A program made the position numbers and the translations under genes. The notes beneath the pieces are model-generated. The model was not told the DNA's origin and searched no databases. It saw only the letters and a list, made by a program, of their open reading frames with translations. Shown one piece after another: positions 1-64,000 of a stretch of 64,000 bases of DNA. Positions within the stretch are counted from its first letter, which is position 1. Each line of letters begins with the position of its first letter. The stretch comes from Mesonia sp. HuA40 (GTDB lineage Bacteria > Bacteroidota > Bacteroidia > Flavobacteriales > Flavobacteriaceae): NCBI RefSeq assembly GCF_008017835.1, contig NZ_VRLT01000028.1, positions 62,001 through 126,000 on the forward strand. Direction: 5' to 3'.

Positions 1-1012
1 CTGTTTTAATAACAATCGCGCTAATAGGAACCGCAAGAATGTCTTTTTTACTGTTTGTAATTATATCAACTGTGGCTGTCATCCCTGGTCTAAAGGGTGA
101 ATAGTTCTCTCCTTTACCCGCTAATAAATCGGCATAAGATTCTTTTAAAATTTTCACTTTCACCTTAAAGTTAGTTACTTGATCGGCAGAAAGCGCATCG
201 TTTGCAGAATTACTTATAGCCGTTACCAACCCCTTAAATTTTTTATCCAAGTAAGCGTCAACCTCCACTATAGCGGAATCACCTACATTAATTTTTACGA
301 TATCATTCTCATTCACATCAACCTCAACTTCCATTTCATTCAAGTTGGCAACGCGTAATATCTCTGTACCCGCCATTTGCTGGGTTCCCACAACACGCTC
401 GCCCAATTCGGCGTCCAATTTTGAAATTGTCCCCGACATGGGTGCATAAATTGTAGTTCTGCCTAAGTTATCTTGTGCTTCGTTAACCGTTGCTGCGGCA
501 CTTTGTACATTAAAATAGGCGCTTTTTTGTGTGGCTTTTGCTACCTCATACCTAGATAAAACGGCATCCCATTCACTTTGTGAAATAACCCCTTTCTCAA
601 ACAAAGTTTTGTTTCGGTTATAGTTAGCTTCAGCTTCTTTAAGGCTAGCCTTAGCTTGCTCTAAATTGGCTTTAATATTTTGGTAGCTAGCTTGCGAACG
701 TTGTAGACTTGATTGGTATAAATCTGGATTAATTTTTACCAGTAAATCACCTTTTTCAACGCGTTGTCCTTCTTTTATAGGTAGTTCGATAATCTCACCC
801 GAAACTTCAGAAGATAGTTTAACCTCTACCTCAGGCTGTATTTTACCCGTTGCTGACACCGTTTCTACCAAGTCCATTTTTTCTAAAAGGGATACCTCCA
901 CTTGTTTAAGGTTATCTGCCTTTCCAAACCAACCCGCTTTTTTACCTCCTATTAAAAAGGCAATTAAAACCAATACACTTATTACAATTACAAGTATTTT
1001 CTTTTTTTTCAT
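1..1012 (-). CDS. HlyD/MacA-type periplasmic adaptor of an efflux pump (partial, cut by left edge)
   Basis: Membrane-fusion adaptor that bridges an inner-membrane exporter and a TolC-type channel. The reading frame is open to the left edge, so the C-terminus is missing; about 337 codons are visible. It begins MKKKKILVIV with one membrane anchor at about residues 5-22. A biotinyl-lipoyl half follows (SATGKIQPEVEVKLSSEVSG), then a coiled-coil hairpin (about 95-190) and the second lipoyl half (APMSGTISKLDAELGERV). A beta-barrel domain comes last. The ATG sits two bases after the stop of the tolC-like gene, so the two are co-transcribed. The inner-membrane partner, probably a MacB-like ABC or RND protein, should lie beyond the left edge. 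Family call is firm; substrate is unknown. Confidence 0.9.
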   Translation of the reverse strand, partial: MKKKKILVIVISVLVLIAFLIGGKKAGWFGKADNLKQVEVSLLEKMDLVETVSATGKIQPEVEVKLSSEVSGEIIELPIKEGQRVEKGDLLVKINPDLYQSSLQRSQASYQNIKANLEQAKASLKEAEANYNRNKTLFEKGVISQSEWDAVLSRYEVAKATQKSAYFNVQSAAATVNEAQDNLGRTTIYAPMSGTISKLDAELGERVVGTQQMAGTEILRVANLNEMEVEVDVNENDIVKINVGDSAIVEVDAYLDKKFKGLVTAISNSANDALSADQVTNFKVKVKILKESYADLLAGKGENYSPFRPGMTATVDIITNSKKDILAVPISAIVIKT

Positions 1013-1014
1013 TT

Positions 1015-2349
1015 TTATAATTTTAAGTTTTGCGGATCTATTCCGAAATACAATTCAAGCACCTTTAATTTAAAAATATAGTCGTATTTAGCACGATTAA
1101 GCTCTATAAAAGCGTTGTCTAATCTTTGTTTAGCCTGGGTAAAATCAAAACCATTGGTGAGACCAACATCATAGCGCTGCTGGGCATAATCAAAAGCCAA
1201 TTCTTGTGATTTAACCACTTCTTGAGCTGCTTCATATGCTTCTAAAGCTCCCTGAGCATCTACGTGTGCTTGATATACATTAGACTCTAAATCTAATTTA
1301 GCTTGTTCTAGTTGGTACTTTCTTCTTTCTAAATTTATTTTACTGCGAGCTACATTATTTCTAGTGGCCAAACCGTTAAGTATAGGTACGTTTAATTGCA
1401 CTCCATAGCCAATTCCGTCATTTTGATACAACTGCGTTGTGAATGAACGTTCAAAAAAATCATTATCTGAATAACGGGTATTATATCCAAAAAAAGCGGT
1501 TAAAGTAGGATAATATGCTCCCCTAGAAATTTGCACATCTTTTTGTGCAATAGCTAAATTTTGTTCGGCAATTTTAAGTTCTGGCCTATTCTCTTCCGCG
1601 GAAGCGATAATAGATGCCACAGGCTGGTTAGCTACTTCGTTTGAGACCAGCTCATAACCTTCATCAACGATTTGAAAATTTTCATAATCTTTAACCAACA
1701 ACAACTGCGCGAGATTAATTAAAGCAATTTTTACATTGTTTCGTGCTATGGCTATTTGCTGCTTTTCATTGGCCATATTGGCTTTTATTTCTAAAAGATC
1801 TCCTTTTGGTAGTACGCCACCTTCTACCAAATCTTCTGTACGCTTTAACTGCTCATTACTAACCTGGTTTTGACTTTGTAGCGATGATAGGTTGGCTTTA
1901 TTAAGCAAGACATTTAAATAGGCGTTTGCCACGGCGAGACTAATATCATCTTTCATTTTATCAAGTTGATATTGCGTGGCCAATTGAGCTAATTTGGCTC
2001 TTTGGAGCTGCCTAATGTTCCTTAAACCATCAAATAAAGTAAGTGAAGAATTAAACCCGGTGGTAAAAGAACTAAAAACTTCATTCTCAAATTGGTTGGT
2101 AACCGGGTTAATGTTAGCTCCGGTATTCGTAGAGTAAGATGCAGAACCATTAAGACTTGGTATAAAATTACCTATAGCATCTCTTTTATCGTACTGAGCA
2201 CTTTCCAAATCTAACTCAGATTGTTTGATACTGATGTTGTTCTCTAAAGCATGCGTAACACATTCGTTTAGCGTCCATTTTTTTTCTTGGCTAAAAAGTA
2301 CAGCCGGAAGACAAAATATGGAAAGGAGTAAAGTTTTTATTCGCATCAT
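1015..2349 (-). CDS. TolC family outer membrane efflux channel
   Basis: Outer-membrane channel of a tripartite exporter, 444 aa, the usual TolC-family length. A signal peptide covers about residues 1-20 (KTLLLSIFCLPAVLFSQ). The body shows two repeats of long amphipathic helices, with typical phrases such as WTLNECVTHALENN near the N-terminus and QRYDVGLTNGFDFTQAKQRL near the C-terminus. The gene starts with two consecutive Met codons. It is directly followed, two bases on, by the HlyD-type adaptor, giving a channel-adaptor operon. Drug, siderophore or peptide export cannot be told apart from sequence. Confidence 0.93.
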   Translation of the reverse strand: MMRIKTLLLSIFCLPAVLFSQEKKWTLNECVTHALENNISIKQSELDLESAQYDKRDAIGNFIPSLNGSASYSTNTGANINPVTNQFENEVFSSFTTGFNSSLTLFDGLRNIRQLQRAKLAQLATQYQLDKMKDDISLAVANAYLNVLLNKANLSSLQSQNQVSNEQLKRTEDLVEGGVLPKGDLLEIKANMANEKQQIAIARNNVKIALINLAQLLLVKDYENFQIVDEGYELVSNEVANQPVASIIASAEENRPELKIAEQNLAIAQKDVQISRGAYYPTLTAFFGYNTRYSDNDFFERSFTTQLYQNDGIGYGVQLNVPILNGLATRNNVARSKINLERRKYQLEQAKLDLESNVYQAHVDAQGALEAYEAAQEVVKSQELAFDYAQQRYDVGLTNGFDFTQAKQRLDNAFIELNRAKYDYIFKLKVLELYFGIDPQNLKL

Positions 2350-2504
2350 TATAATTTACTAATTTATAAGTAGAAAAAGTAGGATTATTGTTACAACTGG
2401 ATCAAATAAATAACCACAAGCAACTTAATTTCCTTTTGCTCTACTTTTAAAACCTACTAATCATAGGACGAATATGATGGAATTTTGTTACAAAAAGCGC
2501 GTTA

Positions 2505-2738
2505 CTATGCTTCTTTTTTTCTATTCTTTAAGGTGCGATAAACCGCTATGCCAACCCCGCCAACCAGCAGATAAGGAAAAACCATTAAATACATAATTCC
2601 ATTGTTTATCGACTTGGCGGCTGTCCCATCTGGGTCGCTTTCTAATACCGCTCGACACATAGCGCATTGTGCATTGACTGGTAATATGAAACCAATAAAT
2701 AATACAAAAAACAAAAGAAAGACTAATTTTTTATCCAT
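2505..2738 (-). CDS. small secreted/membrane CxxC protein of the oxidase assembly cluster
   Basis: A 77-aa protein I do not recognise by function. It has a hydrophobic leader (about residues 5-23), then a CxxC pair (C25-A-M-C28) at what would be the start of the exported part. A second membrane span (about 47-66) and a basic tail (KNRKKEA) follow. Its ATG overlaps the end of the DUF420 gene by 8 bases, and that gene is one base from SCO, so translation is probably coupled. The position next to SCO and oxidase genes, plus the exposed CxxC, suggests a role in copper or thiol handling during oxidase assembly. That role is inference. Confidence 0.75.
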   Translation of the reverse strand: MDKKLVFLLFFVLFIGFILPVNAQCAMCRAVLESDPDGTAAKSINNGIMYLMVFPYLLVGGVGIAVYRTLKNRKKEA

Positions 2739-3276
2739 AATAAGGTAACATAAACAAATAAACCAAAACTCCTGTTACAGCCACATAAAACCAAATAGGA
2801 AAAGTATATCGGGCTATTTTAACATGCTTTTTATATTCTGCTGTTAAACCTCTATACATGGTAAACAAGACCAAAGGTACTATTATAGCAGAAAGTACGA
2901 TATGCGAAATTAAAATAAAAAAATACAATGGCCTTAAAAATCCTTCTCCTCCATAAGGAACAGGATCATTACTTAATTTAGAGAAAACATAACTAATTAA
3001 AAACACGCAAGATAAAACAAAAGCAGTAATCATTACATTGCGATGAAGTAGTTTTTCTCCTTTACGGATTAAGATATAGCCAAGAAATAAAAGTACTGCT
3101 GTAATCCCATTTAAAACGGCGTGAAAAAATGGATAGGTACCTATTTCTAATCCTAATAAATCATATCTTGTAGGAAGATTGAGCAGGACTAATACTATAA
3201 GTGGTACCGCAATAGATAAAATAATAATAATAGGTACAACAATTTTATCTTTACCCTTTTGAATTACCTCTTTCAT
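2731..3276 (-). CDS. DUF420 family membrane protein
   Basis: Integral membrane protein of 181 aa with about five hydrophobic spans and short loops. It resembles the DUF420/YozB family, which is commonly found beside cytochrome oxidase and SCO genes but whose biochemical role is not established. Features seen include a first span at about residues 14-30, histidines in the spans (for example FFHAVLNGITAVLLFLGY and ISHIVLSAI), and a short C-terminus ending YLFMLPYYG. It begins one base after the SCO stop and overlaps the next small gene by 8 bases, so it belongs to a tight operon. Confidence 0.85.
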   Translation of the reverse strand: MKEVIQKGKDKIVVPIIIILSIAVPLIVLVLLNLPTRYDLLGLEIGTYPFFHAVLNGITAVLLFLGYILIRKGEKLLHRNVMITAFVLSCVFLISYVFSKLSNDPVPYGGEGFLRPLYFFILISHIVLSAIIVPLVLFTMYRGLTAEYKKHVKIARYTFPIWFYVAVTGVLVYLFMLPYYG

Positions 3277-3277
3277 T

Positions 3278-3904
3278 TTACAACAACTTTTTTATATCAG
3301 ATTTAAGCATATTTAGATCTTTGGGGGCTAACCCATCGTAATAACCTTTTGGATTACCATATTCATCGAGGCGAGAAACAATCTCACCTTGCTTATTGAT
3401 AAGAGCAAAATAGCCTGAATGTTCAAAGTTACCTTTTACCTTAGGATTGTAGGCTGCGTAAAGATTGAATCCTTGATTGGCTAATTGGAATATAGCGTCT
3501 CGTTCACCAGTTAACAAATGCCAATTAGGATGTGATATACCATGTTTTTTGGCGTAGGCAGCTAAAATCTCTGGCGTATCGTATTCTGGATTAATACTAA
3601 AAGAAGCTATACCGAAATTAGGATTACCAAAAAATTCGTCTTGAATTTTTGTCATATTTTCATTCATTTCGGGGCAAATAGTAGGACAAGTAGTAAAAAA
3701 GAACTCTACTACATAAACCTTACCCTTAAAATCTTCATCAGAAATGAGCTCACCATCTTGATTGGTAAACTGATAACTAGGCACCTTACCTATTACTGTC
3801 ATAGCAACTTTATTACCGCTAAAACGATCTACTATTTTAGGAACCGCCCAAATTCCAAAAATCAAAATAATAAAAGTTATACCAATGTATTTATAATTTT
3901 TCAT
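3278..3904 (-). CDS. SCO1/SenC family copper chaperone
   Basis: Membrane-anchored thioredoxin-fold protein that loads copper into the CuA site of cytochrome oxidase subunit II. I take the start at MKNYKYIGITF (208 aa); an in-frame Met six codons upstream would only lengthen the overlap with the preceding gene. There is one N-terminal anchor (about residues 6-24). The Cu-binding CxxxC motif is present in FFFTTCPTICPEM, and the partner histidine lies in NFEHSGYFALI. The start overlaps the end of the upstream cysteine-free thioredoxin-like gene by 14 bases, and DUF420 follows directly. CuA ligands are visible in the subunit II gene of the same window, a likely client. Confidence 0.93.
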   Translation of the reverse strand: MKNYKYIGITFIILIFGIWAVPKIVDRFSGNKVAMTVIGKVPSYQFTNQDGELISDEDFKGKVYVVEFFFTTCPTICPEMNENMTKIQDEFFGNPNFGIASFSINPEYDTPEILAAYAKKHGISHPNWHLLTGERDAIFQLANQGFNLYAAYNPKVKGNFEHSGYFALINKQGEIVSRLDEYGNPKGYYDGLAPKDLNMLKSDIKKLL

Positions 3905-4550
3905 CTTTATCTTTAATTGCATTCCCCTTTGTGGCCAATCTATATTCGGCTAAAATCACTTTTATGTCGTCGCTCATGATGTTGCTAAGCTCTGCCACAG
4001 AAGAAGTGTCATACCCATAATTTTCAACCACACTTTTATCTTGCTCATCTTTTCTTCCGCGTAAAGCTAATTCTTTATCAATAATAAAAACGTGCTCATT
4101 AGCACCACCTTCATTTAATTGCAGAGGGGTTTGCAAACTATCAAAGACCCTTTGAATGTCATGCTGAGTACCAAAAGCAAATTTCCAATTCTTGACATCT
4201 ATGGTGGTGCCTAATTGATTTAGCAGATCTTGGACCGCTTGTTCTTGCCCATTTTCTGCCAATATCACAAATTGAAAGTCCTTAAACTGATAGTTTTTAT
4301 CGTAAATTTTTTCATTAAGATTAAAAGCATTCCCTTCCATTTCCTTAACGCGATTCCCCATGAAGAAAAGAACACTAATATGGTTTTTCAAACGCACTTC
4401 TTCGCTTTGAGAAGTCTGAAAATTATCGATTTCGGAAATAGGTTTGGTTAAAGTGGGAAGTATGGCAAAATGATTAATTCCTGAAGAAAAAAATAAGTAA
4501 GCCACAATAGGCAATGCAAACAATAAGGTAAGCACTAAATATTTTTTCAT
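3891..4550 (-). CDS. membrane-anchored thioredoxin-like protein without cysteines
   Basis: A 219-aa protein with an N-terminal anchor or signal (about residues 4-22). The alpha/beta body reads like a thioredoxin/SCO fold: ISVLFFMGNR at the usual strand position and EHVFIIDKELALRGRK resembling the FLID...G segment of SCO proteins. It contains no cysteine at all, so it cannot bind copper or do thiol chemistry in the usual way. The 3' end overlaps SCO by 14 bases, which points to a shared complex or coupled expression. A pseudo-chaperone or scaffold role for SCO is inference; no established name is known to me. Confidence 0.8.
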   Translation of the reverse strand: MKKYLVLTLLFALPIVAYLFFSSGINHFAILPTLTKPISEIDNFQTSQSEEVRLKNHISVLFFMGNRVKEMEGNAFNLNEKIYDKNYQFKDFQFVILAENGQEQAVQDLLNQLGTTIDVKNWKFAFGTQHDIQRVFDSLQTPLQLNEGGANEHVFIIDKELALRGRKDEQDKSVVENYGYDTSSVAELSNIMSDDIKVILAEYRLATKGNAIKDKDEKL

Positions 4551-4570
4551 AACAATATAATTGCTTTTGC

Positions 4571-4603
4571 AAAAATAAAAAAGACGGTTAAATAAAACCG
4601 CCT
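4571..4603 (-). terminator. intrinsic terminator after oxidase subunit IV
   Basis: On the minus strand an 8-bp stem (AGGCGGTT/AACCGTCT, one G-U pair) is followed by a U-rich tail (TTTTTATTTTT). It sits between the subunit IV stop and the start of the cysteine-free thioredoxin-like gene. It may be only partial, since I see no clear promoter for the downstream genes. Confidence 0.7.
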
Positions 4604-4630
4604 TTTTCTATGATTTAACTTATGTTTCTA

Positions 4631-4993
4631 TTAGAAATTCCAAGTTAGAAAACCGTTAGCAAAAACATCGTGAACATAAACTCCTTCTGCAAGAAGGATA
4701 AAAACCAAGTAACAAACTAGAAATACAACTGTCCACACCACAGAACGCCTTAAACCCTTCTTTTCACCTTCCATATGCATAAAGGCCCAAGTAATTAAAT
4801 AAGCTTTATAAACGGTTAAAATAATAAATATCCAATTTAAAAGATGCATATACAAGATATCGGTCTGCACCAAGAATGCTGGTTTAAAGATACCCAATAC
4901 CACCTCTACAATAGTTACTACTGAGAGTAACATAAATACATACCAAATTCGCTTTGTTGCTGATTGATTAGTATGTGCTGAATCGTGTGCCAT
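4631..4993 (-). CDS. cytochrome c oxidase subunit IV (prokaryotic type)
   Basis: Small accessory subunit of the aa3-type oxidase, 120 aa. A polar N-terminus (MAHDSAHTNQSATKR) precedes three hydrophobic spans at about residues 16-36, 45-68 and 80-102. The second and third are separated by AFMHMEGEKKGLRR, the usual signature of this family. It lies 18 bases downstream of the 327-aa subunit III gene and is the last gene before a terminator. The catalytic subunits I and II are encoded 20 kb away in the act operon. Confidence 0.9.
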   Translation of the reverse strand: MAHDSAHTNQSATKRIWYVFMLLSVVTIVEVVLGIFKPAFLVQTDILYMHLLNWIFIILTVYKAYLITWAFMHMEGEKKGLRRSVVWTVVFLVCYLVFILLAEGVYVHDVFANGFLTWNF

Positions 4994-5011
4994 TTTTAAT
5001 TGTGTTTTTTA

Positions 5012-5995
5012 TTAAACAAGGTAAAAGAAAGTAAATACAAATACCCAAACTAAGTCTACAAAGTGCCAATATAATCCCACTTTTTCTACCATTTCATAGC
5101 TTCCTCTTCGCTCATATGTGCCTATTAAAACATTAAAAAATATTATAATATTTAGAATAATACCCATAGATACGTGAAAACCATGAAATCCTGTGATAAA
5201 GAAAAAGAAATCGGCAAATAATGGCGGTCCATATTCATTATGGGTAAGGTTTGCTCCTTCTACGGTTGTAACAGCATCATTCTCTAATTTTGCCAATGAA
5301 GCTTCTCTAGATAAAACAATTTTCTTACCGTTCTCATCTAATTGCTGAATACGAACCAATATGTTTGGATTAGCTTCAAACCCCTTAGTAATTTCCTCTA
5401 CAGTAAAACTAGCAGACGTCTGCTTATCAGCATCATACCACACACCATTGCTAGGCTGGTGTTCTATACGGTCTTGAGGTAAGGTTTTAGCAAAATCGGC
5501 TAAAGCAACGCGCTCGTGATCGGCATCTACGAACTGTAAAATTTGACCTCCTCGTGTTTCAACCGCACCGTAGGTACCGTTTATAAAATTTTTCCACTCC
5601 CAAGCTTGCGATCCTACAAAGACCAAACCACCAATAATGGTTAAAAACATGTAGAGTGTAACTTTCTTTTTGTTCATATGATGTCCTGCATCTACAGCTA
5701 ACACCATGGTCACCGATGAAAATATTAGAATAAAAGTCATCAACGCCACATAGTACATGGGTGCGTCAACCCCGTGTAAGAACGGAAAGTGATTAAACAC
5801 CTCATCGGCTATAGGCCAAGAGTCTATAAACTTAAATCTTGAAAAACCATAAGCTGCTAAAAACGCCGAAAACGTAAGCGCATCTGATGCAATAAAAAAC
5901 CACATCATTAATTTTCCATAACTTGCTCCAAGTGGTTTATTTCCTCCACCCCAAGTTTTTCCTTCGGTGCCTGTTTGGGCAACAGTAGCTTCCAT
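5012..5995 (-). CDS. cytochrome c oxidase subunit III, long form with a soluble insert
   Basis: Subunit III of heme-copper oxidase, 327 aa. Membrane spans lie at about residues 28-48, 78-102, 112-132, 260-288 and 303-325, with family phrases AFLAAYGFSRF, FFITGFHGFHVSMG and YWHFVDLVWVFVF. Between spans three and four there is an unusual polar insert of about 115 residues (141-255). It is rich in Asp, Glu and Lys and has the look of a folded domain. The gene lies 45 bases after a second, shorter subunit III gene, so the cluster encodes two paralogues. Start ATG at 5995 is clear. Confidence 0.93.
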   Translation of the reverse strand: MEATVAQTGTEGKTWGGGNKPLGASYGKLMMWFFIASDALTFSAFLAAYGFSRFKFIDSWPIADEVFNHFPFLHGVDAPMYYVALMTFILIFSSVTMVLAVDAGHHMNKKKVTLYMFLTIIGGLVFVGSQAWEWKNFINGTYGAVETRGGQILQFVDADHERVALADFAKTLPQDRIEHQPSNGVWYDADKQTSASFTVEEITKGFEANPNILVRIQQLDENGKKIVLSREASLAKLENDAVTTVEGANLTHNEYGPPLFADFFFFITGFHGFHVSMGIILNIIIFFNVLIGTYERRGSYEMVEKVGLYWHFVDLVWVFVFTFFYLV

Positions 5996-6040
5996 AAATA
6001 GAAATTAGTGTTAAATATTAAGCAAAAATAGTTAATTTTA

Positions 6041-6622
6041 TTATCCTAAGAAATATAAAAAGAAAAACAGATAAATCCATAAGACATCTACAAAATGCCA
6101 AAAGGTCGCACCTAGCTCTAATCCAAGCATTTGCCCAGATTTATAGCGCTGTTTAGAATTATTATAAATTAAGACTAATAATATGATTAAACCCGCCACT
6201 ATATGGGCGATATGAGATATAACAATTAAATAAATAAAAGATGAAGTTATGTTGCTCGCACTTCCTGTAAAATAATACCCCTCACCCAAAATTTCCATAA
6301 ATCCTTGAAATTGCATCCAAACAAAAACACTACCCAAAACAAAGGTTGCTATAAGTAACCACCCTGCTTTTTTGGTTTCATTATTCTTTACGGCTTTTTT
6401 AGCAAAAAGCAGACAGACACTACTTAGCAAAATAACAATTGTACTGTACAAAAAAGGCGCTGGTAATTGAAAATCTTCAATCCAATCGGGCCTATCTTTA
6501 CTCACCACAAATGCACTGGTAAGGCCAGCAAACATCATACCCATGCTTATGATTGCGAACCACAACATCATTTTTTTTGACCGTGCTATTTTTTCTCTCT
6601 CGGTACCATCTGTTAAATCCAT
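6041..6622 (-). CDS. cytochrome c oxidase subunit III family protein, short form
   Basis: A 193-aa subunit III paralogue with five hydrophobic spans and no insert. It starts MDLTDGTEREKIARSKKMMLWF; the first span carries SMGMMFAGLTSAFVV and the last FWHFVDVLWIYLFFFLYFLG, both typical of the family. The start overlaps the end of the heme O synthase gene by 10 bases, so they are translationally coupled. It precedes the long subunit III and subunit IV genes. Whether both subunit III proteins sit in one oxidase or serve different assemblies cannot be decided here. Confidence 0.92.
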   Translation of the reverse strand: MDLTDGTEREKIARSKKMMLWFAIISMGMMFAGLTSAFVVSKDRPDWIEDFQLPAPFLYSTIVILLSSVCLLFAKKAVKNNETKKAGWLLIATFVLGSVFVWMQFQGFMEILGEGYYFTGSASNITSSFIYLIVISHIAHIVAGLIILLVLIYNNSKQRYKSGQMLGLELGATFWHFVDVLWIYLFFFLYFLG

Positions 6623-7566
6623 AAGCGAATATATTTATCTAAAACATAAATTATTTGTAGTAAGGTAATATAGCTAACACTAGCAAACATAAGCTGCTTA
6701 GCCGTTTTTTGGTCTCTATCACGGTATAATTTCACGGCATAATACATCATACCTGAGCCAAGTAAAAATATTAATACCCCTGCAATCGGACTCAGATATA
6801 ATTTACCGGTAACCCCCAGTGTGGGTACTAGTGAAATTACCACCGTCCAAATTGTATAGAGTATAATTTGAATCGCAGTCCCTTTATCTCGTTTTCCCGT
6901 TGGCAGCATAAAAAATCCGCCTTTCTCATAATCATCGTACAACCACCAACCTAACGCCCAGAAATGCGGGAATTGCCAAAAAAACTGAATCATAAAAAGC
7001 GTTCCTGGCTCGATACTAAAATCATTTGTAGCGGCTACCCAGCCAAGCATAAATGGGATTGCTCCCGGAAAGGCACCTATAAATACAGAAAGTGGTGTTT
7101 TGGTTTTTAATGGTGTATAAACACTTACATACAAAAAGATTGATATCGCACCGAACATAGACGTTACAGGGTTGATGATATACAAAACAGCCAACCCCAA
7201 TAAGGTGAAACTAACAGCAATAAACAGCGCCATTTTCACACTCATTCTACCTGCTGGTAAAGGCCTGTTTTTGGTACGGCTCATTAATCCATCTAAATCA
7301 CGCTCTAAAACTTGATTAAAAGCATTACTTGCACCAACCATCATATAACCTCCAATACCGAGCAATAAAACCGTAAAAAAGTTAATTTTATCGGCTCCTA
7401 GAAAATAACCAGCAATAGAAGAAAAAACCACACTTACCGCCAAACGCATTTTGGTAATTTCTTTAAAATCGGTTAACCGACTTACCTGATAAGTATTTTC
7501 TATGGTCTTGCTCAATCTCCTAAAAATTGTCGCTGCAAAGATACTGCTTAAAAGCGGTAAAGACAA
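6613..7566 (-). CDS. ctaB: heme O synthase (protoheme IX farnesyltransferase)
   Basis: UbiA-family membrane prenyltransferase that farnesylates heme B to heme O, precursor of the heme A used by aa3 oxidase. About nine spans are visible. The first Asp-rich motif NAFNQVLERDLDGLMSRTKN and NRPLPAGR are present at about residues 85-105, and the second motif WLYDDYEKGGFFMLP at about 208-222. No in-frame ATG precedes the conserved core: candidate starts are TTG at 7566 and TTG at 7515 (giving MSKTIENTYQ). I keep the longer frame, but the true start is uncertain. It overlaps the short subunit III gene by 10 bases. Confidence 0.93.
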   Translation of the reverse strand: MSLPLLSSIFAATIFRRLSKTIENTYQVSRLTDFKEITKMRLAVSVVFSSIAGYFLGADKINFFTVLLLGIGGYMMVGASNAFNQVLERDLDGLMSRTKNRPLPAGRMSVKMALFIAVSFTLLGLAVLYIINPVTSMFGAISIFLYVSVYTPLKTKTPLSVFIGAFPGAIPFMLGWVAATNDFSIEPGTLFMIQFFWQFPHFWALGWWLYDDYEKGGFFMLPTGKRDKGTAIQIILYTIWTVVISLVPTLGVTGKLYLSPIAGVLIFLLGSGMMYYAVKLYRDRDQKTAKQLMFASVSYITLLQIIYVLDKYIRLWI

Positions 7567-7583
7567 AGCATGCTGCTATATTT

Positions 7584-9674
7584 TTAAAAGTCGTAGTACC
7601 AATTAAATAAGTCGGTTCTAAACCCAAAATTTAACCAGGTAGTAGTGCCCGTAGACGGCAGGAATGTATTTTCAATATCGGGTGTCAAGTTTCGATAAAT
7701 AAAATTAGCATACACTTTTAAATTTGTAGCCGGATTAAGCAAATACCCCAACTCTGTCTCAGCATAAAAAAAGTCTGCGGTGTTCCCTTGCAGCATTTCG
7801 TTTCCTTTATTACTTATTCGCTGGTCTTCACTTCCGTAAATATTTCCGCCGTAAAACGGATCTAAATCTGCTTCCAGCTCTAATCCGCGTTTTCCTAAAA
7901 TAAATTTAGCATGCCCATACCAGCGTTTTTGCTTATAGCGAGTTATGAATAAAAACTCTCTGAAATTAGCACCCCATAAATGCGCTAAAGATTGATTGTT
8001 ATGACCGTAATTTAAAACCACTGTATTATGAGAGTAAGTGTAAGGTCGAGCCTGATTATATTCTACCTGTAAATTTAAATTGCGTACACCAACAAAGTCA
8101 TATAATTTAAGGCCCAATTGATAGGCAATCTTGTTTTTGTAACTCTGCTGGCCTCCAAAAATATCTGAAGATGAAAACTCATCGATCATCATTTGGGTAT
8201 AGGCGTTAATTTGATTTGAAAATTTGTACTTGGCATCAAGACCAATCAATGCATTTCCTCCTCTAGATCCTGTTGAAAATTCTATGGCACGGTAAAAAAT
8301 AACCGGATTCAAGTAGTTAAAATCAAAACCTCGATCGTTGTCGTTTTCCCATAGTACAGATTCAAACAATCCTATATTTAATCGCTTGCTTACATTGTAG
8401 CTTAAATGATGAGTGGCCATATATTTTGTGCGAAAAGAGCCAGACTCTGTCACCGCTGGCCTTATGTCGCGTAGACTCATCCAAATATTGGTATATTTTA
8501 TTTTCCAAAAACTGGTATTAATTTTAAAAAATGGGTACGGGCTCGCATTATCGCTCAATAGCATAGAACGATAACCGTCGCCAATAAAGTTTTTTCCATG
8601 CCCTAATTGTAAATTAAAATAATTATTTGGGGTGTAAGAGATATAGCCTTCTGCGATAGGATAATCATAACTATCTGTTTTAAAATCTTTTGCAATTCCC
8701 CTTGCAGGTATTACGGCAGGATTTCCGCCATCGGGCCGAATACTATTAGCATACTCATTAAAATAGTTGGCAAAACGTCCTTGACTCTCATAAACTGCCG
8801 CATAAAAATTAAATTTAGAGCCAATCCCTCCTTGTATCACAGCGGCACGAGTATTATTGTAAGTAGAATTAAAATCGGCATCAAAATCTTTACCTATTTG
8901 AAGGTCTGCAGCTACATCTGCAGTAAACCAATAATCTTCGGTTTGTAAACGTACCAAATGCTCGTTAAAAAACTTTTTACCAAACCATGATTTAAAAGGT
9001 AATTTTAGTTTTTCATGTTCGTTTTTAAAATTATAGTAAGCATTAACACGATTGTAAGTCATCGGCTTGACCGAAGTATGGGCATTACTTCCCAACTGAT
9101 TTAATTCCTTATCGAACCGATTGTATATTTCGTGCGATAACGGAATATTGATTTGGCTTTCATATTCTGGATTTGTATAGGGCACTTTAGCTTGGTTGAC
9201 TAAATCGTATTCTTGAAGTTTAATTTCTTGGCTTTCTTTGTTGGTTGTCTTTTCTTGAACAATTTTATTAGGTGCCTCTAAAGGTAGTTTTATAGGATAG
9301 CGAAACTGCATATAGGTAGGCTTGCCGTTAAAAAATGCTGGTTTCACCTTAGGGAATGCGTTAAAGGTGCGGTAAACCTCTTCTTTTAAAACTTTATGAG
9401 CACTAGTCACATAAAGCACATTAAAGCTTCCAGATTTATCAACTTCAAACAAAACATCAATTTGAGTTTCTATATCCTTCAGATTGGCTGGTATATTAAA
9501 ATTTTCAAACACCAATTCGTTTAATCGCTCATAAAAGCAATTTTCTATTTCATTATCGGATTGAGCAGTACAAGAATCAAAAACGGGAAATTGCTCTATT
9601 CTTTGGGTAGTTTGTTGAGCCAAAGTTAGGTTAGCCAGTAAAAGCGTGAAGATAAGCAAATTGAAATTAGCCAT
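7584..9674 (-). CDS. remB: RemB-like outer-membrane beta-barrel with an N-terminal TonB-like domain
   Basis: Secreted outer-membrane protein of 696 aa from the chosen start MANFNLLIFTLLL, supported by a promoter just upstream at 9698-9729. After a signal peptide (to about residue 20), residues 25-130 resemble the TonB C-terminal domain. The line-up includes a Cys pair, DVLFEVDKSGSFNVLYV, and a final PxVKPAFFNGKPTYMQFRYPI. The rest is aromatic-rich with alternating strands and looks like the Wzi/RemB-type barrel (LGHGKNFIGDGYRSMLLSD, LNPVIFYRAIEF). RemB is linked to gliding in Flavobacterium; I assign that name by overall resemblance, so function is provisional. tonB lies just upstream. Confidence 0.72.
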   Translation of the reverse strand: MANFNLLIFTLLLANLTLAQQTTQRIEQFPVFDSCTAQSDNEIENCFYERLNELVFENFNIPANLKDIETQIDVLFEVDKSGSFNVLYVTSAHKVLKEEVYRTFNAFPKVKPAFFNGKPTYMQFRYPIKLPLEAPNKIVQEKTTNKESQEIKLQEYDLVNQAKVPYTNPEYESQINIPLSHEIYNRFDKELNQLGSNAHTSVKPMTYNRVNAYYNFKNEHEKLKLPFKSWFGKKFFNEHLVRLQTEDYWFTADVAADLQIGKDFDADFNSTYNNTRAAVIQGGIGSKFNFYAAVYESQGRFANYFNEYANSIRPDGGNPAVIPARGIAKDFKTDSYDYPIAEGYISYTPNNYFNLQLGHGKNFIGDGYRSMLLSDNASPYPFFKINTSFWKIKYTNIWMSLRDIRPAVTESGSFRTKYMATHHLSYNVSKRLNIGLFESVLWENDNDRGFDFNYLNPVIFYRAIEFSTGSRGGNALIGLDAKYKFSNQINAYTQMMIDEFSSSDIFGGQQSYKNKIAYQLGLKLYDFVGVRNLNLQVEYNQARPYTYSHNTVVLNYGHNNQSLAHLWGANFREFLFITRYKQKRWYGHAKFILGKRGLELEADLDPFYGGNIYGSEDQRISNKGNEMLQGNTADFFYAETELGYLLNPATNLKVYANFIYRNLTPDIENTFLPSTGTTTWLNFGFRTDLFNWYYDF

Positions 9675-9697
9675 AGATTTAAAAATAGTTAAGTACA

Positions 9698-9729
9698 CAA
9701 ATGTAAAACTAAGTGGCTTATAGCGCAAA
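9698..9729 (-). promoter_or_regulatory. Bacteroidetes-type promoter for the remB-like gene
   Basis: On the minus strand TTTG (9729-9726), a 20-base gap, then TACATTTG (9705-9698) match the TTTG/TAnnTTTG consensus of the Bacteroidetes primary sigma factor. It ends 23 bases before the ATG at 9674 and lies downstream of the tonB terminator. It excludes the longer start at 9728. Confidence 0.7.
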
Positions 9730-9762
9730 GCTTAGTACCTAAAATTAAAACTTTAAATCCAT

Positions 9763-9793
9763 AAAAAAAGCCTTCAAATGCTTGAAGGCTTTT
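9763..9793 (-). terminator. intrinsic terminator after tonB
   Basis: A perfect stem (aaaagccttcaa/ttgaaggctttt, loop of four) is followed on the minus strand by seven T. It lies 20 bases after the tonB stop. Confidence 0.85.
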
Positions 9794-9812
9794 ATATTGA
9801 ATAAGATTAAGA

Positions 9813-10535
9813 TTAATCTTGCACTTGAAAAATAATAGGAAGTGAGTACAAAACACCAACTGGTTTTCCACGTTGTTTACCAGGCACCATATTAGGCAAC
9901 ATACCTACAACACGCTCGGCTTCTTTTTGCAACCTTGGGTGTGGGGCTCTCGCTTGAACACCAACAACCTTTCCGTTTCTGTCAATTTTAAATCTTACAT
10001 ATACTCTATTTACACCAGACAAACCGAGTTCTGAACCAAGATCTGTATTAAATTTGCTATTTACAAAATTCTTGATTTTATCAGACATACACTTCTTACG
10101 TTCGGCGTTAGTTTTATATTTTTCACAGCCAGGAAATAAAGGAACATCCTCAATAGCCGTAAAAGGAACATCTTCTATCACTTCTTCAGGAGTTGGCTCC
10201 ACATCATCAACCTCAACTATTTCTGGCTCATCTGTAACCTCGGTAGACTCAATAATTTCTTCCTCGATTTCTACATCATCCTCAACTACTTCGATCACCT
10301 CTGGTGCTGGTGGCGGTGGCGGTGGTGGCGGTGGTGGGGTTTGTATCTCGGTAATGGGCACATCTTCTTCCTCTAGTTGGTCAAATTGCACTACTCCTTG
10401 GTCTATGGCTTCTTTGTCATAAGTTTTCCACTCAATGGCACGCCAAGTAATCAAAAGCATTAGAATAAGACCAATTTGGAAGAACAAAACACTTTTTCTT
10501 CCTAAATCTTTCTTTGGATTTTTTTTTGGTTTCAT
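9813..10535 (-). CDS. TonB family energy-transducing protein
   Basis: Couples the inner-membrane proton motive force to outer-membrane receptors. It is 240 aa: a basic cytoplasmic start (MKPKKNPKKDLGRK), one span at about residues 16-34, then a run of ten prolines at about 68-77. An acidic Val/Glu stretch (about 80-125) and a C-terminal TonB domain (about 130-240) follow. The domain shows LFPGCEKYKTNAERKKCM, VRFKIDRNGKVVGV and LPNMVPGKQRGKPVGVLYSL. No exbB/exbD is in the window. It sits after vanZ-like and before a terminator; the next gene encodes an outer-membrane barrel whose N-terminus resembles this same C-terminal domain. Confidence 0.92.
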   Translation of the reverse strand: MKPKKNPKKDLGRKSVLFFQIGLILMLLITWRAIEWKTYDKEAIDQGVVQFDQLEEEDVPITEIQTPPPPPPPPPPAPEVIEVVEDDVEIEEEIIESTEVTDEPEIVEVDDVEPTPEEVIEDVPFTAIEDVPLFPGCEKYKTNAERKKCMSDKIKNFVNSKFNTDLGSELGLSGVNRVYVRFKIDRNGKVVGVQARAPHPRLQKEAERVVGMLPNMVPGKQRGKPVGVLYSLPIIFQVQD

Positions 10536-10582
10536 AACTTGAGTTTAACGAATTGCTAATGTAAATATTTTTTGATAAAAAT

Positions 10583-10999
10583 CTAAAAGTTTAACTTCTT
10601 TTCTTGTTTCTCAGGCCTCATCAAATAAGTTGAAACCCAATATGCGACCATCACGCCGGCAGAATTGGCCAAAATATCCCAATAATCAAAAGTTCTGTAA
10701 CTTGTAAGACTTTCTTGTAATACTTCAATAAAAATGCCAAAAATGATTACGAGTAAAGAAACTATTTTTTTAATTGAGATAAACCTAGCGTTTTTAACTG
10801 CTTTAAAGAGGTACCAAATCCATAAAAAGCTTAAAACAAAATAGGCCGTAAAATGAAAAATCTTATCGGCCTGATTGATTTGAACTTTTGGTAAACCTTG
10901 CGTACTGGTTAAAGATAGGTAAACAATGCACAAGGTATTAACCAAAGCAAGAACGAGTAAAAGTTTAGCTGGCAATAAGTTCTTTATAAGCTTCTGCAT
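10583..10999 (-). CDS. VanZ-like family membrane protein
   Basis: A 138-aa membrane protein with about four spans. The VanZ-like signature is visible as INQADKIFHFTAYFVLSFLW (about residues 40-59), then IIFGIFIEVLQESLTSYRTFDYWDILANSAG with the acidic/aromatic core of the family, and a last span ending in a basic tail. The start overlaps the 3' end of gcvH by 35 bases, which is long, but no later Met gives a complete first span. The family is named after a teicoplanin-resistance gene; in flavobacteria a gene of this type often follows gcvH and its job is not known. Confidence 0.85.
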   Translation of the reverse strand: MQKLIKNLLPAKLLLVLALVNTLCIVYLSLTSTQGLPKVQINQADKIFHFTAYFVLSFLWIWYLFKAVKNARFISIKKIVSLLVIIFGIFIEVLQESLTSYRTFDYWDILANSAGVMVAYWVSTYLMRPEKQEKKLNF

Positions 11000-11345
11000 C
11001 TAATAGGTCTTCTATTTCTTCTTGGTTGCTTATTTTAATTTTAATAATCCAGCCTTCGGTATACGGATCTGTATTTACATTCTCTGGCTCGTCTTCTAGT
11101 CCTTCATTGAACTCGATGATTTCACCACTCAAAGGCAAAAACAAATCAGAAACGGTTTTAACAGCCTCTACACTTCCAAAAACTTCATCTTTGGCTAATT
11201 CTTCGCCTTCTGTTTCTACCTCAACATATACAATATCACCTAGTTCGCTTTGTGCGAAATCGGTTATACCCACAGTAGCAACATCACCGTCTATTTTAAC
11301 CCATTCGTGGTCTTTAGTGTACTTTAATTCATTTGGAATGTTCAT
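10965..11345 (-). CDS. gcvH: glycine cleavage system H protein
   Basis: Lipoyl carrier of the glycine cleavage complex, which shuttles the aminomethyl group between the P, T and L proteins in the cytoplasm. At 126 aa it has standard length and is intact. Family landmarks are KYTKDHEWVKIDGDVATVGI at the N-terminus, the lipoyl-lysine segment SVEAVKTVSDLFLPLSG (lysine about residue 63), and NTDPYTEGWIIKIK near the end. It starts 34 bases after the sprA stop and overlaps the VanZ-like gene, so it is the third gene of a ruvA-sprA-gcvH-vanZ unit. The P and T protein genes are not here. Confidence 0.97.
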   Translation of the reverse strand: MNIPNELKYTKDHEWVKIDGDVATVGITDFAQSELGDIVYVEVETEGEELAKDEVFGSVEAVKTVSDLFLPLSGEIIEFNEGLEDEPENVNTDPYTEGWIIKIKISNQEEIEDLLDAEAYKELIAS

Positions 11346-11379
11346 AATATTAACTGATTTAATTTATAGTTGTGTTTTT

Positions 11380-14300
11380 TTAATTTCCGAAATTGTATCG
11401 AAGGGTTATACCCGAACGTATAGTTGTGGTAGGAAAGGCAGTAGAGATAGCATACTGCGAAAAAGTATGATCATAATAAAATATGGCCGTTAAGTTTTTT
11501 GACAAAGCATAATCTGCCGTAAAATATACACTCCACAAATCCTGACCCGCCGTGGTTTGACTATTAGCAAAATCTAAATACCTTATGATAGATTCATTTC
11601 TTCTAAAAGAAATATCGGCTTTAAGGTTTAAATCACTTCTAATAATTCGGTTGTTACCCCCTACCTTTGTAGTAAAGCTTAAATCTTGAACACGGTAACC
11701 TAAACCAAAAATATATTCGTTTCCTTGCACTTCGGTTAATAAGTTATTATCAAAACTCAAAGAAAGCTGTCTGTCTCTTCTGATTTCAGTTGAAAGTTTA
11801 ATGCTATTTTTCAACTCCATATCAACCTTAATTAAAGGTGAAAATTGCTCACTTAAATTAATGTTTGAAATTAAAAACGGATTTTTGAAATTTCCCGATT
11901 GGTCTAGATTGGTTATACTGTACGGATTGGTTCTATCATAATCTAAATTACTTTGAAATTGATTGATACTGTACAGCGAAGTATATCCATGCTGAAGCGT
12001 AAATCTTCTAAAAGTATCTTTAAACCATTTAATACGCATAAGACCCGTGTACTTTAAAGTCCAGTTAGGCAAAGGTACATCTCTAAAGGCACCTAAACTA
12101 ATATCTTGGGCATCTTTACCGGTATAAGCCGATAGAAAAGAAGGTAACAGCACCGCCTGACTAGTTCTTCCAAATCCTTTAGGAAACCCGGTTTCTTGGT
12201 TAATGTTGGCTGGATCTGACAAATCTATACCGGCTTTACGTGCCAAACGGTTAGCAACGGCAAGTCTATTCTCCCTAAACTGTTCAAATGCTTCTGATCG
12301 CTCTTTGGTACTTTCAGAAAAAGCTGAGCTAATCATAATAGTAGAGATGTTAAAATTACCAAAACTATTTGGAGCCAGCGATCTATATTGCAAATCGTCT
12401 TGATTTACTCGGTAATTTTCGGCATAATTTTCAGAATAAACCCTATTGGCGTTTAAGTCTAAGGTAAGGCCTGGCAACAAACCAATATTAGCTTGAACAC
12501 CCAAATTGCGTGTTTCATTCTCTGTATATTGCTCATTAAATTCTTGATATGTGGTAAGCCAACCTCTTCTAGCTGCACGCTCACGAATGTCATTTTGACC
12601 TCCAAAAACAAAACCTGCACTGGGTTTTAAGGTACCTAAAAATCCTATATCGTTAGTATAACCTGGTAAAAACATACCATTGGTTTCTTGATAATTAAAA
12701 GTAAGACGTTTTAAAGCAGTCACAACATCTATACCTGTACTTAAAACGCGGTCACCAAAGCTCAACTCTTCATCATCTGTATTTGCGGCATTTGTGCCTC
12801 CACTTCTTGAAAATCCAAGAGCGTTAGCCGGACGCGCATTCATGTTAATTGCCGACTTATTACTATTCCCGCCTTTTTTCTTTAAACCTATATAATCGTA
12901 AAGAGTACCCATTTCTACCGTACCATTTATTTGGTGGGTGTTAGCATTTTGTATGGTATTTCCTAAATCAGGGATACCGGGTAAATCTCTTAAGATTTGA
13001 GATCCGCGTTGCCATTGAAAATTACCCGTATAAGAATAGGTTGCCCTTAAAAATTTAAGGAATGGAAACTTCTCAAAAGGCAACTCATAATTTACTTGTA
13101 AATTTTGGTTAAAGCTATTTGGATCTCCGATGGCAAAAAAATCATCCCACACCCCAACGCTATTGTCTTGCCTATTTTCTTCATCTATATAATTACGAAC
13201 TATTCGATTGGTATTTGCCGAGAGTACAAAATTTAAAGATTGAGTCAATTGATGATTGATAGCATATTGATAGTCGAGTGTATAATTACGCTGATATAAC
13301 TTTGGTAAACCTAAAGAACCTGGTGGCAGATTAATTTCTCTAAATCGCTGTTCGTTATACTGCCTCAAAATGGTGCTTGAAGCCGATAAACTAGTAGGTA
13401 ATAAATTAAAATTGAAATCTTTTAGCGGCTGATAGTAATCACTACTATCTAAAACGGAAATGTTTTTAAAAGGCTCTACTGCAACTTTTGGCGGTGCGTA
13501 CTCATAAGTTGCACCTACGTTAACATTTTGGCTTAATGCTTCTGCTATTTCAAAATCACGATGATCTTCTTGATTATAGGTACCAGAAAAAGTAAAGTTT
13601 TCTACATCAATAGGAAGCGGTACCTTATCTTGATTCTGTCTTTCTTTTCGAAGACCAATAACACTAACGCTTTGACGCTTTGTATAATCTTCGGCTCGTT
13701 CTTGCAATTCTCGCTTGCGCTCGGGTGTAGCATTATCTAACAGCGTCTCTAATTCTAAATCTAAATATTCTGGATCAAATTGAGGAGTGATTAACTCTTC
13801 CCCACGGCTGTAGCTAAAAGGTACTTTTACACCCCATTTTTTGGGTAGTAATTGCCCCATATTTAAGCTGGTTACAACATCATATTGTTTCACATCTTCT
13901 CTGCTACGCTGGTTAGGTCCTTGTTCTATGCTACCAAAACCAACAGTGCTTCGCTTACCTGTAGCGCTTACGCTAGCGAAGTCGGCTAGATTGGTATCCA
14001 TATTTACGATTGCGGCCCAGCCGCCTTCATTTTTCATATCAGAAAGGCGCAACTCGTTAAACCAAACTTCACCACTAGCCTGTGTTGTTCCGGTATTTTT
14101 TAAACCTAGCATCAACATACGTATATCGCCAAAAGTTGGATTCCCTTTTATACCAACCTTCATCTCTCCAGAAGTATTCCCAGTAACAGGCTGCAGTTCT
14201 TTATTAAAATAGTTTAGCTGTCCTGGATTAAAATTAGGATTTCCTATAACCAATGATTTTATTTGTTGTAATAAAGCTAGGGGGAGTTTTAAGTCATTTT

Positions 14301-17300
14301 CTATGGGCCACACATCTCTAGGTACAGTTGAATTTAGGTCGCTTACCGTAAGAGGAATCTCAACTTGATAAAAGTTATCGGTAAAATCTGTACCCATACG
14401 TATAAAAGCCGATAATTCTCCATCTAATAAAGTGGGTTCTGGGGCGGGTAACGACTCGGCATGCAAGAACATCTCTAAATTTTCAAATTGACGCATATCA
14501 ATCTGAAAATTCTTATAAACCGCCCGAGAATCATTGGGTTTTAAATTTTTAACTACCAAAGACATGGATTGCTCGTCTTCTCGCACGCGCTGATTGTTAT
14601 CGATTAATTCTTCTCGTACAACTCCTGGTGGTGTTACATAATCTGAAGTTTGCTCTTTACTTACAGCGGTTACTTCAAAGGTAGTTCCGGTAGTAATTTC
14701 TGGATCGGTACCGTCGGGAACCACAGCTTGGTTGTAGCGTCTATAATCACCGCGTACCAAATCTAAACTTCCAAATCTTAAGGTTACCTCCTTTTCAAAT
14801 CCGCTAAGGAACATTCGCATAAAACGAATAGAGCGCAAGTCTGCAATACCATTTACCGCAAATTGACTTTCGGTGCGTAAAGGTATCTTAAACTGTACCC
14901 ACCGCACTTCCATTTGTTTACCGTTTTGCAAAGTAGTGGTTAAGGTCTTTACATCGGTAATATAATCATAGTCAACCCCAGCAAAACTTGCGGTGTTATT
15001 CTCAACACTCATATTTCTAAAAACAGGAACCTTATACTCAAAGTAACTGTCTATAGTATTCATGGTGTTATCACGGTTGATATCTTCTACAGAAGGTACA
15101 GTAGTTCTTCCTCTATTGTTCTGCCCCACTTCTGTAGGACTGTTACCTTGCAAACCATTGTATTTTTTGTAGCGCTCTAAAATATTTCCCGTAGCACTTA
15201 GATAAAATTCATAGTTATCGTTCGCAGGATCTTCTAATCCGGCAAACTGCGGAAATTGCAGACCTTCTTCGCTATCGTCTAGACCGTCAAGACCAAGGTC
15301 TTGATTTACCCTTTGTTGACCTTCTGTATCAAAGGCATAAACCAAAGATTGGTTACTTGGCACTTTACCAAAAGCTGTTTCAAGGGTATTATCGGTTGAT
15401 CCGTCTACTGGCAATCCGTTCTCGTATTGTTTTCTACCATCTTTTAAAATATCTTCACTAATATTTCCCAGATTAAGGGTAATCAATCCTTCATTGATGC
15501 TGGCATTTTCTTGGTAAATAAACGGATCCATCACCCAGAATTCAATAAACTCAACATTTGAACGCTCAAAATCTGTAGTAGTAATCTCACGCATTATTCC
15601 TCCAAAATTTTCTTTGGGGTTAGGAAGCGTATTATCGGTCGCAGCCGGATTAAAATTATACTGGCCACGCTCCTGCGGATTAAAGTTTAAATCTAAAGTG
15701 TAAATAGCCTGCGTTTGCCCCTGAACGATATCGGTATCTGGAAAAATTTCATCTATAAATACGCGTCTGGTGGCATATGAAGAAAGGTCATTATCGCTAA
15801 TACCTGAAGGGCGCTGATTGGTATAAAAAATAGGATCTATGGTGTACCAAGATAAGTGAGCACGTTTGTATGTAGTAGCCAAATCGTTATTGCTACGCTC
15901 TCCTCCAAAGCCTAGTGGTGCACTTGACAAGAACCACGATAAAGGACTCATTACTGAAATTGAAGTTTGAGAAGCCTCAAAATCATCTACATAACTGGTG
16001 GCTACACCGTTAAAATTATCACCCTTAGGACTACCAGGATGCAAATAAGCAAATTCACCACGTACAGAAAAATTAGAAGGCACATCGGTGTCTATGTTTG
16101 GTAGTTTATTCACCAATCGCGTAAAGAAAGGAACCTCTGTAGAGTAGTTTAAATTAAAGCCATACATAGAGTTATTTATAGGCTCATAACTGTAATTTGC
16201 TTTCTGGGTTAGCGGTCGCTCATTCAGGTTTAAATAAGTGGCACCAATAATGAAGTTTTTATTGAATTCGTGTTGTATATCTAAGCCGGTAAAACGCTTG
16301 GTTTGCTGTCCAAAAAGCGCATTATTTTCAGTTGAAACTTGAATTGGCGTATCTGAGGCCAATAAAGCTTCATCTAAAATATTTACTCTACCTAATTGAT
16401 AGTCTACCGTATAATCTACTCCCTCTTGTAAAGTTCTTCCTCCTGCGGTTACTACCACAGAACCTTGAGGCACGTTAAAAGCACCTATTGGGATTCCTCC
16501 TTGACCACTTGATTTATAACTACCTTTTAACTGAAATTTATTCTTATCGGCTTCTTCTTGCTCTGCCTGAATCTTTGTAGTAGTGTACAAACTTCTAAAA
16601 ACATATTTCGTTTGATTGGCGTTATAACTTAACGGATTTTCGTAATTTTCTGGACCTCCGTTTGGGGTATTGTCAAGTTTATTGAAAAGATACTCACCAA
16701 ATGGTTCTACACTAGTAAAAATAACCCGACCGTTTTGTGTATCAATGGTTAGACCATTTACAAAATCAAAAAATCCGTCACCGTCTTGAACAGGGTCGTT
16801 ATTTAAGTTTAAATTATCTAGATTAAAAACACGTAATAAGGTTTTATCTTCTACATCTGGTGGTAAATTGGCATTCGCCACTCCTTTGATGTAGTTTAAG
16901 GGTTGAGGATCTGTATAAAGTATATTAAATCTAAAATCTTCTTTTTCAATTTGAAAAGCATCCAAACTATAGATGTTTTTCATCATTAAATCCCAAACCG
17001 GTTCGTTCACATTCGTAATAGGACTTTTAAGCATTTTAACCACCAAATTTTGACTCACCGCCACTTGGTTTTGGTTGTTAGGATCTGTACCGGTGGTTTG
17101 CCCTTGGGTAGCTGGAACCCCATCATTTGCAAATTCACCCACTTGATAAACTTGACCGTTTACTGTAAATTGAAAAGCTACAGCCAACATCTCATCATTA
17201 TTGATACGCTGATTTAAGGATACATATCCCAATTGTGGATGTAAGGTATATTCAGATGGCTGTAATTGACGGGCATTTTCTAGTTTGGCGTAGTCTGTCC

Positions 17301-18603
17301 CCTCACTTACTTGAGAAGAAACAGCTCCAAAACCTTGATCTACACTCGCAACATCCCGAATGGCCTCGGTTAACAAACTCTGTTGTGGACCATTAATACC
17401 CAGCGGATTAAAGTCGTTATTACTATTGTTAGGAAATGCACTGGCAGGAGCATTGATAAAGCCTGAAAATGCTGGTGGATTGCTCGGATTACCATTGGCA
17501 TCTAATAAAACCCCCACTTTTCTAGGGTTAGACTCTCCCAAATCTTGAATTGCAACAATATTTCTAGCATCGGTGAGCGCCTGGGTTGAGTTTGTACGGT
17601 TGGTTACCCATAATTGCACTCGGGTAATTTGCACATTGCTATTTATAAAAGGATAATTCTCTAACGCTTTATCGTAATGTTCTCTAAAATATTGCGCCAA
17701 GAAAAAATGCCTGTTTTCATCATAATCTAGTATGAATTTTTCAAATTTCTCTACCGCTCCACCGCCTTGTATTTCTGTAGTCTGTCGTTCTGAGTTTTGC
17801 TCAGAAAAAACTCCTGTAATTGTAGTTTTTCCAAATTGCAACTGGGTTTTTACTCCAAATAGACTTTGACTACCCTGCATTAGTGAGCTGGTGAGTGGCA
17901 TACTCACATTACCCACCTCTATCTTTCTTACTATATCATCTTCTGTAGGAGTATACTCTAATTTGATTTGATTCTGGAAGTCAAAAGTAGATTGTGTATC
18001 ATAATTAGCGTTGATCTCTAGGCGCTTACCTATTTTACCCAGCAAACTCAAGCTTATACGTTGGTTAAAATCAAAGGTAAAACTACTTCGATTTCTAGGC
18101 GATAATGAGGGATTATCTTGTTTGGTGTATAGCACTCCCAAATCTACTTCAACCGAACCCTGTGGGATAATTTCAATTTCACTACCCCCAAAAATGCTTT
18201 CAAAAAAATCATTATTTACATAAAAAATGGGCAACAAGTTCTTTTGTGCCTCTTTGGCCTCATCACTTCTTCCAGTTAGCGCATCAGATTTTTGCTTAAA
18301 ATATTCTTTCATTTGATTTTTTAAAATCAAATTTTCATATTGCTCACGTGTTAAAACCAATGGATAATTGACATTCACCGCTCCAGTTTTCTCTGTATAA
18401 ATATACCGGTCTAAAATGGGGTCATAAGTATATTTTTGTTTAATACTATTAGGGTAACTTAAATCTATCTTACCCGTTTGATGTCCTGTCTCGGTGCTAT
18501 CTTGCACAGTTTCTTGTTGCGCCCAAAACTTAGGGCTAAAAATCAAGCCTAAAACCAGAAAAGCAACAATCTTACTTTTATTACCTAGAGCAATTGTATT
18601 CAA
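11380..18603 (-). CDS. sprA: SprA, giant outer-membrane translocon of type IX secretion
   Basis: Very large outer-membrane barrel that forms the protein-conducting pore of the type IX secretion system and is needed for gliding and adhesin export. It is 2407 aa, the usual size. A signal peptide spans about residues 1-28 (AFLVLGLIFSPKFWAQ). The body includes the SprA N-terminal type repeats, one near LPIFYVNNDFFESIFGG and PQGSVEVDLGVLYTK (about 125-160) and a second around FGVKTQLQFGKTTITGVFS. Long antiparallel beta-strand regions end in YALSKNLTAIFYYDHTFSQY and a final TTIRSGITLRYNFGN. It is five bases downstream of ruvA. The frame is intact over 7.2 kb. Confidence 0.97.
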   Translation of the reverse strand: MNTIALGNKSKIVAFLVLGLIFSPKFWAQQETVQDSTETGHQTGKIDLSYPNSIKQKYTYDPILDRYIYTEKTGAVNVNYPLVLTREQYENLILKNQMKEYFKQKSDALTGRSDEAKEAQKNLLPIFYVNNDFFESIFGGSEIEIIPQGSVEVDLGVLYTKQDNPSLSPRNRSSFTFDFNQRISLSLLGKIGKRLEINANYDTQSTFDFQNQIKLEYTPTEDDIVRKIEVGNVSMPLTSSLMQGSQSLFGVKTQLQFGKTTITGVFSEQNSERQTTEIQGGGAVEKFEKFILDYDENRHFFLAQYFREHYDKALENYPFINSNVQITRVQLWVTNRTNSTQALTDARNIVAIQDLGESNPRKVGVLLDANGNPSNPPAFSGFINAPASAFPNNSNNDFNPLGINGPQQSLLTEAIRDVASVDQGFGAVSSQVSEGTDYAKLENARQLQPSEYTLHPQLGYVSLNQRINNDEMLAVAFQFTVNGQVYQVGEFANDGVPATQGQTTGTDPNNQNQVAVSQNLVVKMLKSPITNVNEPVWDLMMKNIYSLDAFQIEKEDFRFNILYTDPQPLNYIKGVANANLPPDVEDKTLLRVFNLDNLNLNNDPVQDGDGFFDFVNGLTIDTQNGRVIFTSVEPFGEYLFNKLDNTPNGGPENYENPLSYNANQTKYVFRSLYTTTKIQAEQEEADKNKFQLKGSYKSSGQGGIPIGAFNVPQGSVVVTAGGRTLQEGVDYTVDYQLGRVNILDEALLASDTPIQVSTENNALFGQQTKRFTGLDIQHEFNKNFIIGATYLNLNERPLTQKANYSYEPINNSMYGFNLNYSTEVPFFTRLVNKLPNIDTDVPSNFSVRGEFAYLHPGSPKGDNFNGVATSYVDDFEASQTSISVMSPLSWFLSSAPLGFGGERSNNDLATTYKRAHLSWYTIDPIFYTNQRPSGISDNDLSSYATRRVFIDEIFPDTDIVQGQTQAIYTLDLNFNPQERGQYNFNPAATDNTLPNPKENFGGIMREITTTDFERSNVEFIEFWVMDPFIYQENASINEGLITLNLGNISEDILKDGRKQYENGLPVDGSTDNTLETAFGKVPSNQSLVYAFDTEGQQRVNQDLGLDGLDDSEEGLQFPQFAGLEDPANDNYEFYLSATGNILERYKKYNGLQGNSPTEVGQNNRGRTTVPSVEDINRDNTMNTIDSYFEYKVPVFRNMSVENNTASFAGVDYDYITDVKTLTTTLQNGKQMEVRWVQFKIPLRTESQFAVNGIADLRSIRFMRMFLSGFEKEVTLRFGSLDLVRGDYRRYNQAVVPDGTDPEITTGTTFEVTAVSKEQTSDYVTPPGVVREELIDNNQRVREDEQSMSLVVKNLKPNDSRAVYKNFQIDMRQFENLEMFLHAESLPAPEPTLLDGELSAFIRMGTDFTDNFYQVEIPLTVSDLNSTVPRDVWPIENDLKLPLALLQQIKSLVIGNPNFNPGQLNYFNKELQPVTGNTSGEMKVGIKGNPTFGDIRMLMLGLKNTGTTQASGEVWFNELRLSDMKNEGGWAAIVNMDTNLADFASVSATGKRSTVGFGSIEQGPNQRSREDVKQYDVVTSLNMGQLLPKKWGVKVPFSYSRGEELITPQFDPEYLDLELETLLDNATPERKRELQERAEDYTKRQSVSVIGLRKERQNQDKVPLPIDVENFTFSGTYNQEDHRDFEIAEALSQNVNVGATYEYAPPKVAVEPFKNISVLDSSDYYQPLKDFNFNLLPTSLSASSTILRQYNEQRFREINLPPGSLGLPKLYQRNYTLDYQYAINHQLTQSLNFVLSANTNRIVRNYIDEENRQDNSVGVWDDFFAIGDPNSFNQNLQVNYELPFEKFPFLKFLRATYSYTGNFQWQRGSQILRDLPGIPDLGNTIQNANTHQINGTVEMGTLYDYIGLKKKGGNSNKSAINMNARPANALGFSRSGGTNAANTDDEELSFGDRVLSTGIDVVTALKRLTFNYQETNGMFLPGYTNDIGFLGTLKPSAGFVFGGQNDIRERAARRGWLTTYQEFNEQYTENETRNLGVQANIGLLPGLTLDLNANRVYSENYAENYRVNQDDLQYRSLAPNSFGNFNISTIMISSAFSESTKERSEAFEQFRENRLAVANRLARKAGIDLSDPANINQETGFPKGFGRTSQAVLLPSFLSAYTGKDAQDISLGAFRDVPLPNWTLKYTGLMRIKWFKDTFRRFTLQHGYTSLYSINQFQSNLDYDRTNPYSITNLDQSGNFKNPFLISNINLSEQFSPLIKVDMELKNSIKLSTEIRRDRQLSLSFDNNLLTEVQGNEYIFGLGYRVQDLSFTTKVGGNNRIIRSDLNLKADISFRRNESIIRYLDFANSQTTAGQDLWSVYFTADYALSKNLTAIFYYDHTFSQYAISTAFPTTTIRSGITLRYNFGN

Positions 18604-18608
18604 GATAT

Positions 18609-19190
18609 TTATAAGTTTTTTAGAGCTAGCTTTATAATTTGTTGAACGGTTGAGTCTGGAGTTTCTTTTAAAATGCGCTGCACTACTTTTTCAGATTGCT
18701 TTGCACTATACCCAAGAGTTTCTAGTGCAGATAACGCTTCTTGCTTTGCACTATTGCCTTGAGGCATTGAAATTTGTGCTTGTTCAAGGTGATCTCCTAG
18801 TTTATCTTTTAAATCTATAATTACCCTTTGCGCTGTTTTGGTTCCTATCCCTTTCACACTTTTTATCACATCAACATCTTCTTGGGTTATAGCTTCAACA
18901 ACTTCTTGAGGAGATAAAGAAGAGAGCATGGTTCTTGCTGTACTTGCGCCTATACCCGACACTGATATGAGTTTTTTGAAAATCTCACGCTCTTGCACCT
19001 GCATAAACCCGAATAAAGTATGCGCATCTTCTCGAACTTGTAAATAGGTATAAATTTTTACGTTCTCGTCGAGCGGAAGTTGCTCGTAGGTATGTAAAGA
19101 AATATGTAAAAAATAACCAACACCCTGGCAGTCAATTACCACATAAGTAGGTGACTTTTCGGCTAATCTACCTTTTAAATAAGCAATCAT
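18609..19190 (-). CDS. ruvA: Holliday junction branch migration protein RuvA
   Basis: Binds four-way DNA junctions as a tetramer and recruits the RuvB motor. It has 193 aa, the usual length. Domain I is an OB fold (MIAYLKGRLAEKSPTYVVID). Domain II has two helix-hairpin-helix motifs, SVSGIGASTARTMLSS and SVKGIGTKTAQRVIIDLKDK, at about residues 70-130. Domain III is the C-terminal RuvB-binding helix bundle (KQEALSALETLGYSAKQSE). It is transcribed ahead of sprA with a five-base gap and has its own promoter after the malic enzyme terminator. ruvB lies 3.4 kb upstream on the same strand. Confidence 0.98.
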   Translation of the reverse strand: MIAYLKGRLAEKSPTYVVIDCQGVGYFLHISLHTYEQLPLDENVKIYTYLQVREDAHTLFGFMQVQEREIFKKLISVSGIGASTARTMLSSLSPQEVVEAITQEDVDVIKSVKGIGTKTAQRVIIDLKDKLGDHLEQAQISMPQGNSAKQEALSALETLGYSAKQSEKVVQRILKETPDSTVQQIIKLALKNL

Positions 19191-19215
19191 AAACGTTAAT
19201 AAAGCGTTAAAGCTC

Positions 19216-19244
19216 CAAATGTAGCAAATTAATTAGGATACAAA
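19216..19244 (-). promoter_or_regulatory. promoter of the ruvA-sprA-gcvH-vanZ unit
   Basis: Minus-strand TTTG (19244-19241), a 17-base gap, then TACATTTG (19223-19216). It lies 25 bases before the ruvA ATG and just after the malic enzyme terminator. The gap is slightly shorter than the common 19-21. Confidence 0.6.
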
Positions 19245-19245
19245 A

Positions 19246-19278
19246 AGTAAAAAGCAGGTTTAACACACCTGCTTTTTT
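19246..19278 (-). terminator. intrinsic terminator after malic enzyme gene
   Basis: Nine-bp stem AAAGCAGGT/ACCTGCTTT followed on the minus strand by TTACTTTTTG. It begins nine bases after the malic enzyme stop codon. Confidence 0.75.
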
Positions 19279-19286
19279 CGTGTATT

Positions 19287-21593
19287 TTAATGCGGTATTC
19301 CTGTGTGAGATCGTTTTTCTTTTTCTTGCGCATCTACAACTGCAACGGCGGTCATGTTAACCATTTCTTCTACACTAGCTCCTAATTGCAAAACATGTGC
19401 AGGTTTTTTTAATCCCATTAAAATAGGACCAATAGAATCGGTTTGATTCAATTCTTTTATCATTTTGTAATTAGAATTGGCCGCATCAAGGTTCGGAAAA
19501 ATAAGCGTATTCACCTTTCTACCCGCTAATTTTGAAAACGGGAATTTACTTTCTAACATGCGTCGACTCAAAGCAAAATCTACTTGCAATTCGCCATCTA
19601 CAATCAAATCTGGCATTTTATCGTGTAAAATCTCTACTGCACGTTTTATTTTCTTTGCTTTATCATGTTTAGAGGACCCGAAATTTGCATAAGAAACCAT
19701 GGCCATAATAGGTTCCATACCAAACATTTTTACGATTCGACTAGTCATATAAGCAATTTTAGCCAAATCTTCAGAATCGGGCTCTATATTAATGGAGGTA
19801 TCGCTAATAAACAACGGACCACGGGTGGTATTCATCAAATTGGTTGCTGCAATTCGAGTTACCCCTTTATCCATTCCGATCAAATCTAAAATTGGTTTCA
19901 CCACGGTAGGATAGGCTCTAGAATAACCAGACAACAAAGCGTCTGCATCTCCTTCATTTACCATCATACTAGCGTAATAGTTACGCTCGCGCATCAGCTT
20001 TTGCGCCTCATACAAGGTAATTCCATTACGTTTTCTAGCATTCCAAAACACTTCGGCATAAGCATTTACTTGGTCTTTGCATTCATCAGACTTAGGGTCT
20101 ATAATCTCAACAGCTTCTGTTTTTTCAAACTCCAATTCCTGCATCAATTCAAGAATCACATCCTTTCTTCCTAATAGAATAGGTCTACATAAGCCTTCAT
20201 CGTGACCTATTTGAGCTGCTTTTAATACATCTAAATGATCTGCTTCGGCATAAACCACCCGTTTTGGATTTAGCTTTGCTCTATTTAAAAGCAAACGGGT
20301 AATTTTATTATCGCCTCCCATACGTTCATAAAGCTCATCTTCATAGCGTTGCCAATCCTCTATAGGTTCTTGAGCCACGCCACTCTCCATTGCCGCCTTA
20401 GCTACTGCCGGCGGTATCTTTGTAAGCAATCTTGAGTCAAAAGGCTTAGGTATAATATATTCTCTACCAAAGCCCAATTTGGTTTCTCCGTAGGCAATAT
20501 TGACTTGCTCTGGAACATTTTCTTTAGCTAGCTCTGCTAAGGCCCTAACAGCAGCCATTTTCATAGCTTCATTAATTTTTGTGGCCCGAACATCTAATGC
20601 TCCTCTAAAAATAAACGGAAAACCAAGTACATTATTTACTTGGTTAGGATGATCGCTGCGCCCAGTTGCCATAATCAAATCTTTTCTTGTACCTACGGCT
20701 AAATCGTAATCAATTTCTGGATTAGGGTTAGCCATAGCAAAGACAATAGGATTCTTTGCCATGCTTAAGAGCATTTCTGGTGTAACAATATCGGCGATAG
20801 ACAAGCCCACAAAAACATCTGCATCTTGCATCGCCTCCTCGAGTGTATCGATTGTACGGCTGGTGGCAAACTCGTCTTTTTCGGCACTTAAATTCTCTCG
20901 ATCTTTACGGATTACCCCTTTACTATCTAACATAACAATGTTATCTGCCTGGGCCCCAAAAGCTTTATAAAGTCTAGTACAAGAAACTGCAGCGGCTCCT
21001 GCCCCACTCACCACAATTTTTACATCTTCTATTTTCTTATCTGCCAGCTCAACTGCATTTAAAAGTGCGGCAGCCGATATAATAGCCGTACCATGCTGGT
21101 CATCGTGCATCACGGGTATATCTAACTCTTCTTTTAAGCGTCTTTCAATTTCAAATGCTTCTGGTGCCTTTATATCCTCTAGGTTTATTCCACCAAAAGT
21201 TGGTGCAATATTCTTAACTGTTTGTATAAACTCATCTACATTTTTGGTATCAACTTCAATATCAAAAACATCTATATCTGCAAAAATCTTAAACAACAAG
21301 CCCTTCCCTTCCATTACGGGTTTAGAGGCCTCTGGCCCGATATCTCCTAAGCCCAAAACGGCAGTACCATTTGATATAACCGCAACCAAATTCCCTTTTG
21401 ATGTATACTTGTAGCTGTTGTTTTTATCTTTTTCAATCTCTAAACAAGGAGCGGCAACTCCAGGAGAATAAGCCAATGCTAAATCACGCTGAGTCGCGTA
21501 TTTTTTGGTTGGCACAACCTCTATTTTTCCAGGTTTGGGTTTGGCGTGATAAACTAAAGCTTCTCGTCTTTTTCTTTCGTTTTGTATGCTCAT
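19287..21593 (-). CDS. maeB: NADP-dependent malic enzyme with phosphotransacetylase-like C-terminus
   Basis: Oxidative decarboxylation of malate to pyruvate, giving NADPH. It is 768 aa from MSIQNERKRR; the longer frame is rejected because a promoter -7 box lies inside it. The malic domain covers about 1-420: VLGLGDIGPEASKPVMEGK, the metal/catalytic region PVMHDDQHGTAIISAAALLN, and the nucleotide-binding VVSGAGAAAVSC. About 425-760 is the phosphate acetyltransferase-like domain of the MaeB type (VVYAEADHLDVLKAAQ, PILLGRKDVI), thought to be regulatory rather than catalytic. It is third in the ruvB-queG-maeB run and ends at a strong terminator. Confidence 0.95.
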   Translation of the reverse strand: MSIQNERKRREALVYHAKPKPGKIEVVPTKKYATQRDLALAYSPGVAAPCLEIEKDKNNSYKYTSKGNLVAVISNGTAVLGLGDIGPEASKPVMEGKGLLFKIFADIDVFDIEVDTKNVDEFIQTVKNIAPTFGGINLEDIKAPEAFEIERRLKEELDIPVMHDDQHGTAIISAAALLNAVELADKKIEDVKIVVSGAGAAAVSCTRLYKAFGAQADNIVMLDSKGVIRKDRENLSAEKDEFATSRTIDTLEEAMQDADVFVGLSIADIVTPEMLLSMAKNPIVFAMANPNPEIDYDLAVGTRKDLIMATGRSDHPNQVNNVLGFPFIFRGALDVRATKINEAMKMAAVRALAELAKENVPEQVNIAYGETKLGFGREYIIPKPFDSRLLTKIPPAVAKAAMESGVAQEPIEDWQRYEDELYERMGGDNKITRLLLNRAKLNPKRVVYAEADHLDVLKAAQIGHDEGLCRPILLGRKDVILELMQELEFEKTEAVEIIDPKSDECKDQVNAYAEVFWNARKRNGITLYEAQKLMRERNYYASMMVNEGDADALLSGYSRAYPTVVKPILDLIGMDKGVTRIAATNLMNTTRGPLFISDTSINIEPDSEDLAKIAYMTSRIVKMFGMEPIMAMVSYANFGSSKHDKAKKIKRAVEILHDKMPDLIVDGELQVDFALSRRMLESKFPFSKLAGRKVNTLIFPNLDAANSNYKMIKELNQTDSIGPILMGLKKPAHVLQLGASVEEMVNMTAVAVVDAQEKEKRSHTGIPH

Positions 21594-21616
21594 TTGTATT
21601 TTGTTTAGCGAACCTA

Positions 21617-21624
21617 CAAATGTA
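21617..21624 (-). promoter_or_regulatory. promoter -7 box upstream of maeB
   Basis: Minus-strand TACATTTG, 23 bases ahead of the ATG at 21593. It is identical to the -7 boxes of ruvA and the remB-like gene. I see no convincing -33 TTTG. Confidence 0.5.
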
Positions 21625-21644
21625 AACATAAGTTTTTTGATTTG

Positions 21645-22574
21645 CTAAGATTGCTTTTTTAAAAACGAGATATTACGATGAAGACCCGCAAATTTAGTCC
21701 GTTTAACGGCCGATTTTTGAAAAATCTTACCAAAAGTTTCTTGTGTAATCTCTTCCCAATCAGATTTTGTGTAGGCCAGCAAATCGGGGTGTGGATCAAA
21801 AAGTGGTTCATTATGGGGTTTAGAAAATCGGTTCCAAGGGCAAACATCTTGACAAATGTCGCAACCAAACATCCAATCATCAAATTTACCTTTTTGTGAT
21901 GGTGGTATTTCCTCTTTTAGCTCAATGGTAAAGTAAGATATACATTTACTACCATCTACACGATAAGGTTCATAAATCGCTTCTGTTGGGCAAGCATCAA
22001 TACAGGCCGTACAGCTACCACAGTGATCTGTTACGGGAGTATCGGGTTCTAACTCTAGGTCTAAAATTAATTCTGCAATAAAGAAGAATGAGCCTGTTTT
22101 TTTGGCCAATAAATTACTGTTTTTACCTATCCAACCCAATCCGCTTCTAGCCGCCCAAGCTTTATCTAGAACTGGTGCAGAATCAACAAAAACACGCCCC
22201 TCAACGGCTCCAATCTCATTTTTTATGTATTCAAATAATATTTTTAGTTTATCTTTAATTACGAAATGATAATCCCGACCATAGGCATATTTGCTTATTT
22301 TGTAGGTATCTTGTCTCTGATTTACATCAGGATAATAATTATATAGTAAAGATATTACACTTTTTGCCCCAGGAACAAGCAATCGAGGATCAAGCCGTTT
22401 ATCAAAATGATTCTCCATATAACCCATCTGTCCATTTTTATCCTCTTTTAGCCATTGTTCTAAACGAGGAGCTTCTTCTTCAAGAAATTCTGCTTTGCTC
22501 ACACCGCAAGAAATGAACCCAAGCCGGTCTGCTTCGAGTTTAATAAGTTCTTTATAAGTAAAGGTAGTGCTCAT
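21645..22574 (-). CDS. queG: epoxyqueuosine reductase QueG
   Basis: Cobalamin- and iron-sulfur-dependent enzyme for the last step of queuosine synthesis in tRNA. It has 309 aa from [12 protein letters not shown]; a Met three codons earlier would overlap the ruvB stop by one base. Two 4Fe-4S clusters are predicted from [16 protein letters not shown] (about residues 190-205) and [13 protein letters not shown] (about 238-250). The N-terminal part has the family phrases [20 protein letters not shown] and WIGKNSNLL. It starts eight bases after the ruvB stop and precedes maeB, so the three probably share a transcript. The C-terminus (FLKKQS) is not extended by a HEAT domain. Confidence 0.95.
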
Positions 22575-22582
22575 GTTTATCA

Positions 22583-23605
22583 TTAGAATAACCCTGCCTG
22601 CGAATTAGGCCTAGAAATACCCAAATGCCTATAAGCAGCCTCGGTTACCTCTCGCCCGCGGGGTGTTCTAACAATAAAACCTTGCTGGATTAAGAAAGGT
22701 TCATAGACTTCTTCAATAGTTTCTGCACTTTCGCTCACTGCCGTAGACAGAGTGGTAATCCCCACAGGGCCACCTTTAAACTTGTGAATAATGGTGGTTA
22801 ATATTTTATTGTCCATTTCATCAAGTCCATTAGCATCAACATTGAGTGCTTCTAAACCATATTGGGCAATAGCTAAATCGATTTGACCTGATCCTTTTAT
22901 TTGTGCAAAATCTCTAACCCTTCTCAATAGGGCGTTGGCTATACGGGGTGTTCCTCTACTTCGGCTTGCAATTTCAATAGCCGCTTGAGTTTTAATGGGT
23001 ACTCGCAAAATACTAGCGCTTCTTTCTATAATAGTGGCTAGGAGCTCTGTATTATAATATTGTAATCTGCTTGAAATACCAAACCTAGCACGCATGGGTG
23101 CAGTTAATAGACCAGAACGAGTGGTTGCTCCAACAAGAGTAAACGGATTTAATTCTATCTGAACACTACGTGCATTAGGACCACTTTCTATCATGATATC
23201 TATCTTAAAATCCTCCATGGCAGAATAGAGATACTCTTCTATAACCGGACTGAGGCGATGTATTTCATCTATAAATAAAACATCTCGAGGCTCCAAATTG
23301 GTTAATAACCCAGCTAAATCACCAGGCTTGTCGAGAACAGGACCGGAAGTAATTTTGATACCTGCTCCGAGTTCATTGGCCAAAATATGAGCTAGCGTTG
23401 TTTTACCTAGACCTGGAGGCCCGTGAAACAGCGTATGATCTAAAGCCTCATCGCGAAGATTAGCCGCTTGAACAAAAATAGCCAAATTTTCCAGTACCTT
23501 TTCTTGACCTGCAAAATCATTAAAAGATAAAGGCCTTAAGGCTTTCTCTATATCGTGCTCGGCTGGAGAGAACCCCTCACCAGTTGGATCTAAATGCTCA
23601 TTCAT
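22583..23605 (-). CDS. ruvB: Holliday junction branch migration ATPase RuvB
   Basis: Hexameric AAA+ motor that drives branch migration with RuvA. It has 340 aa from [14 protein letters not shown]. Walker A is [12 protein letters not shown] (about residue 60), Walker [10 protein letters not shown], sensor 1 GATTRSGLL, and the arginine-finger region [12 protein letters not shown]. The C-terminal winged helix carries [19 protein letters not shown]. It is the first gene of ruvB-queG-maeB and follows the oxidase operon terminator. A CAAAGATA box (minus TATCTTTG, 23611-23618) only a few bases from the ATG could be a promoter giving a very short leader, but this is weak. Confidence 0.98.
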
Positions 23606-23621
23606 AAAAACAAAGATAAAC

Positions 23622-23654
23622 AAAAAGCCTTTTCAAATCTTGAAAAGGCTTTTG
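23622..23654 (-). terminator. terminator of the act-cox operon
   Basis: A perfect stem of about 14 bp (aaaagccttttcaa/ttgaaaaggctttt) with a three-base loop, ending in T's on the minus strand. It starts 20 bases after the coxA stop. Confidence 0.85.
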
Positions 23655-23673
23655 TGATTTATTAAAAGAAGTT

Positions 23674-25506
23674 TTAATGACTTAATTCATCTTCATTAGG
23701 CTGAAGTGGTATGTGCTGTGGCACAAAATCTTGCCCAGGAATTACATAGTCTGTTTCTTCCTTATTCATTTTACTATAGTCATACGACCAACGGTACACA
23801 CTTGGTATTTCACCTGGCCAGTTACCATGGATATGCTCTACCGGAGTAGTCCATTCTAGCGTGGTCGCGTTCCAAGGGTTCTGCGTAGCTTTTCTACCAT
23901 AGAAAATAGAAGCTATAAAGTTATAAACAAATATCAATTGAGCTAATGCGGTCATAATAGCAAACAATGTGATTAGTACATTTACGTCAGCTAAGTCATC
24001 GAAATAAGGAAACGCTGTATTGGTGTAGTACCTTCTAGGAAGTCCGGCTAGACCGATAAAGTGCATAGGGAAGAAAACTCCGTATGCTCCAACGGCAGTA
24101 ATCCAAAAATGCGCATATCCTAAGTTTTTGTTCATCATTCTCCCAAACATTTTGGGAAACCAGTGATATACTCCGGCTAACAAACCGTACACTGCCGAAA
24201 TACCCATTACCAAGTGGAAGTGTGCAATAACAAAATAGGTATCATGCACGTTGATATCTAGCGTACTATCTCCTAAAATAATTCCTGTTAATCCTCCTGT
24301 TATAAAAGTAGAAACAAATCCAATTGAGAATAGCATCGCAGGGTTAAGCTGCAAGTTACCTTTCCATAAGGTAGTGATCCAGTTAAAGGCTTTTACCGCA
24401 GAAGGAATGGCAATTAAAAGGGTTGTAAAAGTAAACACAGAACCTAAGAAAGGATTCATTCCTGATACGAACATATGGTGACCCCAAACGATTGTAGATA
24501 AAAAGGCAATGGCTAATATAGAAGCAATCATCGCTCGGTAACCAAAAATAGGTTTTCTTGAATTTGTCGCCATGATTTCGGACACTAGCCCCATTGCTGG
24601 AAGAATAACGATGTATACTTCTGGGTGACCTAAGAACCAAAATAAGTGCTCAAAAAGTACAGGTGAACCACCTTGGTGTGCTAAAACTTCTCCTTTAATA
24701 TAAATATCACTTAAGAAGAAGGATGTACCAAAACTCCTATCCATGATAAGCATTAGCGCGGCACTTAATAAAACAGGGAAAGAAACCACACCAATAATAG
24801 CCGTTACAAACAAAGCCCAAATTGTAAGCGGAAGACGTGTCATAGACATGCCCTTTGTTCTTAAGTTAAGTACGGTAACGATATAATTCAATGAACCAAT
24901 TAGCGATTGCGCAATAAATATTGCCATAGATATTAACCAAAGCGTCATCCCTAAACCAGAACCAGGAATAGCCTCTGGTAAAGCACTCAATGGAGGATAG
25001 ATAGTCCAACCAGCTGATGCTGGTCCCGATTCTACAAATAAAGAACTAATCATGATAACACATGATATAAAGAATAACCAGTATGACACCATATTCATAA
25101 AGCCGGAAGCCATATCACGCGCTCCAATTTGCAATGGAATTAATAGGTTACTAAAAGTACCACTTAAACCGGCTGTCAATACAAAGAACACCATTATAGT
25201 ACCGTGAATGGTAACTAATGCTAAGTAAGAATCTGGCGTCATTACTCCATCTGGTGCATACTTATCGCCAAGAAGTAACTCAAAAATATAAAAAGATTGT
25301 TCTGGCCAAGCCAATTGGATTCTGAACAATATGGACATCAATATCCCTATGAATCCCATAGCAAACCCAGTAATCAAAAACTGTTTAGCGATCATTTTAT
25401 GATCTTGACTAAAAATATATTTAGTAATAAACGTTTCTTTATGGTGGTGACCGTGACCATCATCGTGGTGCTGATCTTGAGCGTTTAATGTTGCGTTTAC
25501 TGACAT
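23674..25506 (-). CDS. coxA: cytochrome c oxidase subunit I
   Basis: Catalytic subunit of the aa3 oxidase, holding heme a and the heme a3-CuB centre where oxygen is reduced. It has 610 aa and twelve or so spans. Ligands are visible: the heme a His in LVTIHGTIMVFF, the His-Tyr pair in FLGHPEVYIVILP, the CuB His pair in TIVWGHHMFVSG, and the two His of FVIAHFHLVMG. The exported or cytoplasmic N-terminus is His-rich (QHHDDGHGHHHKE, residues 12-24). It is the last gene of the act operon, 34 bases after subunit II, and is followed by a terminator. Confidence 0.98.
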   Translation of the reverse strand: MSVNATLNAQDQHHDDGHGHHHKETFITKYIFSQDHKMIAKQFLITGFAMGFIGILMSILFRIQLAWPEQSFYIFELLLGDKYAPDGVMTPDSYLALVTIHGTIMVFFVLTAGLSGTFSNLLIPLQIGARDMASGFMNMVSYWLFFISCVIMISSLFVESGPASAGWTIYPPLSALPEAIPGSGLGMTLWLISMAIFIAQSLIGSLNYIVTVLNLRTKGMSMTRLPLTIWALFVTAIIGVVSFPVLLSAALMLIMDRSFGTSFFLSDIYIKGEVLAHQGGSPVLFEHLFWFLGHPEVYIVILPAMGLVSEIMATNSRKPIFGYRAMIASILAIAFLSTIVWGHHMFVSGMNPFLGSVFTFTTLLIAIPSAVKAFNWITTLWKGNLQLNPAMLFSIGFVSTFITGGLTGIILGDSTLDINVHDTYFVIAHFHLVMGISAVYGLLAGVYHWFPKMFGRMMNKNLGYAHFWITAVGAYGVFFPMHFIGLAGLPRRYYTNTAFPYFDDLADVNVLITLFAIMTALAQLIFVYNFIASIFYGRKATQNPWNATTLEWTTPVEHIHGNWPGEIPSVYRWSYDYSKMNKEETDYVIPGQDFVPQHIPLQPNEDELSH

Positions 25507-25540
25507 ATTTATAAGCTATTATATCTTTTCTAATGTATTA

Positions 25541-26605
25541 TTATTTCTTCTCAATTGTAGAACCAAATGTTGGTTGCTCTGCAAGCCACGCTTGGTATTC
25601 ATCCTCTTCTTCCACTACAATCTTCATCTGCATATTGTAATGAGAAACCCCACAAATTTTATTACATAATAAGTAATAATCGAACTCATAAGGATCTAAT
25701 CCCATTTCGCCTTGAGCTTCTAACTCTTTTGTTCTTTGTTTCCTAATCTCATTAAGTTCTTTAACTTTATCTACCATATAATCGGTAGTACGCATTTGTT
25801 CTGTAGTTAAGGTTGGTGTAAAGCCAAACTGAGTAATCATACCAGGAACCACATTCATTTGTGCTCTATGAAATGGAAAATAAGCAGAGTGCAACACATC
25901 TTGCGATCTAAATTTAAAGAGTACCTTTTTATTAACTGGCAAGTGTAATTCTGTTGTAATTTTATCATCCATTGCATAAGGATCACTTTCATCTACTCCT
26001 AAGGTGTTGATTCCCTCGATAAAGCGCACATTGGCTTTTCCTAAGGTATTATCCTCACCAGAATAACGTGCTTTCCAACCAAATTGATAAGCATAAACCT
26101 CTATTACCAATGTATCTTCATCTTCGTCAACAAACATAATATCAGACCAAGTAAATAATCCGTAAATTATAAGGCCCGCCAATACGATAACAGGAATAAT
26201 TGTCCAGATAAATTCTAATTTATCATTATCTGCATAAAATAGCGCTTTTTGACCTTTTTTACCTCTATATTTCCAACCAAAATAATGCAACAAGAATTGA
26301 GTAATCATTTGTACAAAAATGATAACACCCATACTTATAAACATTAGCCGGTCATAATCTACCCCGTGTTCTGAGGCAGCTTCTGGAAGATACAATTTTG
26401 TATAATTCCAAAAATTATAAAACATAAAAACATACAAGAAAACCGTAAAGGCCATCAATAAATAGGCTTGGGTTTTATTGTCTTTATCTGAAGCAATACT
26501 AGAATCATCACTAGACACAGGCTTCGATAATTTCAGGATTTTTGACATTTGCCAAAAGGTCAATCCCAATAAGGCTAAAACAGATATGATTAAAAATACA
26601 GTCAT
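25541..26605 (-). CDS. coxB: cytochrome c oxidase subunit II
   Basis: Electron entry subunit carrying the binuclear CuA centre. It has 354 aa and more hydrophobic N-terminal sequence than usual: spans at about residues 1-20, 48-68, 83-105 and 128-148. The cupredoxin domain follows with the CuA signature CNKICGVSHYNMQM (about 313-326) and an upstream His in DVLHSAYFPFHRAQMN. No c-type haem is fused to it. It lies 28 bases downstream of actF and 34 upstream of coxA, which fits a fixed ACIII-oxidase supercomplex encoded by one mRNA. Confidence 0.97.
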   Translation of the reverse strand: MTVFLIISVLALLGLTFWQMSKILKLSKPVSSDDSSIASDKDNKTQAYLLMAFTVFLYVFMFYNFWNYTKLYLPEAASEHGVDYDRLMFISMGVIIFVQMITQFLLHYFGWKYRGKKGQKALFYADNDKLEFIWTIIPVIVLAGLIIYGLFTWSDIMFVDEDEDTLVIEVYAYQFGWKARYSGEDNTLGKANVRFIEGINTLGVDESDPYAMDDKITTELHLPVNKKVLFKFRSQDVLHSAYFPFHRAQMNVVPGMITQFGFTPTLTTEQMRTTDYMVDKVKELNEIRKQRTKELEAQGEMGLDPYEFDYYLLCNKICGVSHYNMQMKIVVEEEDEYQAWLAEQPTFGSTIEKK

Positions 26606-26633
26606 TTTATCGTAGTCTTTAACTTTTTAAATT

Positions 26634-27944
26634 TTAATAATGAAAGTGTTCACTCTCTTTAATAAACGGATTTCTTTTTGCTAGTAGGGGTGCTTTAGTT
26701 AATGCGTTAAATACAACGAAAGTAAATAATCCTCCAAAGAAAAGTACCGCACTTATTTCTGGTACACCAATAAACCAAGATTCCCCAACGGTTGCTGGCA
26801 TTACCATAGTATAGATATCTAGATAATGACCAACTAAAATCATTATACCGGTCATAACAATAAACCAATTAATTCTTTTATACTCACTATTCATTAGTAC
26901 CAACAAAGGAAATAGAAAGTTAATAGCTACCATTCCGAAAAATACTAAGTTGTATTTTTCTATTCTAGTAACGTAATAAACCACTTCTTCTGGGATGTTT
27001 GAGTACCAAATTAACATAAACTGAGAGAACCATAGGTAAGTCCAAAATATACTAATACCGAACATAAACTTACCTAAATCGTGAATGTGACTATCATTTA
27101 CATAGGGAAGGTAACCTCTAGACTTAAGGTAAATGGTAACCAAAGCGATTACGGTAATTGCCGAAACAAATAAACTAGAGAACACATACCAGCCGAACAA
27201 AGTACTAAACCAGTGCGGATCTAAACTCATAATCCAATCCCAAGACATCATCGATTCAGTAACAATAAAGAATACTAGAAAAGCTGCAGATAACTTAAAG
27301 TTTTTTCTATAGTAGCTGTTATCATTAGCTTCATCTTGTTTTAAAGAATTTTTTCTTAAAAAGTATCTAAATACATTCCACCCGATAATATAAATGGCAG
27401 CCCTAATCAAAAAGAATGGAACATTTAAGTAAGAAGATTTATTCTGGATTATTTCATCGGTGGCAACTACATCAGGATCCATCCAAATAAATAAATGATT
27501 AAGATGAACACCAGACAAAGCCAAAAGAATAAATACAATTATACTACCTGGCAACAAGTAGGCAGTTATAGCCTCCATGACCCTAAATAGTACTGGCGAC
27601 CAACCGGCCTGTGCCGCATATTGAATCGCATAAAAGGCTAGGGCTCCTAAGGCGATCATAAAGAAAAAGAAGGCTCCCACATAAAGTGCGGCCCAAGGTT
27701 TGTTTTGTAATTGATGAAGAACATGTTCTGCGTGTTCGTCATCGTGCGCTGCATCTCCATGATGGGCAACTGAATGCTCTCCCGCGGCCATTTCATGATT
27801 ACCGTGATGCTCTTGAGCAGCTAAAATCTCTTTTACTTCTTCAATCGAGGTAGGTGCAGTTGCAAAGGCATAAACCAATCCTATTGCCCCTAAAATCATA
27901 AAGATTATAGCTGTTATTTTTAATTTACCAGATAGCGTGTACAT
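26634..27944 (-). CDS. actF: alternative complex III subunit ActF
   Basis: Integral membrane subunit of alternative complex III (quinol:cytochrome c oxidoreductase), a shorter relative of ActC with about ten spans in 436 aa. It begins with a span at about residues 8-28. An exposed loop (about 43-76) follows with ten histidines in about 34 residues (EHHGNHEM, VAHHGDAAHDDEHAEH), and then the multi-span body with WMDPDVVATDEIIQNKSSYLN and MMSWDWIMSLDPHWFSTLFG. The latter phrase is typical of the family. It follows actE by 26 bases. The His-rich loop may bind metal, which is inference. Confidence 0.93.
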   Translation of the reverse strand: MYTLSGKLKITAIIFMILGAIGLVYAFATAPTSIEEVKEILAAQEHHGNHEMAAGEHSVAHHGDAAHDDEHAEHVLHQLQNKPWAALYVGAFFFFMIALGALAFYAIQYAAQAGWSPVLFRVMEAITAYLLPGSIIVFILLALSGVHLNHLFIWMDPDVVATDEIIQNKSSYLNVPFFLIRAAIYIIGWNVFRYFLRKNSLKQDEANDNSYYRKNFKLSAAFLVFFIVTESMMSWDWIMSLDPHWFSTLFGWYVFSSLFVSAITVIALVTIYLKSRGYLPYVNDSHIHDLGKFMFGISIFWTYLWFSQFMLIWYSNIPEEVVYYVTRIEKYNLVFFGMVAINFLFPLLVLMNSEYKRINWFIVMTGIMILVGHYLDIYTMVMPATVGESWFIGVPEISAVLFFGGLFTFVVFNALTKAPLLAKRNPFIKESEHFHY

Positions 27945-27970
27945 ATTAATAGATAATAATGCGGTTATTC

Positions 27971-28657
27971 TTAATTATTTTCTTCTTTTGATAGGTTTTG
28001 GTCAGCCGAATCTTGTGCTTCATTATTGGCTTTATCTCCGGCAATTCCTGCTTTTTCCCAATGGGCAATTTCGTCTGCAGTCATGAAATCTCTTTTAGGC
28101 TTCCCTTCAAGTTCATTTTTAAGGTCCATCACATAATGTACGATTTGCCAACGTTCTTTCTCATTAGTTTGAGCCGCATATGACCCCATACTATTTAATC
28201 CATAATAAACCACGTGATAAGTAGAACCTTCGGTAATTGCTCTTCCCATATCATCATAAGAAGGCACCCCTAAAATTTTCTCTCGATTCACTAAAGTTCC
28301 TTTACCATCACCTTTATCGCCGTGACAGATTGCACAATATATGGTATACAAAGCTGCCCCTTCATTTACATTCTCTTCTGTATAAGGAAGCGGATTTTTA
28401 AGCTCGGCCTTTGCAGCATCAAAACCATCTAAGTTATTTTCGTATTCATAAGGCATCCAACCTCTTGGAACCGTACCTTCTGCTGGTAATTTAGCTTCTT
28501 GCCCGTTCACAAAAATATCATATTCGCCGTAAGCTTCATACCCTACAGGTTCATACATATCTGGGAAGTATTGATAATTTCTGTCTTTCTCACCAGCACA
28601 AGATGCTGCTATTAAAGATAGACCACAAATACTCGCTAGTTTAAATAAACTTCTCAT
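27971..28657 (-). CDS. actE: alternative complex III subunit ActE, monohaem cytochrome c lipoprotein
   Basis: Lipid-anchored cytochrome c of 228 aa. The lipobox is LIAASC (Cys about residue 20). One haem site, CAICHGDKGDGKGT, lies at about residues 111-124 with a likely Met axial ligand further on (SMGSY). The C-terminal 30 residues are low-complexity and polar (GDKANNEAQDSADQN). It comes five bases after actD and 26 before actF. In known complexes this subunit takes part in electron exit toward the oxidase. Confidence 0.94.
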   Translation of the reverse strand: MRSLFKLASICGLSLIAASCAGEKDRNYQYFPDMYEPVGYEAYGEYDIFVNGQEAKLPAEGTVPRGWMPYEYENNLDGFDAAKAELKNPLPYTEENVNEGAALYTIYCAICHGDKGDGKGTLVNREKILGVPSYDDMGRAITEGSTYHVVYYGLNSMGSYAAQTNEKERWQIVHYVMDLKNELEGKPKRDFMTADEIAHWEKAGIAGDKANNEAQDSADQNLSKEENN

Positions 28658-28662
28658 AAGGC

Positions 28663-29193
28663 TTATTTGTTTATTAAATTAACTTCTAATGCCCCAGTAT
28701 TCTTAAAGAATTGAGCCATTTCTTCTATGTTATTATTCTCGACTAAAACTTCCATTAAAAACAAATCATCGGTTGTTCTTACATCTGGGTTTTCAGCTTT
28801 TTTAAAAGGCCATAACCTACTTCTTAAGTAAAAAGTAATTACCATTAAGTGAGCCGCAAAAAATACCGTAAGCTCAAACATAATTGGAATGAAGGCAGGA
28901 AGGTTCTCTAAGAAAGAGAAACTTGGTTTACCTCCTATGTTTTGTGGCCAGTCTTCGATCATAATAAAATTCATCATCAAGATGGCGACCGTCAACCCTA
29001 CTAATCCATAAAGAAAAGAAGTAACTGCCAAGCGGGTGTGTGGTAAACCCATCGCTTTATCTAGTCCGTGAACAGGGAAAGGCGTAAAAACCTCTTCGAT
29101 ATGATAATGCTTAGCACGGGTATCTTTAACCGCTTGCATTAAGATATCATCATCTGTGTAAATTGCATGAATCTTTGTTGATGCCATCTTCAA
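28663..29193 (-). CDS. actD: alternative complex III subunit ActD (DUF3341)
   Basis: Small subunit of 176 aa with two spans at about residues 60-82 and 98-122. The family landmarks are the N-terminal soluble part IHAIYTDDDILMQAV and the phrase YHIEEVFTPFPVHGLDKAMG, followed by TRLAVTSFLYGLVG and IGGKPSFSFLENLPAFIPIMFE. It starts one base before the actC coding end and is followed by actE after five bases, so the order actC-D-E is tightly coupled. It carries no cofactor motif. Confidence 0.94.
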   Translation of the reverse strand: MKMASTKIHAIYTDDDILMQAVKDTRAKHYHIEEVFTPFPVHGLDKAMGLPHTRLAVTSFLYGLVGLTVAILMMNFIMIEDWPQNIGGKPSFSFLENLPAFIPIMFELTVFFAAHLMVITFYLRSRLWPFKKAENPDVRTTDDLFLMEVLVENNNIEEMAQFFKNTGALEVNLINK

Positions 29194-30930
29194 TTAGTTA
29201 TTTTTTAAGTTAGTTGCCTGTCCAGACCAATCCTTTCTATCTGCTTGCCCATCGTAATCGACAAGTAATTGATCTAAAAGTGCATAATCCTCATTTGTCA
29301 TTTTACTGATTTGATCATAGGTAAAAACCCCTATTTGATGTAATTGATGCGCAACATTTACCCCTATCCCATCAATCTTTGTTAAATCATCTTGTTGTTG
29401 GTTCGCCGCATCAAATCTTCCAATTCGATCTAAAAGCTGTTGCACCAGGAGCTCTTTATTTTGAGCTATTGCTGATTTTGTCTCGGGCGAATCTATAACA
29501 ACATTAACCATTTGTTCTTTCGGCAATTCATACAATTTTACATCATCACCATGTGCTGCACGCATATTCTTATAACGATCTCCAGATGACTTCAAAATGG
29601 TTTTTACTTCGGCTTGAGCAATTACTGGGAAGGTCCTCGCATACAATAAAAACAATACAAAAAAGAATCCGATGGTACCTACAAAAATTCCAATATCTAC
29701 AAAAGTTGGTGAGAACATTGTCCAAGAAGACGGCAAGTAATCTCTGTGTAAAGAAGTTACAATAATTACAAATCGTTCAAACCACATTCCAATATTTACA
29801 ACAATCGAAATAAAGAATGAGAACATGATACTTCTTCGTAACTTAGGGAACCACATAAATTGTGGAGAAAATACGTTACAAGTCATCATCGCCCAATAAG
29901 CCCACCAGTAAGGTCCAGTTGCTCTATTCAAAAAGGCATACTGCTCAAATTCTACTCCAGAGTACCAAGCAATAACCAGCTCGGTAATATAAGCCACCCC
30001 TACTATTGAACCCGTAATCATAATTACGATATTCATCAATTCAATATGCTGTACAGTAATATAATCTTCTAATCCAGACACTTTTCTCATAATGATCAAA
30101 AGTGTATTTACCATTGCAAATCCTGAGAAAATTGCCCCTGCAACGAAGTAAGGGGGGAATATGGTAGTGTGCCATCCAGGAATAACAGAGGTAGCAAAGT
30201 CAAACGATACAATAGTGTGAACCGAAAGTACTAAAGGAGTTGCAAGACCGGCTAATACTAAAGAAACCTCTTCAAAACGCTGCCAGTCTTTGGCTCTACC
30301 CGACCAACCAAAGGCCAGTATAGAATAAATTCTCTTTTGAAAGGGTTTAACCGCACGATCACGAATCATAGCAAAATCTGGAAGTAAACCTGTCCACCAG
30401 AAAACTAAGGATACAGAAAGGTATGTTGAAATTGCAAATACATCCCATAGTAGCGGAGAGTTAAAATTAACCCATAAAGACCCGAATTGGTTAGGAATAG
30501 GTAAAACCCAATAAGCCAACCAAGGTCTACCCATGTGAATAATTGGGAACAATCCTGCTTGCACTACCGAGAAGATAGTCATCGCTTCTGCAGAACGGTT
30601 AATGGCCATTCTCCATTTTTGCCTAAACAATAATAGAACAGCTGAAATTAAGGTTCCGGCGTGCCCGATTCCTACCCACCATACAAAGTTGGTAATATCC
30701 CAGGCCCAGCCTACGGTTTTATTTAGACCCCAAGTACCAATTCCGGTAGAAACGGTGTAAGTTATACAACCCAATCCCCAAATAAAGGCTACTAAGGCAA
30801 TAGAAAAGACAATCCACCAAGATTTGTTAGCCTTTCCCTCAACCGGCGCAACAACGTCTAATGTTACATCGTGATAGGTCTTATTCCCGGTAACTAGCGG
30901 CTTTCTTATAGGTGCTTCGTAATGAGACAT
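29194..30930 (-). CDS. actC: alternative complex III subunit ActC (NrfD/PsrC family) with a helix-hairpin-helix tail
   Basis: Integral membrane subunit with about ten spans that forms the quinol site of alternative complex III, 578 aa. Core phrases are TNFVWWVGIGHAGTLISAVL, RSAEAMTIFSVVQAGLFPIIHMGRPW and GWHTTIFPPYFVAGAIFSG. After the last span (about residue 435) comes a cytoplasmic tail of about 140 residues. Near its end it holds a helix-hairpin-helix-like segment, DLTKIDGIGVNVAHQLHQIG, followed by VFTYDQISKMTNEDYALLDQLL. Such motifs usually bind DNA or proteins, so it is unexpected on a respiratory subunit. It follows actB by 29 bases. Confidence 0.95.
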   Translation of the reverse strand: MSHYEAPIRKPLVTGNKTYHDVTLDVVAPVEGKANKSWWIVFSIALVAFIWGLGCITYTVSTGIGTWGLNKTVGWAWDITNFVWWVGIGHAGTLISAVLLLFRQKWRMAINRSAEAMTIFSVVQAGLFPIIHMGRPWLAYWVLPIPNQFGSLWVNFNSPLLWDVFAISTYLSVSLVFWWTGLLPDFAMIRDRAVKPFQKRIYSILAFGWSGRAKDWQRFEEVSLVLAGLATPLVLSVHTIVSFDFATSVIPGWHTTIFPPYFVAGAIFSGFAMVNTLLIIMRKVSGLEDYITVQHIELMNIVIMITGSIVGVAYITELVIAWYSGVEFEQYAFLNRATGPYWWAYWAMMTCNVFSPQFMWFPKLRRSIMFSFFISIVVNIGMWFERFVIIVTSLHRDYLPSSWTMFSPTFVDIGIFVGTIGFFFVLFLLYARTFPVIAQAEVKTILKSSGDRYKNMRAAHGDDVKLYELPKEQMVNVVIDSPETKSAIAQNKELLVQQLLDRIGRFDAANQQQDDLTKIDGIGVNVAHQLHQIGVFTYDQISKMTNEDYALLDQLLVDYDGQADRKDWSGQATNLKNN

Positions 30931-30959
30931 AGTATTTTTAAAATTAATTCTTTACTTAA

Positions 30960-33900
30960 TTAAACTTCTGATGTGTTTCTAATTTTAGTCTGATAGAAAA
31001 CATTCGGCTTAGTACCTAAGTACTCTAACAAATGATACATTCTATCGTCTTGCTTATTCTTATAAACTTCACTCTCTTCGTTATTAATGTCTCCAAACTG
31101 AATAGCACCAGTACCACAAGCTTGAGAACAAGCTGTTTGGAACTCATCTTTCTTCACCTCACGACCCTCACGCTTAGCGTCAAGAATCGTTTTCTGAGTC
31201 ATCTGAATACACATTGAACATTTCTCCATAACCCCTCTAGAACGAACCGTCACGTCTGGGTTAATCACCATTCTACCTAAATCATTATTCATATTATAGT
31301 CAAATGAATCGTTTTGGTTATATCTAAACCAGTTGAAACGACGTACCTTATAAGGACAGTTGTTTGCGCAATAACGCGTACCCACACATCTATTATAAGC
31401 CATTTGGTTTTGACCTTGTCTACCATGAGAAGTTGCCGCTACAGGACAAACTGTTTCACAAGGCGCATGATTACAATGCTGACACATAACTGGCTGGAAA
31501 ACTACCTGCGGATTACCCGAAGCCTCTTCTAGCTCACCAAATCCTGAAAGAGAGTCTCCTAAACCATCAAAATTGTCTTTTTTCTCTAAATCCTCAACAA
31601 AGGTTTCTTCCGAAGAGTAATATCTATCAATACGCAACCAGTGCATATCTCTACTTTTTCTAACCTCTTCTTTACCTACAACCGGAACGTTGTTCTCACT
31701 ATGACAAGCAATCACACAAGCACCACAACCGGTACAAGCATTTAAATCTATAGAAAGATTAAAATGATGCCCTACACTTCTATCAAATTCTTGCCATAAA
31801 TCAACTTCAGGGGAATTTACAGAAACCGGTTTATGATCTAAAGAAACATGCGGAATAGCGTTCCAATGATCTTTATCTTTAGTATTAAAAATTTCTAAAG
31901 TGGTTTCTTTGATTATATCGCCACTACGTCCCATTAACGTTTTATGCAATTGCACACAAGCAAATTCATGCATGCCACTCGCCTTCTCAACACTAATATT
32001 TTGAACAGAATTAAAATCTTTATATAATGGGAAAGCATTAACTCCCACCTGCATTTCACTCTGAATAGCTTCTTTTCTGCCATACCCAAGAGCTAAACCT
32101 AAGGTTCCCACTGCTTGACCCGGTTGAATAATTACCGGTACGTTTTCTATAACCACGCCATCCAAGCTTAAGTTTGCATAGCTACCGTTTAAACCACCAT
32201 CAGCAACATGTTCATTTACAAACCCCAAGTTTTCAGCATCTGCCTTTGATACGGTTAAATAGTTATCCCAAGATACTCGCGTTAACGGATCTGGAAATTC
32301 TTGTAACCAAGGATTATTAGCCTGTCTTCCACTGCCCATTCCGGTTTTTGTATACAAGTGAAGCTCTAAACCATTGGTTTTTTCAGCCTTCGCTAGACGA
32401 TTGGCCGCATTAGAAATGCTTACATTAGCCACAAAGCCTTCACTTGCTTTTAAGTCAGCTCCTGTACTAGAAGTAAATACTCCATCATGCAGTGCAGTAG
32501 CCCAATTGGTGCCACCTAAAATCCCTTTACAAGTCTCTTTTATATATTTATAATAATTCTCTTCTTTTCCTAATAAACTCAACAATACGTCTTGAAATTG
32601 CTTAGTAGCAAATAACGGTCGTATGGTTGGTTGGGTTAAACCGAATTGAGTTTTGGTAAAACGTACATCTCCCCAACTTTCTAAATAATGAGGTTCCGCC
32701 CCAACAAATGCACAAAGTTTTGCAGTTTCATCTAGTCGCTCAGCGAAAGCTACAGAAACATCTACATTTGCCAAAAGAGAAGCAAATTCATCTCCATTAG
32801 GCAAAGTAAATACAGGATTAACCCCCGCCATTATCACCGCACCAACAGCACCCGCTTTAAGATCGGCTATAAGACCTTTTACTTCAGCTACATTTCCTTG
32901 CTTGGTAAGTTTCGGATCATCTGTACTCATCACCTTACTTCCTAAGGCTTCATTTATAGCCATCACAAGCAATTGAGCATCAACATCCTGAAGACCAGAT
33001 ACTACAACTGCACCAGAACCAGCTTTACGCAACTGCTCTTTAGCTTTTACTACAACATCATCTAATTTCGCAGGTAATCCACTAGTTGATTTACCCGAAA
33101 CATATCCGTAAAGCGCCGCTAAAACTTGTTTTTGCTCTGCGGCGGTAACCATTACACGCTTATCAGCATTAGCGCCAGTCAAAGACATATTAGATTCAAA
33201 ATGAACATGTCTTGACATCTTGCCATCTTTAGGAATACGACCCTTAGCATAACCTGAATCGTAACCACCACCTTGCCAATCACCTAAGAAATCTGCACCA
33301 ACAGATACTATCACTTCGGCTTTTGCAAAATCGTAATTTGGCATGGCTCTATAACCATATTTTTGCTCAAAAGCGCTCAACACAGCATCTTCTGCAACAT
33401 CATCATATATTACATGACTTGCATTAGGGTAAGCCAGTTTAAACTCTTCCATCAAACGCTCTGTAGATGGACTAGCAAAACTCTGCGTCAAGAAAACAAT
33501 TTTCTTCCCAGCAATAGCATCTAAACGCTTCTTTAAATCAGATTCAAATGTTTCCCAAGAAACAGACTCACCACCTACCATTGGGCGCTGCAATCTATTA
33601 GTATCATACAAAGAAAGCACCGAAGCATGAACCCTTGCATTTGCTCCCGGACTCATTTTATCTAAGCTATTATTCTCAATTTTAATTGGTCTACCTTCAC
33701 GGGTTTTAACCAATACACTAGAGAAATCAAATCCGTTAGCTATTGTTGTCGCGTAATAATTCGCTACTCCAGGAACAATTCTTTCGGGCTGAACTACATA
33801 AGGAATAGACTTTACAACCGGACCTTCACAAGCTGCTAAAGATGCTGCTGCTGTACTAAAACCTACGAATTTCAAAAAATCTCTTCGAGAGGTCTTAGAA

Positions 33901-34040
33901 CTCTCCAAAGATTCTTTATTTCCCAAGAACTCATCTGTAGGAATCTCTTCTACAAACTCGTTTTGCTGAAGCGTCTCAACAATAGAACTATTATCTTTTA
34001 GCTCCTCAACACTTTTCCAGTATTTCTTGTTTGATGACAT
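30960..34040 (-). CDS. actB: alternative complex III subunit ActB (molybdopterin-oxidoreductase-like plus Fe-S domain)
   Basis: Large periplasmic iron-sulfur subunit, 1026 aa. An internal twin-arginine signal (SRRDFLKFVGF, from residue 51) ends in a lipobox LAAC (Cys about 71), so it is probably a Tat-exported lipoprotein; this odd, non-terminal Tat signal is known for the family. Residues about 90-740 resemble molybdopterin oxidoreductases, which in this complex carry no molybdenum. The C-terminal part is a ferredoxin-like domain: CTGCGACVIACHSENN (about 766), CQHCNHAPCETVCP (about 852), CVGTRYCANNCPYK and CSMCIQMTQ. These can hold four clusters. It lies 30 bases downstream of actA. Confidence 0.96.
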   Translation of the reverse strand: MSSNKKYWKSVEELKDNSSIVETLQQNEFVEEIPTDEFLGNKESLESSKTSRRDFLKFVGFSTAAASLAACEGPVVKSIPYVVQPERIVPGVANYYATTIANGFDFSSVLVKTREGRPIKIENNSLDKMSPGANARVHASVLSLYDTNRLQRPMVGGESVSWETFESDLKKRLDAIAGKKIVFLTQSFASPSTERLMEEFKLAYPNASHVIYDDVAEDAVLSAFEQKYGYRAMPNYDFAKAEVIVSVGADFLGDWQGGGYDSGYAKGRIPKDGKMSRHVHFESNMSLTGANADKRVMVTAAEQKQVLAALYGYVSGKSTSGLPAKLDDVVVKAKEQLRKAGSGAVVVSGLQDVDAQLLVMAINEALGSKVMSTDDPKLTKQGNVAEVKGLIADLKAGAVGAVIMAGVNPVFTLPNGDEFASLLANVDVSVAFAERLDETAKLCAFVGAEPHYLESWGDVRFTKTQFGLTQPTIRPLFATKQFQDVLLSLLGKEENYYKYIKETCKGILGGTNWATALHDGVFTSSTGADLKASEGFVANVSISNAANRLAKAEKTNGLELHLYTKTGMGSGRQANNPWLQEFPDPLTRVSWDNYLTVSKADAENLGFVNEHVADGGLNGSYANLSLDGVVIENVPVIIQPGQAVGTLGLALGYGRKEAIQSEMQVGVNAFPLYKDFNSVQNISVEKASGMHEFACVQLHKTLMGRSGDIIKETTLEIFNTKDKDHWNAIPHVSLDHKPVSVNSPEVDLWQEFDRSVGHHFNLSIDLNACTGCGACVIACHSENNVPVVGKEEVRKSRDMHWLRIDRYYSSEETFVEDLEKKDNFDGLGDSLSGFGELEEASGNPQVVFQPVMCQHCNHAPCETVCPVAATSHGRQGQNQMAYNRCVGTRYCANNCPYKVRRFNWFRYNQNDSFDYNMNNDLGRMVINPDVTVRSRGVMEKCSMCIQMTQKTILDAKREGREVKKDEFQTACSQACGTGAIQFGDINNEESEVYKNKQDDRMYHLLEYLGTKPNVFYQTKIRNTSEV

Positions 34041-34070
34041 ATATAAAATAGATATTAACTGCTTAATAAA

Positions 34071-35414
34071 TTAGTAATGACATTTTCCACACTCCAGCGC
34101 TCCCATTTGAGCAGCCGTCAAGGTTTCAACACCATATTTCTTTGATAATTCTTCGTGAATCTTTTCGTAATACTCATTACCCTGCATATTCACTTTTGTA
34201 TCTCTGTGACATTCTATACACCACCCCATAGTTAAAGGCGCGTGCTGCCTCATAATCTCCATTTCCTCAACAGGACCGTGACATTTTTGACACTCGATAC
34301 CCGCCACAGTAACGTGCTGAGAGTGATTAAAATAAGCTAAATCTGGTAAATTATGAATACGAACCCATTTTACCGGCTTCTCTTCTCCTGTATAGGATTG
34401 CGTAGCTGGATCCCAACCTACGGCATCGTAAAGCTTGGCTATTTCACCATCATAAAATTCTTTAGAATACTCTTCTGTTGCCGTTTCCGGAGCAACCTCT
34501 GCAATTGACTTATGACAATTCATACAAACATTTAAAGAAGGAATACCTGAATGCTTACTCACACGAGCAGAAGAATGGCAATACTTACAATCAATACCAT
34601 TGTCGCCCGCGTGAATCTTATGCGAATAATGAATAGGCTGCACAGGCGCGTAACCTTGATCTACACCTACCTGCATAAAGAAACCATATACATAATACGA
34701 ACCAACTAGTAAAAGAACTACCGTAGTGACAATCACTAAAAACTGGTTCTCTACAAACGCCTTCCAAATAGGCTTCGAAGTTTTTTCGTCTTTTTCAATA
34801 ACCACACCATTTGCCTCTGCAAAACGCGTTAGTGTTTTGTTTACCAAAAACAAAACCACCAAAAGCAATAATAACACAAAAGCCAAAATACCTAAAACAA
34901 CCTGGGTAGACACTCCTGCACCACCCCCTTGACCGGCCTCCGCAGCGCCTTCGGTAGCAACTGCCACTTTAGGCTCAGGTTTTGGCTGCTCTACATAAGC
35001 CAAGATATTATCGATATCAGAATTGGATAATTGAGGAAAGGCATTCATCGCCACTTTGTTATATTCTTCATAAATCGCAACCGCTTGAGGGTCTCCTGCT
35101 TCAATCATTGCCGAACTATTCTTAATCCAAGAATACAACCACTCTTTTCCTCGTTTTTCAGTCACCCCATGCAAAGCAGGACCAATAGCTCGCTTATAAG
35201 GCTTATGACAAGCGGCACATAGACTATTAAACAAATCTTTACCAGCACTCACATCACCTTCTAAACCAGCCTCATCGACCGGGGTGGTGTTCTCTTCTAC
35301 CGAAGGACTATCGGCAGCATCTTGTGCAAAAGAGGGGTTAGAAAAGAAAAATAATGCTGCTAGAGCGAGCAAAAGGAATCTTGAATTTGAATGGCGCATT
35401 TTCACCTTTTTCAT
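34071..35414 (-). CDS. actA: alternative complex III subunit ActA with six c-haem sites
   Basis: Multihaem cytochrome, 447 aa. A signal peptide covers about residues 1-30. There follows a separate monohaem domain with CAACHKPY (about 67-74), a linker rich in Gly/Ala, two membrane spans (about 170-192 and 224-245) and a C-terminal multihaem domain with CKYCH, CMNCH, CQKCH, CIECH and CGKCH (last at the very C-terminus). That is six CxxCH in total. Pentahaem ActA is the textbook form, so the N-terminal haem domain looks like an added cytochrome c. It is the first gene of the operon. A second in-frame Met lies five codons on. Confidence 0.95.
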   Translation of the reverse strand: MKKVKMRHSNSRFLLLALAALFFFSNPSFAQDAADSPSVEENTTPVDEAGLEGDVSAGKDLFNSLCAACHKPYKRAIGPALHGVTEKRGKEWLYSWIKNSSAMIEAGDPQAVAIYEEYNKVAMNAFPQLSNSDIDNILAYVEQPKPEPKVAVATEGAAEAGQGGGAGVSTQVVLGILAFVLLLLLVVLFLVNKTLTRFAEANGVVIEKDEKTSKPIWKAFVENQFLVIVTTVVLLLVGSYYVYGFFMQVGVDQGYAPVQPIHYSHKIHAGDNGIDCKYCHSSARVSKHSGIPSLNVCMNCHKSIAEVAPETATEEYSKEFYDGEIAKLYDAVGWDPATQSYTGEEKPVKWVRIHNLPDLAYFNHSQHVTVAGIECQKCHGPVEEMEIMRQHAPLTMGWCIECHRDTKVNMQGNEYYEKIHEELSKKYGVETLTAAQMGALECGKCHY

Positions 35415-35505
35415 ATTACAGTTGAATTAACATCTTTAACTTGATATACCTTTCACAATAAGGCAGTTACCTCTAAACAAGCCTGAATACTGCGAAAATC
35501 AATAG

Positions 35506-35513
35506 CAAAAGTA
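35506..35513 (-). promoter_or_regulatory. promoter -7 box of the act-cox operon
   Basis: Minus-strand TACTTTTG fits TAnnTTTG and lies about 90 bases upstream of actA in the 220-base divergent gap shared with the SPOR gene. A -33 match is not obvious. Confidence 0.45.
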
Positions 35514-35610
35514 ACACTTATCACGCATTTTAAAAATGTTAGCTAAGTGTTAATACGTAATTTATACCAGTTCTAAATAATAAATTTCATTAAAAATAGT
35601 TAGAAAAGTA

Positions 35611-35618
35611 TATTTTTG
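35611..35618 (+). promoter_or_regulatory. promoter -7 box of the SPOR gene
   Basis: TATTTTTG fits TAnnTTTG and ends 15 bases before the ATG at 35634, implying a very short leader and excluding the alternative TTG start at 35616. Confidence 0.45.
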
Positions 35619-35633
35619 TGTAAAATTAGAATT

Positions 35634-36026
35634 ATGATCGAAAATGTAAAAGCGTATAAGCCCTTATTTTTAGGAGTTTTTATGATAACCACGCTAGGCA
35701 TAAATGCGCAGGAAAGAACACTTAAAATTGAAGCAGATCCACTGATACAAGAGTTAGTGATTTTAAAAAATAAAATGGTTGAAACCAAAGAAATAAATGA
35801 TCGCTATATTATACAATTATCGGCTGATGCTACTTTAAGTGAAGCTGAAAAAACTCGAGCTAAACTTCAAAAAGAATTCCCTGAAATGACTTCGAGTATA
35901 GAATATCAAGCCCCCAATTATAAGGTTTGGGCTGGTAATTTTAGAAATAGAATAGAAGCTGATAGAGCTTTTAGAGATCTCAAAGAAACTTTTAAGAAAG
36001 CATTCGTTTTTAAACCGCGGTCATAG
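35634..36026 (+). CDS. secreted SPOR domain protein
   Basis: A 130-aa protein with a signal peptide (about residues 10-27, LFLGVFMITTLGINAQ) and a C-terminal SPOR domain of about 75 residues. The domain begins at DRYIIQLSADATLSEAEKTR and ends APNYKVWAGNFRNRIEADRAFRDL plus KKAFVFKP. SPOR domains bind denuded glycan strands of peptidoglycan, often at division sites. Between signal and domain is a short basic/acidic helix. It is transcribed alone, divergent from actA and convergent with infB through a shared terminator. Confidence 0.88.
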   Translation: MIENVKAYKPLFLGVFMITTLGINAQERTLKIEADPLIQELVILKNKMVETKEINDRYIIQLSADATLSEAEKTRAKLQKEFPEMTSSIEYQAPNYKVWAGNFRNRIEADRAFRDLKETFKKAFVFKPRS

Positions 36027-36044
36027 ATCAAAAATAAGCTTAAT

Positions 36045-36078
36045 AAAAAAAGGGATTGCGTTTGCAATCCCTTTTTTT
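36045..36078. terminator. bidirectional terminator between the SPOR gene and infB
   Basis: Perfect stem of 14 bp (aaaaaagggattgc/gcaatccctttttt) with a four-base loop. A-rich on one side and T-rich on the other, it can end transcription from both convergent genes. Confidence 0.85.
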
Positions 36079-36098
36079 ATTAAGAATTAAACAGTTAA

Positions 36099-38789
36099 CT
36101 ATTTAAGTTTCTTCTTCACTGCAACTTCTTGATATGCTTCTACAATATCACCTTCTTTGATGTCGTTGTAGTTCTTAATTTGCAATCCGCAGTCATAACC
36201 TTTTGAAACTTCTTTTACATCATCTTTAAATCGTTTTAAAGACGCTAAAAGTCCGTCATAAATTACAACACCATCACGTATCAAACGCACCTTACTGTTT
36301 CGGTAAATTTTACCATCGGTAACCATACATCCTGCAATGGTCCCAATTTTAGAAATTTTAAAGGTTTCTCTAATTTCTGCTGTACCGGTTACCTCTTCTT
36401 TCATTTCTGGAGATAACATTCCCTCCATTGCATCTTTAAGATCGTTTATGGCATCATAGATAATAGAATAGGTTCTGATATCAATCTCTTCTTTCTCAGC
36501 CACCTGTTTAGCATTACCCGCAGGCCTTACATTAAACCCAACTATAATAGCGTCAGATGCTGAAGCTAACAACACATCACTTTCGGTAATAGCACCTACG
36601 CCTTTGTGAAGTATGTTAATTTGAATCTCTTCGGTTGATAATTTTTGGAAACTATCTGTCAAGGCCTCTACAGAACCATCCACATCCCCTTTAAGGATAA
36701 TATTTAACTCCTTAAAGTCGCCTAATGCAATACGTCTTCCTATCTCATCAAGGGTAATATGTCTTTGTGTTCTCACGTCTTGCTCGCGTTGCAATTGCGT
36801 ACGTTTACTAGCAATATCTTTAGCCTCTCTTTCATCGCGCATAACACTAAATTTATCACCTGCCTGCGGAGCACCATCAAGACCAAGGATGGAAACCGGA
36901 GTAGAAGGACCCGCCTCCTTTATTTTGTTTCCACGCTCATCGTGCATCGCCTTGATTTTACCACTTGTAGTACCTGCCAATACATAGTCACCTATCTTAA
37001 GTGTACCACCTTGAACTAATATGGTAGAAACATATCCCCTACCTTTATCCAAATAAGCTTCAACAACAGTACCTGTAGCCAATTTATTGGGGTTCGCTTT
37101 TAATTCAAGCAACTCAGCTTCTAGCAATACTTTCTCTAGTAATTCCTTAACCCCGGTTCCTTTTTTAGCAGATATATCTTGAGATTGTATTTTACCACCC
37201 CAATCTTCTACCAGTAGGTTCATTCCGGCTAATTTTTCTTTGATTTTTTCTACGTTTGCAGTAGGCAAATCTACTTTGTTTATCGCAAAAATTATAGGCA
37301 CTCCCGCTGCTTGTGCGTGAGAAATAGCTTCTTTTGTTTGAGGCATCACATCATCATCGGCTGCAATAACAATAATAGCAATATCGGTAACTTGTGCTCC
37401 ACGTGCCCGCATTGCGGTAAACGCTTCGTGACCTGGTGTATCTAAGAAAGCAATACGCTTGCCATTATCTAGCTCTACACCGTATGCTCCTATATGCTGG
37501 GTTATACCCCCACTTTCGCCTGCGATTACATTTTCTTTACGGATATAATCTAACAACGAAGTTTTTCCGTGGTCAACGTGCCCCATTACAGTTACGATAG
37601 GCGATCTACTTTCTAAGTCTTCTGGTTTATCTTCCTCTAGTTCAATAGCTTCTTCCAAGTCGGCAGTAACGAATTCTACCTCATAACCAAACTCTTCTGC
37701 TACAATACTTAGTGTCTCGGCGTCTAAACGCTGATTCATTGTCACCATCATTCCTAGCGACATACATGCTGAAATCACTTTAGTGACCGGAACATCCATC
37801 ATCGTCGCCACTTCAGATACAGTAACAAATTCAGTTACCTTTAGCGTTTTGCTTTCTAGCTCTTGCTGCTCTTGTTCTTGTTCTGTCTTTTGACGGTGTT
37901 GATCTCTTTTATCTTTACGATATTTAGCTCCTCTACCCTTATTAGATTTACCTTGAAGTTTTTCTAGGGTTTCGCGGATTTGCTTTTGTACTTCTTCTTC
38001 GGTAGGCTCTTCTTTCACCACTGGCCTTCTAGCCTTATTGCCTTTTTTGAAGTTTCCTTTTTTCTTACCTGCTCCTCCTTTAGAAGGATCTTTAGCGATA
38101 CGCTTGCGTTTCTTCTTTGAATTAGAAGTATTTTTATCGTCCTCCTTCTTTTTAGCCGGTTTTTTCTTAAATTGACTTAGATCAATTTTTTCACCCGTAA
38201 AATTAGGACCATCTAATTTCTTGTAATTTGTTTGAATACGCTCTTCTGGTCTGGGCTCATCTGTTTCACGCTCCTTTTTGGCCTTAGATTGACCTGCCTC
38301 ATTAGACTGTTTATTTGTTGCCGAAGTTTCTTTTTTCACTTCTGACTTAACAGTTTCTTTAGACTCTTTTTTACTATCAGCTTCTTTTTTATCAGCCGAT
38401 TTATTTAAGTCAATTTTACCCACTTGCTTTGGACCATCTAGGCTAGCTTTAGCTCTAACAATACGCTCTTCTTCCTCCTGGCGTTTTCTTTCGCGTTCTT
38501 TCTTCTCCTCCAGTTTACGCAATTTCTCTTGTTGTTCGCGCTCTCTAGCCAAACGGAGTTCTTCTTTTTCCTTTTGTTTTTCTTTACTCACTTCTTTAGA
38601 AGCCACTTTTTTACTTTTATCAGTTTGAAATTTTTCAAAAAGCACTTGGTAAACTTCCTCCGAAATTTTTGTTGTAGGACGTGCATCAATCTCATAACCC
38701 TTAGACTCCAAGAACTCCACAGCCCGGTCTAGTGATATATTAAATTCACGTAATACTTTGTTTAATCGCATATTTTTCGCTTCAGCCAT
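36099..38789 (-). CDS. infB: translation initiation factor IF-2
   Basis: GTPase that places initiator tRNA on the 30S subunit. It has 896 aa. A short N-terminal IF2_N-type domain ([20 protein letters not shown], about residues 7-26) is followed by a highly charged Lys/Glu linker (about 60-320). A second IF2_N domain is at about 322-375. The G domain has G1 [10 protein letters not shown]3 DTPGHEAF and G4 NKVD (about 400-520). Domains II-IV run to the C-terminus ([19 protein letters not shown]). It is the last gene of rimP-nusA-infB and is followed by a bidirectional terminator. Confidence 0.98.
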
Positions 38790-38847
38790 AAATTGCCTCT
38801 AAATTAACCTCTTTATTCTTATTATGTCTTAAAATTTTAAAAAAATC

Positions 38848-40077
38848 TTACTCAAATTCTTCTTTCAAAATTCTTATAACTTCTACTATCGTCTCCTCTT
38901 CAAGATCGGTAATTTTAACCAAATCATCCACATCTTTTTCAAGGACACTTTTTGCTGTATCTAAACCGATTCTTGACAATTCATCAATGATCCAAGATTC
39001 GATTTCATCTGAAAACTCACGTAACTCTACATCTTCTTCTTCGCCATCTCGGTAAACATCAATCTCATACCCGGTTAGTTGTCCGGCAAGTCTAATATTG
39101 TGTCCTCCTCTACCAATGGCCTTAGAAACCTCCTCGGGTTTTAAAGTAACTTGAGCACGTTTATTTTCTTCATCCATTTTTATCGACATCACCTTTGCTG
39201 GACTCAAAGCTCGCGTTATCAATAATTGAATGTTATTGGTGAAATTAATCACATCAATGTTTTCATTTCCTAATTCTCGAACAATCCCGTGAATTCTAGA
39301 TCCTTTCATTCCCACACAAGCTCCAACTGGATCTATCCTGTCATCATAGCTATCTACAGCTACCTTAGCTTTTTCTCCAGGTACGCGCACCACTTTTTTA
39401 ATAGTAATCAACCCGTCAAAAACCTCTGGGATTTCTTGTTCGAACAATTTCTCTAAAAATTCAGGCGCTGTCCTAGACATGATAATGATAGGCTTATTAC
39501 CTTTAAGCTCTACGCTTTCAATAACACCTCTCACATTATCACCTTTTCTAAAGAAATCTGATGGGATTTGTCTGTCTTTTGGCATCACCAATTCGTTGCC
39601 CTCATCATCTAACAAGATTGCCGCACGATGCCTAATATGATGCACTTCGGCGGTATAAATCTCTCCCTCAAGATCTTTAAACTGCTTGTATATATTTGTG
39701 TTATCATGTTCGTGAATCTTGGATATTAGGTTTTGTCTAAGCGCTAAAATCGCTCGCCTACCTAAATCAATCAATTTCACCTCTTCTGAAACATCTTCAC
39801 CCACCTCAAAATCTGGCTCAATTTTTCTAGCTTCTGTCAAAGAAATCTCTTGATTGTCATCCTCAACCTCTCCATCGGCCACCACAATACGGTTTCTCCA
39901 AATTTCTAAATCGCCTTTATCTGGATTAATAATAATATCAAAATTATCATCTTGTCCAAATCGCTTTTTCAAGGCATTCCTAAAAACGTCTTCCAGAATC
40001 GCCATTAAAGTTACACGATCTATTAATTTATTATCTTTAAACTCTGAAAATGAGTTGATTAAATCGATATTCTCCAT
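38848..40077 (-). CDS. nusA: transcription elongation/termination factor NusA
   Basis: RNA polymerase-associated factor for pausing, termination and antitermination. It has 409 aa: an N-terminal polymerase-binding domain (about 1-135), an S1 domain (about 135-200, GEIYTAEVHHIRHRAAILL) and tandem KH domains with GACVGMKGSRIHGIVRELG and KAIGRGGHNIRLAGQLTG (about 250-345). A short C-terminal acidic part follows. Like other Bacteroidetes NusA it lacks the long acidic repeats of E. coli. It starts 12 bases after the rimP stop and precedes infB by 58 bases. The possible attenuator before rimP may let NusA control its own operon. Confidence 0.97.
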   Translation of the reverse strand: MENIDLINSFSEFKDNKLIDRVTLMAILEDVFRNALKKRFGQDDNFDIIINPDKGDLEIWRNRIVVADGEVEDDNQEISLTEARKIEPDFEVGEDVSEEVKLIDLGRRAILALRQNLISKIHEHDNTNIYKQFKDLEGEIYTAEVHHIRHRAAILLDDEGNELVMPKDRQIPSDFFRKGDNVRGVIESVELKGNKPIIIMSRTAPEFLEKLFEQEIPEVFDGLITIKKVVRVPGEKAKVAVDSYDDRIDPVGACVGMKGSRIHGIVRELGNENIDVINFTNNIQLLITRALSPAKVMSIKMDEENKRAQVTLKPEEVSKAIGRGGHNIRLAGQLTGYEIDVYRDGEEEDVELREFSDEIESWIIDELSRIGLDTAKSVLEKDVDDLVKITDLEEETIVEVIRILKEEFE

Positions 40078-40089
40078 ATCTAATTTAGG

Positions 40090-40551
40090 TTAAAATGTTA
40101 TCATCACTTTTGCTTCTTTTATCTCTTCCAGTGGCACCCATACTTCTTTATTTACTGTATGCTTGCCTTTTCCTACTGGTTTTGGCTCTCTAGCTTTCCA
40201 ACTCAATAGTATTTTATCATCCTCAACTTGATCTAGATTACCCTCTAAAACACCTTCTTCTGTGGTAACCTTTAACTTTCTACCTAAATTTTTCTTGAAT
40301 TGCCTTGGTAATTGCAAAGGGGCTGTTACCCCAGCCGAGGTTACTTCTAAAGAAAAATCCTCCTCCTCACGATCTAAGTTATGTTCTATTTTTCGACTTA
40401 CAGCAATACAATCATTCACACTCACCCCCTGGTCACCGTCAATCACTACTTGAATTTGATTGTCTGCTTGTATACTTAAATCGATCAAAAAAAGCGAAGG
40501 GTTCTCAGCAAGGGCTTCCTCTATTAATCCCGCTACTATTTCTTGCTTCAT
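40090..40551 (-). CDS. rimP: ribosome maturation factor RimP
   Basis: Assists assembly of the small ribosomal subunit. It has 153 aa: an N-terminal alpha/beta domain with FLIDLSIQADNQIQVVIDGD and VSVNDCIAVSRKIEHNLDRE (about residues 18-58), then LEVTSAGVTAPL, which fits the family SSPGLDRPL-type turn, and a C-terminal SH3-like barrel (about 85-153). First gene of rimP-nusA-infB. The 5' leader holds an 8-bp hairpin followed by five U, and a -7 box lies at 40621-40628. Confidence 0.95.
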   Translation of the reverse strand: MKQEIVAGLIEEALAENPSLFLIDLSIQADNQIQVVIDGDQGVSVNDCIAVSRKIEHNLDREEEDFSLEVTSAGVTAPLQLPRQFKKNLGRKLKVTTEEGVLEGNLDQVEDDKILLSWKAREPKPVGKGKHTVNKEVWVPLEEIKEAKVMITF

Positions 40552-40570
40552 AAAACGCTTTTCTAGTTAT

Positions 40571-40598
40571 AAAAAGAGGGGACTTAAAGTGTCCCCTC
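40571..40598 (-). promoter_or_regulatory. candidate attenuator hairpin in the rimP-nusA-infB leader
   Basis: Perfect 8-bp stem GAGGGGAC/GTCCCCTC (40576-40583 with 40591-40598, seven-base loop) followed on the minus strand by TTTTT. It lies 25 bases before the rimP ATG and downstream of a promoter-like TACATTTG. No gene upstream on this strand needs termination, so it sits inside the 5' leader. Confidence 0.6.
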
Positions 40599-40620
40599 CT
40601 ATATTTTTTTGTTTACAATG

Positions 40621-40628
40621 CAAATGTA
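40621..40628 (-). promoter_or_regulatory. promoter -7 box of rimP-nusA-infB
   Basis: Minus-strand TACATTTG, the same octamer seen before ruvA, maeB and the remB-like gene. It implies a leader of roughly 60 bases containing the hairpin at 40576-40598. Confidence 0.5.
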
Positions 40629-40720
40629 ATAATATTTTCTCACATAATAAATTAGAAACCAACGAAATTATTTGTACTTTTAAATTTTATTAGCACAAAC
40701 AGACAACTAAAACAACACAA

Positions 40721-41563
40721 ATGAAAAAAATTCTTGTCCCAACAGATTTTTCTGATCAAGCTGAAAATGCCTTAAAAGTAGCGGCTCAACTAGCCAAAAA
40801 CTATAATGCCGAGATATATTTACTACACATGCTTGAGCTTCCAGCTCAATTGATTGACCCCACATTAGACGGCAATCCTAACAGTTTACCCGAGGCAATT
40901 TATTTTATGAAATTAGCCCGTAAACGCTTCTCAGATGTTTTAAACAGTGATTATCTTAAAGGATTAACGGTTTACGAAACGGTTCAATTTAACGAGGCTT
41001 TTGAAGGAATTATGACTTTCTCAAACGAAAATGATGTTGATTTAGTAGTCATGGGTTCACATGGAGCAAGCGGCTTTAAGGAAATCTTCATAGGCTCAAA
41101 CACAGAAAAAGTGGTAAGAAACTCAGACATCCCTGTATTGGTTGTAAAGAACGAATTGGAAGTAAGCAAGGTTAAATCTATGGTTTATGCCACTGATCTT
41201 ATACCAAAAAATAGAGATTCTTTCTTGGAAGCAGTAAATTTCGCCAAGAAAATGAATCTTGAAATGCACGTAGTATACATTAATACTGCAAATAAATTTA
41301 AAACTGACGAATACATCAATAAGAAAAAAGCTGTTTTCTTTAAAGATGTAGATTTTGATAATTATTCTTTTGATTTATATGGAGCGGAATCTATTGAGAA
41401 AGGAATCTTAAAATTTGCTGCCTTTAAAAAAGCCTCTCTTATAGGCGTGAGTACTCATGGTAGAAAAGGGATTGCACATTTCCTAAACGGAAGCATCAGT
41501 GAAGATCTTGTAAATCACGCTAAAATACCTGTAATTACTTTTAAAATTAAAGAACAAGATTAA
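40721..41563 (+). CDS. universal stress protein with two Usp domains
   Basis: Cytoplasmic protein of 280 aa made of two Usp domains in tandem. The first (about 1-145) begins MKKILVPTDFSDQAENALKV and keeps the nucleotide-binding glycine pattern VMGSHGASGFKEIFIGSNTE. The second (about 148-280) ends GVSTHGRKGIAHFLNGSISE followed by VITFKIKEQD. Both patterns fit the ATP-binding Usp class. It is divergent from rimP and overlaps the convergent AsmA-like gene by four bases at the stops. Likely role in stress response; the signal is unknown. Confidence 0.93.
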   Translation: MKKILVPTDFSDQAENALKVAAQLAKNYNAEIYLLHMLELPAQLIDPTLDGNPNSLPEAIYFMKLARKRFSDVLNSDYLKGLTVYETVQFNEAFEGIMTFSNENDVDLVVMGSHGASGFKEIFIGSNTEKVVRNSDIPVLVVKNELEVSKVKSMVYATDLIPKNRDSFLEAVNFAKKMNLEMHVVYINTANKFKTDEYINKKKAVFFKDVDFDNYSFDLYGAESIEKGILKFAAFKKASLIGVSTHGRKGIAHFLNGSISEDLVNHAKIPVITFKIKEQD

Positions 41564-43056
41564 AGCAACTCCTTTTTAAGGCCTTTTTGTAAACAACGCC
41601 AATAGAAGTTCCAAAAAGATTTTGTTTTATCTCTTTGCACACCCGTAACCTCGACAGGCTTACGGGTTTTATTTTTGTTATTTACCAAGATATTAGCCAA
41701 CCAACTCATCACCTTCTTTTCTTTCCCATTGTTCTTAAGCACATCAAATTTAAGTTCATCATAATTCATAATCATTTCTCCTGATGCCTCATTTCGGTTA
41801 CCGCTAAAATTATAGTGCAAAGCATCAATACTACCATCAGCCTGCACACCCAAAGCCGGAATAAAAAATTTATTTATTTGGTAATCTTGCACCTCCCAAG
41901 CGCTTCCTTTAAATTGAAAAGCATCGGTAGAATCAGCTACTAGGAATGAGTACTTAAAATCTAACTTAGAAATCCCAGTAAATTCTGCTTTCAGCTCAAG
42001 CTTCGTTTCATTTCTAGAGTTGAAACTAGCTTTACCTCCGACTAAATTTTTAATAACCGCACTTACCTTTTCAAATGATACCTCACCCATTTCATCTTTT
42101 CCTAACTTTTCTTGATATTTAATAAAAGTTTCATGAACGTCTACCGAATCTATTTTAATATTAAAAGGCAGCTTACGTAACATCTCACTGTATAGCTTTT
42201 TTTGCCGCACATCATCTTTAATTGTTTTATCTCTATAAATTTGCAAATCTCCCTTTTGTATGGCCACATTGGGTATGTATAAAGAAAATATTTGACCAAA
42301 GGAGTATTTTAAATCTTTACAGGTGACACGCTCAACTTTTAGATTTATCAAATCTTTTTCGTAAGGTATGTGATTCACATACTCCGCCCTAGAATATTTA
42401 GGTGTATAAGTTAAATTATTTATTTGTAGTTGCGAGTCATTTAAGTCAAGTCTCTGCAGTTTTAAGTCTTGAAGGGTGTTTACATTTAAAAACAAATCTA
42501 GAAGTTCAAAACGATAGCTATCATAATTAATAGGTATAACTTGTTTCACTGTTTTATTATTAAGCACAACATTATTTATAGATAAATTTATTTGATTTAC
42601 CTCTGCTTTTAGCCGATCTTGCTCTAGCCATTTAAAGCTACCCTTCTGCAAATGCACTTTTTTCACCCGAATGGCATTCATTTTCATCTCCTTTTCCGCT
42701 TTCTTTTCAGGAATTGATTTATTACTCACCCATACAATTTTAGGTTGGTCAATTTGAATTTCGTCAATTGCCAACACATTCTCAAATACTAATTTTAAGA
42801 TTTGTACCCCTTTCACCTGAATTTCCTCTACCTCAAAAACAGGATCATCTCCCTTTTTATGCCAATAAAATTCAGTTAATCGTGCAGTTCTTTGCCACAG
42901 CCTGACATCAAGTTCTTTAAATACAAGCTCTCCACCTAAAAGCCCCTTGCTTAAATGTTGCTTTAATCGAAATTCGATATACCATTGCGTTCCAAAATAA
43001 CTTACTCCAACAAGTAAAATTCCGAGAAATATATATTTTAAAGTTTTACTAGCCAC
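41560..43056 (-). CDS. AsmA-like membrane-anchored protein
   Basis: A 498-aa protein with one N-terminal membrane anchor (about residues 7-25, YIFLGILLVGVSYFGTQW). The long beta-strand-rich body starts LRQHL-like and continues LVFKELDVRLWQRTARLTEFYW, then repeated short strands of the type seen in AsmA/DUF748 proteins (VQILKLVFENVLAIDEIQIDQPKIVWV). A basic C-terminus follows (NFYWRCLQKGLKKELL). AsmA-like proteins span the envelope and some carry lipids; I infer only the family type. It stands alone and converges on the Usp gene with a four-base overlap of the stop codons. Confidence 0.72.
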   Translation of the reverse strand: MASKTLKYIFLGILLVGVSYFGTQWYIEFRLKQHLSKGLLGGELVFKELDVRLWQRTARLTEFYWHKKGDDPVFEVEEIQVKGVQILKLVFENVLAIDEIQIDQPKIVWVSNKSIPEKKAEKEMKMNAIRVKKVHLQKGSFKWLEQDRLKAEVNQINLSINNVVLNNKTVKQVIPINYDSYRFELLDLFLNVNTLQDLKLQRLDLNDSQLQINNLTYTPKYSRAEYVNHIPYEKDLINLKVERVTCKDLKYSFGQIFSLYIPNVAIQKGDLQIYRDKTIKDDVRQKKLYSEMLRKLPFNIKIDSVDVHETFIKYQEKLGKDEMGEVSFEKVSAVIKNLVGGKASFNSRNETKLELKAEFTGISKLDFKYSFLVADSTDAFQFKGSAWEVQDYQINKFFIPALGVQADGSIDALHYNFSGNRNEASGEMIMNYDELKFDVLKNNGKEKKVMSWLANILVNNKNKTRKPVEVTGVQRDKTKSFWNFYWRCLQKGLKKELL

Positions 43057-43177
43057 TCCACTATAATTTTACTCTCTAAGATATGAAAGCACAATCATCC
43101 TATACGTTAAATTAAGATTAATTGGGAATATTTTAGATGTATAACAAGGCTTGAGACACTATCTTTAAAGAAAAAAA

Positions 43178-43411
43178 ATGTTGCTACGTATAGTTTTTAT
43201 TATCTTTATTCTAGGCAGCCACTCTGGTTTTGCTTACTATACTTTGTACGCAACTAATAATTTATTTACAAAATTTACCTTCTTTCTTTCAAGCGTTATT
43301 CTCATTTGCCTACTTATTCTAAAGGCAAATAAGTATATTTTTGATGATGCGTTTGAAGATAACAATGAACCAACCCGATGCGAAATTGAAAATACGGCTG
43401 AATTGCATTAG
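43178..43411 (+). CDS. small two-span membrane protein, unknown
   Basis: A 77-aa reading frame with two hydrophobic spans (about residues 2-22 and 33-51) and an acidic polar tail (DDAFEDNNEPTRCEIENTAE). It starts ATG after an A-rich stretch, and a TATCTTTA sequence lies about 10 bases upstream. I do not recognise the family. Base composition is like its neighbours and the frame has a sensible membrane-then-charged layout, but a chance reading frame cannot be excluded. Confidence 0.45.
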   Translation: MLLRIVFIIFILGSHSGFAYYTLYATNNLFTKFTFFLSSVILICLLILKANKYIFDDAFEDNNEPTRCEIENTAELH

Positions 43412-43519
43412 TGCACAAGTCAAAAAATCGCCAATCCAAACCTAAAGACTGTTTATTAAATAAAAAAATGATTTTCTAATTTAAAGTCTCCACTAAAGAA
43501 TTATACCTAATTAAATATA

Positions 43520-43630
43520 AGCAAATCTGCATATAATTTCGATGCCACAATAAAAGCATTTAGAGCAAGGTTAAAGGGAGTAAGAATACCCGAATTTTTC
43601 TTGTTTCGACTCGAAAAATTATTTGCTTAA
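43520..43630 (+). pseudogene. C-terminal remnant of an ISAon1-like (ISL3-type) transposase
   Basis: The plus strand reads AYNFDATIKAFRARLKGVR then IPEFFLFRLEKLFA and a stop. This matches the C-terminal end I know from Bacteroidetes ISAon1-type transposases (NAKIKAFR...RGV...FFLYRL.K.A). Nothing upstream extends it: stops occur before residue 1 in this frame. The piece is therefore the tail of a decayed insertion sequence. Directly downstream is a 16-bp tandem repeat that may be the element's end sequence. Confidence 0.6.
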
Positions 43631-43646
43631 AAACCCAAAAACCCAG

Positions 43647-43689
43647 AAAATGGTCTTGATCCAAAATGGTCTTGATCCGTCTTGACCCA
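43647..43689 (+). repeat. perfect 16-bp tandem repeat plus a degenerate third copy
   Basis: aaaatggtcttgatcc at 43647-43662 is repeated exactly at 43663-43678, then gtcttgaccca follows. It starts 16 bases after the stop of the transposase remnant and lies about 20 bases before the tRNA-Gln terminator. It may be the terminal repeat of the lost insertion sequence, present twice. Confidence 0.75.
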
Positions 43690-43704
43690 TTATAACCGTC
43701 TAAA

Positions 43705-43742
43705 AAGAAAAAAATCCCAACTCTAAATGAATTGGGATTTTT
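43705..43742 (-). terminator. terminator after tRNA-Gln
   Basis: Stem AAATCCCAA/TTGGGATTT (9 bp) followed on the minus strand by seven T. It begins two bases after the tRNA 3' end. Confidence 0.8.
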
Positions 43743-43743
43743 G

Positions 43744-43816
43744 TTGGCCTACTAGGGCTCGAACCTAGACTCTTCTGGACCAAAACCAGACGTGTTGCCA
43801 GTTACACCATAGGCCA
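43744..43816 (-). tRNA. tRNA-Gln (anticodon UUG)
   Basis: The minus strand folds as a 73-base cloverleaf: acceptor TGGCCTA/TAGGCCA with discriminator A, D-arm with GGTGTAACTGGCAACAC, anticodon stem TCTGG/CCAGA around loop TTTTGGT (anticodon TTG), variable AGAGT, and T-arm CTAGG-TTCGAGC-CCTAG. CCA is not encoded. A terminator follows directly. An insertion-sequence remnant lies just downstream, in keeping with tRNA genes as landing sites. Confidence 0.95.
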
Positions 43817-43997
43817 ATGCTTGATTGCGGTTGCAAATATAAAGGAAAGTTTCAATTGTCCAAAACAAAATTTAATTTTTTTTAAAAAAATTTTCTTCAA
43901 ACAATATTTAGTACCTTCGCCAGTATTATTTTTAAATGCAGATAAAATAAATCGATAAATTTTTAGTTGCAAAGCCAAGCTTACAATATAAAACTCA

Positions 43998-46900
43998 ATG
44001 AAAGAATTTAATTTTACTTTTTGGAACAAAGCCTTAGGTTGGATTAGCTTTTTTATAGCACTCACCGTATACACTTTAACCCTAGAACCCACTGCAAGTT
44101 TTTGGGATGCAGGCGAATATATTGCCACCTCGGCCAAATTACAAGTTGGACATCCGCCAGGAGCCCCGCTTTTTCAAATGATGGGCGCTTTTTTCTCTAC
44201 CTTTGCCCCCGATGCCGAAACGGTAGCCTTTACTGTAAATATGCTATCGGCTTTCTCTAGTGCTTTTGCTATTCTATTTATGTTTTGGTCTATAACGCTA
44301 TTGGTTCAAAAAATCAGCGGACAAGCAGAACATTTAAAAACGGGTGAAAAAATAGCGGTACTAGCCAGCGGATTAGTAGGTTCTTTAGCCTTTGCCTTTA
44401 CCGATAGTTTTTGGTTTAGCGCCGTTGAAGCTGAAGTATATGCAATGGCCAGTTGCCTTATGGCGATTCTTTTTTACGTAGGCCTTTTATGGGAGCGCGA
44501 TATGTTTAAACCCAGAGGTAATCGTTGGTTAATTTTAATCGCTTTTATCATAGGGCTTAGTTTTGGTGTTCATTTTATGGGCTTACTTACCATTCCTGCT
44601 ATTGGCTTTTTATACTATTTTAAAAACGTAAAAAATATCACCGTTAAAAACTTTATCATTGCAAATCTAGTAGTGGTAGGTATTCTAATGTTTATATTCA
44701 AATTACTTTTACCTTACTCGCTGGCGTTTTTTGGTGAAGCCGAGGTGTTTTTTGTCAATAGTCTAGGTTTACCTTTTAACTCGGGAACTATAATTGCAGC
44801 GCTAGCTTTGGTGGCTTTCTTTTATTTTGGACTTAATTATACGCGAAAGCAAAATTATATTCACATCAACACGATTTTACTTTGTATTTTATTCATTTTC
44901 ATAGGATTTTCATCTTGGATCATGCTCCCTATCCGTGCCAACGCAGGAACAGTAATCAATGAAAATAGACCCGACAATGCTCGTGAACTACTCGCTTATT
45001 ATAACCGAGAGCAATATCCTGAAACTAAATTGTTTTACGGACCCCAGTTTACCGATATTTTTGGCAGCCTAGATGCCGATAATCCTTATATAGATGATAA
45101 ACCCAAATATGAAGAAAACGAGACTACAGGAAAATATGAAATTGTAAACAACTGGAAAAACGCCAAACAAAATTCTAGTAAAGAGCATAAAACTTTTTTA
45201 CCTCGTATGTGGAGCACAGAACATATGGCCAATTATATGGAGTACACGGGACCCATTGAATTTACCATAAATCCAGAATACCAACAAGAAGAACAATTAA
45301 TTCAAACGGTAAACCAATTTAAAAAAGAGTATGCGCTAGGCCGGTTAAATAATGAAGACTACATCAGTTTTTTAAAGCAATTTAGTCCGTACCTCGTAGT
45401 TCAAAAACCTTCAGACATTTCAAACTTTAGGTATTTAATCGAGTTTCAAATAGGCTATATGTATTGGCGTTACTTTATGTGGAATTTTGTTGGAAAACAA
45501 GATGACATTCAGGGTCGATTAAACGATTTACACGGTAACTGGCTTAGCGGAATCGATTTTATAGACGAAATACGCTTAGGCACTCAAGCTAATTTACCAA
45601 GTGATGTTGAGAACAATAAAGGTCGTAATACCTATTTTTTCCTTCCTTTGATTTTAGGCCTTATCGGATTGCTTTTTCACGCACAAAGAGAAGTGAAAGG
45701 CTTTTGGGTCTTATTGGTTTTCTTCTTGTTCACAGGAATTGCTCTAAAAATATACCTCAACGAGCGCCCCTTTGAACCTCGAGAAAGAGATTACGCCCTG
45801 GTAGGTTCTTTTTATGTATTCGCGATGTGGATTGGAATGGGGGTTTACGCCATTTACCATAAGCTACGAAATTATATTCCAAGCAAAATAGCTGCTAGCA
45901 GTATTGGGTTGGTATGTCTATTGGCAGTTCCCGGTGTTTTAATTTCACAAAATTATGACGACCATGATCGTTCAGACCGATATACTGCTCAAGCCATGGC
46001 TAAAAAATACCTCGACTCTGTAGATGAAAACGCCATTTTATTTACCATTGGTGACAACGATACTTTTGCTCTATGGTATGTGCAAGAGATTGAAAATTAC
46101 CGAACCGATGTTAGGGTGATTAATACCAGTCTTTTTGCAACCGACTGGTATATTGATCAAATGAGGGTTAAGGCTTACGAAAGTGAACCCATTCGCACTA
46201 CCCTTGAAAATAAAAATTACCGCTACGGGACCAATGAGTATATTCGTTACTCCCCAGACCCAAGACTTTCAGACACGTTAATGATTAGCGACTGGCTAAA
46301 GTATATTAAAAGTGACCACCCTAGCACCCAAGTTGAGTTAGCCAATGGTCAGTTAATAAATACTTTTCCCGCCAAAACCCTACGCTTACCCGTTAATAAA
46401 GAAAATGCATTAAGCAGCGGTTTGGTTAAACCCGAAGACGCAGATAAGATTGTGCCTTATATAGATATAGAAATCAACAGTGAGATTCTTTATAAAAACA
46501 GATTGCTTATGCTCGATGTAGTGGCTAATACGCAATGGAAACGTCCTGTGTATTTTACGGGAGGGAGTTTTGGCGAAGATGATTATTTATGGATGAAAGA
46601 CTATCTGCAATTAGACGGGGTTTGTTATAAGCTTGTTCCTATTAGAACCCCAGTAGATCCTAAAGATCCGTTTTCTATGGGGAGAATAGATCACGAAAAA
46701 ATGTACTCAATTGTAACCAATTGGGAATGGGGCAACAGTGGTAGCGATAAAATCTACCACGACCCAGAAACCCGTAAAAATGCAATCACTTACCGCAGTA
46801 ATCTAGCACGCTTAACAGAATCTTTGCTAGCTGCAGGAGAAAAGGAGAAAGCGCTTGAAATTATCAATTTAGCCATGGAGAAAATGCCGCTTGATAAATT

Positions 46901-47315
46901 TGGGTATTACTCATTAGTAGAACCCTTTATTGATGGTTATTATAAGGTAGGCGAAAAACAACTGGCTAGAGATTTATGGAATAGAACTGCAGAAAAATAC
47001 CAAGAGTATTTGACTTACTATAGTCAGCTTGATTTAGAACGCCAATATATGCTAGGAGATGAGATTGTAATTAACATTCAGCGTTACCGAAGTCTTATCG
47101 ATTTATTGGTTATCAATCAAGACGAAGAAATATTCGAAGAAAAGGTTAAAGCATTCAACAAACACCTCACTTTGTTTAATCATTTTTATGGAGACGATGA
47201 ATCTATGCTAGAAAACGAATCTCTAGAAGAGTCGAGTAGCCTGGAAGAAGGTGATGCCCAACCTAATCTACCAGATGATAATTTATTGGTTAATCCTGAC
47301 AGCTTACCCTTATAG
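43998..47315 (+). CDS. GT117 family (DUF2723) membrane glycosyltransferase
   Basis: Protein of 1105 aa resembling the DUF2723/GT117 family, a Bacteroidetes relative of protein O-mannosyltransferases. The N-terminal half is a GT-C membrane domain with about a dozen spans; the acidic loop after span one reads FWDAGEYIATSAKLQVGHPP, as in other GT-C enzymes. The exported half follows (about 590-1000, with FTIGDNDTFALWYVQEIE). Helical, TPR-like repeats come next (AAGEKEKALEIINLAMEKMP) and an acidic tail. A TACCTTCG box lies 79 bases upstream. The stop is six bases from a polysaccharide deacetylase, so the two may act on the same glycan. Acceptor is unknown. Confidence 0.9.
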   Translation: MKEFNFTFWNKALGWISFFIALTVYTLTLEPTASFWDAGEYIATSAKLQVGHPPGAPLFQMMGAFFSTFAPDAETVAFTVNMLSAFSSAFAILFMFWSITLLVQKISGQAEHLKTGEKIAVLASGLVGSLAFAFTDSFWFSAVEAEVYAMASCLMAILFYVGLLWERDMFKPRGNRWLILIAFIIGLSFGVHFMGLLTIPAIGFLYYFKNVKNITVKNFIIANLVVVGILMFIFKLLLPYSLAFFGEAEVFFVNSLGLPFNSGTIIAALALVAFFYFGLNYTRKQNYIHINTILLCILFIFIGFSSWIMLPIRANAGTVINENRPDNARELLAYYNREQYPETKLFYGPQFTDIFGSLDADNPYIDDKPKYEENETTGKYEIVNNWKNAKQNSSKEHKTFLPRMWSTEHMANYMEYTGPIEFTINPEYQQEEQLIQTVNQFKKEYALGRLNNEDYISFLKQFSPYLVVQKPSDISNFRYLIEFQIGYMYWRYFMWNFVGKQDDIQGRLNDLHGNWLSGIDFIDEIRLGTQANLPSDVENNKGRNTYFFLPLILGLIGLLFHAQREVKGFWVLLVFFLFTGIALKIYLNERPFEPRERDYALVGSFYVFAMWIGMGVYAIYHKLRNYIPSKIAASSIGLVCLLAVPGVLISQNYDDHDRSDRYTAQAMAKKYLDSVDENAILFTIGDNDTFALWYVQEIENYRTDVRVINTSLFATDWYIDQMRVKAYESEPIRTTLENKNYRYGTNEYIRYSPDPRLSDTLMISDWLKYIKSDHPSTQVELANGQLINTFPAKTLRLPVNKENALSSGLVKPEDADKIVPYIDIEINSEILYKNRLLMLDVVANTQWKRPVYFTGGSFGEDDYLWMKDYLQLDGVCYKLVPIRTPVDPKDPFSMGRIDHEKMYSIVTNWEWGNSGSDKIYHDPETRKNAITYRSNLARLTESLLAAGEKEKALEIINLAMEKMPLDKFGYYSLVEPFIDGYYKVGEKQLARDLWNRTAEKYQEYLTYYSQLDLERQYMLGDEIVINIQRYRSLIDLLVINQDEEIFEEKVKAFNKHLTLFNHFYGDDESMLENESLEESSSLEEGDAQPNLPDDNLLVNPDSLPL

Positions 47316-47321
47316 TTTGAA

Positions 47322-47948
47322 ATGATTATTGATGCAGTTGCTCAACTTGGTAAATTGATTTTTCCCAAACGTCTATGGCATATGCCACGCGAGGAAAAAT
47401 CAATTTATCTTACTTTTGATGATGGGCCAATTCCTGAGGTAACCCCATGGGTCTTAGAGCAATTGGCAAAGTACGAGGCTAAAGCATGCTTTTTTTGCAT
47501 AGGAGAAAATATAAAAAAGCACCCCCAGGTATTCAAAAAAATCATAACCCAAGGCCATCGCGTGGGCAATCACACCTACAACCATTTAAACGGATGGAAA
47601 ACCAATAATAAGATTTATATAGAAAACACCGAAAAGTGCGAGAATTATATTAAGTCTTCATCAAATCAAAAACTGCTTTTTAGACCACCCTATGGAAAGC
47701 TTAAGGCTAAACAAGCAAAACGTATTGCTCAAAGCCATCAAATTGTTATGTGGGATATTCTCAGCTTAGATTATAAACCAAATATTTGCATAGACAAACG
47801 TTGGGATTACATCAAAAAAAATACACGCCCGGGTAGCATTTTAGTATTTCACGACAGCTTGAAAGCCGAAAAAAACCTCAAAAAATTACTCCCTAATACC
47901 TTAGAGTATTTCTCTAATGCAGGATATCGTTTTAAATCACTTCCTTAA
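47322..47948 (+). CDS. polysaccharide deacetylase family protein
   Basis: NodB-type (CE4) deacetylase of 208 aa. The metal-site motifs are seen: TFDDGPIPEVTPWVLE (Asp-Asp pair, about residues 28-43), HRVGNHTYNH (His pair, about 79-88) and RPPYGKLK (about 120-127); late motif FHDSLKAEKN supplies the last His. The N-terminus has no clear signal peptide, only a short hydrophobic start (IIDAVAQLGKLIF). It begins six bases after the GT117 gene. Substrate could be peptidoglycan or another N-acetylated glycan. Confidence 0.92.
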   Translation: MIIDAVAQLGKLIFPKRLWHMPREEKSIYLTFDDGPIPEVTPWVLEQLAKYEAKACFFCIGENIKKHPQVFKKIITQGHRVGNHTYNHLNGWKTNNKIYIENTEKCENYIKSSSNQKLLFRPPYGKLKAKQAKRIAQSHQIVMWDILSLDYKPNICIDKRWDYIKKNTRPGSILVFHDSLKAEKNLKKLLPNTLEYFSNAGYRFKSLP

Positions 47949-48085
47949 ATCCGAAAAGGAGAAAATTGTTTTAATTTAAAGGTGTTTAAAAGTAAATACT
48001 CAAAAATACTCGATGATTTTCACGGCTATTTTATACCAAGATCTTAAAAGAAAATGGTCTCGTGATTTCTGTTAGCTGTAAGATT

Positions 48086-49585
48086 TTACTCTAACGTTAA
48101 GCTAACCGAATAAATTCGAATGTTATTTCGACGTATTCCGCCACCGGCACTTATATAATGAGCATAGATTTGTATGTAGTCACCAGGATCTAAGGTTACC
48201 TTTCCTCCCAGCGGTACGGTTCGAACCCTTGTATCAGGATGACCACCCACTTCAGAGTAAATTTCTGTCCCAGATGGTATTCCTATAGGGGATCCATTAC
48301 TGTCAAAAAGTCTAATATAGAAGGCGTGAATGGTAGCACCTCCATTAGAATTAGTAGATGCAGACTGATACGATAAGTTACCCGTTACTGTAAAGGTTCT
48401 AGGTTCTTTCCCTTCGTATACTTACACATTATTGGTACCGGTAACATTGGAAGTAGAGTTTGAAAAGCGAAAAAGCTGCCCAGCACTAATCTGAGCATCT
48501 ATCGGTACCGCACTACTGACATTAAATGAAGGATTACTAGTGGTAGAGTTCTTTGTAATCTAGATGTTTCCCGAAGCGTTATTGTCTGATTCGCGAGGGA
48601 TCCCTACACAATCTATATCCCAGTTTATATCGAAATTGTAACCAGCATAAGTGTTAAATCCCGAGTAGGGCTTTACAAAATCTCCTGAACCATTAAAAAC
48701 AACATTCTTAATCACCCCCTTATTTAAGGTTGGATTGCTACTTACATCAATTCCCGTTGAACTAGCACCGACGTAAGAAAAACCGCTTGATTTTTGAATA
48801 AAATTAAACGTACCTGTAAAAGTTTCATAAGTACCGTTGTTATTAATTTGCCATCCTATGTAATTAAGAAGTAAGCTGTTTATGTAGGTATAAGTAATTC
48901 CATCTGCATTTCCGATGAACTGAAAAACATTAAAAAAAACTAGACCATAACCAGATACACTTCCAACCGAGTTAAAACCACTTACCACAACACTCTGTCC
49001 TATCAGACGTTCACTTGACGAAGCGGCCGTTAGATTAAACAGGTTTCCCGTTCCTGCGTTAATTAAGGTTACATTCCTTAAATTTCCAGAGCCATCACCA
49101 ACGAACAGACTACTGCCACCAGAATAGTTTAAAACATCTTCATTGGTATCTTGCCCAATTAAGTAAGCTCCATTTAAATCTATACTGGCGCTTAAGGTAA
49201 CGGTTCCGTTTATTTCATAGAGCGTTTGGCTGTCTAGCGTAATCACACCACCGCTTGGTGCGGGAAAATCGCTTTCACTTTTAACCAACACGTGATTATC
49301 GCGTTTGTTTTCACTGCTCAATAAGGCTAACCAGTTACTGGCGGTCTCATCGCCGGCATTGTAATAAAATTGGTTATTATCGGTATCAAATAGCAATAAA
49401 GAATTTGCAATACCAGTGGTTAGGGTATCGCGAGACGCTTAGGCTACCCTAGGTAATAAAACACCCGCAGCCTCACTTTGCACATAAAGAATAGAACTAT
49501 TATGAGGATTCTAGGTGTTTATACCTACTTGAGCAAAATCACCTAGAGTAATTAACAATTAGAGATATAAAGTTATCGATTTCAT
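48086..49585 (-). pseudogene. secreted surface protein gene broken by five in-frame stop codons
   Basis: A single 500-codon frame on the minus strand from ATG (49585) to TAA (48086) with stops at codons 9 (TAA), 25 (TAG), 49 (TAA), 342 (TAG) and 388 (TAA), and no frameshift. Read through, it starts with a signal-like segment, then AQVGINT-stop-NPHNSSILYV and GVLLPRVA-stop-ASRDTL. This matches the common Bacteroidetes start VGINT..P...L.V....LLPR for secreted proteins. The middle (NQFYYNAGDE onward) is Gly/Asn/Ser-rich and beta-helix-like. The longest uninterrupted part is 48560-49396. I do not recognise the protein's function. Confidence 0.8.
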
Positions 49586-49651
49586 TTTATCCCTTTTTGA
49601 AATCGAATATAAACACTTAATCTATAATTTTTGCACTTTAAACGTTAAGAT

Positions 49652-50875
49652 TTAAGCATTTGCAGTGCCTTTCTTCAATTTAAGTACGGTAATTTCGGGC
49701 CACATCCCTACCCTGCCTGGGTAAGCCAGGTAGCCAAACCCTCGATTTACGTAGAGATAACGATTAAACTCTTTGTAAAGTCCAGCCCAGTTTTCGTACC
49801 GATATTTTACCGGACTCCATTTGAACCAACCGGGTATTTCAATACCAAATTGCATGCCGTGGGTATGACCACTTAGAGTAAGTTGAAATTCTTTTTCGTG
49901 TGCTTTTATTTTCTCTTGCCAGTAACTCGGATCGTGGCTTAACAGTATTTTAAATTCTTCTTTGCTTAATTCCGCAGCAGCGCGATCTAAATCGCCATGC
50001 TTTACAAAACCACCTTTTCCCCAATTCTCTACACCCACAACAGCCAATTTAGCATCTCCTTTACGGATGTAAGCATGCTCGTTTAATAATAGCTTCCATC
50101 CCATTTGTTTTTGAATAGATTTTAAACGATTTAAGTTCTCTATTTTCTCTTGAGGTGAGTCCCAACGCACATAATCGCCATAATCATGGTTTCCTAATAC
50201 AGAAAAAACACCATCTTTAGCCTTAAGTTCACCAAATAACTCTTGGCAAGCATCCATTTCATCGGCGGTATTGTTCACCAAATCACCTGTAAAAAAGATA
50301 GCATCACTTTTTTGTTGGTTAATTAAATCTATTGCATATTTAACCTTCTTTAGATTATCAAAACTACCGCTATGAACATCGCTTATTTGAGTAATTTGGT
50401 AGCCATCAAAAGCCTCTGGTAAATCAGGGAAGTTTATTTCATAGGTGAGTACCTTGTAATTATATTTTCCTCTAAACATTCCGTAAAGCAAAGATCCAAA
50501 AGGAATAGCCGCCAATCCTAAAGCCAGCGTACTTACAAACTTTCTTCGGCCAGGCAAATGAGCCACTTCTGGATTAACTATTTTATTTTTTAAAAAAATT
50601 AAGGTACGAATGATATCTTCCCCCATTAAAAAAGCAATCAATACCAGTTCAGCCGACATAAAACTCAACAGCAAACCAAAAGCAAAACTGCGTTTTCCCG
50701 TAAAAACGCTTCCCACTGCTGGTTGCAACCAATAAAACAGAAAGTAGCCTAAGAAAATAAGACTTAGGCCTACAAACATAGCTTGTACCCAAAAATTTTT
50801 GCTTAGGGTTTTAATAGCTTGATAGCTGTAAAAATTAATTGCCGCATAAAATAGTATGAAAATAATCCAGCGCAT
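49652..50875 (-). CDS. membrane-bound metallophosphoesterase
   Basis: A 407-aa calcineurin-type phosphoesterase with three or four N-terminal spans (about residues 1-115). A basic stretch (LPGRRKFVSTLALGLAAIPF) leads to the catalytic domain. Metal motifs are ITQISDVHSGSFDN, FTGDLVNNT, VLGNHDYGDYVRW, LLSHDPSYW and LSGHTHGMQFG, in the family order. It resembles the YkuE/YaeI group, some of which act on lipid-linked substrates such as UDP-diacylglucosamine; that exact activity is not shown. A TAGTTTTG -7 box lies at 50895-50902. Confidence 0.93.
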   Translation of the reverse strand: MRWIIFILFYAAINFYSYQAIKTLSKNFWVQAMFVGLSLIFLGYFLFYWLQPAVGSVFTGKRSFAFGLLLSFMSAELVLIAFLMGEDIIRTLIFLKNKIVNPEVAHLPGRRKFVSTLALGLAAIPFGSLLYGMFRGKYNYKVLTYEINFPDLPEAFDGYQITQISDVHSGSFDNLKKVKYAIDLINQQKSDAIFFTGDLVNNTADEMDACQELFGELKAKDGVFSVLGNHDYGDYVRWDSPQEKIENLNRLKSIQKQMGWKLLLNEHAYIRKGDAKLAVVGVENWGKGGFVKHGDLDRAAAELSKEEFKILLSHDPSYWQEKIKAHEKEFQLTLSGHTHGMQFGIEIPGWFKWSPVKYRYENWAGLYKEFNRYLYVNRGFGYLAYPGRVGMWPEITVLKLKKGTANA

Positions 50876-50894
50876 TTCTTTTTTTTTGAGTGTA

Positions 50895-50902
50895 CAAAAC
50901 TA
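50895..50902 (-). promoter_or_regulatory. promoter -7 box of the metallophosphoesterase gene
   Basis: Minus-strand TAGTTTTG fits TAnnTTTG and lies 19 bases before the ATG. The -33 element is not clear. Confidence 0.4.
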
Positions 50903-51061
50903 ACCTATATTGCTCTTTTTATGGTTTAATTTGGAGATAATTAACGTCTGTAAAAGAATAACACATCTAATAGTAGGCAAATACCTACCTCATATTGCAG
51001 CTTCTTAATTTTATTTTCGATAAAAAATCGTGTAGCTTTACGCTTCTAAATACTAGAAATT

Positions 51062-53899
51062 ATGGCCCAGCAAAAAAGACTGTTTTTATTAGATGCATAT
51101 GCGTTAATTTTTAGAGGGTATTACGCCTTGATAAAACACCCTAGGATAAACTCAAAGGGCCAAGACACATCGGCTATAATGGGGTTTGTAAATTCGCTTT
51201 TCGATGTGATTAAGCGTGAAAAACCAGATCATCTTGCAGTTTGTTTTGATAAAGGAGGGAGTAAAGCCCGTACCGAAATGTTTGAAGATTATAAAGCCAA
51301 TAGAGATGAAACGCCAGATGTCATCAGGCAATCCATTCCCATTATTCAAGATATTTTAAAGGCATTACATATTCCCGTAATAGAATTAGAAGGACTTGAA
51401 GCCGATGATATTATAGGAACCTTAGCCAAACAGGCCGAAAAAAAAGATTACCAAGTTTTTATGGTTACCCCAGATAAAGATTTTGGCCAATTGGTAAGTG
51501 AAAATATTTTTATGTACCGCCCAGCACGCATGGGAAATGCGATAGAAATTTGGGGTATTGAGGAGGTTCAAAAACGTTTTGGCGTTGAAAAGCCTGAGCA
51601 GGTTATTGACTACCTTGGGATGATGGGAGATGCATCAGACAATATTCCGGGGCTACCTGGAGTAGGCGATAAAACGGCTAAAAAGTTTATTAAGCAATTT
51701 GGTAGCATGGAAGGCCTATATGAAAATATTGACCAGCTTAAAGGCAAAATGAAAGAGAAAGTCCAAGCCAATGAAGAATTAGGTAAACTTTCTAAAAAAC
51801 TAGCCACCATATTTACCGATTGCGATGTAGAATTTGATGAGAAAGATTTTGAACTCTCACCTCCCAATACTGAAAAACTAATGGCGCTATTTCAAGAGTT
51901 AGAATTTAGACGTTTGAGTGAGCAGTTCCTTAAAATGTATAACGAGCAAAGCAACAACAACGGTGGTCTTACCACTCCAGAAGCAAAGAAAACAAGCAAT
52001 GAAAAACCTACAGCTGGGAGCGGTCAATTTTCACTATTTGGTAATGCGGTAAATCAGGAGGATTTAGATACCTCAGATTTCACAGGTTATCGCAATCTCG
52101 AAAACACTGCGCACTATTATCAACTTATAGAAGCCGGCAAACCATTAGATCTTTTTATCAAGCAAATGCTAAAGCAACCTGCTGTTTGTTTTGATACAGA
52201 AACCACTTCACTCAATACTTTTGAAGCCGAATTGGTAGGAATAGCCTTTAGCTGGAACAAAAACAAAGGCTACTACCTTCCCTTTCCTCAAGATTATCAA
52301 GAAGCCAAAGCTTTACTTGACCAATTAGAAGTATTTTTTACCCACGATAGCATTGTAAAAGTGGGTCAGAATCTAAAATACGACATTAAGGTATTGGCCC
52401 AATATGGCATGCAGCTCAAAGGTCCCATTTTTGATACCATGCTAGCGCATTATGTTATCAATCCAGACATGCGTCATAATATGGATGTTCTAGCAGAAAC
52501 CTACCTCAAGTACAGTCCGCAACCTATTGAAGAACTCATAGGTAAAGGAAGAAAGAAGATTTCTATGCGAGAGGTTCCGCTAGAGCAACAAAAAGAATAT
52601 GCTGCAGAAGATGCCGACATTACCTTTCAACTCAAAGAATACTTTAGCCAGGAATTGGAAGCTACCCAGACCAAAAAACTTTATGAAGAGATTGAGTTAC
52701 CCTTGGTAAAAGTATTGGCAAAAATGGAATTAGAAGGCATACGAGTAAATCAAAATTTTCTAGAGCAACTCTCTCAAGCTTTAGAAAAAGATATTCTGGC
52801 TCTAGAAAAAACAATATATCAAGAAGCAGGAGAATCTTTTAATATTGGCTCTCCCAAGCAATTGGGCGAAATTTTATTTGGTAAATTAAAGTTGGTAGAA
52901 AAACCCAAAAAGACCAAAACCGGTCAATATTCTACCGCAGAAGATGTACTATCTTACTTGGCTAGCGAGCATCAAATTATAGCTGATGTTCTCGCTTGGC
53001 GCGGATTAATGAAGTTAAAGAGCACTTACGTGGATGCTTTACCACAACAAATACAAGAGAAAACCGGTAGAATTCATACCGAATACATGCAAACTGTAGC
53101 GGCCACAGGCCGATTGAGCAGCAATAATCCTAATCTGCAAAATATACCTATACGCACCGAGCGCGGTCGTGAGGTTCGAAAAGCCTTTATCCCAAGAGAT
53201 GAAAATCACGTTTTGGTAGCCGCCGATTACTCCCAAATTGAGTTGCGTATCATTGCTGCGTTAAGCCAAGAAGATACCATGATCGAAGCCTTTAAAAACG
53301 GTGAAGACATACACGCCTCTACTGCCGCAAAAGTTTTTGATGTACCCTTAGCCGATGTGACCCGGGAACAAAGAAGCAACGCAAAAACCGTAAACTTTGG
53401 GATAATTTATGGCGTATCGGCTTTCGGCTTAAGCAATCAAACCGATATGAGCCGGAGTGAAGCTGGCGATTTGATTAAAACCTATTACAAAACCTATCCT
53501 AAATTACGCGACTATATTGACAAACAAATTGAATTTGCACGAGAAAACGGCTATGTAGAAACCGTATTAGGAAGACGCCGATACCTTAAAGACATCAATG
53601 CAAGAAACAATGTGGTGCGCAGTGCCGCAGAGCGCAATGCTGTAAATGCACCCATACAAGGTAGCGCAGCCGATATTATTAAAGTAGCTATGATCAATAT
53701 CCAAAACCAGTTAGAAGCTAAGAATTTAAAAACTAAGATGCTGCTTCAGGTTCACGATGAACTGATTTTTGACGTACCTAAATCCGAGTTGAAAGACTTA
53801 AAACAAATGGTACAATATGAAATGGAAAACGCATTTAAATTAAGTGTTCCGCTTGATGTAGAGGTTGGTGTTGGCAATAACTGGCTTGAAGCCCATTAA
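51062..53899 (+). CDS. polA: DNA polymerase I
   Basis: Repair and Okazaki-fragment polymerase, 945 aa, all three domains intact. The 5' nuclease domain (about 1-290) has LFLLDAYALIFRGYYAL and GLEADDIIGTLAK. The proofreading 3'-5' exonuclease (about 340-545) keeps Exo I CFDTETTSL, Exo II KVGQNLKYDIKV and Exo III YAAEDADITF, so it should be active. The polymerase (about 560-945) has motif A DYSQIELRIIAA, the motif B helix SNAKTVNFGIIYG and motif C QVHDELIFDVP. It is followed 58 bases later by an uncharacterised helical protein. An inverted repeat gtagg/cctac sits at 50972-50987 ahead of it. Confidence 0.98.
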   Translation: MAQQKRLFLLDAYALIFRGYYALIKHPRINSKGQDTSAIMGFVNSLFDVIKREKPDHLAVCFDKGGSKARTEMFEDYKANRDETPDVIRQSIPIIQDILKALHIPVIELEGLEADDIIGTLAKQAEKKDYQVFMVTPDKDFGQLVSENIFMYRPARMGNAIEIWGIEEVQKRFGVEKPEQVIDYLGMMGDASDNIPGLPGVGDKTAKKFIKQFGSMEGLYENIDQLKGKMKEKVQANEELGKLSKKLATIFTDCDVEFDEKDFELSPPNTEKLMALFQELEFRRLSEQFLKMYNEQSNNNGGLTTPEAKKTSNEKPTAGSGQFSLFGNAVNQEDLDTSDFTGYRNLENTAHYYQLIEAGKPLDLFIKQMLKQPAVCFDTETTSLNTFEAELVGIAFSWNKNKGYYLPFPQDYQEAKALLDQLEVFFTHDSIVKVGQNLKYDIKVLAQYGMQLKGPIFDTMLAHYVINPDMRHNMDVLAETYLKYSPQPIEELIGKGRKKISMREVPLEQQKEYAAEDADITFQLKEYFSQELEATQTKKLYEEIELPLVKVLAKMELEGIRVNQNFLEQLSQALEKDILALEKTIYQEAGESFNIGSPKQLGEILFGKLKLVEKPKKTKTGQYSTAEDVLSYLASEHQIIADVLAWRGLMKLKSTYVDALPQQIQEKTGRIHTEYMQTVAATGRLSSNNPNLQNIPIRTERGREVRKAFIPRDENHVLVAADYSQIELRIIAALSQEDTMIEAFKNGEDIHASTAAKVFDVPLADVTREQRSNAKTVNFGIIYGVSAFGLSNQTDMSRSEAGDLIKTYYKTYPKLRDYIDKQIEFARENGYVETVLGRRRYLKDINARNNVVRSAAERNAVNAPIQGSAADIIKVAMINIQNQLEAKNLKTKMLLQVHDELIFDVPKSELKDLKQMVQYEMENAFKLSVPLDVEVGVGNNWLEAH

Positions 53900-53957
53900 T
53901 ATATTATCAAAAACCAAGTTAAGTCTTCGCAGTACTATTAATTAAAAAATATAGCTC

Positions 53958-54584
53958 ATGAAATTTTCAAACGATTTTAAAGAAGCGGTTTTAGCCTTAT
54001 CGCAAAAAGAAAAAGACCAACTCTTATTGCGCCTGCTCAAAAAAGACAAAAACCTAATCAAGCAATTGCATTTTAGATTAATTGACGATAAAAATGTAGA
54101 TGAACGCAGAGCTATCTTAGAACAACATATTTTAAAAATCAGTAAAAAAATTGCACAAGAATCGGTTTCACTCAACCAATTGAAGGTATTCACCAGCCGA
54201 CTCAGTTCAGAAATCAGCGATCATAGTCGCACTACCAAAGACCAATTTGGCGAAGTATATTTAAATCTTTTAATGCTCAACACCTTGTTGAAGTATGGCA
54301 CCTCACTATTTGAAAATAGTAATCATTTTGCTAGTCAAAAATTTTATATTTACATCATTAAACGCATCTTTAAATGCTTGGTTCAAATTAAAAAGATGCA
54401 TGAAGACCTACACCTAGAATTTCAACCTTTATTAGAAGAATTGACAGATCATTTAGTCAAAAATGAATTATTGACAAAAATGTGCATCCACCACGGTCTA
54501 GACTTTAATTGGCTAAACGTTCATCATATACCCGAAGATATCGTTGGCATTCAAAAAGAACTAAAACAAGCCGGCTTTCTTTAA
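53958..54584 (+). CDS. uncharacterised all-helical protein downstream of polA
   Basis: A 208-aa soluble protein I cannot name. It is almost wholly helical: LALSQKEKDQLLLRLLKKDK near the start, then DERRAILEQHILKISKKIAQE, and a C-terminal helical half with HLVKNELLTKMCIHHGLDFN. There is no signal peptide, no membrane span and no metal or nucleotide motif. It is 58 bases after polA in the same direction, so co-transcription is likely. The opening segment of short helices with charged repeats could be a dimerisation or nucleic-acid-binding element, but that is a guess. Confidence 0.75.
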   Translation: MKFSNDFKEAVLALSQKEKDQLLLRLLKKDKNLIKQLHFRLIDDKNVDERRAILEQHILKISKKIAQESVSLNQLKVFTSRLSSEISDHSRTTKDQFGEVYLNLLMLNTLLKYGTSLFENSNHFASQKFYIYIIKRIFKCLVQIKKMHEDLHLEFQPLLEELTDHLVKNELLTKMCIHHGLDFNWLNVHHIPEDIVGIQKELKQAGFL

Positions 54585-54727
54585 AGGTATGCTTTTTTTT
54601 TCCAAAAAACACACAGCTTCTCATTTTTAATAGCCTATAGAGCAGCGAAACATTTGACTTTAAAGCCTTGTTTACAAATCAAACAATTGAAATTGAGTCT
54701 CTTCACATAAAAATTAGCAAGACAGGC

Positions 54728-54757
54728 TTGTTCAATAAATTAAAAATCGTACTTTTG
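54728..54757 (+). promoter_or_regulatory. promoter of rplM-rpsI
   Basis: TTG at 54728-54730, a 19-base gap, then TACTTTTG at 54750-54757. It implies a leader of about 55 bases containing the hairpin at 54761-54785. Confidence 0.65.
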
Positions 54758-54760
54758 CAA

Positions 54761-54785
54761 CCCATTTCCCTCAATCGGGAATGGG
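54761..54785 (+). promoter_or_regulatory. leader hairpin of the L13-S9 operon
   Basis: cccatttccc/gggaatggg pairs over about nine positions around a six-base loop, right after the predicted start of transcription and before aaagg. It is well placed to be the binding site for L13 feedback control. Confidence 0.55.
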
Positions 54786-54817
54786 AAAGGAATGTTTAAT
54801 TTATAAATTTATTTAGT

Positions 54818-55273
54818 GTGAATACATTAAGTTACAAAACCGTATCGGCCAACAAAAGCACCGTGAATAAGGAGTGGGTTGTGTTAGATGCAGAAGGACA
54901 ATCGTTAGGTCGTCTTTCTTCGATCGCGGCAAAGTTGATCAGAGGAAAGCACAAGCCTAATTTCACCCCGCATGTTGATTGTGGTGATAACGTAATCGTT
55001 ATAAACGCAGAAAAAATCAACCTTACAGGGAAAAAATGGGAAGCTAAGGAGTATATCCGTTACACTGGATACCCAGGCGGACAAAGAAGCTTGAATGCAG
55101 CTGGCTTATTTGAAAAAGACCCTAGAAGAGTTATTGAAAAAGCTGTAAAAGGGATGTTACCTAAAAACAAATTAGGTTCGGCCTTATTCAAAAACTTAAA
55201 GGTTTATGTTGGTTCTGAGCACGATCACGAAGCACAAAAACCTAAGAATATTAATTTAAACGAACTGGTGTAA
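54818..55273 (+). CDS. rplM: 50S ribosomal protein L13
   Basis: Large-subunit protein, 151 aa, complete. It opens with GTG (MNTLSYKTVSANKSTVNKEW) and holds WVVLDAEGQSLGRLSSIAAK (about residues 20-39) and the family core GDNVIVINAEKINLTGKKW. The C-terminus includes GMLPKNKLGSALFKNLKVY and SEHDHEAQKP. It is followed by rpsI with the stop and start adjacent, the common L13-S9 pair. The non-ATG start and the leader hairpin both suggest controlled translation. Confidence 0.98.
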   Translation: MNTLSYKTVSANKSTVNKEWVVLDAEGQSLGRLSSIAAKLIRGKHKPNFTPHVDCGDNVIVINAEKINLTGKKWEAKEYIRYTGYPGGQRSLNAAGLFEKDPRRVIEKAVKGMLPKNKLGSALFKNLKVYVGSEHDHEAQKPKNINLNELV

Positions 55274-55660
55274 ATGGAGACAATTCACAAAATAGGTCGT
55301 AGAAAAACTGCCGTAGCACGTGTATTCGTACAAGCAGGTAAAGGTGAAATTACAGTAAACAAGAAAAAGGTTAACGATTATTTCACAACTGGTACATTAC
55401 AATACAAAGTAAACCAACCTTTAATGTTAACTGGTAACGAAGAAGCTTTCGACTTAAATGTTACCGTTAAAGGAGGCGGTATTACTGGTCAAGCAGAAGC
55501 TGTACGTTTAGCTATTGCAAGAGCTATGTGCGCAATCGACGAAGAAAACAGAACGGCTTTAAAACCAGAAGGCTTACTTACAAGAGACCCAAGAATGGTT
55601 GAGCGTAAGAAGTTTGGTCAGAAGAAAGCTCGTAAGAAATTCCAATTCTCGAAACGTTAA
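55274..55660 (+). CDS. rpsI: 30S ribosomal protein S9
   Basis: Small-subunit protein, 128 aa. It starts directly after the L13 stop. Landmarks are IHKIGRRKTAVARVFVQAGK, the central VKGGGITGQAEAVRLAIARA, and the basic tail with KKFGQKKARKKFQFSKR, whose final lysine and arginine reach the P-site tRNA. A 160-base gap with possible RNA structure separates it from rpsB. Confidence 0.98.
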   Translation: METIHKIGRRKTAVARVFVQAGKGEITVNKKKVNDYFTTGTLQYKVNQPLMLTGNEEAFDLNVTVKGGGITGQAEAVRLAIARAMCAIDEENRTALKPEGLLTRDPRMVERKKFGQKKARKKFQFSKR

Positions 55661-55748
55661 TCGATTTCTGGAACGAATTAAAAAATCAATTTTAAATTTA
55701 AAGTATTTGTTGTTATTTCGCTTAAAGCGGAAGTTAGTTTAGCATCTA

Positions 55749-55793
55749 AATAGGCAAGGCCATTACACAAGTAAGCCACTTGTTTATTGCTAT
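55749..55793 (+). promoter_or_regulatory. candidate structured leader of rpsB
   Basis: An outer stem (atag-g-caa with ttgctat, one bulged G) encloses a perfect hairpin acaagt/acttgt (55767-55783). It sits 28-72 bases before the rpsB ATG. Regulation by S2 is inference. Confidence 0.35.
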
Positions 55794-55820
55794 CTCAACA
55801 GAACGTAAACTATTACAAAA

Positions 55821-56591
55821 ATGGCAAACAAAGTAGAAGTTAAAGAATTACTTGATGCAGGTGTACACTTTGGTCACCTAACAAGAAGATGGAACCCCAA
55901 CATGGCGCCTTACATTTATATGGAGCGCAACGGGATTCACATCATCAACTTATATAAAAGTGCAGCTAAAATGGAAGAGGCGGCAAACGCCCTTAGCAAA
56001 ATCGCTGCCAGCGGTAGAAAAATTTTATTTGTAGCTACCAAAAAACAAGCAAAAGAAATTGTTGCAGAAGAAGCTGAAAGAGCAAATATGCCATACATTA
56101 CAGAGCGTTGGCCTGGAGGTATGCTTACCAACTTTGTTACGATTAGAAAAGCCGTAAAGAAAATGGCTTCTATCGATAGAATGAAAAAAGATGGTACTTT
56201 CAACTCACTTTCTAAAAAAGAACGTTTACAAGTAGACCGTTTACGTGCAAAATTAGAAAAGAACTTAGGTTCTATCTCTGATATGACACGCTTACCTGGA
56301 GCACTATTTGTAGTAGACATCACTCGTGAACATATCGCGATTAAAGAAGCTCAAAAATTAAACATTCCTATTTTTGCGATGGTTGATACCAACTCTGATC
56401 CACGTGAGGTAGATTACGTAATCCCATCAAACGATGACGCTTCTAAATCAATTAAGAAAGTAATCTCTTACGTTTCAGATGCGATAGTTGACGGTTTGCA
56501 AGAAAGAAAAGCAGACAAAGACGCTAAAAAAGAAGTGAAAGCGGCCAAAAAACAAGCCGAAACTAAAGAGGCAACTCAAGAAGATAAATAA
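55821..56591 (+). CDS. rpsB: 30S ribosomal protein S2
   Basis: Small-subunit protein, 256 aa. It has the family start [20 protein letters not shown], then [20 protein letters not shown] and [40 protein letters not shown] precedes the [20 protein letters not shown] segment. A C-terminal Lys/Glu-rich extension of about 30 residues is typical for Bacteroidetes. tsf follows after 97 bases with a nested hairpin between them. Confidence 0.98.
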
Positions 56592-56612
56592 AATAATCGT
56601 TTTATAATCTAT

Positions 56613-56668
56613 GCTAAGTCGTTTAGTAATTTTATTGTAAAATAGAGTTGCAAACGACTTTGCTTTTT
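56613..56668 (+). terminator. nested hairpin between rpsB and tsf, possible partial terminator
   Basis: Outer 9-bp stem aagtcgttt/aaacgactt (56616-56624 with 56652-56660) encloses an inner perfect stem atttta/taaaat (56629-56643). A tgcttttt tail follows. This could lower tsf expression relative to rpsB or be a processing site. Confidence 0.5.
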
Positions 56669-56688
56669 AAAATTAAAATCTGAAAAAA

Positions 56689-57654
56689 ATGGCAAAAATA
56701 ACTGCTGCAGAAGTAAATAAATTAAGAAAATCTACCGGTGCCGGTATGATGGATTGTAAAAAAGCTTTAGTAGAAGCCGAAGGTGACTTTGACAAGGCTA
56801 TTGAAGTATTACGTAAAAAAGGGCAAAAAGTAGCGGCAAAAAGAGCAGACAGAGAGTCTTCTGAAGGTGCTGCTGTAGCCAAAGTAAACGCCGAAGAAAA
56901 CAAAGGTGTAGCTATTGTTTTAGGTTGCGAAACTGACTTCGTAGGTAAAAACGAGAATTTCTTGCAATTAGCAAGTGAGTTGGGCGAATTGGCCTTAAAC
57001 TATGAAACTAAAGAAGAGTTTTTAGCTGCAGACTTTAACGGGATGAGTGTAGCCGATAAACTTGTTGAGCAAACTGGAGTTATTGGTGAAAAATTAGATA
57101 TTAATGCTTTTGAGGTAGTTAAAGCTCCTTTTGTAGCGTCTTACGTGCACATTAACAAAATTGCTGCCGTAGTTGGATTCTCTGCTAAAGTAGATAACGC
57201 AGAAACCTTAGGTAAAGATGTTGCCATGCAAATTGCCTCAATGGGCGCAACGGCATTGTCTTACAAAGATCTTGACCCTGCATTCGTAGCTTCTGAAACC
57301 GAAGCTAGAATTGCCGAAATCGAAAAAGGAAATATAGAACTTGAGCGTTTAGGTAAAACCAAGAAAAACGTACCACAGTTTATCTCTATGTCACAAATTA
57401 CTCCCGAAGTAATGGCTAAAGCCGAAGAAGATGCGAAAGCAGAACTTAAAGCTGAAGGAAAACCAGAGAAAATTTGGGATAGAATCTTACCAGGTAAAAT
57501 GGATCGTTTCTTATCTGATAACACTACTCTTGATAAAGAGATGTGCTTATTAGACCAAACTTTTATCAAAGATGATAAGAAAAACGTAGCCGAGTATGTA
57601 GCTTCTTATGGAGAGGTTAGCATTACTGAATTTAAGCGTGTTTCTTTAGGATAA
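56689..57654 (+). CDS. tsf: translation elongation factor Ts
   Basis: Guanine nucleotide exchange factor for EF-Tu. It has 321 aa. The N-terminal UBA-like domain is AAEVNKLRKSTGAGMMDCKK with ALVEAEGDFDKAIEVLRKKG. The TDFVGKNENF segment is the EF-Tu-contacting core motif. The second core half runs to the end (LPGKMDRFLSDNTTLDKEMC, SITEFKRVSLG). It lies after rpsB and before a strong terminator. Expression of the pair may be split by the hairpin upstream. Confidence 0.98.
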   Translation: MAKITAAEVNKLRKSTGAGMMDCKKALVEAEGDFDKAIEVLRKKGQKVAAKRADRESSEGAAVAKVNAEENKGVAIVLGCETDFVGKNENFLQLASELGELALNYETKEEFLAADFNGMSVADKLVEQTGVIGEKLDINAFEVVKAPFVASYVHINKIAAVVGFSAKVDNAETLGKDVAMQIASMGATALSYKDLDPAFVASETEARIAEIEKGNIELERLGKTKKNVPQFISMSQITPEVMAKAEEDAKAELKAEGKPEKIWDRILPGKMDRFLSDNTTLDKEMCLLDQTFIKDDKKNVAEYVASYGEVSITEFKRVSLG

Positions 57655-57679
57655 TTAAAATTCAAACACTTATAAACAC

Positions 57680-57713
57680 AGCCTACAACTTAAAAAGTTG
57701 TAGGCTTTTTTTT
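57680..57713 (+). terminator. strong terminator after tsf
   Basis: Perfect 10-bp stem gcctacaact/agttgtaggc with a five-base loop followed by eight T. It starts 27 bases after the tsf stop. Confidence 0.92.
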
Positions 57714-57893
57714 ACCTTAATTTGATTGTGTCTAAGCTAAAAAAAGTTAAATCCAAGATTAACACTCAATTAATGCTATGCTACTCTATCCTCAATAACA
57801 AAATTTAAAGCCTAAAACATTCTTGCTACCCAAAAAGGTCTAGTCAAATGAATGGTTTTTTTACATGCCGTTTTTCAAACTTTAGAATATGCG

Positions 57894-57901
57894 TATATTT
57901 G
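57894..57901 (+). promoter_or_regulatory. promoter -7 box of pyrH-frr
   Basis: TATATTTG fits TAnnTTTG and ends 21 bases before the chosen pyrH ATG. It lies inside a longer in-frame extension, so it also argues for the start at 57923. Confidence 0.5.
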
Positions 57902-57922
57902 CGCAACTTTACGACACAACTT

Positions 57923-58630
57923 ATGCAATACAAAAGAATTTTATTAAAACTATCTGGAGAAGCTTTAATGGGCAATCGCCAGTATGGGATTGACCCAGAA
58001 AGACTTGCCGAATATGCTGCAGAAATTAAATCGGTTACCGATAAAGGCGTACAAGTAGCTATCGTAATTGGTGGTGGTAACATTTTTAGAGGAGTAGCCG
58101 GAGCCAGCAAGGGTATGGATCGCGTTCAAGGTGACCACATGGGGATGCTAGCCACAGTTATCAACGGCTTAGCCCTACAAAGTGCTTGTGAAGATGCCGG
58201 AATTCCTACTCGCCTGCAATCAGCAGTAAAAATTAATGAAGTTGCCGAACCTTTTATCCGCCGAAAGGCTATGAGACATTTAGATAAAGGCCGTGTGGTA
58301 ATTTTTGGCGGTGGTACAGGTAATCCTTATTTCACTACAGACTCTGCAGCTGTACTACGTGCCATAGAGATCAATGCCGATGTGATTTTAAAAGGCACAC
58401 GAGTAGATGGAATTTACACAGCAGATCCCGAAAAGAACACCGAAGCAACAAAATTTGATTTTATTACTTTTGATGATGTACTCCGCAAAGGACTAAAAGT
58501 TATGGATACTACCGCTTTTACCTTGAGCCAAGAAAACCAATTGCCAATAATTGTATTTGATATGAACAAGCCCGGTAATTTATTAAAAGTAGTACACGGC
58601 GAAAACATTGGTACTAAAGTAAACTTGTAA
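57923..58630 (+). CDS. pyrH: uridylate kinase (UMP kinase)
   Basis: Phosphorylates UMP to UDP in pyrimidine synthesis; bacterial hexameric type. It has 235 aa from [17 protein letters not shown]; a longer frame from 57848 is rejected as it runs through a promoter. Seen are the nucleotide-binding [40 protein letters not shown] and [20 protein letters not shown], and the C-terminal [14 protein letters not shown]. It is followed by frr after 45 bases, a common pair. Confidence 0.97.
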
Positions 58631-58675
58631 AAGACTTATCGTATATTTGACAACCAGTTTATAAATTGTAAAACC

Positions 58676-59230
58676 ATGAACGAAGAGATAGAATTAATTA
58701 TAGACAGCACCGAGGAGGCCATGCAAAATGCTATTAAGCATTTAGAAAAAGAATTAATTAAAATTAGAGCCGGTAAAGCTAGTCCTAATATGGTAAGTTC
58801 GGTTTTGGTAGAGTATTACGGAAGCAAAACACCGCTTAACCAGGTGGGAAATATCAACACCCCAGATGCACGTACCATTTCTATTCAGCCATTTGAAAAA
58901 TCATTGATTCCCGAAATTGAAAAAGGGATTATGAATGCCAACCTAGGCTTTAACCCTATGAATAATGGAGAAAGTGTAATCATCAATGTTCCTCCCTTAA
59001 CCGAAGAGCGTCGTAGAGAATTAGCTAAACAAGCAAAAGCTGTAGCCGAAGATGCCAAAGTGGGTGTACGTAATGATCGAAAAAATGCCAATAACGAATT
59101 GAAAAAATTAGATCTATCTGAAGATATGCTTAAAGGAGCTGAAGCTGATGTGCAAGAGCTTACCGATAAACACGTCACAAAAATAGATGACATTCTAAAA
59201 GTAAAGGAAAAAGAAATTATGACGGTTTAA
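58676..59230 (+). CDS. frr: ribosome recycling factor
   Basis: With EF-G it splits post-termination ribosomes. It has 184 aa, complete: domain I three-helix bundle (LIIDSTEEAMQNAIKHLEKE, LIKIRAGKASPNMVSSVLVE) and domain II beta/alpha (NTPDARTISIQPFEKSLIPE). The closing helix holds LTEERRRELAKQAKAVAEDA. It is the last gene before a terminator at 59251-59277. Confidence 0.98.
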   Translation: MNEEIELIIDSTEEAMQNAIKHLEKELIKIRAGKASPNMVSSVLVEYYGSKTPLNQVGNINTPDARTISIQPFEKSLIPEIEKGIMNANLGFNPMNNGESVIINVPPLTEERRRELAKQAKAVAEDAKVGVRNDRKNANNELKKLDLSEDMLKGAEADVQELTDKHVTKIDDILKVKEKEIMTV

Positions 59231-59250
59231 TTCTTTTGCTAAAATCTTTT

Positions 59251-59277
59251 AAAAGCGACAATCTTGTCGCTTTTTTT
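59251..59277 (+). terminator. terminator after frr
   Basis: Stem aaaagcgaca/tgtcgctttt with a four-base loop followed by T-run. It lies 20 bases after the frr stop and before the DUF5686 gene start, so it rejects the longer DUF5686 frame from 59236. Confidence 0.88.
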
Positions 59278-59304
59278 ATTTACTTGCATCTTATAAAATT
59301 ATTC

Positions 59305-61740
59305 ATGCATAGGTTTACATTTCTTTATCTTTTGTTGTTGGTTGGAGGCCTTGCGCATTCCCAAAACCTTCTTAGAGGTAAGATAGTATCACAAGAGGAT
59401 CAAACTCCTATACCCTATGCTAGAATTGAATGGGTGAACCAAGATCAAACCGAACTCTCCAATATTGACGGAAGTTTTAAGCTGAATGTTAGCCAAAAGC
59501 AAGGATATTTAAAAGTGAGTTACTTAGGCTACATCAATAAAAAGATAAAGATTAGTTCAAACCCCTATTACCTTATCCAACTTGAACCAGATCCAGAAAA
59601 ACTAGAGGAAGTTTTTATAACCTCTACCCAACAACTTGCTCAACGTATTATAAATAAAAGTATTCAGCAAAAAGAGTACAACGACCCTGTTCTTAAATTT
59701 AAAAATTACAGCTATAATAACTACCTCAAATTAATTATTGATAACCAAAAAGCAGATTTTAAAGTTGAGCTAGACACCACCAATACAAGTGTTTCAACCA
59801 TTTTAAATCAAGGCCGCGCTTATTTAACCGAGGAATTTAGCAATTTTGAATATACAAACGACAAAGGCTTACAAGAAAAAATTTTAGGCACCCGAACAGC
59901 TGGCTTTAAACAACCGGTTTTTGAGATGCTATCGTTAAACATTCAATCACCTTCTTGGTATAAAGAAAAGTATACGGTTTTTGGAAATGACTATGCCGGC
60001 CCCTTGGCAAAGAATCCTTTTAGAAACTATCGTTATAAAGTATTAGACACTACCCAAAGTACTCGCCCTGCGTACGTGATTTACTTTCAACCCAAACGTC
60101 AAAAAACCGTAGCCTCACTAGAAGGACTACTATACATCGACACTTTAAACTATGGGCTCCAGAAAGCAGTAGGGCAATTGAAAGGGGAGTTAGAAATAGA
60201 GGCCACGCAAAATTTCACCTATCTTCCAGAACAAGATATTTGGTTTCCTGTAAGAAATGAGATTCTTTTAAAACCGGGAACCGGTGGTAAAAAAGTATCT
60301 ATTTTTGGCGGAAGCATAAGTTTAGGAAGTTTAACTTCAAATAAGTCTAATGAGCAAGCACAATATTTACAAGCTATTAGCACCAACTCAAACTGGAAGT
60401 TTAATAGTGAAAAGCCACTATTAAACCAGAAAGCGGCCATTAGCTTAGCCGCCAAGGCAACAGATCGTAAAGCTGAGTTTTGGCAAAAAAATAGGAGTAT
60501 CCCGTACTCGTCCAGAGATCAGCGAACATTTAAAAATGTGGAGCGGCTAATAGAGCAACAACATATTGACCGAAAGATTAATCTACTTCAAAATTTCAAC
60601 ATTGGTTATTTACCCATTGGCTTTTTTAATCTCGATTTACGTACACTTGTTAAATATAACGATTACGAAGGATTTAGGCTGGGCGCTGGCGGAGTAACCA
60701 ATCATAATTTTGCTAAACGTTTTAGAATTGATGGATACAGCGTTTATGGATTTAAAGACCGAGCTTTTAAATATAAAATTGGTGCAGGCTACCAGTTAAA
60801 CCCCAATAAAAATACCTGGTTAAACCTGAGTTATATAAATGATATTGAAGAAATAGGAACTTTTAAATACCTCACAGATGCTCGCGTTTATTCACTATTT
60901 GAGCCTCGTCTGGTAAACATCAACTTTTACTACAAATACGAATCTTATCAAGCTAGCCTGCAACACCAAATTGCCCCTTCGCTTTTAAGCGAATTTAAGC
61001 TAGCCAAAACCAATATCAATCAGACTGGTGGTTACCGCTACATCGACAATCAGCTCGCCAGAAAAGCCTATGATATTACCGCATTTACAGCAAGTTTTAG
61101 GTACAGTCCTAAAAGTACATTTTTACAAGCGCCCAACAAAAATATAGAAGTTGAGGTGGGCTATCCTCAATTCAGTTTACAAGTAGAGCGAGCTATAAAA
61201 GGAGTACTAAACGGCGATTACAACTATACCAAATTAGGACTTAAAATGCAATATACCATAGAGCGCATTACTCAAGTAAACACTGAATTCATTGCCGAAG
61301 CCAATGCTGGTTTTGGCGATCTACCGCTTACCCATACTTTTCATGCTTTTCCCAATAGCCCCAATAAAGAAACCGTTATGAATCGGTTTTCTGTGGCGGG
61401 TAGACGAACCTTTGAAACCATGTATTTTAGTGAGTTTTTTAGTGACAAGCAGGCCAGTTTGCAAATAAAACATAAATTACGCCCCTTTACTATATCACAG
61501 CGTATTCAGCCTCAACTGGTATTTATTTCGCGCCACGCTATTGGCGATTTTGAAGCAAAAGACAGGCACCTGGGGGTGCGTTTTAATACGCTAAACAAAG
61601 GTTATCACGAAGCGGGTATAGAATTAAACAATATACTTTTTGGTTTCGGATTAAACTTTGCTTACCGCTACGGTGCCTATCACCTGCCTCAATTAGAAGA
61701 TAATATCAGTTTAAAATTCACTTTTTACTTTAAGCTTTAA
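59305..61740 (+). CDS. DUF5686 outer-membrane protein with carboxypeptidase-like N-terminal domain
   Basis: Outer-membrane protein of 811 aa from MHRFTFLYLLLLVGGLAHSQ (signal peptide). A carboxypeptidase D regulatory-like beta-sandwich (about residues 22-100: LRGKIVSQEDQTPIPYARIE, LSNIDGSFKLNV) leads to a DUF5686 body. The latter shows EEVFITSTQQLAQRIINKSI and ends in a barrel with KFTFYFKL. It resembles SusC-like plug architecture but has no TonB-box or typical plug domain I can see. Function unknown. The gene is alone between a terminator and the RND gene. Confidence 0.88.
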   Translation: MHRFTFLYLLLLVGGLAHSQNLLRGKIVSQEDQTPIPYARIEWVNQDQTELSNIDGSFKLNVSQKQGYLKVSYLGYINKKIKISSNPYYLIQLEPDPEKLEEVFITSTQQLAQRIINKSIQQKEYNDPVLKFKNYSYNNYLKLIIDNQKADFKVELDTTNTSVSTILNQGRAYLTEEFSNFEYTNDKGLQEKILGTRTAGFKQPVFEMLSLNIQSPSWYKEKYTVFGNDYAGPLAKNPFRNYRYKVLDTTQSTRPAYVIYFQPKRQKTVASLEGLLYIDTLNYGLQKAVGQLKGELEIEATQNFTYLPEQDIWFPVRNEILLKPGTGGKKVSIFGGSISLGSLTSNKSNEQAQYLQAISTNSNWKFNSEKPLLNQKAAISLAAKATDRKAEFWQKNRSIPYSSRDQRTFKNVERLIEQQHIDRKINLLQNFNIGYLPIGFFNLDLRTLVKYNDYEGFRLGAGGVTNHNFAKRFRIDGYSVYGFKDRAFKYKIGAGYQLNPNKNTWLNLSYINDIEEIGTFKYLTDARVYSLFEPRLVNINFYYKYESYQASLQHQIAPSLLSEFKLAKTNINQTGGYRYIDNQLARKAYDITAFTASFRYSPKSTFLQAPNKNIEVEVGYPQFSLQVERAIKGVLNGDYNYTKLGLKMQYTIERITQVNTEFIAEANAGFGDLPLTHTFHAFPNSPNKETVMNRFSVAGRRTFETMYFSEFFSDKQASLQIKHKLRPFTISQRIQPQLVFISRHAIGDFEAKDRHLGVRFNTLNKGYHEAGIELNNILFGFGLNFAYRYGAYHLPQLEDNISLKFTFYFKL

Positions 61741-61774
61741 TTTTAAAATCATCACATTATTAGGTATCATTTTA

Positions 61775-61782
61775 TACCTTTG
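61775..61782 (+). promoter_or_regulatory. promoter -7 box of the RND permease gene
   Basis: TACCTTTG fits TAnnTTTG and ends 18 bases before the ATG at 61801. No clear -33 element. Confidence 0.45.
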
Positions 61783-61800
61783 CAGCCTTAATTCATACTC

Positions 61801-64000
61801 ATGTCTAAGCTGTTTAGTTTTGGTTTTTGGAATACGATAGCACGTATTATCTTAAGAAATAGAATCCTTATTATTATAGGAATTGTGGCCATGACCACTT
61901 TTTTGGCAATGCAATGGAAAAACATGCGGTTTTCATACACCGAAGCCAACTTACTACCCGATCACCATCCAGTTAACCAAGAGTATCAAAAATTTGTAAA
62001 CACATTTGGTGAAGAAGGAAATGTTTTACTCATCGCAACCAATGATTCGCTTTTATTTACGCAAGAAAAACTAAATGCTTGGAATCAACTTGCTAAAAAG
62101 TTAAGTACTTTTCAAGAGGTTGAACATACACTAGGTTTACATAATTTAAAACAATTAAAAAAATTTGAAAACCCAGCTCGGTTTGAGTTGGTTCCTGTAA
62201 TTGATAGCAGTGCTAGTATCAATTCGGCTGCAGCCCAAAAACTCAAAACCCATTTATTTGAAAAATTGCCTTTTTATGAAGGTTTGGTTTACAGTAAAAA
62301 ATCAAATACGGTACAAACCGCAGTTTATATAGATAAGGCCATTGTAAATAGCAAAGAAAGAAAAAATTTTATACTCGAAAAACTACAACCGGTCTTAGAT
62401 GAATTTAAAGAAGAAAATGATATTAAAATTCACGTTTCGGGTATGCCTTACATCCGCACGCTTAACTCCCAAAATATCATCGATGAAATTCAATGGTTTG
62501 TAGGGGGTGCTTTGTTGGTAACCTCACTGATTTTCTTTTTCTTTTTTAGATCTGTGCGCGCCACTTTAATCTCTATGCTTACGGTTATTATTGGAGTAAT
62601 GTGGGCTTTTGGAGTTTTAGGTTTACTGCATTATGAAATTACCGTTTTAACCGCTATTATTCCACCTCTTATAATTGTAATTGGAATTCCCAATTGTATT
62701 TTCTTGATTAACAAATACCAGCAAGAAATAAAAAAGCATGGTAATCAAGCAAAATCATTGCAACGGGTTATAGCTAAGGTTGGAAATGCAACTTTGATGA
62801 CCAATGTAACTACCGCCTCTGGTTTTGCTACATTTATTATTACAGAAAGCACCTTGCTCAAAGAATTTGGTATTGTAGCTTCAATAAATATTGTTGCTAT
62901 CTTTATTCTTAGCCTTTTGATTATACCTATAATTTACAGCTATTTGGCTTTGCCCAAAGAACGGCATTTGAGGCATTTAGGAAAAACCTGGATAGAAGGC
63001 TTTGAAAATTGGATTGTGCGCATGGTAAAACATAGGCGCATTACCATTTATATTGTTTCTATTTGTGCTTTGGTAATAAGTATTATTGGTATTTATACCA
63101 TTAGGGTTTCGGGTAGCTTACTCGAAGATATGCCTAAAGAGGCGGCCTTTTTTAAAGACATCGAATTCTTCGAAGAAGAATTTGATGGCATTATGCCACT
63201 CGAACTATTGATTGATACTAAAAGGCCTCAAGGGGTCACCAAATTAAGCACGCTTAAACGCATGCGCGATCTACAAGATTTGCTCGCCGAATACCCCGAA
63301 CTATCTAAACCTGTATCGATGGTAGAACTGGTAAAATATAGCAAACAAGCCTATTACAACGGCAACCCAGAATACTACCAATTACCTACTTCACAAGAGA
63401 AAAATTTTATTTTCCCGTACTTAAAGGGTGTAAATACCGCAGGCAGCAATCAGCTGAATGCTTATATAGATTCTACTGCTCAATTTGCCCGAATGACGGT
63501 TTTTATGAAAGACATTGGCACCGAAGAAATGGAGGCTATTGAAGATCAAATATGGCCAAAAATCAACAAGCTCTTTCCAGAAGATCGCTATGAAATTACA
63601 ATGACGGGTAAGGCTCTGGTTTTTCAAAAAGGAACCAATTATTTGGTTAAAAACCTTGTAATGTCATTGTCTTTAGCCATTCTACTTATCGCTATTTTTA
63701 TGGCTTGGATGTTTAGGTCATTCAAAATGATTATCATTTCACTAATTCCCAATTTATTACCGCTTTTAATAACGGCAGGGATGATGGGCTTTTTAGGCAT
63801 TCCCATCAAACCGTCTACAATTTTGGTATTTAGTATTGCTTTTGGTATATCGGTAGATGATACCATTCACTTCTTAGCTAAATACAGGCAAGAACTCAAG
63901 GCCAGAAATTGGAAAATTAGCAAATCGGTGTACCCCGCTTTGCGCGAAACTACCGTGAGTATGTTTTATACCTCAATCGTGCTTTTCTTTGGTTTTTCTG
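61801..64000 (+). CDS. RND/MMPL-family permease (partial, cut by right edge)
   Basis: Inner-membrane transporter of the RND superfamily; 733 codons are visible and the frame is open at the right edge. It starts MSKLFSFGFWNTIARIILRN with span one at about residues 20-38. A periplasmic loop follows, then a cluster of spans with VGGALLVTSLIFFFFFRSVR, IPPLIIVIGIPNCIFLINKY and LKEFGIVASINIVAIFILSL. A second cluster starts at about residue 415 and includes the acidic pair in SIAFGISVDDTIHFLAKYR. The layout fits the HAE3/MMPL group often tied to lipid or hopanoid transport. Substrate unknown. Confidence 0.9.
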   Translation, partial: MSKLFSFGFWNTIARIILRNRILIIIGIVAMTTFLAMQWKNMRFSYTEANLLPDHHPVNQEYQKFVNTFGEEGNVLLIATNDSLLFTQEKLNAWNQLAKKLSTFQEVEHTLGLHNLKQLKKFENPARFELVPVIDSSASINSAAAQKLKTHLFEKLPFYEGLVYSKKSNTVQTAVYIDKAIVNSKERKNFILEKLQPVLDEFKEENDIKIHVSGMPYIRTLNSQNIIDEIQWFVGGALLVTSLIFFFFFRSVRATLISMLTVIIGVMWAFGVLGLLHYEITVLTAIIPPLIIVIGIPNCIFLINKYQQEIKKHGNQAKSLQRVIAKVGNATLMTNVTTASGFATFIITESTLLKEFGIVASINIVAIFILSLLIIPIIYSYLALPKERHLRHLGKTWIEGFENWIVRMVKHRRITIYIVSICALVISIIGIYTIRVSGSLLEDMPKEAAFFKDIEFFEEEFDGIMPLELLIDTKRPQGVTKLSTLKRMRDLQDLLAEYPELSKPVSMVELVKYSKQAYYNGNPEYYQLPTSQEKNFIFPYLKGVNTAGSNQLNAYIDSTAQFARMTVFMKDIGTEEMEAIEDQIWPKINKLFPEDRYEITMTGKALVFQKGTNYLVKNLVMSLSLAILLIAIFMAWMFRSFKMIIISLIPNLLPLLITAGMMGFLGIPIKPSTILVFSIAFGISVDDTIHFLAKYRQELKARNWKISKSVYPALRETTVSMFYTSIVLFFGFS

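Follow-up and report, generated by a model that had tools for sequence, protein, structure and literature searches.

The minus strand of the window (the whole 64-kb stretch of DNA analysed here, part of a 207,604-base contig in the draft genome of Mesonia sp. HuA40, 2.64 Mb in 62 contigs and 99.76% complete) holds a single frame of 500 codons, i.e., 499 and a final stop, whose translation is interrupted by in-frame stops at codons 9, 25, 49, 342, and 388 (TAA, TAG, TAA, TAG, and TAA) and by no frameshift (Table 1). The preliminary description of this DNA had claimed such a continuous frame and had suggested an alignment to an intact homologue as a check. The translation bears out the claim and the alignment keeps to a single frame, as the sequence aligns over its full length, without any gap (MAFFT, and BLAST with other gap costs), to the intact gene at the same place in a related genome, G001 (uncultured Mesonia sp., contig taken as CANMOY010000006.1). 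With default settings, BLAST places a pair of 1-base gaps at 48132/48135 that compensate each other and leave the frame further on unaffected, and it counts 84 differences instead of the 87 found without gaps. Homology extends through all five stops, and the single frame is therefore not a chance reading. Three of the stop codons differ from the G001 sense codon at one base, and the remaining two at two bases. In the mechanical list of ORFs only the middle piece of the frame appears, as 278 codons starting from a TTG, and the warning that this part could be miscalled as a gene was thus a fair one.

Table 1. Features of the disabled frame and its surroundings, in positions of the window.
Feature	Position	Strand	Basis
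Pseudogene of a 499-codon secreted beta-helix protein (predicted fold), with the original stop at its 3' end	48086-49585	-	translation and comparison
Signal peptide and QVGINT-type module at the N-terminus (codons 1-49), interrupted by three in-frame stops (9, 25, 49)	49439-49585	-	
278-codon ORF of the mechanical list, lying within the pseudogene and starting at TTG; covers the predicted beta-helix body	48560-49396	-	
In-frame stop, codon 342 (TAG)	48560-48562	-	translation
In-frame stop, codon 388 (TAA)	48422-48424	-	translation
C-terminal end of the former protein (predicted jelly-roll region), with the original stop	48086-48421	-	
Open upstream neighbour, presumably metallophosphatase-like; synteny anchor	49652-50875	-	
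Open downstream neighbour, presumably polysaccharide-deacetylase-like; synteny anchor	47322-47948	+	

The window and the G001 contig are collinear from end to end, with 95.2% identity. Searching 60 genomes with the middle piece of the frame gave matches in 12 (HuA40 counted in both numbers), the closest outside HuA40 being that in G001 (93% identity), which sits in an open frame of 509 codons, or 499 when counted from the homologous ATG. This copy has the same place and the same length, and carries no stops. The HuA40 frame thus shows disabling mutations against an intact orthologue at the same place, as a unitary pseudogene would, and no second full-length copy was found in the draft genome, where the other match covers residues 3-72 only. 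Immediately flanking the frame, there are single-base gaps relative to G001 at 49599 (upstream) and 48032 (downstream), showing that indels do accumulate in the DNA of this region. For the deacetylase-like neighbour, dN/dS is raised (0.24), though the gene is open in both genomes. Elsewhere in the window, a 498-codon ORF (41560-43056, minus strand) and the spacer by a tRNA-Gln (43057-43742) are far more divergent from G001 than the rest (dN 0.113, dS 0.50, clustered gaps), as a spot of recombination or diversification would be, and a block of six ORFs (54818-59230, plus strand) has low silent divergence (dS 0.01-0.11).

The G001 contig has 172 ORFs with a length of 100 codons or more, of which 120 have a near-full-length, stop-free counterpart in the HuA40 genome and four show stops there: the gene under study (five), a 228-codon ORF (one), and two short ORFs matched in part (one and two stops). 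For the remaining 48 there is either no match or a partial one, many of these ORFs lying in unaligned stretches. The 228-codon ORF with its single in-frame stop lies outside the window (G000:C54 169970-170650). In the reverse direction, 120 of 168 HuA40 ORFs are near-full-length and stop-free in G001, and two show one stop, one of these being doubtful as it lies opposite longer minus-strand ORFs.

In the genus, copies spanning at least 400 residues occur in 10 of 16 genomes, HuA40 included (13 rows, hand count), and only the HuA40 copy carries stops. A full-length copy was not found in the other six genomes, and the gene therefore looks dispensable. One of these six, G012, is a third close genome with 92% DNA identity nearby (G012:C28 17334-18768; L096, L099), in which the frame was not found and the assembly has a gap at the locus, the contig ending inside the metallophosphatase-like gene. 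The stretches of approximately 4.2 kb that surround the metallophosphatase-like gene in G004, G006, G007, G008, and G015 showed no recognisable remnant of the gene under study (best E 0.52); beside the metallophosphatase-like gene, G004 and G015 carry an open stretch of 106 and 111 codons, respectively, which we take to be thioredoxin-like. In 397 genomes of the Flavobacteriaceae, with at most three candidates scored per genome, at least 59 hold a copy spanning at least 400 residues (at least 66 rows, hand count). Among the 66 matches listed, 64 are without stops, HuA40 has five, and one other has one; also among the matches listed, one further genome of the family has the gene in two pieces, one of them with a stop. 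Intact copies are the rule in the family, and absence is common.

The intact orthologues of Mesonia and Flavobacterium belong to the same protein family and lie in a similar neighbourhood, but their frames are open, unlike that of HuA40. Neighbours that we assume to be polA-, metallophosphatase-, deacetylase-, and DUF2723-like were matched in 12 of 13 loci of the two genera. In the two Mesonia loci the gene lies between the metallophosphatase-like and deacetylase-like genes, whereas in Flavobacterium it is found near the same genes but on the other side of the metallophosphatase-like one. The orthologue of M. algae DSM 15361 (L017) shares 61% identity, and the other 11 aligned sequences 37-43%. 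The N-terminal ∼70-90 residues also match frames of ∼150 to 1490 codons in many Flavobacteriaceae, as a shared module would.

A structure model of the 499-residue G001 protein, based on 13 sequences (mean pLDDT 75.7, pTM 0.67), shows an N-terminus of low confidence, helical where the signal peptide lies, followed by a body rich in beta structure (about residues 97 to 327) that we take for a parallel beta-helix and, at the C-terminal end, by a jelly roll. The prediction for the intact protein is thus a secreted spike of beta-helix type that ends in a TNF/C1q-like domain, and from fold and export signal our guess would be a surface spike that binds or trims polysaccharide. Such a predicted succession of a beta-rich, helix-like body and a TNF/C1q-like jelly roll would be shared with phage tailspikes and tail fibres. 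Foldseek linked the whole chain to phage tailspikes, with a low whole-chain TM (0.19-0.27 to the seven best PDB tailspike or tail-fibre chains), and its matches for the end domain were TNF-like, exosporium, and phage receptor-binding domains. The best BFVD matches are three unnamed viral proteins (E 2e-20 to 5e-18, TM by query 0.44-0.45). At the sequence level, five of the 13 relatives matched a PHROG tail-fibre family (best E 6.4e-6); the modelled G001 protein had no PHROG match, and tblastn against 50,697 phage records gave no match at E 1e-3. A PDB sequence search with the family profile returned one chance-level match (E 0.16), no NCBIfam model matched the family, and Pfam gave chance-level matches only, none convincing. 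Unlike phage spikes, the protein has a signal peptide and its locus lies among chromosomal genes, with the neighbourhood kept in the 12 of 13 loci mentioned above, rather than in a phage or prophage.

Between HuA40 and G001, the frame has dN 0.042 and dS 0.117, a ratio of 0.36 (Nei-Gojobori), whereas the 42 other ORFs of the window, which were chosen as open in it, pool to uncorrected proportions of 0.0112 for nonsynonymous and 0.176 for synonymous sites (ratio 0.064). The corresponding counts of differences are 47:37 for the frame versus 488:2039 for the other ORFs (p = 3.6e-13). Polarisation by up to seven outgroup sequences (G013, trimmed by the start rule, adds nothing before codon 48) assigned 19 missense codons and three stops to the window branch and 12 missense codons to the sister branch, with seven missense codons and two stops assigned to neither; 16 silent codons fall on each branch and one on neither. 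In a codon model with five outgroups and stops treated as missing, the fit without separate tip values is 19 units worse. The profile for the window branch has omega values of 1 and 1.5 tied as best among those scanned, 0.1 being worse by 4.4 log units and the curve nearly flat from 0.3 to 10, which fixes omega only as above about 0.2; the estimate itself is unstable (8.6 with shared background, 1.3 with both tips free). We think that the flat profile stems from saturation of silent sites in the outgroups. The constraint on the frame is relaxed on the window branch. Relaxed selection on the disabled branch, a further mark of unitary pseudogenes, is thus found, though the parsimony contrast between the two branches (24:16 versus 12:16, when unplaced missense codons are ignored and the window branch is credited with all five stops) is not significant alone (p = 0.22).

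The upstream neighbour, with a dS of 0.32, has more silent divergence than the frame. Such a difference is not what plain long decay would produce, and it may reflect recombination or rate variation. The transition share differs slightly between the frame and intergenic DNA (p = 0.04). Adjacent pairs of changed codons number 20, versus 11.5 expected (p = 0.0035); we dropped this clustering as a signal, since several open genes with at least 20 changed codons cluster as much or more.

We conclude that what happened here is, very probably, a recent and lineage-specific loss of a chromosomal gene for a secreted surface beta-helix protein, after the split from the G001 lineage. Very recent loss had been among the options considered at the outset, and it is supported by the intact syntenic orthologue, the relaxed constraint, and the few accumulated changes. 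A first disabling change would have freed the frame from selection, and the remaining stops and the missense changes would then have collected neutrally; translation would now stop after 8 residues, within the signal peptide, so that no working protein would be made. The locus is an ordinary, recent pseudogene, whose oddity is mild and beyond one gene to settle.

That oddity, five nonsense changes and no indel, had been put forward on the premise that indels should have built up as well. The window branch carries about 46 base changes, or 55 with every unplaced one added (hand count), and from the excess of protein-changing over silent changes we estimate that about 26 (16-35) occurred since the death of the gene. 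In the noncoding DNA of the aligned contig parts, 939 substitutions come with 59-76 indel events (the range reflects different ways of counting clustered gaps), i.e., 0.063-0.081 per substitution. The window alone has 25 indels per 377 substitutions, and a lower trial rate of 13 per 377 was chosen to discount clustered gaps, and is not a count. For 26-48 changes, about 0.9-3.9 indels are expected, and the probability of seeing none is about 0.02-0.4 by the rate used: 0.12-0.20 for 26 changes and 0.02-0.05 for 48 with the contig rates, and 0.41 and 0.19 with the low trial rate. The premise is therefore right in part, and the absent indels are weak evidence of anything special; their lack would be due mainly to the short time since the death of the gene and the few changes, and partly to luck and to the picking of a striking case.

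The excess of stops is harder to dismiss. If substitutions follow the pattern seen in intergenic DNA, the probability that a random change in the gene creates a stop is 0.0395, and 0.8, 1.0, 1.9, and 2.4 stops are expected for 20, 26, 48, and 60 changes; the probability of at least five, in a gene picked for its stops, is then 0.0009, 0.003, 0.04, and 0.09, respectively. The expected local share of nonsense among disabling changes is about 0.33-0.39. In the Salmonella pseudogene survey, 346 of 378 pseudogenes had a single disabling change, and this was nonsense in 131 of the 346 (Kuo and Ochman, 2010, PMC2916853). All five disabling changes would be nonsense with a probability of 0.004-0.009 with the local indel rates, and of 0.008 with the Salmonella share, again for a gene picked for its stops. 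The split of five to zero that had first drawn attention is thus unusual but not extreme, its value being uncorrected for choice and taken after the fact because the gene was reported for its stops.

If the stop excess were not luck, partial products might have been harmful, with selection for further early stops after the first loss, and the added stops would silence re-initiated or truncated fragments of the secreted beta-helix protein. We consider this quite unlikely; it would resemble the non-neutral decay that Kuo and Ochman argued for on other grounds (PMC2916853).

Selection on part of the frame, another option raised earlier, would mean that the open middle run (codons 50-341, 48563-49438) is still expressed from an internal start as a shorter protein. 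This longest run free of stops counts 292 codons, including the 278-codon TTG ORF, which is only mildly unusual in length if five stops are placed at random (P = 0.073); it has the lowest pairwise dN/dS (0.25), and would hold the entire predicted beta-helix body. Yet it is without the signal peptide and the end domain, and its ratio of protein-changing to silent changes on the window branch does not set it apart from the ends (10:8 versus 14:8, Fisher p = 0.75). The branch model shows no constraint in the run either, though this estimate is unreliable, with omega at or near its bound. Such a use of the middle run thus finds no support, and we regard it as very unlikely.

We also hold it for highly improbable that the stops are base errors or stem from strain mixing in the assembly. 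The assembly is a draft in 62 contigs, and spurious internal stops are common in poor assemblies (PMC11017572). But identity to G001 is as high throughout the window as given above, and the 42 other ORFs (chosen as open in the window) show no stop in the G001 DNA and mostly have low dN/dS. Stops in HuA40 are confined to the four of 172 G001 ORFs described above, two of them short partial matches, and random errors are not expected to raise the missense share in one gene only. Finally, read-through or recoding of the stops, with the protein made whole, is hardly conceivable, even though the frame is continuous and resembles intact relatives from end to end. All five stops, which are of two kinds, would have to be suppressed, and of the 38 tRNA matches in the draft genome, all covered by ARAGORN, not one has an anticodon for a stop codon (TAA, TAG, TGA; the draft assembly may lack some tRNAs). 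TAA is the ordinary end of the neighbouring, presumably metallophosphatase-like gene, and the relaxed constraint also counts against read-through.

The recent pseudogene of HuA40 resembles the Salmonella cases in that the loss is specific to a lineage and the neighbouring genes are conserved, and in its type of disabling change, nonsense being a common one there; it differs from most of them in its five disabling changes without an indel (PMC2916853). Searches of the literature on nonsense-only pseudogenes, Mesonia pseudogenes, and the protein module gave nothing on the HuA40 gene among the papers listed. The value of the case is mainly one of annotation, in that the 278-codon middle ORF belongs to a pseudogene and needs to be labelled accordingly. 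In Flavobacteriaceae the protein family is common (near-full-length in the at least 59 of 397 genomes noted above), and it is hit by no NCBIfam model and no convincing Pfam model. The nonsense excess, if repeated in other young pseudogenes, would bear on the neutrality of bacterial pseudogene decay.
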